Assembly: GCA_003164095.1 (NCBI GenBank)
Contig: PLRX01000109.1
Span: 1-35,903, forward strand
Reading direction: 5' to 3'
DNA length: 35,903 nt
From: Acidimicrobiaceae bacterium
GTDB taxonomy: Bacteria > Actinomycetota > Acidimicrobiia > Acidimicrobiales > RAAP-2
The position numbers and the translations under genes are program-made. Shown here piece after piece: positions 1 through 35,903 of the stretch; within the stretch, counting starts at the first letter, position 1, and each line of letters starts with the position of its first letter. A model generated the notes under the pieces. That model had not been told where the DNA came from, made no database searches, and saw nothing but the letters and a program-made list of their open reading frames with translations.

Positions 1-99
1 GGGTAACAGCGAATCTTCGCCTCAGGGGGCAGATCCGCTTGCAACTCCCGCGAATGTCATTGCGGACTTTCGGCCCTAACCACAACCTCGTCCGTCGAC

Positions 100-113
100 A
101 TACGTTGACGTAT
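100..113. promoter_or_regulatory. Short inverted repeat upstream of the first gene
   Basis: ATACGT-TG-ACGTAT is a perfect 6-2-6 inverted repeat lying 64 bp before the start at 177. It overlaps a TTGACG hexamer at 105-110 that resembles a -35 element, but I see no convincing -10 at the right distance. It could be an operator for the neighbouring helix-turn-helix protein. The rest of 1-176 shows no gene I can support. Confidence 0.3.
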
Positions 114-176
114 CCCACGAGTGTCGATGCGGTGTACAGACACGCAGGCGGTCGACTGAGTGAAGGCGGTGTGGGC

Positions 177-599
177 ATGACGATGGATACCTACCGGCGC
201 GGGGTGGGCGTACGGGACAACACGAAGGCGATCGCAGCGCTCGAGCAGACGCTCGAGGCATCGGCCGCACTTCGTCTGGAGCTGCTCCGGAACGAGGCGT
301 CGACCAGGCGGATGGTCCACGAACTCCGGTCCGGGGTACCTTTCGCCGATGCCGTCCAGGACGGCGCCAACTCGGCGATGGAGCTGCGCGAGCGGGTCAA
401 CGATCCGCTGGACCACTACCGGGAGGCCCGCCGCCTGGTGCGGATGGCCATGATCGAGGACTGCCTGCGGGCCGGTCTGTCGCGTGGGCGCATCGCCGCG
501 CTGCTGGGGGTGACCCGTCAGCGGGTGACCATCCTGGCCAAGGATGTCGACTACCGGGACCCACCCTCGGTCGACCTGCGCATGCTGCGTCGCGCCTGA
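177..599 (+). CDS. Small helix-turn-helix protein of unknown role
   Basis: 140 aa. The N-terminal two thirds is a charged, probably helical region (residues about 10-95). The C-terminal part reads as a helix-turn-helix: GLSRGRIAALLGVTRQRVT has the usual 'IAxxLGVTRQxV' pattern of DNA-binding recognition helices. No ligand-binding or enzymatic domain is visible. The open frame extends upstream to 39, but ATG 177 is preferred because the upstream part reads like random GC-rich sequence; ATG 183 is also possible. It ends 22 bp before the flavoprotein gene and may be co-transcribed with it. I do not recognise the family. It could regulate the adjacent reductase or be a small nucleoid-type protein. 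Confidence 0.65.
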   Translation: MTMDTYRRGVGVRDNTKAIAALEQTLEASAALRLELLRNEASTRRMVHELRSGVPFADAVQDGANSAMELRERVNDPLDHYREARRLVRMAMIEDCLRAGLSRGRIAALLGVTRQRVTILAKDVDYRDPPSVDLRMLRRA

Positions 600-621
600 C
601 CACCCCTCTACCATTCGCTCC

Positions 622-1857
622 ATGAGCGAACCTGTGCCTTCGGACGGAACCGTCGTCGTCATCGGCGCCTCACTGGCCGGACTGAGGGCGGCGGAGGAGA
701 TCCGCCACGAGGGCCACACCGGTCCGGTGATCGTGGTGGGCGAGGAGATCCACGCCCCCTACGACCGTCCACCGCTGTCCAAGCAGCTCCTGTCCGGCAA
801 GTGGGACGTCGAGCGCATCCACCACCACACGCCGGACGCCCTGGACGCCATCGGGTTGGAGTTCCGGCTCGGCCGACGGGCCACCGGCCTCGACGTGGAC
901 GGCCGCAGCGTCTCGCTGTCCGACGGCACCGAGCTGGCCTACGACGGCCTGGTCATCGCCACCGGGGCCGCCACTCGCAACCTGCCCGGTACCGAGGGCA
1001 TGTCCAACGTCTGGATGTTGCGCACCCTGGACGACTGCCTGGGCATCCGTGCCGACATGGCCGCCGCCGGCGCGGAGCCCAGGGTGGTGGTGATCGGGGC
1101 GGGATTCATCGGCTCCGAGGTGGCCGCCACGTGTCAGGGCCTCGGCGCCCACGTGACCCTGCTCGAGGCGTACCACACGCCGCTCGTCCGGGTGCTGGGC
1201 GACCGGATGGGCCAGATGTGCGCCGACCTCCATGTGGCGAACGGCATGGACCTCCGTTGCGACGTGACCATCGACCACCTGGAGTCGGACCCCGGCGGCC
1301 CGGATCCGGTGGTCGTGTGCCTGGCCGACGGCACCCGGCTGCCCGCCGACGTGGTCGTGGTGGGGATCGGCGTGTCTCCCTCCGTGGGCTGGCTCGAGGA
1401 CTCGGGTCTCACCCTGGACAACGGGATCGCCTGCGACGGTGCCCTCTTCGCAGGGGACCGGGTGGTGGCCGCCGGCGACGTGGCCAACTGGGTCCGCCCC
1501 TCAACGGGCCGATCGGCCCGGGTCGAGCACTGGACGAACGCCGCCGAGGGTGGTGCCGCTGCAGCACGCAACCTGTTGGCCGGTTCGGCGGTCGCCGTTC
1601 CCTACGACCCGGTGCCGTTCTTCTGGTCCGACCAGTACAAGGCGAAGATCCAGATGATCGGCCTGCCCGACGCCGAGGACGAGGTCGAGGTGGTGAGCGG
1701 CTCGGGAACGGAGGGCCGGATGGTCGCCCTCTACCGTTCGGGCGACCGGCTGAGCGGCGTGCTGGCCATCAGCCAGCCCGCCAAGCTCATGGGCTACCGC
1801 CCGCTGCTGGCCGCCGGCGCCTCGTTCGACGAGGCGCTCGCCCACGGCGCGTCCTGA
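622..1857 (+). CDS. Putidaredoxin/rhodocoxin-type ferredoxin reductase (FAD, NAD(P)H)
   Basis: 411 aa, normal for the family. Enzymes of this type take electrons from NAD(P)H through FAD to a small [2Fe-2S] ferredoxin serving a P450 or a ring oxygenase. Visible parts: an FAD Rossmann start VVVIGASLAGLRAAE (residues 11-25), the YDRPPLSK segment near 47-54 typical of this family, ATG(A)A near 113-117, a NAD(P)-binding GAGFIGSEVA at 159-168, and the second FAD motif AAGDVANW near 288. The C-terminal segment with FFWSDQYKAKIQMIG is the usual reductase dimer/C-terminal domain. No ferredoxin or P450 gene lies in the window, so the partner is unknown. ATG 622 is chosen because the Rossmann motif begins just after it. 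The last 64 bp overlap the convergent transglutaminase gene. Confidence 0.85.
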   Translation: MSEPVPSDGTVVVIGASLAGLRAAEEIRHEGHTGPVIVVGEEIHAPYDRPPLSKQLLSGKWDVERIHHHTPDALDAIGLEFRLGRRATGLDVDGRSVSLSDGTELAYDGLVIATGAATRNLPGTEGMSNVWMLRTLDDCLGIRADMAAAGAEPRVVVIGAGFIGSEVAATCQGLGAHVTLLEAYHTPLVRVLGDRMGQMCADLHVANGMDLRCDVTIDHLESDPGGPDPVVVCLADGTRLPADVVVVGIGVSPSVGWLEDSGLTLDNGIACDGALFAGDRVVAAGDVANWVRPSTGRSARVEHWTNAAEGGAAAARNLLAGSAVAVPYDPVPFFWSDQYKAKIQMIGLPDAEDEVEVVSGSGTEGRMVALYRSGDRLSGVLAISQPAKLMGYRPLLAAGASFDEALAHGAS

Positions 1858-4022
1858 CCGGCACCGGGTCCGCTGGTCGAGCCGTGCGGCGCGGTCGGCA
1901 CCGGCTGCCCGTCCGATCCGTCGCGACGCTGACGACGCGGCACCGACCGGATCCCGCGGGTGACGCGTAGGGCGCCGGCGATCTGGTTGGCGCTCGGCTC
2001 GATCCCGCCGTAGGTGGCGCGCTCCACGAGGACCGTCACCCCGGCGATGTCGGAGGCGCGCTCGGGCAGCGCCCGACCCAGTCGTCCGCCGTAGTCGGTG
2101 AGCGTCTCGTCGGGGCGCCTCGGCAGGCCGATCCGGGCCCCGCCACGAGACAGGTCGGCCGCCACCTGGTGGGCCCACGTGGCCGGCCGGTTGGCACGCC
2201 TGGTCCGCACCACGAGGACGACGACGACCACGCCCGCCACCAGGCCGATGGGGATCCAGGGCAGGCGGGTGAGGCCCCGGCCGAGCGAGGAAGCGAGCAC
2301 GGTGCCCGGTACCGGGTTGGCCAGCGGCACGTCGGCCGTGGGGTCGAAGTTCTGCCACCCGTAGCCGGGGAACCACACCTGGACCCAGGCGTGGGCGTCC
2401 TTGGCCTGGATGTCGTAGAGGTCGGTGATCGGGTTGAACGGGCCGGGCACGTAGCCGACGGCCTCCCGGGCGGGGATGCCCAGGCTGCGGAGCATGACCA
2501 CCGTGGCCGTCGAGATCTGCTCGCAGTAGCCGCGGCGGGTGCCGAAGAGGAACGAGTCGACCGCGTCGGTCCCGGCCGCCAGGGGCGGGATGTCGGTGGT
2601 GTAGCGGATGTGCCCGGCCATCCAGTTGTCGATGGCCTCGACCTTGGCGTAGGAGCGGGGGTCGGCGTCGCCGGGGGAGCCGATGCCCTTGGTGATCGAC
2701 TGGGCCAGTGCGGTCACGCGGGCGTCGGGGTGGGGGAGTTGCAGATACCGGGCCTGCTCGGCCGGGCCCCACCCGTCTCGGTCGTCGGCCTGGGCGATGG
2801 CGACGGGGGCGGTGGCCGCTTCGAGCTGGGCCGGGGTCGCCGCCGAGTCGGTCGACACCACGGTGTAGATCGTGCCCGGGCCCATCGACGTGCCCGACGT
2901 GATGGTGCCGTCGGGGGTGACGGTCACCGTGTGGGTCTCCAGGTAGACGCGCTGGGCGTTGTCGGCGTGGAAGACCAGGTTCGGGCCGCCCTGGGCCAGG
3001 TAGAAGGTCTGGACGTCCTCGGTGCCGGAGGCGAGGGGGGCGACCTGGTCCGGGTAGGTGGGGATGAGGAACGGCGACCCGCCGGTCACCTTCTCGGTCC
3101 TCGGGCCGTCGACCGGGTTGGCCGACTGCACCCAGGACTGCCCGTTCCACAGGTCGAACGTCTGGCCCACCCAGTAGTTGGGCCGGGTGGCCCGCACCCG
3201 CATCAGCACCTCGTTGCCGAGTGCGACCCGGTCGGCCGTGTCGAGGGACTTGGCGAAGCCGAGGAAGCCGCCCACCCCGGTCCGTCCCGTGGCGCTGGCC
3301 GCGTGGGCGGGCAGTGCCGCACTGCCGTCGGTCAGTCCGGAGGGCGACGTGACCGGTGCGGCGTCGGCAGACGACGCGGTGAAGATGAGCGACGTCGAGA
3401 CCCGTGGGGCGGGCAGGATCCCGACCAGCAGCACGGCCGCCACCGCCACAAGGCCCCCGGCCACGAGCAGCGAGCGCCACGGCACACCCTCGGTCTGGGA
3501 GACCGACTGCCACATGGCCACGAGACCCCACACGCAGCACGCCACCCAGGCGAGCACCCAGCCGCCGAGTGCGAGGTCGACCGACTGGGCGGCGGCCACG
3601 GCGATCAGGGCGGTGGAGCCGGCCAACGAGTAGGCGACGTCCCGGCGGGACGGCACGTCGAAGGCGTGGGTGGACAGCACCCAGGCGAACAGGACCGCCA
3701 GCGGTGCCTCGACCGAGGCGATGTCGCCCGGGGTGGCGTGGTGGGTGACGGTCAGCAGGAACCACACGAAGCCACCGACGGCGCAGACGGCCAGGACCGG
3801 CTTCACCCCGGGCCACGGGTCGGAGCGACGCCGGTAGGCGACGATGTTGCCGACCACGGTCGCCACCACGGCGAACAGCGACACGGCGGGACTCAGCTCC
3901 CCCTCGGACCAGCAGGCCCCGATGCCGAGCAGCACGGCGAGCACGGAGGCGGTCCGGAAGGAGATCGAGTTCTCGGGGGGCCCGGGGCGGTTGACCTCGA
4001 CGAAGCGCTGCCAGAGCGTCAT
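1794..4022 (-). CDS. TgpA-like membrane transglutaminase (DUF3488 / transglutaminase core / DUF4129)
   Basis: 742 aa. The N-terminal 205 residues hold several hydrophobic segments (about 25-65, 75-93, 104-118, 132-172, 185-203), matching the DUF3488 membrane domain. The outer part has a transglutaminase-like core with catalytic Cys500 (RRGYCEQISTATVVMLR), His544 (DAHAWVQVW) and Asp560 (NFDPTADVP). A further membrane segment at about 588-605 precedes a cytoplasmic DUF4129-like tail (PDETLTDYGGRLGRAL). It is the third gene of a moxR-DUF58-tgpA operon; its ATG overlaps the DUF58 stop by 4 bp. In other bacteria such proteins are linked to cell-envelope or peptide-crosslinking functions, but the substrate is unknown. 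The last 45 residues are low-complexity and lie antisense to the flavoprotein gene, so this end is the least certain part. Confidence 0.87.
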   Translation of the reverse strand: MTLWQRFVEVNRPGPPENSISFRTASVLAVLLGIGACWSEGELSPAVSLFAVVATVVGNIVAYRRRSDPWPGVKPVLAVCAVGGFVWFLLTVTHHATPGDIASVEAPLAVLFAWVLSTHAFDVPSRRDVAYSLAGSTALIAVAAAQSVDLALGGWVLAWVACCVWGLVAMWQSVSQTEGVPWRSLLVAGGLVAVAAVLLVGILPAPRVSTSLIFTASSADAAPVTSPSGLTDGSAALPAHAASATGRTGVGGFLGFAKSLDTADRVALGNEVLMRVRATRPNYWVGQTFDLWNGQSWVQSANPVDGPRTEKVTGGSPFLIPTYPDQVAPLASGTEDVQTFYLAQGGPNLVFHADNAQRVYLETHTVTVTPDGTITSGTSMGPGTIYTVVSTDSAATPAQLEAATAPVAIAQADDRDGWGPAEQARYLQLPHPDARVTALAQSITKGIGSPGDADPRSYAKVEAIDNWMAGHIRYTTDIPPLAAGTDAVDSFLFGTRRGYCEQISTATVVMLRSLGIPAREAVGYVPGPFNPITDLYDIQAKDAHAWVQVWFPGYGWQNFDPTADVPLANPVPGTVLASSLGRGLTRLPWIPIGLVAGVVVVVLVVRTRRANRPATWAHQVAADLSRGGARIGLPRRPDETLTDYGGRLGRALPERASDIAGVTVLVERATYGGIEPSANQIAGALRVTRGIRSVPRRQRRDGSDGQPVPTAPHGSTSGPGAGQDAPWASASSNEAPAASSGR

Positions 4023-5140
4023 GCCGGCACCGCCCGGGCCAGGCGCCGCCCGAGGTCGACCCGGTCGACGACGGGCCGGGCCACCCGTCCGTCGGGCTCA
4101 CGTGTGACGAGCACGACCGGGCGGTGGCCGGCCAGGCAGTCGCCGACGGCGGCCATCATGCGCTCGGCCTCCGCCTCGGCCGCCGCCGGGTCCTCGGGCA
4201 GGACGAGCTCGACGAGCACCGGGTCGTCGGTCTGGCGCTCGGACTCGCGCACCATGAGGGTGCCGACGTGCGAGGTGGCGGGCCAGTGCACGGCACGACG
4301 CGGGTCGCCCGGGGCGTAGGGACGCACGCCACGTGGCTCACCGACCGTCGAGTGGACCCGGAGGGACGCTTCGCCGTGGGCGTCGTCCGCGGTGGCGAGC
4401 GGTGGCCCGGCCTCGCCGGTGCGCGGGGCGACGTGGAGCAGGCGGGGGAGGGGGAGCTCGACGTCCCGGGCCCACCACAGGATGCCGAAGGGTGCGCTCG
4501 ATGCCACCTCGACCACGACGGCGTCGAGCACGCCGCGGCGGCCGGGCGTGCAGGTCAGCACCACCGAACGGGACCCTCGCTGGCCGCCTGCTGCCTGGCG
4601 GTCGGGTCCGATCGGCCAGTGGGGGCGGACCCGCACCGGGCGGTCGGCCTCGAAGGTCAGCTCGACCGACCGTCCGGCCTGTCCGTCACCGGGCGATTCC
4701 GTGCACGTCACCCTTGCCCGGCCGGCCGGGACGACAGGTGCCACCAGGCCGACCAGCAGGAACGCCCCCAGGAGGGCGCCCACGGCCTGCACCCAGCCCG
4801 AGCCGCTGGAATGGGCGACGCCGGCCCACGCCACCATGGTGATGACGCTGCCGGCCACGGGTGCGATCCAGGCAACGGGGTGGACCCGCCGGCGGAGGCG
4901 CAGACCGCGGGGCAGCGCGGGGGAGTCAGGGGGCCGGCGGCGGTGGTCGAGGTGCCACGAGGTCATCGCGCCGATCACCAGTGCGGCGGCGCCGATGGCG
5001 ATGCCCACGGGTGCGGCGGCCGGGCCGAACGCGAAGCGCGAGATGGCGACGCCGACCATGCCGGCGGCCACGCCGACCAGCGCGGCCTGGACCGCCCGCC
5101 ACCGGCCCGGCTGGGGTCGAGGCGCGGACTCCCGACTCAC
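4019..5140 (-). CDS. DUF58 domain membrane protein
   Basis: 373 aa from a GTG start that overlaps the moxR stop (GTGA). Hydrophobic segments lie at about 17-60 and 91-139. The C-terminal half carries the DUF58 signature: STVGEPRGVRPYAPGDPRR followed by AVHWPATSHVGTLMVRESE (about residues 266-304), then a partly VWA-like strand pattern (PVLVELVLPED). DUF58 proteins are nearly always paired with MoxR ATPases and often with a TgpA-type transglutaminase, exactly as here; the set is thought to act as a chaperone or assembly machine at the membrane. There is no MIDAS-bearing VWA gene nearby. Identification of the family is firm; the biological job is not. Confidence 0.87.
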   Translation of the reverse strand: MSRESAPRPQPGRWRAVQAALVGVAAGMVGVAISRFAFGPAAAPVGIAIGAAALVIGAMTSWHLDHRRRPPDSPALPRGLRLRRRVHPVAWIAPVAGSVITMVAWAGVAHSSGSGWVQAVGALLGAFLLVGLVAPVVPAGRARVTCTESPGDGQAGRSVELTFEADRPVRVRPHWPIGPDRQAAGGQRGSRSVVLTCTPGRRGVLDAVVVEVASSAPFGILWWARDVELPLPRLLHVAPRTGEAGPPLATADDAHGEASLRVHSTVGEPRGVRPYAPGDPRRAVHWPATSHVGTLMVRESERQTDDPVLVELVLPEDPAAAEAEAERMMAAVGDCLAGHRPVVLVTREPDGRVARPVVDRVDLGRRLARAVPA

Positions 5141-6180
5141 GTCGTCGGTACGGGGGTGTCGGCGATGATGCGGCCGACGAGCGCCGCCGCCCCGCCCTCG
5201 CCGCCCTCGACGAGCAGCCGGTGCGACAGGCAGGCCACGGCCACGGCCTGGACGTCGCCCGGTGTGACGTAGGGGCGCCCGGCCAGGACGGCGTGGGCCT
5301 GGGCGCTGCGCAGCATCGAGATGGCGGCACGGGGACTCGCCCCGAGGCGGACGCTACCGGTGGCGCGGGTGGCACGCACCAGCGTCACGGCGTAGGCGGC
5401 CACCTCGTGGACCACGCGCACGTGCGCGGTGGCGGCGATGGCCCGCTCCCACCGCGCCGTGTCGGCCACCGGGGCCAGGGAGTCGAGTGCGTAGCGGCCG
5501 CCACTGTGCAGCACGAGGCGGGTCTCCACCTCGGCGTCGGGGTAGCCGATCGACGTCGACAGGCCGAACCGGTCGAGCTGGCTCTCGGCCAGGGGATAGG
5601 TGCCCACCTGCCCGACGGGGTTCTGGGTGCCGATCACGAGGTGCGGGCGGGGCAGGGGCCACGACTCGCCGTCAACGGACACCTGCTGCTCCTCCATCGA
5701 CTCGAGGAGGGCCGACTGGGTACGCGGCGGCGTGCGGTTCATCTCGTCGAGCAGGACCACGTGGGCGAAGACGGGCCCCGGTCGGAACTCCCAGGTGGCG
5801 GTGTCGGGGGAGAAGACGGTGACGCCGGTGATGTCGGACGGGAGCAGGTCGGGGTGTCCCTGGACGCGCGACAACTCGGCGCCGAGCGCGGTGGCCAGCG
5901 CCCGGGCGAGCACGGTCTTGCCCACTCCCGGCACGTCCTCGATCAGGAGGTGTGACCCGGACAGGGCGGCAACGACGGCGGTGGTCACGGCCTCCGGGGT
6001 GCCGAGGAGGACGTCGGAGAGGGCGGCGTGCAGGCCGCGTGCCAGATCCACGGCATCGGCGACGGCGGCTGCCGCACTGCCGGCGTCGCCGGGCGCAGCG
6101 TCGGACGGGGCCTCGGGCACGGCGACGGGCGGTGGGACCGGCAGGTCCCCCGAACCCCGTGTCTCGATGCCGGTGCTCAT
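5137..6180 (-). CDS. moxR: MoxR-family AAA+ ATPase
   Basis: 347 aa. Walker A is DVPGVGKT (82-89), Walker B is HVVLLDEMN (140-148), sensor 1 is GTQNP (184-188), and the QLDRF arginine motif is at 201-205. The C-terminal lid contains GASPRAAISMLRSAQAHAVLAGRPYVTPGDV, the usual MoxR end. The N-terminal 45 residues are Ala/Pro-rich and probably disordered. ATG 6180 is chosen because AGGAG lies 5 bp upstream; the longer open frame upstream has no such signal. It heads the moxR-DUF58-tgpA operon. MoxR proteins are ATP-driven chaperones thought to insert metals or fold client proteins, here probably together with the two membrane partners. Confidence 0.92.
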   Translation of the reverse strand: MSTGIETRGSGDLPVPPPVAVPEAPSDAAPGDAGSAAAAVADAVDLARGLHAALSDVLLGTPEAVTTAVVAALSGSHLLIEDVPGVGKTVLARALATALGAELSRVQGHPDLLPSDITGVTVFSPDTATWEFRPGPVFAHVVLLDEMNRTPPRTQSALLESMEEQQVSVDGESWPLPRPHLVIGTQNPVGQVGTYPLAESQLDRFGLSTSIGYPDAEVETRLVLHSGGRYALDSLAPVADTARWERAIAATAHVRVVHEVAAYAVTLVRATRATGSVRLGASPRAAISMLRSAQAHAVLAGRPYVTPGDVQAVAVACLSHRLLVEGGEGGAAALVGRIIADTPVPTT

Positions 6181-6248
6181 GGGGTCTCCTGCTTCCCCGG
6201 CCTCGGCCGGTGGGGTCGGCGACGGCGCAGCGGCTGCTCCGGCTTCCC

Positions 6249-6278
6249 AGTGTAGAGGGCCACTCTGCGTGACCACAA
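6249..6278 (-). promoter_or_regulatory. Candidate promoter of the moxR operon
   Basis: On the minus strand TTGTGG (6278-6273) and TACACT (6254-6249) are separated by 18 bp, close to a sigma70/HrdB-type -35/-10 pair. Transcription would begin near 6242, about 60 nt before the moxR ATG. The site lies in the 136-bp gap between the kinase stop and moxR, the only room for a promoter. Prediction by eye only. Confidence 0.4.
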
Positions 6279-6316
6279 CGCGCCGACGTCGGGTCCGGTG
6301 GACCCGGTGGGGCGCC

Positions 6317-7786
6317 TTAGAAGTCGATGCCGGACAGTTCGGGTACGGCGCCTTCGGCCCGGCTGCGGGCCTCGAGCCAGCGGGCACGCGCCGCTGTCCG
6401 GTCGGCGTCGGACCTGGTCGGCAGCACCTCGACCCGGGGGATCCAGGCGGCGGCCACGTCGTCCTCGTCGGCCCAGGTGCCCATGGCCATCCCGGCCAGG
6501 AAGGCGGCACCCAGGGTGGTGGCCTCCAGGATGGGCGCCACCTCGACCGGTCGACCGCAGGCGTCGGCCACGGCCTGGGTGAAGACCGGGTTGGCGGTCA
6601 TGCCGCCGTCGACCCGCAGCGCGCCGACGGGCAGGCCGGAGTCGGACTCGGCCGCCTCGAGCAGGTCGGCGCCGCGGTGGGCCACGCCCTCCAGGACGGC
6701 CCGGACGAACTCGGGCCGTCCGCTGCCCCGGGTCAGCCCGGTGAAGGTCCCCCTGGCGCCGAAGTCCCAGACGGGCGTGCCGAGGCCGAGGAGCGCGGGC
6801 ACGAACCACACGTCGCCGGTGTCGTCGCACGCCCCGGCCACGGTGGCCGAGTGGGCGGCGTCGTCGATGATCCTGAGGTCGTCGCGCAGCCATTCCACAC
6901 ACGTGCCGGCCGACAGCATGATCGCCTCGATGCCCCACGTATCGATGCCACCACGGCGCCAGGCGATGATCGGGATGGTGCCGGCCGGGCCGCGGACGGC
7001 CTGGGGCGGACGGGCGGACCCGAGGCACTGGTCGAGCATGCCGCCGGTCCCGAACGTGGCCTTGGCCTGTCCGGCGGTCGTGCAGCTCTGCCCGATGAGC
7101 GACGCCTGCTGGTCACCGGCCATACCGGCGATGGGCGGGGCGCCGTCGAGCGACGAGGCGGTTCCAAGCACGCCGGACGAGTCGACGATGGACGGCAGGA
7201 CCGCCTCGGGTATCCGCAGCGCCTCGAGCAGCGATGTACTCCAGCCGCGGCCGTCGCCATGGACGAGTCCCGTCACTGCGGCATTCGAGGCGTCGGTGAC
7301 GTGCAACACCCCCTCGGACAGGATCCACGCCACCCAGGTGTCGATGGTGCCGAAGGCCAGCTCCCCCCGCTCGGACCGCGATCGGTCGGGGTCGGCGACG
7401 TCGAGGATGGCGGACAGCTTGGTGGCCGATGCGTTGGGGGCGATCCGGATGCCCTGGGCCTGCAGCTCGAGACAGGTCCCGACGGTGCGCAGGTCCTGCC
7501 AGCCGAGGCCCGGTCCGACGGGCTGTCCCGTGGCCCGGTCCCACACCAGGGTGGACGCCCGCTGGTTGGCGATCCCGACCGCGGCCACCGGGCCGCCCTC
7601 GGCCAGACTGCGGGCTGCCACCTCGGCCACGGCCGAGGCGATGGCCGTGCCGTCGAACTCGACGAGCCCGGCAAACGGGGTGTCGGGCAGGACCGGGACG
7701 TGGTGGATGTGCTCGACCGTGGCGTCGGGGCGCACGATGGCACCGCGCACGCCCGATGTGCCGACGTCGACGACCAGGATGCTCAC
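6317..7786 (-). CDS. Glycerol-kinase-like FGGY kinase with altered substrate pocket
   Basis: 489 aa from a GTG whose last bases overlap the previous stop (GTGA). FGGY kinases transfer ATP phosphate to a polyol or sugar. The N-terminus ILVVDVGTSGVRGAIV is the first phosphate-binding region. The body follows glycerol kinase closely: NQRASTLVWDRATGQPV (74-90), GWQDLRT (95-101), GTIDTWVAW (146-154), LHVTDASNAAVT (161-172), and AGMAGDQQASLIGQ (220-233). Compared from memory with E. coli GlpK, the glycerol-contacting Arg83, Trp103, Asp245 and Gln246 are kept (R76, W96, D225, Q226), but Glu84, Tyr135 and Phe270 appear as A77, N118 and M250. It is the last gene of the glpD/AGPS-like operon, so a glycerol- or dihydroxyacetone-like substrate is likely. 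Plain glycerol kinase remains possible. Confidence 0.85.
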   Translation of the reverse strand: MSILVVDVGTSGVRGAIVRPDATVEHIHHVPVLPDTPFAGLVEFDGTAIASAVAEVAARSLAEGGPVAAVGIANQRASTLVWDRATGQPVGPGLGWQDLRTVGTCLELQAQGIRIAPNASATKLSAILDVADPDRSRSERGELAFGTIDTWVAWILSEGVLHVTDASNAAVTGLVHGDGRGWSTSLLEALRIPEAVLPSIVDSSGVLGTASSLDGAPPIAGMAGDQQASLIGQSCTTAGQAKATFGTGGMLDQCLGSARPPQAVRGPAGTIPIIAWRRGGIDTWGIEAIMLSAGTCVEWLRDDLRIIDDAAHSATVAGACDDTGDVWFVPALLGLGTPVWDFGARGTFTGLTRGSGRPEFVRAVLEGVAHRGADLLEAAESDSGLPVGALRVDGGMTANPVFTQAVADACGRPVEVAPILEATTLGAAFLAGMAMGTWADEDDVAAAWIPRVEVLPTRSDADRTAARARWLEARSRAEGAVPELSGIDF

Positions 7787-9303
7787 GGCCAGGGCACCTC
7801 GCCGTAGGGGGTGGGCAACCCGAGCTTGCCCGGATTGAGGATCCCGTGGGGATCGAGGGCGGCCTTGACCGCCACTAGGACGTCGAAGGCGCCCCCCAGT
7901 GCCTCGGCCAGGAAGCGCCCACGGTTGAGGCCGACGCCGTGGTGGTGGCTGAGCGCGCCCCCGGCGTCGAGCGTGGCCCGGGTGACCTCGTCCCACGACC
8001 GGCGGTAGTAGTCGGCCACCCAGGCGTCACGGGCGACGATGTCGTCCCGGAGCTCTTCCGGCGGCCGGCCGGCGAAGGTGAAGTAGAGGCAGGCGCCGTC
8101 GGTGTAGGCGTGGCTCTGGTGGGAGGAGGCGGCCAGCGTGCCGGGCACCCGGCCGAGCGCGTCCACGACGGCGCGGTAGAGGCCGGGGAGGGCGGTCCAG
8201 CGGCCCGCCACCTCGACGGTGTCGACCACCACACCGGCCCGCCACAGTGGTGCCAGCGCGGACACGTCGTTGCGGTGGGTGAGCCAGCGGTCGACGAGGC
8301 CGACGTCGAGCGTGTCCGACCCTGCGCACTCCTGGTCGACCACGGCCAGGGAGGCATCCAACAGCGCCGGGTCGGCCTCGTCGAGGACGACCAGCACGTT
8401 GGTGTCGGGCTGGTCGAAGTTCCGTCCCGACTCGGTGGCGTCGTAGAGGCGCAGGACCGCGGGGGAGGCACCCCGGCGGAGGATGCGGCGACACGCGTCG
8501 AGCCCGTCGGCGAACGAGGCGAACCCGAACGCCCGGCGACCCTCGCCCTCGGGCACCGGGTGCACGCGGAAGCGCCCCTCGGTGATCACACCGAGGGTGC
8601 CCTCGCTTCCCACGAACAGCTGCGTCAGGTCGGGTCCCGTGGCCGAGCGCGGCCCGTGGCCACCGGTGCGGACGATGCGGCCGTCGGCCAGCACCACCTC
8701 GAGGCCCAGCACCATGTCCTCGATCTTGCCGTAGCGGTTGGAGTACTGGCCCGCCCCCCGGCACGCCAGCCAGCCACCCACCGTCGAGAGGTCCATCGAC
8801 TGGGGCCAGTGGCCGAGGGTCAGACCATGACCGTCGCGCAGCCCGGACTCGACGTCGGGGCCGAACGTGCCGGCACGCAGGTCGGCCACCAGGGACGTGT
8901 CGTCGACGTCGGCGATCCCGTCGAGCCCGCACAGGTCGAGCGCGACACCCCCGAAGAGCGGGATCGAGGCTCCGCAGACGCCGCTGCGGCCGCCGGCCGG
9001 AGTGACCGGCACCCGGGCCTCGTCGCACAGGGACAGCACGGCCGACACCTGGGCGGTGTCGGCGGGCCGGGCCACCAGCGCCGGGCGCGAGGGGACCGCA
9101 CCGGCCGCCGCCCAACCGATGGCGACGGGCCACCAGTCGCGCCCGGCCTCGGCCCGGTCCTCGTCCAGGTCGGAGACGGAGTCGCAGACGTCGCCCAGGC
9201 GCTCGGCCAGGCCGGCGTCCACGGCCACCCGGGCGGTGTCGAGGTGGTCGACCACACCGGACGTTCCGGCGTCGATGGGCGTGACCGGGGTCGGGCGGGT
9301 CAT
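7783..9303 (-). CDS. Alkyl-dihydroxyacetonephosphate synthase-like FAD enzyme
   Basis: 506 aa. True AGPS enzymes replace the acyl chain of acyl-DHAP by a fatty alcohol, the key step of ether-lipid synthesis. The FAD_binding_4 domain shows VTPAGGRSGVCGASIP (near 99-114) and MDLSTVGGWLACRGAGQ with a later GSEGTLGVITEGRFRVHP, the usual vanillyl-alcohol-oxidase-fold motifs. The C-terminal domain carries the AGPS hallmark SHHHGVG (about 460-466), preceded by HAYTDGACLYFTFAG. ATG 9303 overlaps the glpD stop (ATGA) and its own stop overlaps the kinase start, so all three are translationally coupled. No acyl-DHAP acyltransferase or fatty alcohol supplier sits in the operon. It might instead oxidise another hydroxyacid or polyol, as many FAD_binding_4 enzymes do. 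Confidence 0.85.
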   Translation of the reverse strand: MTRPTPVTPIDAGTSGVVDHLDTARVAVDAGLAERLGDVCDSVSDLDEDRAEAGRDWWPVAIGWAAAGAVPSRPALVARPADTAQVSAVLSLCDEARVPVTPAGGRSGVCGASIPLFGGVALDLCGLDGIADVDDTSLVADLRAGTFGPDVESGLRDGHGLTLGHWPQSMDLSTVGGWLACRGAGQYSNRYGKIEDMVLGLEVVLADGRIVRTGGHGPRSATGPDLTQLFVGSEGTLGVITEGRFRVHPVPEGEGRRAFGFASFADGLDACRRILRRGASPAVLRLYDATESGRNFDQPDTNVLVVLDEADPALLDASLAVVDQECAGSDTLDVGLVDRWLTHRNDVSALAPLWRAGVVVDTVEVAGRWTALPGLYRAVVDALGRVPGTLAASSHQSHAYTDGACLYFTFAGRPPEELRDDIVARDAWVADYYRRSWDEVTRATLDAGGALSHHHGVGLNRGRFLAEALGGAFDVLVAVKAALDPHGILNPGKLGLPTPYGEVPWP

Positions 9304-11081
9304 GACTCCACCGCCGCGACCCCGGTGGTGGCGGTCGTGGCTGCGTCGGCTGTGGCACGTGCCGCCGCGTTGCTGACCGGGTCGGGGTCGAGGCCGGCCC
9401 GCGTCAGGTCGGCCAGCAGCCGGGTGGCGTAGGCCTCGGCCTCGGCGCGCCGGCGCTCGTCGTCCCAATCCAGTTCGGGCCCGATGAGGGCGGCCACCTT
9501 GCCGGCGGCTGCGGCCGTCGCCCGGGCATCGCGGTAGGCCGACTGGGTGCGGCGGTCGAGCACGTCGGACACGGTGCCGGCCATCTCGCGGCGGACGGCC
9601 CACAGCGCCTCGACGGTCAGGTACGGGAGACCCTCCACCAGTGGCTCAAGCAGCTCGGGCCGGCCCCCGGCCATGGCCAGCACTGCGGCGGCCTCGGTGC
9701 CGTAGCGGCCGGCCAGGTGGGCGGCACGCGACGCCTCGGGGTGGGCCGGGTCGGAACGTACGTTGGCACCGGCGCCACCCGCCTTGGGAGCGACGCGCGC
9801 ACCGGGCGGGGCGCCGTGCAGTCGCAGGTTCTTGGTCCGGCAGCGCAGGCCCCTCCGGCCGAGCACGCCGGCCGCCACGTCGACGGTGTCCTCGGCCATC
9901 TTGCGGTAGGTGGTCAGTTTGCCGCCGGTGACGCTCACCATGCCGCCGTCCGAGGTCCGCACCGTGTGGCGGCGCGACAGGTCGGCGGTGCGCTCGCTCG
10001 AGGCACCCTTCTGCTCGGGGGCGAGCAGGGGTCGGAGCCCCGACCAGATGCCGGTGATGTCGGCCCTGGTGAGCTGGCGGGTGGAGATGGCGTTGGCAGC
10101 GTCCAGGATGTAGTCGACGTCCTCGGGGGTGCACGACGGATCGTCGAGGGGACCGTCCCAGGCGGTGTCGGTGGTGCCGAGGTAGACCTGGTCGCCCCAC
10201 GACACGACGAAGATCGACCGCTTGTCCTCGCGCACCGGGATCACGGCGGCGATGTCACAGGGGAAGGACTCCTCGGGCACCGTGATGTGGATGCCCTTGG
10301 CCGGCCGGATGGACCGGGGGTCGCGGTGCTCGTCGAGGGTGCGCACCTCGTCGGACCACACCCCTGCGGCGTTCACGACGACCGAGGCCCGGACGTCGAA
10401 GGGCTCGCCGCCGACCGGTGCCACCGTGGCCCCGCGGACACGACCGGTGGCATCGGTCACCAGGCGGATCACCGGCGTGTGGTTGACGGCGGTGGCGCCG
10501 TGGTCGAGGACGGCGGTCCGGAGGACCGTCAGCGTGAGTCGGCTGTCGTCGGACCGGGCGTCCCAGTAGAGGAAGCCGGCGGCCAGGCGGTCGGCGCGTA
10601 GCGTCGGCATGTGGGCGAGGGCCTGCTCGCGGGTGACCTTCTCGTGGCGTCGGCCGATGCGCACCCCACCGGTGAGGTCGTAGAGCCAGAGGGCGGTCCG
10701 GTAGACGCGTGCGACGCTCTTGTTGACCACACCGGACTTGCCGAACAGCGGAATGAGGAAGGGGAGCGGGGACACGAGGTGGGGGGCGTTCTCCAGCAGG
10801 CGCTGGCGCTCGGCCAGGTTCTCGTAGACCAGGCGGTACTCGTGCTGCTGGAGGTAGCGCAGGCCGCCGTGGATGAGCTTCGAGGACTTGGACGACGTCC
10901 CCGAGGCGAAGTCCTCGCGCTCGACGAGGGCGGTCTTGAGGCCCCGGCTGGCGGCGTCGAGTGCCACGCCGGCCCCCGTGATGCCGCCACCGACGACCAG
11001 GACGTCGAACGACTCCGAGGCCAGCCGGGCCAGTGCCCGCCCGCGCGAGAAGGGATCGGTGTCCGGGTCGGGTGCGGGCAT
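9300..11081 (-). CDS. glpD: FAD-dependent glycerol-3-phosphate dehydrogenase
   Basis: 593 aa, typical of actinobacterial GlpD. It oxidises glycerol-3-phosphate to dihydroxyacetone phosphate at the membrane and passes electrons to quinone. Evidence: FAD Rossmann DVLVVGGGITGAGVALDAAS (about 26-45), EREDFASGTSSKSSKLIHGG with LRYLQQHEYRLVYE, the GTTDT(A)WDGPLDDP segment, LRPLLAP, GKLTTYRKMAEDTVD, and the C-terminal helical domain (EALWAVRREMAGTVSDVLDRRTQ). ATG 11081 is chosen because the FAD motif follows it at the usual distance; an upstream GTG gives seven more residues. It is the first gene of the three-gene operon and is divergent from perR across 221 bp. DHAP from this enzyme could feed the AGPS-like enzyme downstream. 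Confidence 0.93.
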   Translation of the reverse strand: MPAPDPDTDPFSRGRALARLASESFDVLVVGGGITGAGVALDAASRGLKTALVEREDFASGTSSKSSKLIHGGLRYLQQHEYRLVYENLAERQRLLENAPHLVSPLPFLIPLFGKSGVVNKSVARVYRTALWLYDLTGGVRIGRRHEKVTREQALAHMPTLRADRLAAGFLYWDARSDDSRLTLTVLRTAVLDHGATAVNHTPVIRLVTDATGRVRGATVAPVGGEPFDVRASVVVNAAGVWSDEVRTLDEHRDPRSIRPAKGIHITVPEESFPCDIAAVIPVREDKRSIFVVSWGDQVYLGTTDTAWDGPLDDPSCTPEDVDYILDAANAISTRQLTRADITGIWSGLRPLLAPEQKGASSERTADLSRRHTVRTSDGGMVSVTGGKLTTYRKMAEDTVDVAAGVLGRRGLRCRTKNLRLHGAPPGARVAPKAGGAGANVRSDPAHPEASRAAHLAGRYGTEAAAVLAMAGGRPELLEPLVEGLPYLTVEALWAVRREMAGTVSDVLDRRTQSAYRDARATAAAAGKVAALIGPELDWDDERRRAEAEAYATRLLADLTRAGLDPDPVSNAAARATADAATTATTGVAAVES

Positions 11082-11153
11082 GTCGAAAGCCTGCCACACG
11101 TACGTCGGGACTACCCCAGCCGGGACGCTTGGCCGGGGACGCGACTGGGCAGT

Positions 11154-11182
11154 GCCGTCACGGGGACCCCCCCCGTGACGGC
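11154..11182. promoter_or_regulatory. Perfect 12-bp inverted repeat in the glpD leader region
   Basis: GCCGTCACGGGG and CCCCGTGACGGC form a perfect 12-bp stem around the 5-nt loop ACCCC. It lies 72 bp upstream of the glpD start and 120 bp before perR, in the divergent intergenic region. It has no T-tract and no gene ends here, so a regulator site or an RNA leader hairpin is more likely than a terminator. Confidence 0.5.
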
Positions 11183-11272
11183 CGATCCGCGGCGGCCATG
11201 ACCGTCCGGTGGATGCACGGCGGGATGGTTGCGATCGTCCCGGGTGCCGGGAGTCCGGGGGATTTCGCCAAC

Positions 11273-11290
11273 GATTGTTGATTGACAATC
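11273..11290. promoter_or_regulatory. Fur/PerR-box-like inverted repeat, probable perR operator
   Basis: GATTGT-TGATTG-ACAATC is a perfect 6-6-6 inverted repeat, AT-rich in an otherwise very GC-rich region. It ends 12 bp before the perR ATG. The element has the size and AT-rich dyad character of Fur-family boxes. A TATGGT hexamer follows at 11291-11296, placed 6 bp before the ATG, so the transcript may be leaderless or nearly so, and binding at the repeat would block it. This points to autoregulation. Confidence 0.6.
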
Positions 11291-11302
11291 TATGGTGATA
11301 TC

Positions 11303-11767
11303 ATGACCGTCGTGCGTAGTCCCGACGAGCTGACCGAGCTGTTCCGGGCGTCGGGCCGGAAGGTCACGGCCCAGCGCCAGTGCATCTTCCGGATCCTGCA
11401 GGGCGACGAGACCCACCCGTCGGCCGAGGCCGTCCACGCCGTCGCCGTCCAGGAGATGGAGACCATCTCCCTCAAGACCGTCTACCAGACGCTCAACGAC
11501 CTGGCCGAGCTGGGTGAGATCAGCGCCCTCGACGTCGGCACCGGTCGCACCCGCTTCGACCCCAACGTCGACGACCCCCACCACCACCTGGTCTGCCGTA
11601 GCTGTGGCAGTGTGCGCGACCTGGTCGTCGACTTCCCCGGGTTGTCCGTCCCCGACGGGGCCGACCTCGGCTTCGAACTCGGCTCCGCCGAGGTCATCTT
11701 CCGCGGTCTGTGCCCGGCGTGCCGGGCCGACGCCGCACCGCCGGTCCGCACGGCCGCCGCCAGCTGA
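11303..11767 (+). CDS. PerR-type Fur-family peroxide/metal regulator
   Basis: 154 aa. N-terminal winged helix (residues 10-80) with SGRKVTAQRQCIFRIL and LKTVYQTLNDLAELGEI. The regulatory metal ligands of Bacillus PerR have counterparts here: H38 (THPSAE), D86 (RFDP), H93 and H95 (DPHHHLVC), and D106 (VRDLV). Fur proteins usually carry Glu at the last position, so Asp favours PerR. Structural zinc: C98-x2-C101 and C137-x2-C140. The frame is open from a TTG at 11282, but that lies inside the operator; ATG 11303 has GGTGAT 4 bp upstream and is preferred. Rubrerythrin follows 37 bp later, the classic target of PerR in anaerobes. Fur or Zur cannot be excluded from sequence alone. Confidence 0.88.
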   Translation: MTVVRSPDELTELFRASGRKVTAQRQCIFRILQGDETHPSAEAVHAVAVQEMETISLKTVYQTLNDLAELGEISALDVGTGRTRFDPNVDDPHHHLVCRSCGSVRDLVVDFPGLSVPDGADLGFELGSAEVIFRGLCPACRADAAPPVRTAAAS

Positions 11768-11804
11768 CGTATCGACCACCACCATCCATCCAGAAAGGAA
11801 CACC

Positions 11805-12224
11805 ATGCCCGACCTCAAGGACAGCAAGACCGAGGCCAACCTCAAGGAGGCCTTCGCCGGTGAGAGCCAGGCCAACCGCCGCTACCTGTACTTCGCCCAG
11901 AAGGCGGACGTCGAGGGCTACCCGGACGTGGCCGCCCTCTTCCGCTCGGTCGCCGAAGGGGAGACCGGCCATGCGTTCGGCCACTTCGACTTCCTGCGCG
12001 AGGTCGGCGACCCGGTGACGGGCGCCGCCGTCGGCCCGACCGAGGACAACCTCAAGTCGGCCATCGAGGGCGAGACCTACGAGTACTCCGAGATGTACCC
12101 GGGCTTCGCCCGTACGGCCCGCGACGAGGGGTTCGAGGAGATCGCCGAGTGGTTCGAGACCCTCGCCCGCGCGGAAAAGAGCCACGCAGGTCGCTTCACG
12201 GAGGGCCTCACCTCCGTCGCCTGA
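11805..12224 (+). CDS. Rubrerythrin without rubredoxin domain (erythrin)
   Basis: 139 aa. Rubrerythrins reduce hydrogen peroxide at a carboxylate-bridged di-iron site inside a four-helix bundle. The expected ligands are present: E20 ([12 protein letters not shown]), E53 and H56 (EGETGHA), E90 and E93 (EGETYEY), and E124 and H127 (AEKSHAGR). The protein stops right after the bundle, so the C-terminal rubredoxin that normally supplies electrons is absent and a separate donor is needed. AAGGA lies 6 bp before the ATG. It sits 37 bp after perR and is followed by a strong hairpin, then by the Fe-S protein and DUF3501 gene. Peroxide defence under PerR control is the natural reading. Confidence 0.93.
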
Positions 12225-12238
12225 GCTCGACCGCCGAT

Positions 12239-12268
12239 GCCGGCCCCCGGAACGTACCGGGGGCCGGC
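12239..12268 (+). terminator. Strong GC hairpin after rubrerythrin
   Basis: GCCGGCCCCCGG and CCGGGGGCCGGC form a perfect 12-bp stem with the loop AACGTA, beginning 15 bp after the rubrerythrin stop. There is no T-run, as is common in actinobacteria. It may end perR-rbr transcripts or reduce read-through into the Fe-S protein gene. Confidence 0.7.
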
Positions 12269-12286
12269 AGGGCGGCGGGGCGGGCT

Positions 12287-12303
12287 GACGCGTCGCACGC
12301 GTC
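12287..12303. promoter_or_regulatory. Inverted repeat GACGCGT-CGC-ACGCGTC
   Basis: A perfect 7-3-7 dyad between the rubrerythrin hairpin and the Fe-S protein gene, 82 bp before its ATG. It may be an operator for a separate promoter of the downstream pair. No clear -35/-10 pair can be named. Confidence 0.35.
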
Positions 12304-12316
12304 GGTACTTCACCCC

Positions 12317-12363
12317 GAACTGACCCATGTCCTCTGACCCCTCACCCGAACTGACCCCTCACC
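12317..12363 (+). repeat. Short direct repeats ahead of the Fe-S protein gene
   Basis: CTGACCCCTCACC occurs at 12334-12346 and 12351-12363 with a 17-bp period. A shorter related copy, GAACTGACCC, is at 12317-12326 and recurs at 12348-12357. The array ends 22 bp before the ATG at 12386. It could be an activator site or simple slippage. Confidence 0.45.
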
Positions 12364-12385
12364 ACGAGCCGGATGGACCGCTGCC

Positions 12386-13726
12386 ATGACCACCACCTAC
12401 AGCCCCGACGATCCCGCCTACCTCGACGAGGCCGACTTCCGCGTCGAGCTCGAGCGGGTATTCGACCTCTGCCAGGGGTGCCGCCTCTGCTTCAACCTGT
12501 GCCCGTCGTTCCCCACGATGTTCGACCTGATCGACGCCAACGACGGCGACGTGTCGGCGCTGACCGCCGCCGATCAGGACCGGGTCGTCGACGAGTGCTA
12601 CCAGTGCAAGCTCTGCTACCCGAAGTGCCCCTACGTGCCGCCGCACGAGTGGCAGCTCGACTTCCCCCGCCTCATGATGCGCGCCCACGCCGTCGGCCAC
12701 GCCCAGGGCCAGCCGGTCCGGGAGCGGGTGACCGACCAGGTACTCGCACGCACCGATCTCGTCGGCCGCGTCTCGACGGCCGCCGCGCCGCTCGCCAACG
12801 CCGTGACCGGGAAGCCGGGGTCCTGGGCGCGACGCATGATGGAGAAGACGGCGGGCATGGCCTCCGAGCGCATGCTGCCGCCCTACGCACGGACGCGGTT
12901 CTCGACCTGGTTCCGCCGCCGCAATGCGGGACGTGGGCCGAAGGCCTTCGTGTCCGGCGCACGTCAGGGTGAGGTGTCGGTCTTCCCGACGTGCTTCATC
13001 GAGTACATGGAGCCGGCCATCGGCCAGGACCTCGTCAAGGTCTACGAGCGCAACGGCGTCTCCTGCTCGCTGCCCGAGGGCACCGCGTGCTGCGGGGCCC
13101 CGTGGCTCCACCAGGGGAACATCAAGGAGTTCACGAAGGCGGCGGAGCGAAACGTCACGGCCCTGGCAGCCGAGGTCCGGGCCGGCAAGGACGTCGTGGT
13201 GGCCCAGCCCACCTGTGCCTATGTCGTAAGGCGGGACTATCCCCTCTACCTCGAGCACACGCCGCTCGCGGCCGACGCCGCGCTGGTGGCCGAGCACACG
13301 TCGGACCCGGCCGAGTACCTCATGGCCCTCCACAAGGGCGAGGGGACCGAGCTCGCCACCGACTTCATCGGCCGGGACACGGGAGCGGTGCCCGACGCGG
13401 TGACCTACCACGTCGCCTGCCACCTCCAGGCCCAGCACATCGGCCTGAAGAGCCGGGACCTCCTGAAGGTGGCCGGGGTGAGGGCGACGCTCGTGCAGCG
13501 CTGCTCCGGCATCGATGGCACCTGGGGCTATCGGGCGGAGAACTACGAACTGGCCCGCAAGGTGGCGGCCCCCATGGCCAAGGAGATCCGGGCGGCCGGC
13601 AACGACGTGGTCTGCGGCGACTGCCACCTCGCCAACGGCTCCATCGAACAGGAGACGGGCACCCGGCCCGTCCACCCGATCCAGTTGATGGCCCGGGCCT
13701 ACGGCATTCCTGAGGAGGACTCGTGA
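12386..13726 (+). CDS. GlpC/HdrD-like iron-sulfur oxidoreductase (two 4Fe-4S plus CCG domains)
   Basis: 446 aa, soluble. Two ferredoxin-type clusters: C29, C32, C35, C39 (CQGCRLCFNLCP) and C71, C74, C77, C81 (CYQCKLCYPKCP). Two cysteine-rich CCG-type domains follow: the first with C203, C235-C236-G and C277; the second with C345, C373 and C410/C413. In the second domain the usual CCG reads CSG (C373-S374-G375), so one ligand is changed. Such proteins carry electrons in heterodisulfide reductase, GlpABC and lactate-oxidation complexes. Its neighbours are rubrerythrin upstream and DUF3501 downstream (4-bp ATG overlap at 13723). An electron-transfer role toward rubrerythrin fits the context but is inference. 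A GlpC role with GlpD is less likely because glpD is divergent and single-subunit. Confidence 0.85.
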   Translation: MTTTYSPDDPAYLDEADFRVELERVFDLCQGCRLCFNLCPSFPTMFDLIDANDGDVSALTAADQDRVVDECYQCKLCYPKCPYVPPHEWQLDFPRLMMRAHAVGHAQGQPVRERVTDQVLARTDLVGRVSTAAAPLANAVTGKPGSWARRMMEKTAGMASERMLPPYARTRFSTWFRRRNAGRGPKAFVSGARQGEVSVFPTCFIEYMEPAIGQDLVKVYERNGVSCSLPEGTACCGAPWLHQGNIKEFTKAAERNVTALAAEVRAGKDVVVAQPTCAYVVRRDYPLYLEHTPLAADAALVAEHTSDPAEYLMALHKGEGTELATDFIGRDTGAVPDAVTYHVACHLQAQHIGLKSRDLLKVAGVRATLVQRCSGIDGTWGYRAENYELARKVAAPMAKEIRAAGNDVVCGDCHLANGSIEQETGTRPVHPIQLMARAYGIPEEDS

Positions 13727-14337
13727 CCGCCCTCCCGCTGACCCTCGACGACATTGCCGACCAGCGCGCCTATGAGCGCGAGCGTGACTCGTTCCGCCAG
13801 GCCGTCATCTCCCACAAGAAGCTGCGGCGGGTGACCGTCGGGCCGGTCGTGACCCTCACCTTCGAGAGCCGCATGACCATGCGGTTCCAGGTCCAGGAGA
13901 TGGCCCGGGCCGAGCGGATGACGACCGACGAGCAGATCCAGCGCGAGCTCGACGTCTACAACCGGCTGCTCCCCGCTCCAGGCGAGCTGTCGGCGACCCT
14001 GTTCCTCGAGTTGACCACCGAGGAGGGCCTCCGCACGTGGCTGCCCCGTCTGGTGGGCGTCGAGCGGTCGGTGGTGCTCGAGATCGGAGAAGGACCCACC
14101 CGCCATGTGGTGCGGTCGGTCCCGGAGGAGGAGCACGAGACCCAGCTCACCCGCGAGGAGGTCACCTCGGCGGTCCACTACGTGCGCTTCCCCTTCACCC
14201 CGGCCGAGGTCGCCGCCTTCGAGGCCGGGCCGGTGACCCTGCTCATCGACCACACCGGCTATCCCGACGGGTCGCCCGGCGTGGTGCTGTCGGACGCCAC
14301 CCGGGCCGAGCTGTCCCGGGACCTGGCGGGGGAGTAG
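13723..14337 (+). CDS. DUF3501 family protein
   Basis: 204 aa, cytosolic, starting from a GTG that overlaps the Fe-S protein stop (GTGA). Features that I associate with DUF3501: the opening LTLDDIADQRAYERERDSFR, then HKKLRRVTVGPVVTLTFESRMTMRFQVQEMARAERM, and ELDVYNRLLPAPGELSATLFLEL. No cysteine is present, so it binds no Fe-S cluster by thiolates; several His and Glu residues could bind metal. The family has no known function to my knowledge, and I recall it beside rubrerythrin and GlpC-like Fe-S proteins in other phyla, which supports a shared task. Its translational coupling suggests a partner or assembly factor of the Fe-S protein. Confidence 0.82.
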   Translation: MTALPLTLDDIADQRAYERERDSFRQAVISHKKLRRVTVGPVVTLTFESRMTMRFQVQEMARAERMTTDEQIQRELDVYNRLLPAPGELSATLFLELTTEEGLRTWLPRLVGVERSVVLEIGEGPTRHVVRSVPEEEHETQLTREEVTSAVHYVRFPFTPAEVAAFEAGPVTLLIDHTGYPDGSPGVVLSDATRAELSRDLAGE

Positions 14338-14362
14338 GCCCACCGGGCCGACCGGCTCCTCG

Positions 14363-14400
14363 GGAGCAAACCTGCCGGCCGCCGGCCTGTTCGGTGCTCC
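14363..14400. terminator. Bidirectional hairpin between convergent genes
   Basis: GGAGCA (14363-14368) pairs with TGCTCC (14395-14400), enclosing a GCCGGC-rich centre that can fold further. An overlapping small hairpin, GCTCC-TCG-GGAGC, lies at 14355-14367. The region separates the DUF3501 stop from the crotonase stop and fits a shared terminator. Confidence 0.5.
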
Positions 14401-14402
14401 GG

Positions 14403-15179
14403 CTATTCGCCGGTGAACTTGGGATCGCGTCGGGCCAACGACGCGGCGATCCCCTCACGGAAATCCGCCGTGGCCATGAGACGCAGCTGCTCGGCCCGCT
14501 CGTCATCGACCATGTCGCCGAACCGGGCCACCAGGTCGGAACGTAGCGTGCGTCGGATCGACCGCACCGCCTGGGGCGCGGAGAGGGCGATCTCCTCGGC
14601 CAGGGCGTGGGCACCCGCCCTCGGGTCGTCGTCGAGCCGGTCGCACAGCCCGATGGCCAGGGCCTGGTCGCCGTCGATGCGCCTGCCCGTGGCGAGCAGC
14701 TCGAGGGCGGCCTGTCGGCCCACCACGGCGGGCAGCGTCAGCGAGATGCCGAATCCCTGGTGGAATCCGAGCCGGGCGAAGTTGGCCGTGAACCGGCTCG
14801 AGGCGGCAGCCACCCGGAAGTCGGCGGCGAGTGCCAACCCCAGCCCGCCGCCCACGGCCGCCCCCTGGACGGCCGCCACCAGTGGCAGCGGTCCGTCGAT
14901 CAGCCGCTGCGCGGTGCCGTAGAGGGTGGCGAGTGCATCGGGCTCCGGGCGGTCGGTGGACCCGAAGTCGAGCCCGGCGCAGAAGTGCCGGCCCTCTGAG
15001 CACAGCACCACGGCCCGCCCGCCCCTGGCATCGGCCCAGGCGACGGCCTCGACCACCGACGCCAGCAGGGCGGCGTCGAAGTAGTTGGCCGGCGGCCGGT
15101 GCATCTCGACCTCGGCCACGTATCGGTCGTCGAGAGCGACGGTCACGTCGCCGAAGGCGGCGGCTGCGGTCCCGGTCAT
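14403..15179 (-). CDS. Crotonase-fold protein lacking both hydratase glutamates
   Basis: 258 aa. The crotonase fold is clear: GRHFCAGLDF (63-72) supplies one oxyanion-hole strand and AAVQGAAVGGGLGLALAADFRVA (102-124) the other. In enoyl-CoA hydratases the catalytic Glu pair lies in 'GGGxELA' and 'QPExxxG'; here these positions are G114 and F134 (FTANFARLGF). The protein is therefore unlikely to be an ordinary hydratase and may be an isomerase, thioesterase or C-C lyase of the family. ATG 15179 overlaps the CoA-transferase stop (ATGA), so the two act in one pathway, probably activating a carboxylic acid with CoA and then transforming it. The exact substrate cannot be read from sequence. Confidence 0.83.
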   Translation of the reverse strand: MTGTAAAAFGDVTVALDDRYVAEVEMHRPPANYFDAALLASVVEAVAWADARGGRAVVLCSEGRHFCAGLDFGSTDRPEPDALATLYGTAQRLIDGPLPLVAAVQGAAVGGGLGLALAADFRVAAASSRFTANFARLGFHQGFGISLTLPAVVGRQAALELLATGRRIDGDQALAIGLCDRLDDDPRAGAHALAEEIALSAPQAVRSIRRTLRSDLVARFGDMVDDERAEQLRLMATADFREGIAASLARRDPKFTGE

Positions 15180-16408
15180 CGGTCCTCCTGGGCGGTCACG
15201 CCGTGAGTCGTGACGTCGGGTGCCGCGTCCGGGTCGCCAGGATGTGGGGCGTGGTGTTCGGCGTGGTGTTCGGCCCACTGGGCGACCTCCGCCCGCACCT
15301 CCGCATTGTGCTGACCACTGACGGCAGCGTGGCGGTGCACGGTGCGCCCGGGGTGGTTGGCGAAGCGGACCGGCTGGGGGATGACCTTGTAGCGGCCGGC
15401 CAGCGGGTGGTCATCCTCGGGCAGCTCGTCGACCAGCTCCTCGAGAGTGGGCACGGGTGACGCCGGGATCCCCTTGTCGCCGCAGAACTCGAGCCACTCG
15501 GCCGTGGTCCGGTCGACCAGCACGGCCGCGACCTCGGCGTAGAGGCTGTCGGCGTGGGCGATGCGGGACCGGGCCGACCGGATCCGCTCGTCCTGGACGA
15601 GGTCGTCACGTCCGGCCGCCAGGAACAGGTCCTCGTAGTTCTGCCGGGTGTAGGCGAGCACGTTGATCCAGCCGTCCCTGGTGCGCTGGGGCCTGCGCTC
15701 GGGGTTCAGGATACGGCCGTAGCCCGGGGGCCCGAGTGGTGGCACCGTGGTCGCCGGGCCGGCGTGCTCCACCAGGGTGAAGGCGGTCATGACGTCGATC
15801 ATCGGGACCTCGACGCGCTGGCCCCTGCCGGTGCGCTCCCGCTCGAAGAGTGCGGCCATGACGGCGTACGCGATGGTCAGCCCGCTCACCTTGTCGGCCA
15901 CCAGCGTCGGCACGAGGACGGGCACTCCGCCCATGCGCCGGAACGTGTCGGGTATGCCGGAGCCGGCCTGGATCACGTCGTCGTAGGCCGGGGCGTCGGC
16001 GGCGGGGGAGTCCGACGGGTAGCCCTGCGCCTGGCAGTAGACGACCTCCTCGCAGACGGCCCGCACATCCTGGTAGGCCAGACCGAGGCGGGCCAGGGTG
16101 CCGGGCCGGAGGTTGGTCACCACCACGTCGACGGTGGCGGCGATCTCGAGCGCTTCGCGGCGTCCCTCGGGGTCCTTCAGGTCGAGGACCACGTTGCGCT
16201 TGTTGCGCAGGAGGTTGAGGGCCAGGCCCGACAGCGTCGGCACCGGGCCGGCGGTCATGACCCGGCTGAGCGTCCCCTTCGGGTCCTCCACGGTGATGAC
16301 GTCGGCGCCCAGGTCGCCGAGGATCTGTGTGGCCAGCGGACCCATGATGACCGAACTGAGGTCCAGTACCCGGACCCCGTGGAGCGGCCCGGTCGGCGTC
16401 GGTGGCAT
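15176..16408 (-). CDS. Class III CoA-transferase (CaiB/BaiF family)
   Basis: 410 aa. These enzymes move CoA between acyl-CoA and a carboxylate through an aspartyl-CoA intermediate; alpha-methylacyl-CoA racemases share the fold. Motifs: GVRVLDLSSVIMGPLATQILGDLGADVITVE near the N-terminus, RNKRNVVLDLKDPEGR, VVTNLRPGTLARLGL, and APAYDDVIQAGSG, which holds the likely catalytic Asp. The stretch GRGQRVEVPMIDVMTAF and the C-terminal GIPASPVPTLEEL are also typical. The tail after about 385 is His/Ala-rich and probably disordered. AAGGA lies 7 bp upstream of ATG 16408. It is first in a two-gene operon with the crotonase. Transferase is favoured over racemase because of that neighbour, but not proven. 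Confidence 0.87.
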   Translation of the reverse strand: MPPTPTGPLHGVRVLDLSSVIMGPLATQILGDLGADVITVEDPKGTLSRVMTAGPVPTLSGLALNLLRNKRNVVLDLKDPEGRREALEIAATVDVVVTNLRPGTLARLGLAYQDVRAVCEEVVYCQAQGYPSDSPAADAPAYDDVIQAGSGIPDTFRRMGGVPVLVPTLVADKVSGLTIAYAVMAALFERERTGRGQRVEVPMIDVMTAFTLVEHAGPATTVPPLGPPGYGRILNPERRPQRTRDGWINVLAYTRQNYEDLFLAAGRDDLVQDERIRSARSRIAHADSLYAEVAAVLVDRTTAEWLEFCGDKGIPASPVPTLEELVDELPEDDHPLAGRYKVIPQPVRFANHPGRTVHRHAAVSGQHNAEVRAEVAQWAEHHAEHHAPHPGDPDAAPDVTTHGVTAQEDR

Positions 16409-16505
16409 GGTGGCGTCCTTTGGTGCGGTGTCTGCGGCCCGGTGCCCCGGGTCATGTGCCGGGCCGCGGGACCCGGGCGGAGGTTTCGGACGGGAAGACT
16501 GGCCA

Positions 16506-16511
16506 ATAGTA
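16506..16511 (-). promoter_or_regulatory. Possible -10 element for the CoA-transferase operon
   Basis: On the minus strand TACTAT at 16511-16506 matches a -10 consensus well, in the 166-bp divergent gap between the CoA-transferase and the membrane protein. The -35 region is weak. Transcription would give a leader of roughly 90 nt before ATG 16408. Confidence 0.3.
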
Positions 16512-16574
16512 CAGAGCGGCACCGACGGTCGGGTCACCCCTCCGGCAGCGCATGGTGCGGGAGACTGAGCGGCA

Positions 16575-17675
16575 ATGAGTGGACCGGACCCGACACCGAT
16601 GAGCTTCTGGGACGAGTTCAAGGACGCGGTGACCCCGCGTGCCGTGTTCCTGGTGATCGGCGTGGCCGTCATCCAGGTGGCTTTCATCACCTCCTATGTC
16701 GGAGCGTTCCACCATCCGGAGCCCCACGGCCTGCCCGTCGCCGTGGTCGCCCCGGCGGCCGACGCACCGCAGCTGGTGAAGGCGTTGAACGGGATCCCCG
16801 GGCACCCGGTCCAGGCGACGGCCGCACCGTCGATAGCTGTGGGCACGCGCCAGCTACTGCGCCGGGACGTCTTCGGGGTCCTGGTCGTCGATCCCACGGC
16901 TACGAGCGAACAGCTCCTCGAGGCGAGTGCCAGCGGGGTGTCCGCGTCGGTGGCCGCCACCGACGTGTTCGACCAGGTGGCCGCCCGGTACCACCGGACC
17001 GTGGTGGTGCACGACATCCGGCCGCCATCACCCGGCGACCGGAACGGCTTGACGTCCTTCTACCTGGTGATCGGTTGGATCGTGGGCGGTTACCTCGTCG
17101 CCTCGATCCTCGGCATCAGCAGCGGGTCCCGTCCGGCGAACGCCCGGAGGGCCACGTTGCGCCTGGGGGCGATCGCCGTCTACGCGCTGGTGACCGGGAT
17201 GGCCGGAGCGATCGTCGTCGGGCCAATCCTCCACGCCCTACCCGGCCCCACCTACCAGCTCGGACTGCTCGGCGCCCTGGTCATCTTCTGCGCCGGTGCG
17301 TTCGCCATGGCCCTGCTCGTGGTGGCCGGCACCATCGGGATCGGTCTGGCCATCATCGTCTTCGTCGTCCTGGGCAACCCGAGCGCCGGCGGCCCGTACG
17401 CGTGGCAGTTGCTGCCGCCGTTCTGGCGGGACATCGGCCCGTGGCTGCCGTCGGGTGCGGGCACGGCAGCCGCACGCGGCATCGCGTACTTCGGCTCGAC
17501 GGCCATCACGTCGAACCTCCTGGTGATCGCCGCGTACGGGGTGGTGGGAGTCGTCGTCGTCTACGTCGTCCTGCTCGATGTGGGCCACCAGCTGCTGGAC
17601 CTGCCGAAGGCTGCCCGACGGGTCGGCGGTGGCGACGACGCAGCTGACCAGGGCGAGGTCGCGGCTTCCAGCTGA
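16575..17675 (+). CDS. YhgE/Pip- or ABC-2-permease-like membrane protein
   Basis: 366 aa. One transmembrane helix near the N-terminus (about 25-45), then an extracytoplasmic domain of about 125 residues (LPVAVVAPAADAPQLVKALN and FGVLVVDPTATSEQLLEA resemble the soluble part of ABC-2/YhgE proteins), then about five hydrophobic helices (about 157-180, 194-217, 223-244, 245-264, 313-340). No ATPase gene lies nearby. ATG 16575 is used; ATG 16599 (MSFWDEF) would also work. Proteins of this architecture are found with lipid or peptide export and type VII-like secretion functions, but none can be assigned here. Confidence 0.72.
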   Translation: MSGPDPTPMSFWDEFKDAVTPRAVFLVIGVAVIQVAFITSYVGAFHHPEPHGLPVAVVAPAADAPQLVKALNGIPGHPVQATAAPSIAVGTRQLLRRDVFGVLVVDPTATSEQLLEASASGVSASVAATDVFDQVAARYHRTVVVHDIRPPSPGDRNGLTSFYLVIGWIVGGYLVASILGISSGSRPANARRATLRLGAIAVYALVTGMAGAIVVGPILHALPGPTYQLGLLGALVIFCAGAFAMALLVVAGTIGIGLAIIVFVVLGNPSAGGPYAWQLLPPFWRDIGPWLPSGAGTAAARGIAYFGSTAITSNLLVIAAYGVVGVVVVYVVLLDVGHQLLDLPKAARRVGGGDDAADQGEVAASS

Positions 17676-17696
17676 GGAACCCATCAGCTCGGTGGG

Positions 17697-17740
17697 CGTG
17701 CAAGGTGTCGTCGAGGTGGGAGCAGGGTGTCGTGCAAGGT
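17697..17740 (+). repeat. Direct repeat CGTGCAAGGT upstream of ssb
   Basis: CGTGCAAGGT occurs at 17697-17706 and 17731-17740, a 34-bp period, in the 160-bp gap between the membrane protein and ssb. A 10-bp palindrome, CGGTGCACCG, lies at 17814-17823 just ahead of the ssb ribosome-binding site. Either could be regulatory. Confidence 0.35.
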
Positions 17741-17835
17741 ACCGGGCCCAGGGTGGCGGTGCCGCCCGTCCGGGTGGTCCGTACGGCGCCCCGGTGCCGA
17801 CGGCGACGCACTCCGGTGCACCGAAGGGACCGTCC

Positions 17836-18252
17836 ATGAGCAGCGCCACCACCACCACGATCGTCGGGAACCTGACCCGCGATCCCGAGATCCGCTACAC
17901 CCGCGAAGGACAGGCCACCTGCACGATCGGCGTGGCGGCCAACCGCAGGTGGCAGAACCGGGAGACCAACGAATGGGAGGAGTCCACCTCGTTCTTCGAC
18001 GTCGTCGCCTGGCGGGACCTGGCGGAAAACGTCGCCCTGAGCCTGACCAAGGGGATGCGGGTCATCGTGACCGGACGGCTCGAGCAGCGCAGCTGGGAGA
18101 CCGAGGACGGCGACAAGCGCTTCAAGATCGAGATCGTCGCCGACGAGGTCGGCCCGGCACTCCGCTTCGCCACCGTCGACGTCCACCGGGTCGTCCGTCC
18201 GGCCGCCGAGCCCGATGCCGGATCGTTCAGCGAGGACGGGGTCGGTGCCTGA
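17836..18252 (+). CDS. ssb: Single-stranded DNA-binding protein paralogue without acidic tail
   Basis: 138 aa. An OB-fold SSB is evident: TTTIVGNLTRDPEIRYTREGQ at the start, TIGVAANRRWQN, TSFFDVVAWRDLAENVALSLTKGMRVIVTGRLEQRSWE, and the strand KRFKIEIVADEVGPALRFA. The C-terminus (AEPDAGSFSEDGVGA) lacks the conserved acidic DDD(I/L)PF tip through which replicative SSB recruits partner proteins. This suggests a secondary SSB, like SsbB of Streptomyces. AAGGGA lies 7 bp before the ATG. It is coupled to a small unknown gene by an 8-bp overlap. No replication or rpsF/rpsR/rplI genes, the usual partners of main ssb, are nearby. Confidence 0.92.
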   Translation: MSSATTTTIVGNLTRDPEIRYTREGQATCTIGVAANRRWQNRETNEWEESTSFFDVVAWRDLAENVALSLTKGMRVIVTGRLEQRSWETEDGDKRFKIEIVADEVGPALRFATVDVHRVVRPAAEPDAGSFSEDGVGA

Positions 18253-18454
18253 CCGCCCGGACCGGTCGTCCGACGGTCGCAGCCGTCCGGTCCACTTCGG
18301 TGTCCGGGTGATCCTGTCCAAGGAGGAGGCATTCGGCGCCTGCCAGGCCCTGGCCGATGCCGGTCGGGTCCTCGTCCGGTCGGGCGGCTTCGAGGAGGCC
18401 GACTCGCTCGGCTCCCTCTTCGAGCTGTTGGAGGAGCGGCTCGTCGCCAACTGA
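18245..18454 (+). CDS. Small unknown protein coupled to ssb
   Basis: 69 aa from a GTG start that overlaps the ssb stop by 8 bp; GAGG lies 9 bp upstream. An ATG at 18215 in the same frame would give 79 aa but a 38-bp overlap and a weak ribosome-binding site. The first 17 residues are basic and polar; the rest (VILSKEEAFGACQALADAGRVLVRSG and EEADSLGSLFELLEERL) looks like two or three amphipathic helices. No known motif is visible. Coupling to ssb suggests a partner or regulator. The gene is followed by a strong terminator, supporting that it is real. Confidence 0.6.
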   Translation: MPDRPDRSSDGRSRPVHFGVRVILSKEEAFGACQALADAGRVLVRSGGFEEADSLGSLFELLEERLVAN

Positions 18455-18484
18455 ACGGGTCGGCGCATGCCACATCTCACGCGC

Positions 18485-18517
18485 ATCCGCCCCCGGCCGT
18501 AGCGGTCGGGGGCGGAT
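18485..18517. terminator. Strong hairpin terminator between ssb operon and msrB
   Basis: The arms 18485-18499 and 18503-18517 pair over 15 bp with one G-T wobble around a 3-nt TAG loop (arms begin ATCCGCCCCCG and end CGGGGGCGGAT). It lies 30 bp after the small gene's stop and 76 bp from the msrB stop, so it can serve both directions. Confidence 0.75.
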
Positions 18518-18593
18518 CGTCGTGGCGTCCTGAACAGGCCGTCCGGGAGCCGTCCCGCCCGGGAGCCATTACGCCGAGGACGGTCCGCCAGGG

Positions 18594-19034
18594 TCAGCCC
18601 TCGGTGGGCTCGAATTCGAGGGAGAGCGAGTTGACGCAGTAGCGCAGTCCGGTCGGGGCCGGCCCGTCGGGAAAGACGTGGCCGAGGTGGCCGCCGCAGC
18701 GGGCACAGGTGATCTCGACGCGGCGCATACCGAACGACTCGTCCTCGTGCTCTTCGATGGTGCCGTCGGACAGCGCACGGGTGAAGCTCGGCCAGCCGGA
18801 GCCGGACTCGAACTTGGCGTCGGTCGGGAACAGCTCCGCACCGCAGCCGGCACACGTGAACATGCCCGAGCCCTCGACGTGCAGGAGCTCGCCGGACCAG
18901 GCCGGCTCGGTCCCCTTCTGGCGCAGGACGGCATAGCGTTCCGGGGCCAGCCGGGCCCGCCACTCCTCGTCCGACAGCTCGACCTTGTCGTTCGTGGTGT
19001 CGGTCGTGTGCGGGGTGGGGTCGGTGGTGCTCAT
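18594..19034 (-). CDS. msrB: Peptide-methionine (R)-S-oxide reductase
   Basis: 146 aa. MsrB repairs R-methionine sulfoxide in oxidised proteins in the cytosol. The two zinc-binding pairs are C61-x2-C64 (FTCAGCGAELF) and C110-x2-C113 (ITCARCGGHLGHVFPDG). The catalytic residue is C133 in RYCVNSLSLEF, with GSGWPSF (78-84) forming the substrate loop. The ATG at 19034 is preferred over an in-frame GTG at 19040 because AAGGAG sits 5 bp ahead of the ATG and abuts the GTG. The first 17 residues are Thr-rich and probably flexible. It is a single-gene unit. With rubrerythrin it adds to an oxidative-stress theme, though the two are 6 kb apart and need not be co-regulated. Confidence 0.95.
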   Translation of the reverse strand: MSTTDPTPHTTDTTNDKVELSDEEWRARLAPERYAVLRQKGTEPAWSGELLHVEGSGMFTCAGCGAELFPTDAKFESGSGWPSFTRALSDGTIEEHEDESFGMRRVEITCARCGGHLGHVFPDGPAPTGLRYCVNSLSLEFEPTEG

Positions 19035-19471
19035 GGACACTCCTTCAGGTAGGCCGACGGACCGCCCGGGGTCGGGTCCGACGTCGATCGATCAGTTCAA
19101 CGTCCGCCGGGCCGGGGCTGTTCCCTCCCGATGGGGCGGGAGCGGTGGTCCGGTTGGCGTCGGAGTGCAGTCTCCCCCGGTCCGCGTTTCACCGTCCGGT
19201 GGCGGATTCAAACGTCGTACGGCTTCCCGCCTCTCGGCCCGCCGGGACCTGTTGCGCCCGGCGCGACCTCGCAGGCCGACCTCTGAGGCCCTGAACTGGG
19301 ACAACGCGAACGGCGGGCACGGGCCGGACCCGACCGGACGCCGGGTCGGTCCGGAAACCCGTTTTGCTAACGTCGCGTCAGATTTCGAGCCGCCCCCTCA
19401 TCGCCGACACGATCACCGGCACCCGCCCCACACCGCCCGCCCCACACCGCCCACCACACAGGACGCGACCC
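19035..19471. other. 437-bp divergent intergenic region without a gene
   Basis: This gap separates msrB from the FadE30-like gene. Open frames crossing it read as random GC-rich sequence and lack ribosome-binding sites. Contents seen: an extended -10-like TGC-TAACGT at 19365-19373 in a locally AT-rich patch, and a perfect 14-bp tandem duplication, CGCCCCACACCGCC, at 19424-19451 just before the FadE30-like start. I found no palindrome matching the mycobacterial KstR2 box. Confidence 0.5.
19365..19373 (+). promoter_or_regulatory. Candidate extended -10 of the steroid-type operon
   Basis: TGC-TAACGT fits an extended -10 pattern and sits in the only T-rich patch of this gap (GTTTTGCTAACG), about 100 bp before the FadE30-like ATG. 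No strong -35 is evident. By eye only. Confidence 0.35.
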
Positions 19472-20662
19472 ATGGATCTACGAGACCGACCCGAGGACGA
19501 GGCATTCCGCGCCGAGGTCCGGGCCTGGCTCGCTGACCACGTCGTCGGCGACTACGCCGCCCTCGGGGGGCGCGGTGGCTCGGGCGACGAGACGTTCGGC
19601 TTCGACGTGCGCCTGGAGTGGGAGAAGGAATTGGCCGCCGGCGGATGGACGTGCCTGGGCTGGCCCGTCGAGTTCGGCGGGCGTGGCGCCTCCATCGCCC
19701 ACCAGGTCATCTTCAACGAGGAGTACGTCAAGGCCAAGGCACCCGGCCGGGTGAGCATCCTGGGCGAGGGACTGCTCGGCCCCACGATCATCCAGTACGG
19801 CACGCAGGCCCAGCAGGACCGCTTCCTCCCCCGGATCGTGGACGGCAGCGAACTCTGGTGCCAGGGCTACTCCGAGCCAAATGCCGGCAGCGACCTGGCC
19901 AACGTGGCCACCCGGGCCGAGTTGGACGGCGACGAGTGGGTGGTGACCGGCCAGAAGGTGTGGACGTCGCTGGCCCACCAGTCCGACTGGTGCTTCGTGG
20001 TCTGCCGGACCGAGCCGGGGTCGGTGCGCCACAAGGGACTGTCCTATCTACTGGTGCCTATGGACCAGCCGGGCGTGGAGATCCGCCCCATCACGCAGCT
20101 CACCCGTACGTCGGAGTTCAACGAGGTCTTCTTCGACGGCGCCCGGACGGCCAGGGACTTGGTGGTGGGGGAGCCGGGCGACGGCTGGCGGGTGGCGCTC
20201 GCCACCCTGGCCTACGAGCGGGGCGTCGGCCTCCTCGGCCACCAGCTGTCGTTCCGCCGTGAGCTCGACCACCTGTTCGACGTGGCCCGGGCGAACGGCC
20301 GCAGTCAGGACCCGGTGATCCGCCAGCGACTGGCCCGGTCGTACGCCGAACTCGAAGTGCTCCGGTACAACACGCTGCGCAGCCTGTCCGGCTACGACGG
20401 GCCGGTGGCCCCGCCCGAGGCCTCGATCATCAAGCTGTTCTGGGCGTCGTGGCACCAACGGCTGGGCGAGCTGGCCATGGACGTGCGGGGCGAGCCCGGT
20501 CTGGTGGTCGAGGCGCCGCCGTACGAGCTCGACGAGTTCCAGCGGACCTTCCTGTTCAGCCGGTCCGAGACCATCTACGGCGGGTCCAACGAGATCCAGA
20601 AGAACATCATCGGCGAGCGGGTCCTCGGACTGCCGCCCGAGCCCAAGGGGGAGCTTCGTTGA
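19472..20662 (+). CDS. FadE30-like acyl-CoA dehydrogenase
   Basis: 396 aa. Acyl-CoA dehydrogenase fold: N-terminal helical domain (EVRAWLADHV), WCQGYSEPNAGSDLANVATRAELDGDEWVVTGQKVWTS in the FAD/substrate region (about 131-169), and TIYGGSNEIQKNIIGERVLGLP near the end. From memory the protein follows M. tuberculosis FadE30 closely, including TCLGWPxEFGGRG, LAHQSDWCFV and LGELAMDV. FadE30 acts on a CoA thioester in degradation of HIP, the C/D-ring remnant of cholesterol. The next genes are IpdF- and FadD3-like, repeating the mycobacterial neighbourhood. ATG 19472 has AGGA upstream. Substrate assignment is by homology and context. Confidence 0.88.
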   Translation: MDLRDRPEDEAFRAEVRAWLADHVVGDYAALGGRGGSGDETFGFDVRLEWEKELAAGGWTCLGWPVEFGGRGASIAHQVIFNEEYVKAKAPGRVSILGEGLLGPTIIQYGTQAQQDRFLPRIVDGSELWCQGYSEPNAGSDLANVATRAELDGDEWVVTGQKVWTSLAHQSDWCFVVCRTEPGSVRHKGLSYLLVPMDQPGVEIRPITQLTRTSEFNEVFFDGARTARDLVVGEPGDGWRVALATLAYERGVGLLGHQLSFRRELDHLFDVARANGRSQDPVIRQRLARSYAELEVLRYNTLRSLSGYDGPVAPPEASIIKLFWASWHQRLGELAMDVRGEPGLVVEAPPYELDEFQRTFLFSRSETIYGGSNEIQKNIIGERVLGLPPEPKGELR

Positions 20663-21498
20663 GCGACGCACCGAGCACGCCGGCCACGCCGGACGCACCG
20701 ACCGGACCGCTCCCGGCCCCCGAGCCCCCGGCCGGCCACGGCCTGCTCGAGGGGAAGATCGTGGTGGTGACAGCCGCCGCCGGCACCGGCATCGGCTTCG
20801 CCACGGCCAAGCGGTGCATCGAGGAGGGGGCCACGGTCGTGGTGTCCGACGCCCACGAGCGCCGATTGGGCGAGGCGGCCGATGCACTCGCCGAGGTGCC
20901 CGAGGCGGATGGGGTGCGCCCGCTGGCCGTCCCCTGCAACGTGACGGTGGAGGCCGAGGTGCAGGCGCTCTACGACGCGGCCGTGGCCGAGCACGGTCGA
21001 TTCGACGTGGCCGTCAACAACGCCGGGCTCGGGGGCCAGGTCGACGTGGTGGACATGACCGACGAGCAGTGGGACCTCGTCCTCGACGTCACGCTGACCG
21101 GTACGTTCCGCTGCACGCGGGCCGCCCTCCGCCACATGTACGCCCGGGGCGGCGGCGGGGTCATCGTCAACAACGCCAGCGTGCTCGGGTGGCGGGCCCA
21201 GGCCGGCCAGGCCCACTACGCGGCGGCCAAGGCCGGCGTGATGGCCCTGACCCGGTGCACGGCGGTGGAGGCCGCTCCCCGCGGGGTGCGCATCAACGCC
21301 GTGTCGCCGAGCCTGGCTGTCCACCCCTTCCTCAACAAGGTCATGGCCGACGACGACCTGGCCGAGCTGGCCCGACGCGAGGTGTTCGGCCGCGGCGCCG
21401 AGGTGTGGGAGGTGGCCAACGTCATCGCCTTCCTGGCCAGCGGCTACGCCACCTTCATGACCGGCGAAGTCGTCTCGGTCAGCAGCCAGCACCCCTGA
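20659..21498 (+). CDS. IpdF-like short-chain dehydrogenase of steroid C/D-ring degradation
   Basis: 279 aa from a TTG that overlaps the preceding stop (TTGA); GGGGGAG lies 5 bp upstream and no other start fits. NAD(P) site TAAAGTGIG (38-46), NNAG (120-123), catalytic S174, Y187 and K191 (NNASVLGWRAQAGQAHYAAAK). The unusual TAAAGTGIG in place of TGxxxGIG, and the segments AGHGLLEGK and DAHERRLGEAA, agree with my memory of M. tuberculosis IpdF (Rv3559c), a hydroxy-HIP-CoA dehydrogenase. The first 25 residues are Pro/Ala-rich and longer than in that protein. Translational coupling to the FadE30-like gene supports one pathway. Confidence 0.87.
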   Translation: MSDAPSTPATPDAPTGPLPAPEPPAGHGLLEGKIVVVTAAAGTGIGFATAKRCIEEGATVVVSDAHERRLGEAADALAEVPEADGVRPLAVPCNVTVEAEVQALYDAAVAEHGRFDVAVNNAGLGGQVDVVDMTDEQWDLVLDVTLTGTFRCTRAALRHMYARGGGGVIVNNASVLGWRAQAGQAHYAAAKAGVMALTRCTAVEAAPRGVRINAVSPSLAVHPFLNKVMADDDLAELARREVFGRGAEVWEVANVIAFLASGYATFMTGEVVSVSSQHP

Positions 21499-21533
21499 GC
21501 ACGCCTCGGCGGCCCGACCCCGGCGACGGGACC

Positions 21534-23213
21534 ATGCACTACCCTGACGGCGTGTCAGATGTGACCGATCCCCGTGGCGACCTCGAGTGGGGAACACTTC
21601 CCGGCCTGGTCCAGGACGCCGCGGCCCGCTTCGGCGACGCCGAGGCCGTGGTCGACCGCAACGGGCCAGGCGGCACCACCACCCGATGGTCGTTCGATCG
21701 CCTGGCCGAGGAGGTGGCGACCGCCACCCGGGCCGTCGTGGCCCAGGGCATCGAGCCCGGCGACCGCGTGGCGATCTGGGCCCCCAACTGCGCCGAGTGG
21801 ATCGTGGCCGCCCTGGGCGCGGTCGGCGCCGGCGCCGTGCTCGTGCCCCTCAACACCCGCTACAAGGGTGCGGAGGCGGCGTACATCCTGCGGGCCTCGG
21901 GGGCCCGGATCCTCTTCACGGTGCAGGGCTTCCTCGGCACCGACTACCCGGCGCTGCTCGACGAGGCGGTGACCGCGGGCGAGGCGCTGCCCGACCTCGA
22001 CCTGGTCGTCGTCCTGCGCACGGACGGACCGGCCGTCGACCCGTCCACCACGGCTGCAGGTGCGCCGGCCGTCGGGTGGGAGGCGTTCCTGGCGGGAGCC
22101 GTCGGATGTGAGCCCGACGTGGCGGCCGGCCGCACGGCGGCGATCACCTCGGCGGACCTGTCTGACCTGGTGTTCACCTCGGGGACCACCGGGCATCCGA
22201 AGGGGGCGATGACCACGCACGGCCAGACCCTTCGGACGTTCGCCACCTGGGCGGAGGTGGTTGGCCTGCGGACCGGCGACCGCTACCTCATCGTGAACCC
22301 GTTCTTCCACACCTTCGGCTACAAGGCGGGCATCCTGGCCTGCCTGATGGCCGGCGCCACGATGGTGCCCGAGCCCGTGTTCGACGTCGACGTCGTACTC
22401 CAGCGGGTGGCCGACGAGCGGATCAGCGTCCTGCCGGGCCCGCCCACCATCTTCCAGTCGATCCTCGACCACCCGAAGCGCGACGCCTTCGACCTGTCGA
22501 CCCTGAGGCTCGTGGTGACGGGTGCCGCCGTGGTGCCCGTCGAGCTCGTCGAGTCGCTCTGGTCCGACATGGGCATCGAGACGGTGCTGACCGCCTACGG
22601 GCTGACCGAGGCCACCGGGACGGCCACGATGTGCCGACGGGGCGACTCCGCCGAGGTGATCTCGGGGACGTCGGGACGCGCCATACCGGACGTGGAGGTG
22701 CGCATCGTCGACGCCGACGGGAGCGAGGTCGCCACCGGCGAGGCGGGCGAGATCGTGGTGCGCGGCTACAACGTGATGTCCGGCTACTTCAACGATGCCG
22801 AGGCCACCGCTGCGGCCATCGACGCGGAGGGGTGGTTGCACACGGGTGACGTCGGGTTCCTCGACGCCGGGGGCAACCTGGCCATCACCGACCGGCTGAA
22901 GGACATGTACGTGAGCGGCGGCTTCAACGTCTATCCGGCCGAGGTCGAGGCCGTCCTGCGCCGCCACCCGGCGGTGGGCCAGGTGGCCGTGATCGGCGTC
23001 CCCGACCACCGGATGGGAGAGGTCGGCCTGGCCGTGGTGGTGCCGGCCCCCGGTGTCGACGTCACGACGCTCGGCGTAGAGCTGCCGGCATTCGCCAAGG
23101 AGCAACTCGCCAACTTCAAGGTGCCGCGCCGGGTCGAGGCGGTCGACGCCCTGCCCACCAACGCCAGCGGCAAGGTCCTCAAACGCGAACTCCGGGCCAC
23201 GTTCGGAACCTGA
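21534..23213 (+). CDS. FadD3-like acyl-CoA synthetase
   Basis: 559 aa, adenylate-forming family. AMP motif FTSGTTGHPKG (214-224), NPFFHTFGYKAGILACL, LTAYGLTEATG, DGWLHTGD-type motif (EGWLHTGDVGFLD), DRLKDMYVSGGFNVYPAE, and terminal lysine in NASGKVLKREL. The segments VLPGPPTIFQSILDHP and GAAVVPVELVE match my memory of mycobacterial FadD3, the ligase that activates the steroid remnant HIP with CoA. It lies 35 bp after the IpdF-like gene. ATG 21534 is chosen; GTG 21552 is an alternative and gives 553 aa. A general medium-chain ligase role is possible, but the three-gene context favours HIP. Confidence 0.86.
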   Translation: MHYPDGVSDVTDPRGDLEWGTLPGLVQDAAARFGDAEAVVDRNGPGGTTTRWSFDRLAEEVATATRAVVAQGIEPGDRVAIWAPNCAEWIVAALGAVGAGAVLVPLNTRYKGAEAAYILRASGARILFTVQGFLGTDYPALLDEAVTAGEALPDLDLVVVLRTDGPAVDPSTTAAGAPAVGWEAFLAGAVGCEPDVAAGRTAAITSADLSDLVFTSGTTGHPKGAMTTHGQTLRTFATWAEVVGLRTGDRYLIVNPFFHTFGYKAGILACLMAGATMVPEPVFDVDVVLQRVADERISVLPGPPTIFQSILDHPKRDAFDLSTLRLVVTGAAVVPVELVESLWSDMGIETVLTAYGLTEATGTATMCRRGDSAEVISGTSGRAIPDVEVRIVDADGSEVATGEAGEIVVRGYNVMSGYFNDAEATAAAIDAEGWLHTGDVGFLDAGGNLAITDRLKDMYVSGGFNVYPAEVEAVLRRHPAVGQVAVIGVPDHRMGEVGLAVVVPAPGVDVTTLGVELPAFAKEQLANFKVPRRVEAVDALPTNASGKVLKRELRATFGT

Positions 23214-23252
23214 GCGGGCATGACCGACCTCCGGCCACCGCCGGCCGCCGGA

Positions 23253-23289
23253 CAGATCGCAGTACCGACACACCAGATCGCAACACCGA
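23253..23289 (+). repeat. 21-bp-period direct repeat before the alcohol dehydrogenase
   Basis: CAGATCGCAGTACCGA (23253-23268) and CAGATCGCAACACCGA (23274-23289) share 14 of 16 bases. The period of 21 bp is two helical turns, so a regulator could bind both on one DNA face. The array ends 16 bp before the GTG start. Confidence 0.4.
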
Positions 23290-23305
23290 GCAGAAGGAGC
23301 AGCAC

Positions 23306-24412
23306 GTGCGAGGCATCGTCTACACCGGATCCGACGTCGAGGTCACCGACCAGCTGTCGATCGGCGACCCCGGTCCCACCGAGGTCCGGGTGGCCATCGG
23401 CGCGGCCGGCGTCTGCCACTCCGACCTGTCCGTCATCAACGGCACCATCCCGTGGAAGGCTCCCTCGGTCCTCGGTCACGAGGGTGCGGGCGTCGTGGAG
23501 GCCGTCGGCAGCGAGGTGCGCTCGGTCAAGCCCGGCGACCACGTCGTCATCGCCACCCTGGCCAGCTGCGGCACGTGCCGGGCGTGCTCGACCGGGCACC
23601 CCACCTGGTGCGTCAAGACACTGGGCAACGTGTCGACGCCGTTCACCTACAAAGGTGAGCCGGCGTCCAACTTCGCCGCCACGTCGGTGTTCGCCGAGTC
23701 GACCATCGTCAAGGAGGTCCAGGCCGTCAAGATCTCGAAGGACGTGCCGATGACCTCGGCCTGCCTCATCGGCTGTGGCGTGTTGACCGGTGTCGGCGCC
23801 GTGCTGAACCGGGCGAAGGTGCAGGCAGGCGAGACGTCGGCCGTGTTCGGCGTCGGCGGCGTGGGGCTCAACGTGATCCAGGGCCTGCGCCTGGCCGGGG
23901 CCAGCCGCATCATCGCCGTCGACACGCTCGCCTCCAAGGAGGGCCTGGCCCGCCAGTTCGGTGCCACCCACTTCGTCGACGCCTCCGAGACGGACGCCGT
24001 CGCCGCAATCCGCGAGATCGTGCCTCCGGGCCCGGCCCTCGTGACGGGCGCACTGGGCTGGACCGGTGGGGTCAAGTGGTCCTTCGACTGCGTCGGCCAC
24101 CCGGCCGTCCTGCGCAACGCCCTCGACGTCCTCGACTGGGGCGGCAACGCACTCGCCATCGGCATCCCCCCGCAGGGGACCGAGGTCGCTGTCGACGTCA
24201 ACGCGCTGGCCTACGTGGACCGGGGCCTGCTGGGCTGTCGGTACGGGTCGTCCCGACCCCACCACGACATCCCGCTGATGGTCGAGCTCTACCTGTCGGG
24301 CAAGCTCATGCTCGACGAGCTGGTCACCGAGCAGAAGCCGCTCGAGGGCTTCCGTGACATCGTCGAGGACATGGAGGCGGGCAAGCTGGCCCGAGGCGTC
24401 CTGACCTTCTGA
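23306..24412 (+). CDS. Zinc-dependent alcohol dehydrogenase (MDR family)
   Basis: 368 aa from GTG 23306, with AAGGAG 6 bp upstream. Catalytic zinc ligands C37 (GVCHSD), H58 and E59 (GHEG), and C157 (LIGCGVLTG). Structural zinc ligands C88, C91, C94 and C102 (CGTCRACSTGHPTWC). Rossmann motif FGVGGVGLNVIQGLRLAGA (181-199) for NAD. The pattern is that of class III-like/aryl-alcohol dehydrogenases of actinobacteria. It is 92 bp after the FadD3-like gene with its own repeat element ahead, so it may be separately controlled. It could oxidise an alcohol formed in steroid or fatty-alcohol breakdown; the true substrate is not evident. Confidence 0.9.
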   Translation: MRGIVYTGSDVEVTDQLSIGDPGPTEVRVAIGAAGVCHSDLSVINGTIPWKAPSVLGHEGAGVVEAVGSEVRSVKPGDHVVIATLASCGTCRACSTGHPTWCVKTLGNVSTPFTYKGEPASNFAATSVFAESTIVKEVQAVKISKDVPMTSACLIGCGVLTGVGAVLNRAKVQAGETSAVFGVGGVGLNVIQGLRLAGASRIIAVDTLASKEGLARQFGATHFVDASETDAVAAIREIVPPGPALVTGALGWTGGVKWSFDCVGHPAVLRNALDVLDWGGNALAIGIPPQGTEVAVDVNALAYVDRGLLGCRYGSSRPHHDIPLMVELYLSGKLMLDELVTEQKPLEGFRDIVEDMEAGKLARGVLTF

Positions 24413-24420
24413 GCCGGCCG

Positions 24421-24439
24421 GGCCCGGCGTGCTCGGGCC
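24421..24439. terminator. GC hairpin between convergent genes
   Basis: GGCCCG and CGGGCC pair around a 7-nt loop, 8 bp after the alcohol dehydrogenase stop and 11 bp from the repeat-protein stop. Small, but well placed for both directions. Confidence 0.4.
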
Positions 24440-24450
24440 GGACGTTTCGG

Positions 24451-25368
24451 TCAGCCGACAGGTAGCGGTGCGTACGGGGCGATCCCGGTGATCGGCGCGG
24501 CCAGGGGACTATCGGCCATCGAGCCCTGGAACGGCGCGTCCCCGAAGGCGAACACACCGCCGTCAGCGGCGGCCAGCCAGTACCCGGGGCCGTCCGGCGC
24601 AGCTGCGATCCCCACGGCGGGGGCGTTGAGGTGCCTGCCTCCCATCGATCCCTCGAAGGTGGCGTCCCCGAAGGCGAACACCCCGCCGTCGGCGGCCACC
24701 AGCCAGTAGCCTTTGCCGTCCGGGGTGGGTGCCATGCCCACGACGGGGGCGTTGAGGTGCCTGCCTCCCATCGAGCCCTCGAAGGTGGCGTCCCCGAAGG
24801 CGAACACCCCGCCGTCGGCGGCCACCAGCCAGTAGCCTTTGCTGGCCGGGGTCGCCGCGATCCCGACGACGGGTGCGTTGAGCGACTCGTCGGCGAGCCC
24901 GACGAAGGGCACCGCGTCACCGCACCCGAGCACGGCGCCGTTGGAGCTGGCCAGGAAGAACCCCTTCCCGGTGGCGGTCGATGTGGCGCCGACCCAGGAC
25001 CCCTCCCCACCGTTGAGGCTCGTGCAGCCGATCTGCGGTGGCACGGGGGCCTGGCCGAAACCGGAGGCGAGACGGTAGATGTTCACCAGCCAGTAACCGG
25101 ACCCTGACGGAGTGGCGGCAATGGCGTCGCACCCGTGTGCGCCGTCGGCGGTGCTCGGTGGCTGCGGGCTGAACGAGCAGGCCAGCGACGGCGCCACCCC
25201 GGAGCCGTAGAACGGTACGTCGAACGCGAACACACCACCGTCGGAACCGGCCAGCCAGTAGCCGGGTGCCGGTCGCGGCACGCCTGCGCCTGCGGTCGTC
25301 GGGAAGGCCAGCGCCGTCGCCGAACACACCAGTGCGAGTGCAGCCAGTGTGCGGTGGACTGCAGTCAC
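24451..25368 (-). CDS. Secreted protein of 42-residue GYWLVAADGG repeats
   Basis: 305 aa from GTG 25368, fixed by a perfect AGGAGG 5 bp upstream. A signal peptide is clear (HRTLAALALVCSATALAFPTTAGA, cut after about residue 29). The mature part consists of blade-like repeats of GYWL-AxxGGVFAFGDAxFxGS, probably forming a propeller. Two central repeats are almost identical in DNA: 24621-24716 and 24747-24842 differ at one base of 96, with a 126-bp period (42 codons). A middle blade has five cysteines or so (CSFSPQ, GCDAI, IGCTS, LGCGDA), possibly disulfides. Such repeat proteins are, as I recall, common in Acidimicrobiia; the function is unknown, surface binding or scaffolding being the usual guess. 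Confidence 0.8.
   Translation of the reverse strand: MTAVHRTLAALALVCSATALAFPTTAGAGVPRPAPGYWLAGSDGGVFAFDVPFYGSGVAPSLACSFSPQPPSTADGAHGCDAIAATPSGSGYWLVNIYRLASGFGQAPVPPQIGCTSLNGGEGSWVGATSTATGKGFFLASSNGAVLGCGDAVPFVGLADESLNAPVVGIAATPASKGYWLVAADGGVFAFGDATFEGSMGGRHLNAPVVGMAPTPDGKGYWLVAADGGVFAFGDATFEGSMGGRHLNAPAVGIAAAPDGPGYWLAAADGGVFAFGDAPFQGSMADSPLAAPITGIAPYAPLPVG
24621..24842 (-). repeat. Near-identical 126-bp-period repeat inside the propeller gene
   Basis: Segments 24621-24716 and 24747-24842 match at 95 of 96 positions; the only change is T/G in the ATCGA(T/G)CC context. The rest of the unit diverges slightly. This indicates recent duplication or gene conversion of one repeat unit. Confidence 0.85.
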
Positions 25369-25543
25369 AGCAACCTCCTCCGGGCTCCCCGTTGGATGAC
25401 CGTACCAGGACCTGTTCGGACCGGCCCTGCTCCTGGGTGGACGGTGCACGGCGGACGTCGCTGTGCGGCGCGATCCCTGCCGCCACTTGCCCGTCCGCGC
25501 CCGGCCTTGCCAGTGTGGGGCCCCATCGCACGGGAGGTGCCCC

Positions 25544-26494
25544 ATGGCCATCGAGGTCAACGTCGACAACTATGCACGGGCCGAAGTGGCGTCCCAGGTC
25601 GACCGGTTCCTCGGGTTCGGGGCGGTGGTCAACGACTGGACCCACATCCGCACCCCCACACCACTCGATCAGCAGACGGTCATCCGCATGAACCGCGACA
25701 CCCTCTACAGCGTGGCGGTGGTCGACGCGAGCGAGGGCGTGACCGTCACCGTGCCGGACACGGGCGACCGCTACCTCACGGTCATGGTCATGGACGAGGA
25801 CGGCTACGTCGACACGGTGCTGCACGATCCGGGCACCCACGAGCTGTCGGCCGACCTGGTGGGCGGCGGCTACGCAGTGCTGATCGCCCGCATCCTGGTC
25901 GACCCGACGGTCGCCGACGACGTGGCCGAGGTCAACCGGCTCCAGGGCGGGCTCGTCGTCGACGCCCCCTCGGCCCGACCGTGGACACCCGGCCTGTTCG
26001 ACGAGACCAGCTACTCGGCGACGAAGAAGGCGTTGCTGGCGCTCGGCCAGGGTCTCCACGACTCGAGGCGGACCTTCGGGACGAGGTCGTCGGTCGACCC
26101 GGTGCGGTTCCTGATCGGTTCCGCCGGCGGCTTCGGCGGGCTACCCGAGGAGGAGGCCTATTACGCCATCCGGGCCACACCCCAGCGGCCCGGCCGGTAC
26201 GTGCTCCGGGTGGCCGACGTCCCGGTGGACGGCTTCTGGTCGGTGTCGGTCTACGACCGGGACGGCTACTTCGACGAGAACCCGTACGACTCGTACAGCA
26301 TCAACAACGTGACGGCGGTGGCGGACGACGACGGGGCGGTCACGATCCACCTCGGCCCCGAGCCCGACGGGTCGCCCAACTTCCTGTACGTGAAGGACGG
26401 CTGGAACTACGTGGCCCGCATGTACCGGCCACGGGCGTCGATCCTGGACGGAACGTGGAGCTTCCCGGAGCCGGAGGCGCTCGACGCGACCTGA
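25544..26494 (+). CDS. DUF1254/DUF1214 domain protein
   Basis: 316 aa; GGGAGG lies 6 bp before the ATG. The first part has the DUF1254 mark MNRDTLYSVAVVDASEG with TVPDTGDRYLTVMVMDEDGY. The second part has DUF1214 features: PGRYVLRVADVPVDGFWSVSVYDRDGYF, NPYDSYSINN, and FLYVKDGWNYVARMYRP. Family members are often exported; here no signal peptide is visible, so the protein is likely cytosolic or uses another route. The family's biochemical role is unclear. It converges with the WS/DGAT gene, and both stops lie within one hairpin. Confidence 0.85.
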   Translation: MAIEVNVDNYARAEVASQVDRFLGFGAVVNDWTHIRTPTPLDQQTVIRMNRDTLYSVAVVDASEGVTVTVPDTGDRYLTVMVMDEDGYVDTVLHDPGTHELSADLVGGGYAVLIARILVDPTVADDVAEVNRLQGGLVVDAPSARPWTPGLFDETSYSATKKALLALGQGLHDSRRTFGTRSSVDPVRFLIGSAGGFGGLPEEEAYYAIRATPQRPGRYVLRVADVPVDGFWSVSVYDRDGYFDENPYDSYSINNVTAVADDDGAVTIHLGPEPDGSPNFLYVKDGWNYVARMYRPRASILDGTWSFPEPEALDAT

Positions 26495-26538
26495 CTCCCG
26501 GCGCCGGATACCGGGTACCGGGCGCCGGCGCCGGTCAG
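26491..26538. terminator. Shared hairpin containing both convergent stop codons
   Basis: CTGAC (26491-26495) pairs with GTCAG (26534-26538), followed by a 3-nt bulge and a 9-bp CGGCGCCGG/CCGGCGCCG stem (26499-26507 with 26525-26533). The TGA of the DUF1254 gene is in the left arm and the reverse TCA of the acyltransferase gene is in the right arm, so one structure may end both transcripts. Confidence 0.55.
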
Positions 26539-27950
26539 GACGGGCGGTGGTCGCCCAGGGACTCGAGCGCTCGTTCGTGGAGGTCGTCGATGCCGGTGGC
26601 GGTCGCCTCGGCGAGCACGGTGACGTCGGGCATGGTCCGGTAGTCGCCGGTCACCCCGAAGAACAGCCGGCCGTTGTAGGAGAGGATGGCAGTCCCCACC
26701 CGGAGCCCGTGGCTGATGGGCACGAAGGGGCGGTACTCCAGCATCTCGTGGCCGAGGCAGTAGAGCGGGAGCTGCGGACCCGGCACGTTCGTGGTGACCG
26801 TGTTGAGCGACTGCTGCCCGAAGCGGTGCATCGAGCGGATCACGGTGCGGCTGACGGCGCCGAGCACCATCGGCGGCACCAGGTCGCTGGCCGAGGCCAT
26901 CACCTGGCCGGCCTCGGCGATGCCGGACGTCTTGAGCCCGGCCATCTGCTCGCGGACCGCCTGGAGGCGATCGACCGGGTCGGCCACGTGGACGGGCAGG
27001 TCGATGAAGAGCGCTGACACCCGGTTGTCGGGCACACCCCGAGCGTCCTCGCTGCGGGTGGACACCGGCACCAGCGAGCGCACCGTCGCCGTCTCGACGT
27101 CGTCGCCCCGCTCAAGCAGGAGGGCCCGGTAGCCGCCGGACACCGCGGCCAGCACGACGTCGTTGACCGTGCCCCCGAACGCGGTGCGGACGGTCTTGAC
27201 CGCGGCGAGGGAGGCCGAGGCGTGGGCCCACACCCGGTGGGGCCCGACCGGGCCCTCGATGGAGAGCGGCCCGGTGGGGGAGAGGCTCTCGGTGAACCGG
27301 AGTGCCCCGGTGGCCGTCGAGGCAGCTGAGCGCAGCGTGCGGACCGGATGGATGATCGATCCCGGCACAGCACGCGCCAGGCCCACGAGGTCGCCGGCCA
27401 GTCCGCCCCAGGCGTCGAGGACCTTGATGGCACCGGGCAGCTCCGGACGCGGCTCCCACGGCTCGGGCTCGCCCACCGGTGCGTCCGGCGTCAGGTCCAG
27501 CACTGCGGTGAGCAGCCCCACACCGGCGATCCCGTCGACCATGCAGTGGTGGACCTTGAAGACCAGGGCCCACCTGCCCCCGGCCAGTCCCTCGACCAGC
27601 CAGGCCTCCCACAGGGGGCGGTCCCGGTCCAGGTCCTGGGACATGAGCCGGCCCATGAGCCGGCGGAAGGCCTCGTCGTCGCCGGGGTCGGGGAGCGCGG
27701 TGTGGCGGACGTGGAAGCCGAGGTCGAAGTCGGGGTCGTCCACCCAGACCGGCCGACCGAGCTCGAAGGGCACCGTCCTGACCCGCTGGCGATAGCGGGG
27801 GATCAGGTGCATCTTCGAGGCGATCAGCGCCTCCAACTCGTCGATCCCGGGGGCCGGGTCGTCGAACACGCAGGCCCCGGCGATGGCCATGTGGACGGAC
27901 CCGTCCTCCAGGTGCAGGAACTCGGCGTCGAGTGCGCTCAGCCTGTCCAT
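26535..27950 (-). CDS. Wax ester synthase/diacylglycerol acyltransferase (WS/DGAT)
   Basis: 471 aa. WS/DGAT enzymes join acyl-CoA to a fatty alcohol or diacylglycerol at the membrane to make storage wax esters or triacylglycerol. The catalytic HHxxxDG motif is HHCMVDG (134-140). Other family segments: DRLSALDAEFLHLED at the start, FDLGFHVRHTALPDPG, TVNDVVLAAVSGGYRALL, and NTVTTNVPGPQLPLYCLGHEM with PFVPISHGLRVGTAILSYNG near the end. ATG 27950 (MDRLSAL) is the usual start; GGGGGAT precedes it. An in-frame ATG at 27980 adds ten residues. It lies downstream of the fatty acid desaturase on the same strand. Confidence 0.93.
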   Translation of the reverse strand: MDRLSALDAEFLHLEDGSVHMAIAGACVFDDPAPGIDELEALIASKMHLIPRYRQRVRTVPFELGRPVWVDDPDFDLGFHVRHTALPDPGDDEAFRRLMGRLMSQDLDRDRPLWEAWLVEGLAGGRWALVFKVHHCMVDGIAGVGLLTAVLDLTPDAPVGEPEPWEPRPELPGAIKVLDAWGGLAGDLVGLARAVPGSIIHPVRTLRSAASTATGALRFTESLSPTGPLSIEGPVGPHRVWAHASASLAAVKTVRTAFGGTVNDVVLAAVSGGYRALLLERGDDVETATVRSLVPVSTRSEDARGVPDNRVSALFIDLPVHVADPVDRLQAVREQMAGLKTSGIAEAGQVMASASDLVPPMVLGAVSRTVIRSMHRFGQQSLNTVTTNVPGPQLPLYCLGHEMLEYRPFVPISHGLRVGTAILSYNGRLFFGVTGDYRTMPDVTVLAEATATGIDDLHERALESLGDHRPS

Positions 27951-28020
27951 GCCATCCCCCCCGGTCCGTCCTGACCGCACCCTAGAACCGGGCGCGGGGT
28001 CCGACCAGGGCCGAAGGTCC

Positions 28021-28036
28021 GACGCCGTCGGGCGTC
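28021..28036 (-). terminator. Small hairpin at the desaturase stop
   Basis: GACGCC-GTCG-GGCGTC forms a 6-bp stem with a 4-nt loop directly overlapping the desaturase stop codon, 71 bp before the acyltransferase ATG. It may act as a terminator or partial attenuator between the two. Confidence 0.4.
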
Positions 28037-29138
28037 AGGCGTCGACGAGACCCCGTGCGCCCTCGGCCAGACTGTGGCGCCCCTGTGCGTAGGTCATCCA
28101 CCGGCCGGCGTCGAAGTCGTAGAGCTTGCACGCCCTGGCGTTGGCGACGAAGTCGCCGAGTCGGAGCGGCTTGTCGATGACGGTGCCCGGGAAGGCGGCC
28201 TCGATGGCGTCCGCCGCTTCCTCGAGGTGGTACATCGGGATGCGCATGTCAACGTGGTGGGGGACGTGCACCATGATCCAGTGGAGGAAGAAGTTGACCC
28301 CCTTCGGCACCCGCAGCACGGTGGTGCCCTCCATCTGTGCCTTGAACTTGTTCCACTCCGCCTTCTTCCACCAGCGGATGTCGGGCGCGATGTGGTGGGT
28401 GTGGACCACTGTCCCGATGAGGTACGAGAACGCGACGAAGGGGAGCAGGACGGTGCGGGCGTCCAGCCACACCACGCCGGCCAGCGACTCGCCCCGGGCC
28501 ACGCCGATGAGTGTGAAGAGGCCCAGCATCCCGCCGATGAAGGCGGTCACGATCCAGCGGTCGCGCCGGATGGCCTTGACCCACCGCGCCGGGTTCGGGC
28601 CCGTCATCATCTTCTTCCACCAGACCTGGTGGGCGTAGTAGGCCCCGGCGCCCGCCCAGGACCACTCGAAGCGGTGGACGAGCTTCCGCCACCAGGCGAG
28701 GCCAGCGAACTGCTCGGGTGTCGTCGGGTGCCAGACGAAGTCGTAGCCCTGACGCACGGTGTAGGGGTGGTGGACGCGGTTGTGGCCCAGCACCCAGCCC
28801 TCGTAGACGTGGAAGCTCGGCAGCATGGCCAGGTGGGCGACCGTCGAGTTGCGCCGCTTCGAGGAGAACAGGGCACCGTGGGCGGCGTCGTGGCCCACCA
28901 CGAACAGCCCGGACACCACGAGACCCATGGCGACCTCGAGGACGAGGACCTCGGCGACGTTGCTGACCACGACGAGCAGGGCCAGTAGGGCGACGTACAT
29001 TGCGGTGTCCCGCCAGAAGTAGGCCATGCCCCGCCAGGTCGGGTTGTCGTAGACCGAGTCGGGGAGCGCGTCGATGACGGGCTTCAGGGAGGTGGGAGGG
29101 GCCGCGAGCCCCACGGCACCATCAGGTCCTGCGGGCAT
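28035..29138 (-). CDS. Membrane fatty acid desaturase
   Basis: 367 aa. Di-iron desaturases introduce a double bond into acyl chains at the membrane. Histidine boxes: HDAAH (83-87), HNRVHH (119-124) and HVPHH (291-295), with further His at 246-249 (HTHH). Hydrophobic segments at about 45-82, 197-215 and 225-245 fit the usual four-helix topology. GAGG lies 5 bp before ATG 29138; the open frame runs further upstream but lacks coding character and overlaps the divergent methyltransferase. The box pattern is that of the FA_desaturase family (DesA/DesC or acyl-lipid types); position of the double bond and electron donor cannot be told. The ferredoxin reductase at 622 is a conceivable but distant partner. 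Confidence 0.9.
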   Translation of the reverse strand: MPAGPDGAVGLAAPPTSLKPVIDALPDSVYDNPTWRGMAYFWRDTAMYVALLALLVVVSNVAEVLVLEVAMGLVVSGLFVVGHDAAHGALFSSKRRNSTVAHLAMLPSFHVYEGWVLGHNRVHHPYTVRQGYDFVWHPTTPEQFAGLAWWRKLVHRFEWSWAGAGAYYAHQVWWKKMMTGPNPARWVKAIRRDRWIVTAFIGGMLGLFTLIGVARGESLAGVVWLDARTVLLPFVAFSYLIGTVVHTHHIAPDIRWWKKAEWNKFKAQMEGTTVLRVPKGVNFFLHWIMVHVPHHVDMRIPMYHLEEAADAIEAAFPGTVIDKPLRLGDFVANARACKLYDFDAGRWMTYAQGRHSLAEGARGLVDA

Positions 29139-29258
29139 CTGGCCTCGTCTCGCTCTGGACAGGCCGCCTCCCGTCGTCTCCCCAAGGTTACCGGTCCGGC
29201 CGGGGGGCCGCTGGTCGGCTGGATTGCCCCCCGACCACGGACCTGGGAGCATCCAGCG

Positions 29259-29990
29259 GTGCCTGGCGAACGCCCCACCGCCGACCGGGATGCCGATGGC
29301 GGAGGGGCGGCGGTCGAGCGGGCCCGGGCCTACTTCGAGCAGTTCGCCGCCGAGTACGACACCGCGGCCCGGGAGTCGGGCTGGCGGTTGAACGGACGGC
29401 TGGCGGAAGCCCTGGCCGGCGTCGGCCCGGTCCGCCGGGCCGTGGACCTGGCGTGCGGGACGGGGGAGACCCTGGAGCAGCTGACCCGGGTACTGCCCGG
29501 CGCCGACCTGGTGGGGGTCGACCTGGCCGCATCCATGGTGGCCCGGTCGGCCGCTCGCGTGCCCTCGGCAACGGTCGTCCGGGCCGACATCCGCGAGTTC
29601 GTGGTCGACACGCCCGACGGGTGGTTCGACGTGGTCACGGTCATCGGCGGATTCGAGTTCACCCCCGACCTGCCGGGCCTGCTCGACGACGTCCGTCGTG
29701 TGGTGGCCCCGGGCGGCCATCTGGTGTTCACCTACGAGCCGGTGCTCGACGGTTGGCCACCGCAGGCGCAGCGGGTCGAGACCAACCTCGGCAGCAACCG
29801 GCTCGAGCTGACCACCTTCCGGTGGGATCCCGACGAGGTGGCCGCCGGTTTCCCGGGGTGGGAGACGCAGCGGAGCGCGCTGCTCGCCGCCTACCAGCGC
29901 GACGGGGTACCCACCGTCTACGGCTGGCTCCACTTCCGCCGCCCGGTCGGGCCGGGGGCGCCGGAGGTCAGTTCCCCAGGATCGAGCTGA
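29259..29990 (+). CDS. SAM-dependent methyltransferase, class I
   Basis: 243 aa from GTG 29259 with GGGAG about 10 bp upstream. SAM motif I is AVDLACGTGETLEQL (61-75), followed by an acidic strand end GADLVGVDLAASMV, then ADIREF and FDVVTVIGGFEFTPDLPGLLDDVRRVVAPGGHLVFTYEP, which is the usual small-molecule methyltransferase (Methyltransf_11/25) pattern. The N-terminal ARAYFEQFAAEYDTAARESGWRL resembles UbiE/tellurite-type and TPMT-like starts. It is divergent from the desaturase and ends convergent with the AIM24 gene, overlapping it by 23 bp. Substrate unknown. Confidence 0.85.
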   Translation: MPGERPTADRDADGGGAAVERARAYFEQFAAEYDTAARESGWRLNGRLAEALAGVGPVRRAVDLACGTGETLEQLTRVLPGADLVGVDLAASMVARSAARVPSATVVRADIREFVVDTPDGWFDVVTVIGGFEFTPDLPGLLDDVRRVVAPGGHLVFTYEPVLDGWPPQAQRVETNLGSNRLELTTFRWDPDEVAAGFPGWETQRSALLAAYQRDGVPTVYGWLHFRRPVGPGAPEVSSPGSS

Positions 29991-30717
29991 TGCCCCCGCT
30001 CAGGTTGAAGCCGGTGCCACTGCCGCCGCCGCCCGACCCGTCACCCGGCAGGTAGTCGCCGACCTCGGCCGCCAGTTGGCTGATGCTCATCGACTGCAGC
30101 CAGATCCTGCCCGGACCGGTGAGGGTGGCCACGAAGAACCCGTTGCCGCCGAACATCTTGTTGGCGATGCCGGGAATGGTGGCGATGGAGAAGTCCACGC
30201 CTTCGGTGAAGGCGCCGACGTGGCTGGGGTGGACCCGCATGGTCATGCCGGGCTCGAGGTCGTAGGCGAACATCTCGCCCGACAGCTCGAGCCACGCCTG
30301 GCCCTGGCCCGTCAGGTGCTGGAGGAAGAACCCCATGCCGCCGAGGAAGGCGCCGCCCAGCTTCTGCTGCATGGCGACGGACGCCTCGATGCCGTCGGTG
30401 CCGCACAGGAAGCCCGAGCGGTGGACGAAGTACGACTGCTGCGGGGTGACGTCGACGCTGATGATGTTGCCGGGCAGCTTGGCCGGGAAGACGACCGTGC
30501 CCGGCCCGCCCTCGGAGGTGTAGCGGGTCAGGAACAGGCCGGCGCCACCGACCACCCGCTTGGCCGCCTTGAAGAACCCCTTGCCGCCGGTGGTCTGGCT
30601 CAGCTGGATGGAAGGGGTCATCCACCCGAGGTCGCCATGGGTCGAGATCAGGGTCTCACCCGGCTGCAGGGCCGCTTCCAGTACGGGCAACACGGTCCCC
30701 TTGACGACGAAGTCCAC
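29968..30717 (-). CDS. AIM24 / TIGR00266 family protein
   Basis: 249 aa from GTG 30717, with AGGAGG 7 bp upstream. The sequence reads as a beta-rich, repeating fold: GETLISTHGDLGWMTPSIQLSQTTGG, GAGLFLTRYTSEGGPGTVVFPAKLPGNIISVDV, GGMGFFLQHLTGQGQAWLELSGEMFAYDLEPG and GGNGFFVATLTGPGRIWLQSMS are the double-barrel motifs of the AIM24/TIGR00266 family. The C-terminal tail GDGSGGGGSGTGFNLSGG is a flexible glycine-rich stretch. Function is not established; some relatives bind to membranes or tellurium-resistance systems. It stands alone on its strand. Confidence 0.87.
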   Translation of the reverse strand: MDFVVKGTVLPVLEAALQPGETLISTHGDLGWMTPSIQLSQTTGGKGFFKAAKRVVGGAGLFLTRYTSEGGPGTVVFPAKLPGNIISVDVTPQQSYFVHRSGFLCGTDGIEASVAMQQKLGGAFLGGMGFFLQHLTGQGQAWLELSGEMFAYDLEPGMTMRVHPSHVGAFTEGVDFSIATIPGIANKMFGGNGFFVATLTGPGRIWLQSMSISQLAAEVGDYLPGDGSGGGGSGTGFNLSGGISSILGN

Positions 30718-30876
30718 GGTCGAGCCTCCTGTGTCCCGGGCCGACCGGCATGCCGTGCCCACCGCCGACGAGGCTACCGACGGCCCCCCGGCGAGTCCAC
30801 GACCCTCGCCGCACGTCGCCGGCCCCCGCTCCGTGCCGACGGGTGACCGTCCTCGGGGGACCGCCCCGCGGCGCAC

Positions 30877-30885
30877 TGGTACAGT
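30877..30885 (+). promoter_or_regulatory. Candidate extended -10 of the acyl-CoA ligase operon
   Basis: TGG-TACAGT fits an extended -10 consensus and ends 10 bp before the ATG at 30896, so the transcript would have almost no leader. The -35 region is weak. There is no good ribosome-binding site before that ATG, in keeping with a leaderless mRNA. Confidence 0.4.
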
Positions 30886-30895
30886 CGCCCCCGAT

Positions 30896-32485
30896 ATGAC
30901 GGCGCGTCAGATCGAGGGGGAGCACGCCACACTGGTCGACGTCCTGCGCGCCGCGGCACGGACCAACGCCGACGTCGAGGCGTACGTCGAGCCGGCCACC
31001 GCCGGACACGCCCGGCAGGCGCTCACCTTCGCCGGCTGGGACCGCGCCGCCGACGGCGTGGCCGGGCTCCTCGCCTCCCACGGTGTGGGCCCGGGCACCG
31101 TGGTGTGCCTGTTGCTGCCCAGCTCGATCGACTACATGGTCTGCTACTCGGCGGCCGTCCGGCTGGGTGCCATCACGTCGGGGATCAACCTGCGGCTCGG
31201 CGCCCCCGAGGTGGCCTCCATCGTGGAGCGGACCCGGCCTTCCGTGACCGTCGTCGACGACGGGCTCGAGCCGCCGGACGGCCCGACGGGCACCGTCCTC
31301 ACCCGCGCCGCCTGCGTGGCCGCGGCCGACGGGCCGCCGCCCGGGGCGTGGCCCGACCTCGACCCGTCGGACCCGGTTGCCGTGGTGTGGACCAGCGGGA
31401 CGACCGGACTGCCCAAGGGTGCGGTGTTCGACCACGACAATCTGCACGCCGTCGCCGACGGCACCGATGTGCTGTCCGAGGCGGGGGACCGACGCCTGTC
31501 GCCGCTGCCCTTCGCCCACGTCGGTTCGATGACCCGGGTGTGGGACGAGGCGGCCAACGGGGTGACCACGGTGATCACCCCGACCCCGTGGAAGGCGGTC
31601 GATGCCGTGAGGGTCATGGAGGCCGAGCGGATCACAGTGGCCCAGGGTGTGCCCACCCAGTGGGCACTGGTGCTGGCCCGCCCGGAGCTGGCCGCTGCCG
31701 ACGTCACGTCGCTCCGGATCGCCGGCACCGGTGCGTCCCGGGTGCCGGCCGAGCTGGTGGCGGCAATGCGCGAGGCCCTCGGTGTCCCGGCGGTGGTGCG
31801 CTACACCTCGACCGAGGCCTCGCTCGGCACCGGCACCGTCCCCGGCGACCCGGACGAGGCGGTCGCCACCTCGGTGGGCCGTCCGGTGCCCGGGGTGTCG
31901 CTGATGGTGGCCGACGACGACGGGTCGCCCATGCCGGCCGGCGAGGTCGGCCGGGTCCGACTGCGTTCGGCGGCGGTCATGCGCGGCTACTGGGGCGGTC
32001 CACCGACGGGCCCGGGCGCCGCCGGCCTGGTACTCGACCGGCGGGGCACCGACGCCGTGCTGGCCGACGACGGGTGGCTGACCACCGGCGACTTCGGGTT
32101 CCTCGACGGGGACGGGCGCCTCCACCTGGTCGGTCGGGCCAACGAGCTCTACATCCGGGGCGGCTACAACGTCTATCCCGCCGAGGTGGAAGGGGCTCTG
32201 GGCGACTACCCCGGCATCGACCAGATCGCCGTGGTCGGCCTGCCCGACCCGGTCCTGGGTGAGGTCGGGGTGGCCTTCGTGGTCCCGGCGGCCGGCGTCG
32301 ACCCGGACCCCGACGAACTGCTGGCGGGCCTGCGGGACGCAGCACGGGCGACGCTGGCCGACTACAAGGCGCCGGACCGGGTGGTGGTCCTCGACCGTCT
32401 CCCCCTGACCTCGATGATGAAGGTAGACAAGAGGGCCCTGGCCGACCAGGCAGCCCAGGACACGAACGGAGCACACGCACGATGA
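30896..32485 (+). CDS. Acyl-CoA synthetase, adenylate-forming
   Basis: 529 aa. AMP motif WTSGTTGLPKG (165-175), LPFAHVGSMTRVWDE, RYTSTEASLGTG as the A5-type segment, DGWLTTGDFGFLDGDGRLHLVGRANELYIRGGYNVYPAEVEG, and terminal lysine in LTSMMKVDKRAL. The substrate pocket is not of a familiar type. It is first in an operon whose second gene overlaps it by 4 bp (ATGA). ATG 30896 is set by the promoter-like TGGTACAGT just upstream and by the start of homology; the open frame upstream overlaps the divergent AIM24 gene. Likely activates a carboxylic acid for degradation together with the second ligase at 33396. A specific FadD number would be a guess. Confidence 0.88.
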   Translation: MTARQIEGEHATLVDVLRAAARTNADVEAYVEPATAGHARQALTFAGWDRAADGVAGLLASHGVGPGTVVCLLLPSSIDYMVCYSAAVRLGAITSGINLRLGAPEVASIVERTRPSVTVVDDGLEPPDGPTGTVLTRAACVAAADGPPPGAWPDLDPSDPVAVVWTSGTTGLPKGAVFDHDNLHAVADGTDVLSEAGDRRLSPLPFAHVGSMTRVWDEAANGVTTVITPTPWKAVDAVRVMEAERITVAQGVPTQWALVLARPELAAADVTSLRIAGTGASRVPAELVAAMREALGVPAVVRYTSTEASLGTGTVPGDPDEAVATSVGRPVPGVSLMVADDDGSPMPAGEVGRVRLRSAAVMRGYWGGPPTGPGAAGLVLDRRGTDAVLADDGWLTTGDFGFLDGDGRLHLVGRANELYIRGGYNVYPAEVEGALGDYPGIDQIAVVGLPDPVLGEVGVAFVVPAAGVDPDPDELLAGLRDAARATLADYKAPDRVVVLDRLPLTSMMKVDKRALADQAAQDTNGAHAR

Positions 32486-33318
32486 CCGGCAACTCGACCC
32501 CAGCCAGCGGAGGCGTCACCGACGACCCCATCCGGATCGGCACCCTCCTCTACACGTTGGTCGAGCCCCACCGGGGCCACGAGGTGGACTACAACCGCTG
32601 GTACGAGCGGGACCACTTCTACGCCGGGTGCCAGATCGGCGCCTACAACTTCGCCGGGGCCCGGTTCGTGTCGACGGCACCGCTGAAGGCACTCCGGTAC
32701 CCGACCGGTGACGGTGCCCTGGTCGCCGACCCGTCCGTCGGCAGCTACCTCGGCCTCTACTACGTGCTCGACGGCCACCACGACGAGTGGAACCGGTGGG
32801 CCGTCGACCAGGTGAACGTGCTCCACGCCGCCGGACGGATGTTCGAGCACCGCGACCACGTCCACACCGGCCTCTACCGGTTCGAGTGGGAGCACCGTCG
32901 AGATGCCGACGGCGTCCCCGCCGAGCTCACCCTCGACCACCGGTCCGCCGGGATGGTCTCGGTCCACCTCGAGCCGGCCCCCGGCACGACCGGGGCGGCA
33001 CTCGGCGCCTGGGTGCGCGACACCTACCTTCCCGGCGTGACCGGGGGATCACCGGTGGCGAGCGTCCTCGGCTTCAGCCCGCTGCCCCTGCTGGCCGACG
33101 CGCCGGGCGACGTGCCACGCGACGAGACGGTGGACGACCGGGTGCTCCTCCTCTGCTTCGTGGACGAGGACCCGACGGCCAGCTTCGACGCCGTGTTCGG
33201 GCCGCTCGGGGCTGCGGCTGAGCAGGCCGGTGTGGGCCGCGTCCAGTGGGCCTCGCCCTTCATCGGCACCGTGCCCGGCACCGACACCTACACCGATCAG
33301 CTGTGGGCCGACCGGTAG
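32482..33318 (+). CDS. Uncharacterised protein, probable dimeric alpha-beta barrel
   Basis: 278 aa, soluble. I do not recognise a named family with certainty. The N-terminal half (GTLLYTLVEPHRGHEVDYNRWYERDHFYAG, then YLGLYYVLDGHHDEWNRWAVDQVNVL) and the C-terminal half (SAGMVSVHLEPAPG, DTYLPGVTGGSPVASVLGFSPLPLL, RVLLLCFVDEDP) each look like a ferredoxin-like beta-alpha-beta unit, so the protein may be an EthD/DABB-type duplicated barrel. Many His, Tyr, Arg and Trp residues crowd the first half (YNRWYERDHF) and could form an active site. Its ATG overlaps the stop of the first ligase, and a second ligase follows 77 bp later. The position suggests an isomerase- or oxygenase-like step acting on a free acid or CoA ester. 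Confidence 0.7.
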   Translation: MTGNSTPASGGVTDDPIRIGTLLYTLVEPHRGHEVDYNRWYERDHFYAGCQIGAYNFAGARFVSTAPLKALRYPTGDGALVADPSVGSYLGLYYVLDGHHDEWNRWAVDQVNVLHAAGRMFEHRDHVHTGLYRFEWEHRRDADGVPAELTLDHRSAGMVSVHLEPAPGTTGAALGAWVRDTYLPGVTGGSPVASVLGFSPLPLLADAPGDVPRDETVDDRVLLLCFVDEDPTASFDAVFGPLGAAAEQAGVGRVQWASPFIGTVPGTDTYTDQLWADR

Positions 33319-33395
33319 CGACGGCTGCGGACACACGACCACCAGGACCCGCACGACCCCGGCCGCCGGCCGGCGACACAGGAGCGCAGACGAGC

Positions 33396-35042
33396 ATGGA
33401 CGACGACGCCAGGGCACAGATGGAGCAGCGGGCGAACGCCAGGGGATGGCTCTTCGCCCCCACCCTGTGGGGCCTGATCGAGGCACGGGCGGCAGCCACG
33501 CCGGACGCCGTCCTGGCCCGTGAGGACACCGGGAACGAGCTCACCTTCGCCGGGTACCGGGATGCCTGCCTGCGGGCCGCTGCGGGACTGTACGCCGACC
33601 ACGGGGTCCGGGCCGGAAGCAGCGTCAGCTGGGAGCTCCCGACGTGGAACGAGTCGCTCGTGCTCGTCGGTGCCCTCTGCCGCCTGGGCGCCCGGCAGAA
33701 CCCGCTCATCCCGATCTACCGGCACCGTGAGGTCGGGTTCATCGCCAGCCAGAGCGAGGCGTCGCTGCTGATCGTCCCCACCGTCTACCGCTCCTTCGAC
33801 TTCGAGGCCATGGCCCGCGAGCTGGCGGCCGATCGCCCCGGCCTCGAGGTCCTGGTCGTCGACCGCGACCTGCCCGACGCCGACCCGTCGGTGCTGCCCC
33901 CGGTCGAGCCCGCACCGGCCTCGGCCGCCGACGCACCGGTCCGGTGGCTCTTCTACACGTCGGGCACGACGGCCGACCCCAAGGGCGCCACCCACACCGA
34001 CCTGACGGTCACCGCCTCGGCGCTGGCCATGGCCGAGTGCCTCGACATGCGGGCCGACGACGTGTCGGCCCTCGTCTTCCCCTTCACCCACATCGGCGGC
34101 ATCGGCTGGCTGATCGCCTCGCTGTTGACCGGCTGCACGCTGTTGACCACCGAGGCCTTCGACCCGACGGGCACACCGGCGTTCCTGGCCGCCAACCGGG
34201 TGACCCTGGCCGGGTCGGGCACGCCGTTCCACCTCGCCTACCTGGCCGCCCAGCGGGCCGCCGACGGAGGCTCGATCTTCCCCCGCGTGCGTTCCTACCC
34301 GGGTGGCGGCGCACCGAAGCCTCCGCAGCTGCATCACGACCTGAAGGCCGAGATCGGCGGTATCGGGATCGTGTCCGGCTACGGCCTGACCGAGGCGCCC
34401 ATCGTGGTGATGGCGACGACGGAGGACCCCGACCAGAAGCTGGCCGACACCGAGGGCCGGCCCACCCCGGGCGTCGACCTCATCGTGGTGGCACTCGACG
34501 GGTCGCGTGCCGGCCCCGGCCAGGAGGGTGAGATCCGGCTGAAGGGGCCCCAGGTGATCCGCGGCTACCTCGACGCGGCGCTGGACGCCGACGCGTTCGA
34601 CGAGGAGGGCTACTTCCGCAGCGGCGACCTCGGGATCGTCGACGAGCAGGGGTACGTCATCATCACCGGGCGGCTGAAGGACGTCATCATCCGCCACGGC
34701 GAGAACATCTCCGCCAAGGAGGTGGAGGACCTCCTCTACGAGCTCCCCGCGGTGGCGGATGTCGCCGTCATCGGCTTGCCCGACCCGAAGACAGGTGAGC
34801 GGGCCTGTGCCGTGGTGGCCGTGGCCGAGGGGCAGTCGTTCGACTTCGCCACCATGGGCGAGTACCTGCGCGGCCGGGGGCTCCGGGTCAACGCCATTCC
34901 CGAGCAGCTCGAGCTGGTCGATGCCGTGCCCCGGAACCCGGCGGGCAAGATCCTGAAGCACAACCTGCGCGAGCAGTTCGCACCGGGCAGAGCTGTGGCA
35001 GCACCGACCGATCCAACACCGACCCCAGGGGGGAATGCATGA
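33396..35042 (+). CDS. Second acyl-CoA synthetase, possibly cyclic-acid ligase
   Basis: 548 aa. Adenylation motifs: FYTSGTTADPKGATHTD (about 188-204), FPFTHIGGIGWLIASLL, SGYGLTEAP, EGYFRSGDLGIVDEQGYVIITGRLKDVIIRHGENISAKEVED, and NPAGKILKHNLRE with the catalytic lysine. The variant TSGTTADPKGATHTD is one I associate with cyclohexanecarboxylate-CoA-ligase-like FadD proteins, but this is weak evidence. AGGAG lies 11 bp before the ATG. The stop overlaps the start of the SDR (ATGA), so ligase and dehydrogenase are coupled. Two ligases in one operon suggest two acids, or two steps, in one pathway. Confidence 0.86.
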   Translation: MDDDARAQMEQRANARGWLFAPTLWGLIEARAAATPDAVLAREDTGNELTFAGYRDACLRAAAGLYADHGVRAGSSVSWELPTWNESLVLVGALCRLGARQNPLIPIYRHREVGFIASQSEASLLIVPTVYRSFDFEAMARELAADRPGLEVLVVDRDLPDADPSVLPPVEPAPASAADAPVRWLFYTSGTTADPKGATHTDLTVTASALAMAECLDMRADDVSALVFPFTHIGGIGWLIASLLTGCTLLTTEAFDPTGTPAFLAANRVTLAGSGTPFHLAYLAAQRAADGGSIFPRVRSYPGGGAPKPPQLHHDLKAEIGGIGIVSGYGLTEAPIVVMATTEDPDQKLADTEGRPTPGVDLIVVALDGSRAGPGQEGEIRLKGPQVIRGYLDAALDADAFDEEGYFRSGDLGIVDEQGYVIITGRLKDVIIRHGENISAKEVEDLLYELPAVADVAVIGLPDPKTGERACAVVAVAEGQSFDFATMGEYLRGRGLRVNAIPEQLELVDAVPRNPAGKILKHNLREQFAPGRAVAAPTDPTPTPGGNA

Positions 35043-35875
35043 GCCCGGTAGCGAGTCACAAGATCACGCTCGGACAGGGCGGTGAGCAGCACGACGCCGC
35101 CGACGCCATCCTCGCCTCCTTCCTCGTCAAGCGGTTCGAGGGCAAGGTGGCCATCGTGACCGGCGCCGGATCGGGCATCGGCCGGGGCACGGCCCGGCGC
35201 CTGGCCGCCGAGGGAGCGTCCGTCGCCGCACTCGACGTCATGGGTGACGCCGTCGCCGAAACGGTGGCAGGCATCACCGCCGACGGAGGGACGGCGATCG
35301 CCTACACGTGTGACGTCACCTCGGAGGAGTCGGTCACCTCGACGGTGGACTCGATCGTCGCAGACCTGGGCGCGCCCTCCGTGGTGTGCAACGTGGCCGG
35401 CATCGGCGGCTTCTTCAACTCCCACGACATGCCGTTCGACCGCTGGCAGAAGATCCTGGCCGTCAATCTGACGGGCCCGTTCCTCGTGTGCCGGGCCGCC
35501 CTGCCGCATCTGCTCGAACACGGCGGCGCCATCGTCAACGTGTGCTCGAACACGGCGCTGATGGGACAGGCCTACTCGGCCGCCTACTGCGCCTCCAAGG
35601 GCGGACTGCTGATGTTCACCAAGGCACTTGCCGCCGAGTACCTCGACCGCGGGGTGCGGGCCAACGTGGTCGCCCCCGGCGGCACCGACACGCCGCTGCT
35701 CGGCTCCTTCGACCTGCCCGAGGGCGCCGACCCGAAGCAGCTGACCAAGATCATGAGCCCGATGGGCTTCTCCACCCCGGCCGAGATCGCCGCCTCCATC
35801 GCCTTCCTGGCTTCCGACGAATCCTCGTACACGACGGGTGCGGTGCTGTCGGTCGACGGCGGGCTGACCATCTGA
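35039..35875 (+). CDS. Short-chain dehydrogenase/reductase
   Basis: 278 aa. NAD(P) motif TGAGSGIG (41-48), CNVAG (117-121) in place of the usual NNAG, catalytic S170, Y183 and K187 (YCASK). The C-terminal TTGAVLSVDGGLTI is standard for classical SDRs. There is a 33-residue extension before the Rossmann fold (KITLGQGGEQHDAADAILASFL), kept because the ATG overlaps the ligase stop. It ends the visible operon; a 14-bp near-repeat follows the stop. Likely oxidises a hydroxyacyl-CoA made after ligation, but the substrate is unknown. The change of Asn118 to Val119-Ala is conservative in some SDRs and need not inactivate it. Confidence 0.88.
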   Translation: MSPVASHKITLGQGGEQHDAADAILASFLVKRFEGKVAIVTGAGSGIGRGTARRLAAEGASVAALDVMGDAVAETVAGITADGGTAIAYTCDVTSEESVTSTVDSIVADLGAPSVVCNVAGIGGFFNSHDMPFDRWQKILAVNLTGPFLVCRAALPHLLEHGGAIVNVCSNTALMGQAYSAAYCASKGGLLMFTKALAAEYLDRGVRANVVAPGGTDTPLLGSFDLPEGADPKQLTKIMSPMGFSTPAEIAASIAFLASDESSYTTGAVLSVDGGLTI

Positions 35876-35903
35876 GGTGCTGCCCATCCGAGGCGCTGCC
35901 CAT
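35874..35903 (+). repeat. 16-bp-period direct repeat at the window end
   Basis: GAGGTGCTGCCCAT (35874-35887) recurs as GAGGCGCTGCCCAT (35890-35903), one mismatch. It begins inside the SDR stop codon and is cut by the window edge, so its full extent is unknown. Confidence 0.5.

Follow-up and report, generated by a model that had tools for sequence, protein, structure and literature searches.

A probable PerR-type-regulated member of the aerobic-type rubrerythrin system in Acidimicrobiia

Introduction

Cardenas, Quatrini and Holmes (2016) grouped the genes RBR, RFO and DUF3501 into the aerobic-type rubrerythrin system and proposed that RFO makes up for the lost rubredoxin domain of the rubrerythrin. 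That paper (PMC5114695) also reports 25 organisms in which only RBR and DUF3501 occur, and an RFO-DUF3501 fusion in Nitrosomonas. A close relative of the system is the ferriperoxin (Fpx) of Hydrogenobacter thermophilus, a single-domain rubrerythrin placed there in the aerobic-type group (group 4); the RFO gene of this organism is located away from the other two. According to PMC3317640, ferriperoxin was reduced and active in vitro with NADPH and FNR alone. Diferrous sulerythrin, the archaeal rubrerythrin of Sulfolobus tokodaii, reacts fast with H2O2, whereas its reaction with O2 is very slow (PMC12851003). Among the proteins that RFO resembles, EtfD connects ETF to menaquinone (PMC13083937). 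No report of a tested function for RFO or DUF3501 was found in the accessible open-access literature.

Here we describe a four-gene module in a 35,903-nucleotide stretch of DNA from an Acidimicrobiaceae bacterium (GCA_003164095.1, contig PLRX01000109.1; hereafter the window) and its relatives among 296 genomes of the window's class (Acidimicrobiia). The three genes, the rubredoxin-less rubrerythrin and the proposed role of RFO are all shared with the system published in 2016. What is new is a likely regulator of its own, a conserved adjacent DNA box, and the patchiness of RFO inside one class while DUF3501 persists. The window trio is preceded by a PerR-type gene and operator, whereas the strings "PerR" and "regulat" are absent from the main text of PMC5114695.

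Results

Layout of the locus

A preliminary description had placed four consecutive same-strand genes in one module, and the open reading frames (ORFs) and Pfam matches agreed with it to the exact coordinates (Table 1). The mechanical ORF list starts the regulator at a TTG (11282), and an ATG is present at 11303; the RBR ORF, listed as 11514-12224, likewise contains the ATG used here. The Fe-S gene RFO is joined to the DUF3501 gene, as had been claimed, by four shared bases (GTGA, 13723-13726), and the gap between the two genes was zero or negative in 38 of 75 pairs (related loci plus the window). Scans of the window for promoters and for terminators with a T-run gave no match. For comparison, 115 non-redundant loci were retained from L032-L151; genes beyond length limits were excluded from the alignments, and some FUR, RBR or RFO ends in the related loci are automatic start choices.

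Table 1. Features of the module, in window coordinates.
Feature	Coordinates	Strand	Evidence
Four-gene module, PerR-type Fur regulator-RBR-RFO-DUF3501	11303-14337	+	ORF list and Pfam
Operator box 1, PerR-type, predicted, TTTCGCCAACGATTGTTGATT	11263..11283	.	22.8 bits against palindromic matrix AATCAACAATnATTGTTGATT
Operator box 2, predicted; overlaps box 1, ends 2 bases before regulator ATG	11280..11300	.	16.9 bits on +, 17.3 on -
PerR-type Fur-family regulator, 154 aa	11303..11767	+	Pfam FUR 8e-25; PerR ligands
RBR, aerobic-type rubrerythrin without rubredoxin domain, 139 aa	11805..12224	+	Pfam Rubrerythrin 7.9e-31
Hairpin after RBR, perfect 13-bp stem, 6-base loop	12238..12269 (stem 12238-12250 / 12257-12269, loop 12251-12256)	+	Sequence
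RFO, GlpC-like Fe-S protein, two 4Fe-4S motifs and two CCG domains, 446 aa	12386..13726	+	Pfam CCG 2.4e-15 (two stretches), Fer4_10 2.8e-6
DUF3501 protein, GTG start, 4-base overlap with RFO stop, 204 aa	13723..14337	+	Pfam DUF3501 1.1e-55

Regulator and operator boxes

The window regulator has the equivalents of B. subtilis PerR H37, D85, H91, H93 and D104 together with the four Zn-site cysteines, and these ligands and cysteines were kept in 86 to 88 of 88 regulators at each position. The D104 equivalent, which in B. subtilis distinguishes peroxide-sensitive PerR from Fur, was Asp in 88/88. Because the regulator stayed below the NCBIfam PerR cut-offs (95.4 vs 180 and 83.8 vs 200 bits), we name it PerR-type only. 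These missed cut-offs, its membership of the Fur family and a best PDB match that bears the name ferric uptake regulation protein would suit an iron- or manganese-responsive Fur that does not sense peroxide, but the invariant Asp and the presence of a rubrerythrin among the controlled genes make such a regulator unlikely.

A palindromic box was found upstream of the regulator in 82/89 loci. The earlier claim of a module with a PerR regulator is supported, the regulator being PerR-type. When the box matrix was tested on held-out halves of the loci, 43/45 and 38/44 passed (81/89); the null models of the box scans were single-base shuffles. No palindromic box occurred in the 16 scanned loci without a regulator, from which L150 was excluded as too short. 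An adjacent Fur gene was missing from 15 of 100 loci having at least 1 kb upstream, including one (L068) from the window's own genus, and the presence of the regulator was not linked to that of RFO on the RBR+DUF3501 tree. Further genomic sites were not found at up to 3 mismatches to the consensus, a limit that the window's own sites also exceed. The ligands and boxes suggest that a metal-bound repressor, sitting before its own gene, keeps the operon off, and that the operon would be transcribed when peroxide inactivates the regulator.

RBR and the hairpin behind its gene

RBR matched only the Rubrerythrin and Ferritin families of Pfam, and the lack of a rubredoxin domain noted before is confirmed because its 139 aa contain no Cys. 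Its best matches among solved chains were 9onm and 4di0, both at about 8e-62, followed by sulerythrin (1j30, 4.8e-56), with D. vulgaris 1b71 at just 7e-27; by sequence similarity, RBR would belong to the sulerythrin/4di0 group, with the classical 1b71 far behind. The di-iron ligands E20, E53, H56, E90, E93, E124 and H127 were invariant in 103/103 sequences, and the activities of sulerythrin and ferriperoxin suggest that RBR reduces peroxide at this site. Rubredoxin is unlikely as a donor to RBR because it was found in just one of the 296 genomes (G283), where RFO is also present.

The hairpin after RBR is missed by the terminator scan, which requires a T-run. Structure was common at this position, the RBR-RFO gaps having z-scores below -2 in 50/65 related loci vs 3/52 for the FUR-RBR gaps (z-scores from a small set of 40 approximate dinucleotide shuffles for each gap, replaced by single-base shuffles where needed). 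The preliminary description had considered separate regulation behind the hairpin, but no second operator box was found in the RBR-RFO gaps (0/59). The hairpin probably raises the level of RBR mRNA above that of RFO-DUF3501 mRNA.

Cysteine sites of RFO

The two 4Fe-4S clusters and CCG domains ascribed earlier to the Fe-S protein were recovered as two C-x2-C-x2-C-x3-C motifs (C29/32/35/39 and C71/74/77/81) and two CCG stretches. In its AlphaFold2 model (pLDDT 89.2), the fold of RFO matched the electron-transfer proteins LutA, EtfD and HdrB; the likeness to these and to GlpC lies in the fold and the first CCG site. Four Cys were conserved at the first CCG site (C203, C235, C236, C277) and three at the second (C345, C373, C413), in 73/73 sequences each. 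The noncubane sites of HdrB and HdrD have five cysteine ligands each, so that RFO, with four and three, falls short of five at both. Two second-site cysteines of E. coli GlpC were missing from all 73 RFO sequences, replaced at position 374 by Ser (71) or Ala (2) and at position 416 by Ala (67) or Ser (6).

RFO shares 28% identity with E. coli GlpC, and the opposite-strand neighbour of the module matches E. coli GlpA (2e-22), as would be found if RFO were the GlpC-like subunit of a divergently encoded FAD-dependent glycerol-3-phosphate dehydrogenase. This role of RFO is very improbable given a second CCG site unlike that of GlpC in 73/73. RFO also scored below the NCBIfam GlpC cut-offs (240.1 vs 278 and 182.5 vs 279.9 bits). 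The divergent dehydrogenase was rejected as a partner of RFO, the two varying independently (neighbour in 29/53 RFO-plus vs 17/25 RFO-minus loci, p = 0.33).

Distribution across the class

Among the 296 genomes, matches were found for RBR in 100, DUF3501 in 93 and RFO (E<=1e-60) in 76. The RBR count leaves out, from 103, three genomes with a distant RBR only (G027, 42%; G193, 38%; G205, 31%); in G027, RFO stands next to the distant RBR without DUF3501. RBR was present in 93/93 DUF3501 genomes; in 89 the two genes lay at most 4 kb apart on one strand of a single contig, and in the other four they were on different contigs. Linked DUF3501 and RFO genes occurred in the window and in 72/93 DUF3501 genomes. 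The co-occurrence of DUF3501 with rubrerythrin and the Fe-S protein is thereby upheld, in Fisher tests that ignore relatedness, and no tie of DUF3501 to an unrelated pathway was met. The same trio was present in a Burkholderia record, and the control genome of Sulfolobus acidocaldarius gave a DUF3501 match. Seven RBR genomes and four RFO genomes had no DUF3501 match, contig ends not being taken into account.

RFO was the variable member: 21/93 genomes with RBR and DUF3501 had no RFO match, and its presence switched at least 19 times on the RBR+DUF3501 tree. When the ORFs in the 4 kb downstream of DUF3501 were grouped, no redox gene was seen in RFO's place in the RFO-minus loci. The recurrent downstream families that could be named on inspection by eye, WhiB-like (44 loci) and dUTPase-like (20 loci), lay beside both RFO-plus and RFO-minus loci. 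The largest downstream ORF group (66 loci) may be a shadow frame.

The preliminary description took the Fe-S protein for the missing electron donor of the rubrerythrin. This is plausible, but it had already been suggested in 2016 and is not obligatory, as the genomes without RFO and the in vitro reduction of ferriperoxin by NADPH and FNR indicate. The same two observations, and the resemblance to the ETF-menaquinone link EtfD, would also fit an RFO that is no donor to RBR at all and has another job under the same stress, such as passing electrons to or from quinone, while a general NAD(P)H reductase or ferredoxin reduces RBR. We regard that alternative as rather unlikely, since RFO adjoined RBR in 73 of the 75 genomes with both (different contigs in the other two) and its length and Pfam matches leave no EtfD-like membrane part. 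RFO is the likeliest dedicated electron carrier to RBR in the lineages that keep it, and those without it may use another reductase such as FNR.

DUF3501

The window DUF3501 protein contains no Cys. Its AlphaFold2 model (pLDDT 94.6) is a beta-sandwich that matched PDB 3fjv in fold (Z 24.8, rmsd 1.6 over 191 residues, 35% identity), and the search returned only Z 7.2 or less after it. No function is given for 3fjv, a DUF3501 relative, and its code was not found in the open-access literature.

The overlap of the RFO and DUF3501 genes and the Nitrosomonas fusion speak for DUF3501 as a protein that pairs with the Fe-S protein or helps to assemble it, as first proposed; no such fusion was noticed among the ORFs of the related loci. 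The proposal fits the distribution poorly, however, and is quite unlikely: DUF3501 persists without RFO in the 21 genomes above and in the 25 organisms of PMC5114695, and when 73 RFO-plus DUF3501 sequences were compared with 32 RFO-minus ones, the strongest differences fell in variable columns, with none relaxed at conserved positions. Because RBR was present in all 93 DUF3501 genomes and DUF3501 persists without RFO, its partner seems to be RBR and not RFO; DUF3501 would most likely serve RBR in docking, assembly or metallation.

Discussion

We consider it fairly probable that the locus belongs to the published aerobic-type rubrerythrin system, with repression by a PerR-type regulator, peroxide reduction by RBR, electron supply by RFO in the lineages keeping it, and DUF3501 serving RBR. 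The four-gene operon, as a whole, probably senses and destroys hydrogen peroxide. More tentatively, RBR and DUF3501 may form the stable unit, with DUF3501 a docking or metallation protein specific to RBR and RFO a replaceable electron module; the second CCG site of RFO, minus two GlpC cysteines, would hold a cluster unlike those described for Hdr and EtfD.

No description of PerR-type control of this system in the window's class was found in the open-access literature, from which most subscription papers are missing. In this class, the PerR-type gene and its box would link the aerobic-type rubrerythrin system to the sensing of peroxide. If true, a stable unit of RBR and DUF3501 would change the picture in which RFO and DUF3501 belong together to a single electron chain. 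The data make testable the action of DUF3501 on RBR without RFO, the reductant of RBR in RFO-less genomes, and the content of the shortened second CCG site of RFO.

The four-gene operon and its known counterpart

ORF listing of the window confirmed the four genes of the preliminary description, with Pfam domains as expected; the RFO-DUF3501 gene overlap and the hairpin behind RBR are also present. The same trio of RBR (a rubrerythrin without rubredoxin domain), RFO (a GlpC-like Fe-S protein) and DUF3501 is found in Cardenas et al. 2016 (PMC5114695), where the Fe-S protein received the name RFO and was suggested to compensate for the lost rubredoxin-like domain. Because the trio and this role were published in 2016, the earlier proposal that the Fe-S protein could be the missing electron donor is a rediscovery. 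In the set of 4461 genomes reported there, 185 genomes had all three genes and 25 organisms had RBR-DUF3501 alone. The trio was later reported in Andalucia with predicted mitochondrial targeting (PMC7050145), and a hot-spring survey showed OxyR clustering with the trio in Sideroxydans (PMC7852563). Judging from its sequence, the window locus almost certainly belongs to the aerobic-type rubrerythrin system. RBR carries the di-iron ligands and would very probably act as a peroxidase.

Features of the operon region in the window
Feature	Position	Strand	Length or motif
Glycerol-3-phosphate dehydrogenase-like and FAD-linked oxidase-like genes	7783-11081	-	
Candidate operator box 1 (palindromic matrix)	11263-11283		
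Candidate operator box 2, overlapping box 1 (palindromic matrix)	11280-11300		
PerR-type regulator (ATG 11303)	11303-11767	+	154 aa
RBR	11805-12224	+	139 aa
Hairpin	12238-12269		perfect 13-bp stem
RFO	12386-13726	+	446 aa
RFO/DUF3501 overlap	13723-13726		GTGA
DUF3501	13723-14337	+	204 aa

A PerR-type regulator and a recurrent candidate operator box

A Fur-family gene was present in 85 of the 100 loci with at least 1 kb before RBR. Among 88 aligned regulators, the equivalent of PerR D104 was Asp in all, H37, H91, H93 and each of four cysteines were kept in 87, and D85 in 86. Since the window regulator missed the NCBIfam PerR cut-offs, we call it PerR-type. Counting of gapped palindromes found AACAA-N3-TTGTT upstream of the regulator in 13 of 89 sequences (no word exceeded 2 in the ten shuffle rounds listed), and a palindromic matrix seeded with this word yielded AATCAACAATnATTGTTGATT. 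The matrix scored at least 12 bits in 82 of the 89 upstream sequences vs 0.4% of shuffles; with half of the sequences used for training and the other half for scoring, 43/45 and 38/44 passed, the seed being identical for both halves. At 12 bits, the box was found in none of 64 regulator-RBR gaps, 26 RBR-DUF3501 gaps of RFO-less loci, 89 regions of 150 bases downstream of DUF3501, or 16 scanned loci lacking a neighbouring regulator gene (best score 10.5, L095). We take its AATnATT core to resemble the B. subtilis PerR box. The regulator is likely peroxide-responsive, as its PerR-type ligands and box suggest, and would combine repression with peroxide sensing. One locus of the window's genus (L068, genome G231) kept RBR, RFO and DUF3501, with no Fur-family gene at the locus and no box before RBR.

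Divergent from the operon lies an FAD-dependent glycerol-3-phosphate dehydrogenase-like gene matching E. coli GlpA, accompanied by an FAD-linked oxidase-like gene (named by reading). Both recur beside the operon, the former in 46 of 78 loci with at least 4 kb before RBR. As the boxes lie within the shared intergenic region, co-regulation of these genes with the operon is possible. Directly 3' of DUF3501, 44 loci carry a WhiB-like gene and another 20 a dUTPase-like gene (both named by eye); neither is there in the window.

The hairpin behind RBR

Folding z-scores below -2 were obtained for 50/65 RBR-RFO and 13/28 RBR-DUF3501 gaps, but for only 3/52 regulator-RBR and 2/16 RFO-DUF3501 gaps, indicating that a structured element right behind RBR recurs. 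A regulatory split at the hairpin had been considered, and a second operator was sought in the RBR-RFO gaps; the box reached 12 bits in 0 of 59. We thus infer that the hairpin probably stabilises the mRNA or acts as a partial terminator, either of which would favour RBR, rather than marking a boundary of differently regulated units.

Distribution of the trio and patchy presence of RFO

The class sample (296 Acidimicrobiia genomes) was searched separately for the three proteins. DUF3501 was found in 93 genomes and RBR in 103 at E<=0.001 (100 close ones kept); RFO, at a limit of E<=1e-60, was found in 76. The expected co-occurrence of DUF3501 with rubrerythrin was complete, RBR being present in all 93 DUF3501 genomes; in 89 the two lay within 4 kb of each other on one contig and strand, and the remaining four had their matches on different contigs. 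Co-occurrence with the Fe-S protein held in part: 72 of the 93 genomes had RFO, whereas 21 gave no match. In 20 of these 21, the RBR and DUF3501 matches were less than 250 bases apart, and one of the 21 (G107) had low-identity RFO pieces between them. Counted regardless of contig ends, seven RBR genomes and four RFO genomes had no DUF3501 match. In G027, a genome without DUF3501 match, RFO (49% identity) stands beside a distant rubrerythrin (42%) at C1:2117355-2119169, possibly an RBR-RFO pair without DUF3501. In a phylum-wide sample, DUF3501 was found in 16/396 genomes; apart from the genome of the window, these were 14 from the same class and a single one from another class. Four loci (L083, L122, L130, L137) match Acidimicrobiia-like ones, yet their records are titled as 'Bifidobacterium breve' MAGs; these titles look wrong.

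On a tree of RBR+DUF3501 (103 rows, 72 with RFO at the locus), RFO presence changed at least 19 times, and nine independent contrasts sit on well supported branches; absence was scored genome-wide at E<=1e-60 for the class sample and at the locus only for further related loci. RFO is the labile part of the trio. In L042 and L127, with RBR and DUF3501 intact, RFO appears only as pieces of 30 to 46% identity at shifted positions, as if broken or strongly diverged.

What DUF3501 may serve

No relaxation of DUF3501 was seen where RFO is missing: when 73 RFO-plus sequences are compared with 32 RFO-minus ones, the columns that differ most are variable positions. Together with the lability of RFO, this favours DUF3501 serving RBR. 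The preliminary description had proposed it as a possible partner or assembly factor of the Fe-S protein, and some link to RFO is indeed suggested by the overlapping genes and by an RFO-DUF3501 fusion reported in Nitrosomonas (PMC5114695). From the distribution, we lean slightly towards DUF3501 acting on RBR, of which it would be a partner. The predicted DUF3501 structure (pLDDT 94.6) matched 3fjv, a solved relative whose entry gives no function, over its full length (Z 24.8), and 25 columns were invariant in 58 sequences, 14 of them in residues 1-68. The VIA-align rows below 3fjv had Z<=7.2, with many beta-sandwich domains among them; these matches show a shared arrangement and say nothing on function.

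RFO and the electron supply

Eight cubane-type cysteines were conserved across 73 RFOs with one exception (Gly at C29). The first site of the two cysteine-rich (CCG) domains has its cysteines as in GlpC (C203, C235, C236 and C277 in 73/73). In the second, C345, C373 and C413 were likewise invariant, whereas positions 374 (Ser 71, Ala 2) and 416 (Ala 67, Ser 6) differ from E. coli GlpC, which has Cys at both equivalents; one Burkholderia RFO also has Ser and Ala there. The RFO model (pLDDT 89.2) matched LutA, itself an integrative model, at Z 23.9 and 2.0 A over 227 residues, EtfD of M. smegmatis at Z 20.9 and 3.4 A over 349 residues, and HdrB at Z 19.1 to 19.6. The two CCG domains of EtfD, which connects ETF with menaquinone, are reported to contain a linear [3Fe-4S] cluster and a noncubane [4Fe-4S] cluster (PMC13083937). 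A role of RFO as electron relay is reasonable, and RFO would be an electron carrier; that it feeds RBR in particular we consider an even call.

Rubredoxin was found in 1/296 class genomes and is thus unlikely as donor. Hydrogenobacter ferriperoxin, a single-domain rubrerythrin of the aerobic-type group, is reported to be reduced with NADPH and FNR, and aerobic growth to depend on the ferriperoxin gene (PMC3317640). For diferrous sulerythrin, a rapid reaction with H2O2 and a very slow one with O2 are reported (PMC12851003). There is a hint that RFO and DUF3501 are better treated separately. The system itself is already described, and the PerR-type regulator with its box is the addition for the class Acidimicrobiia.
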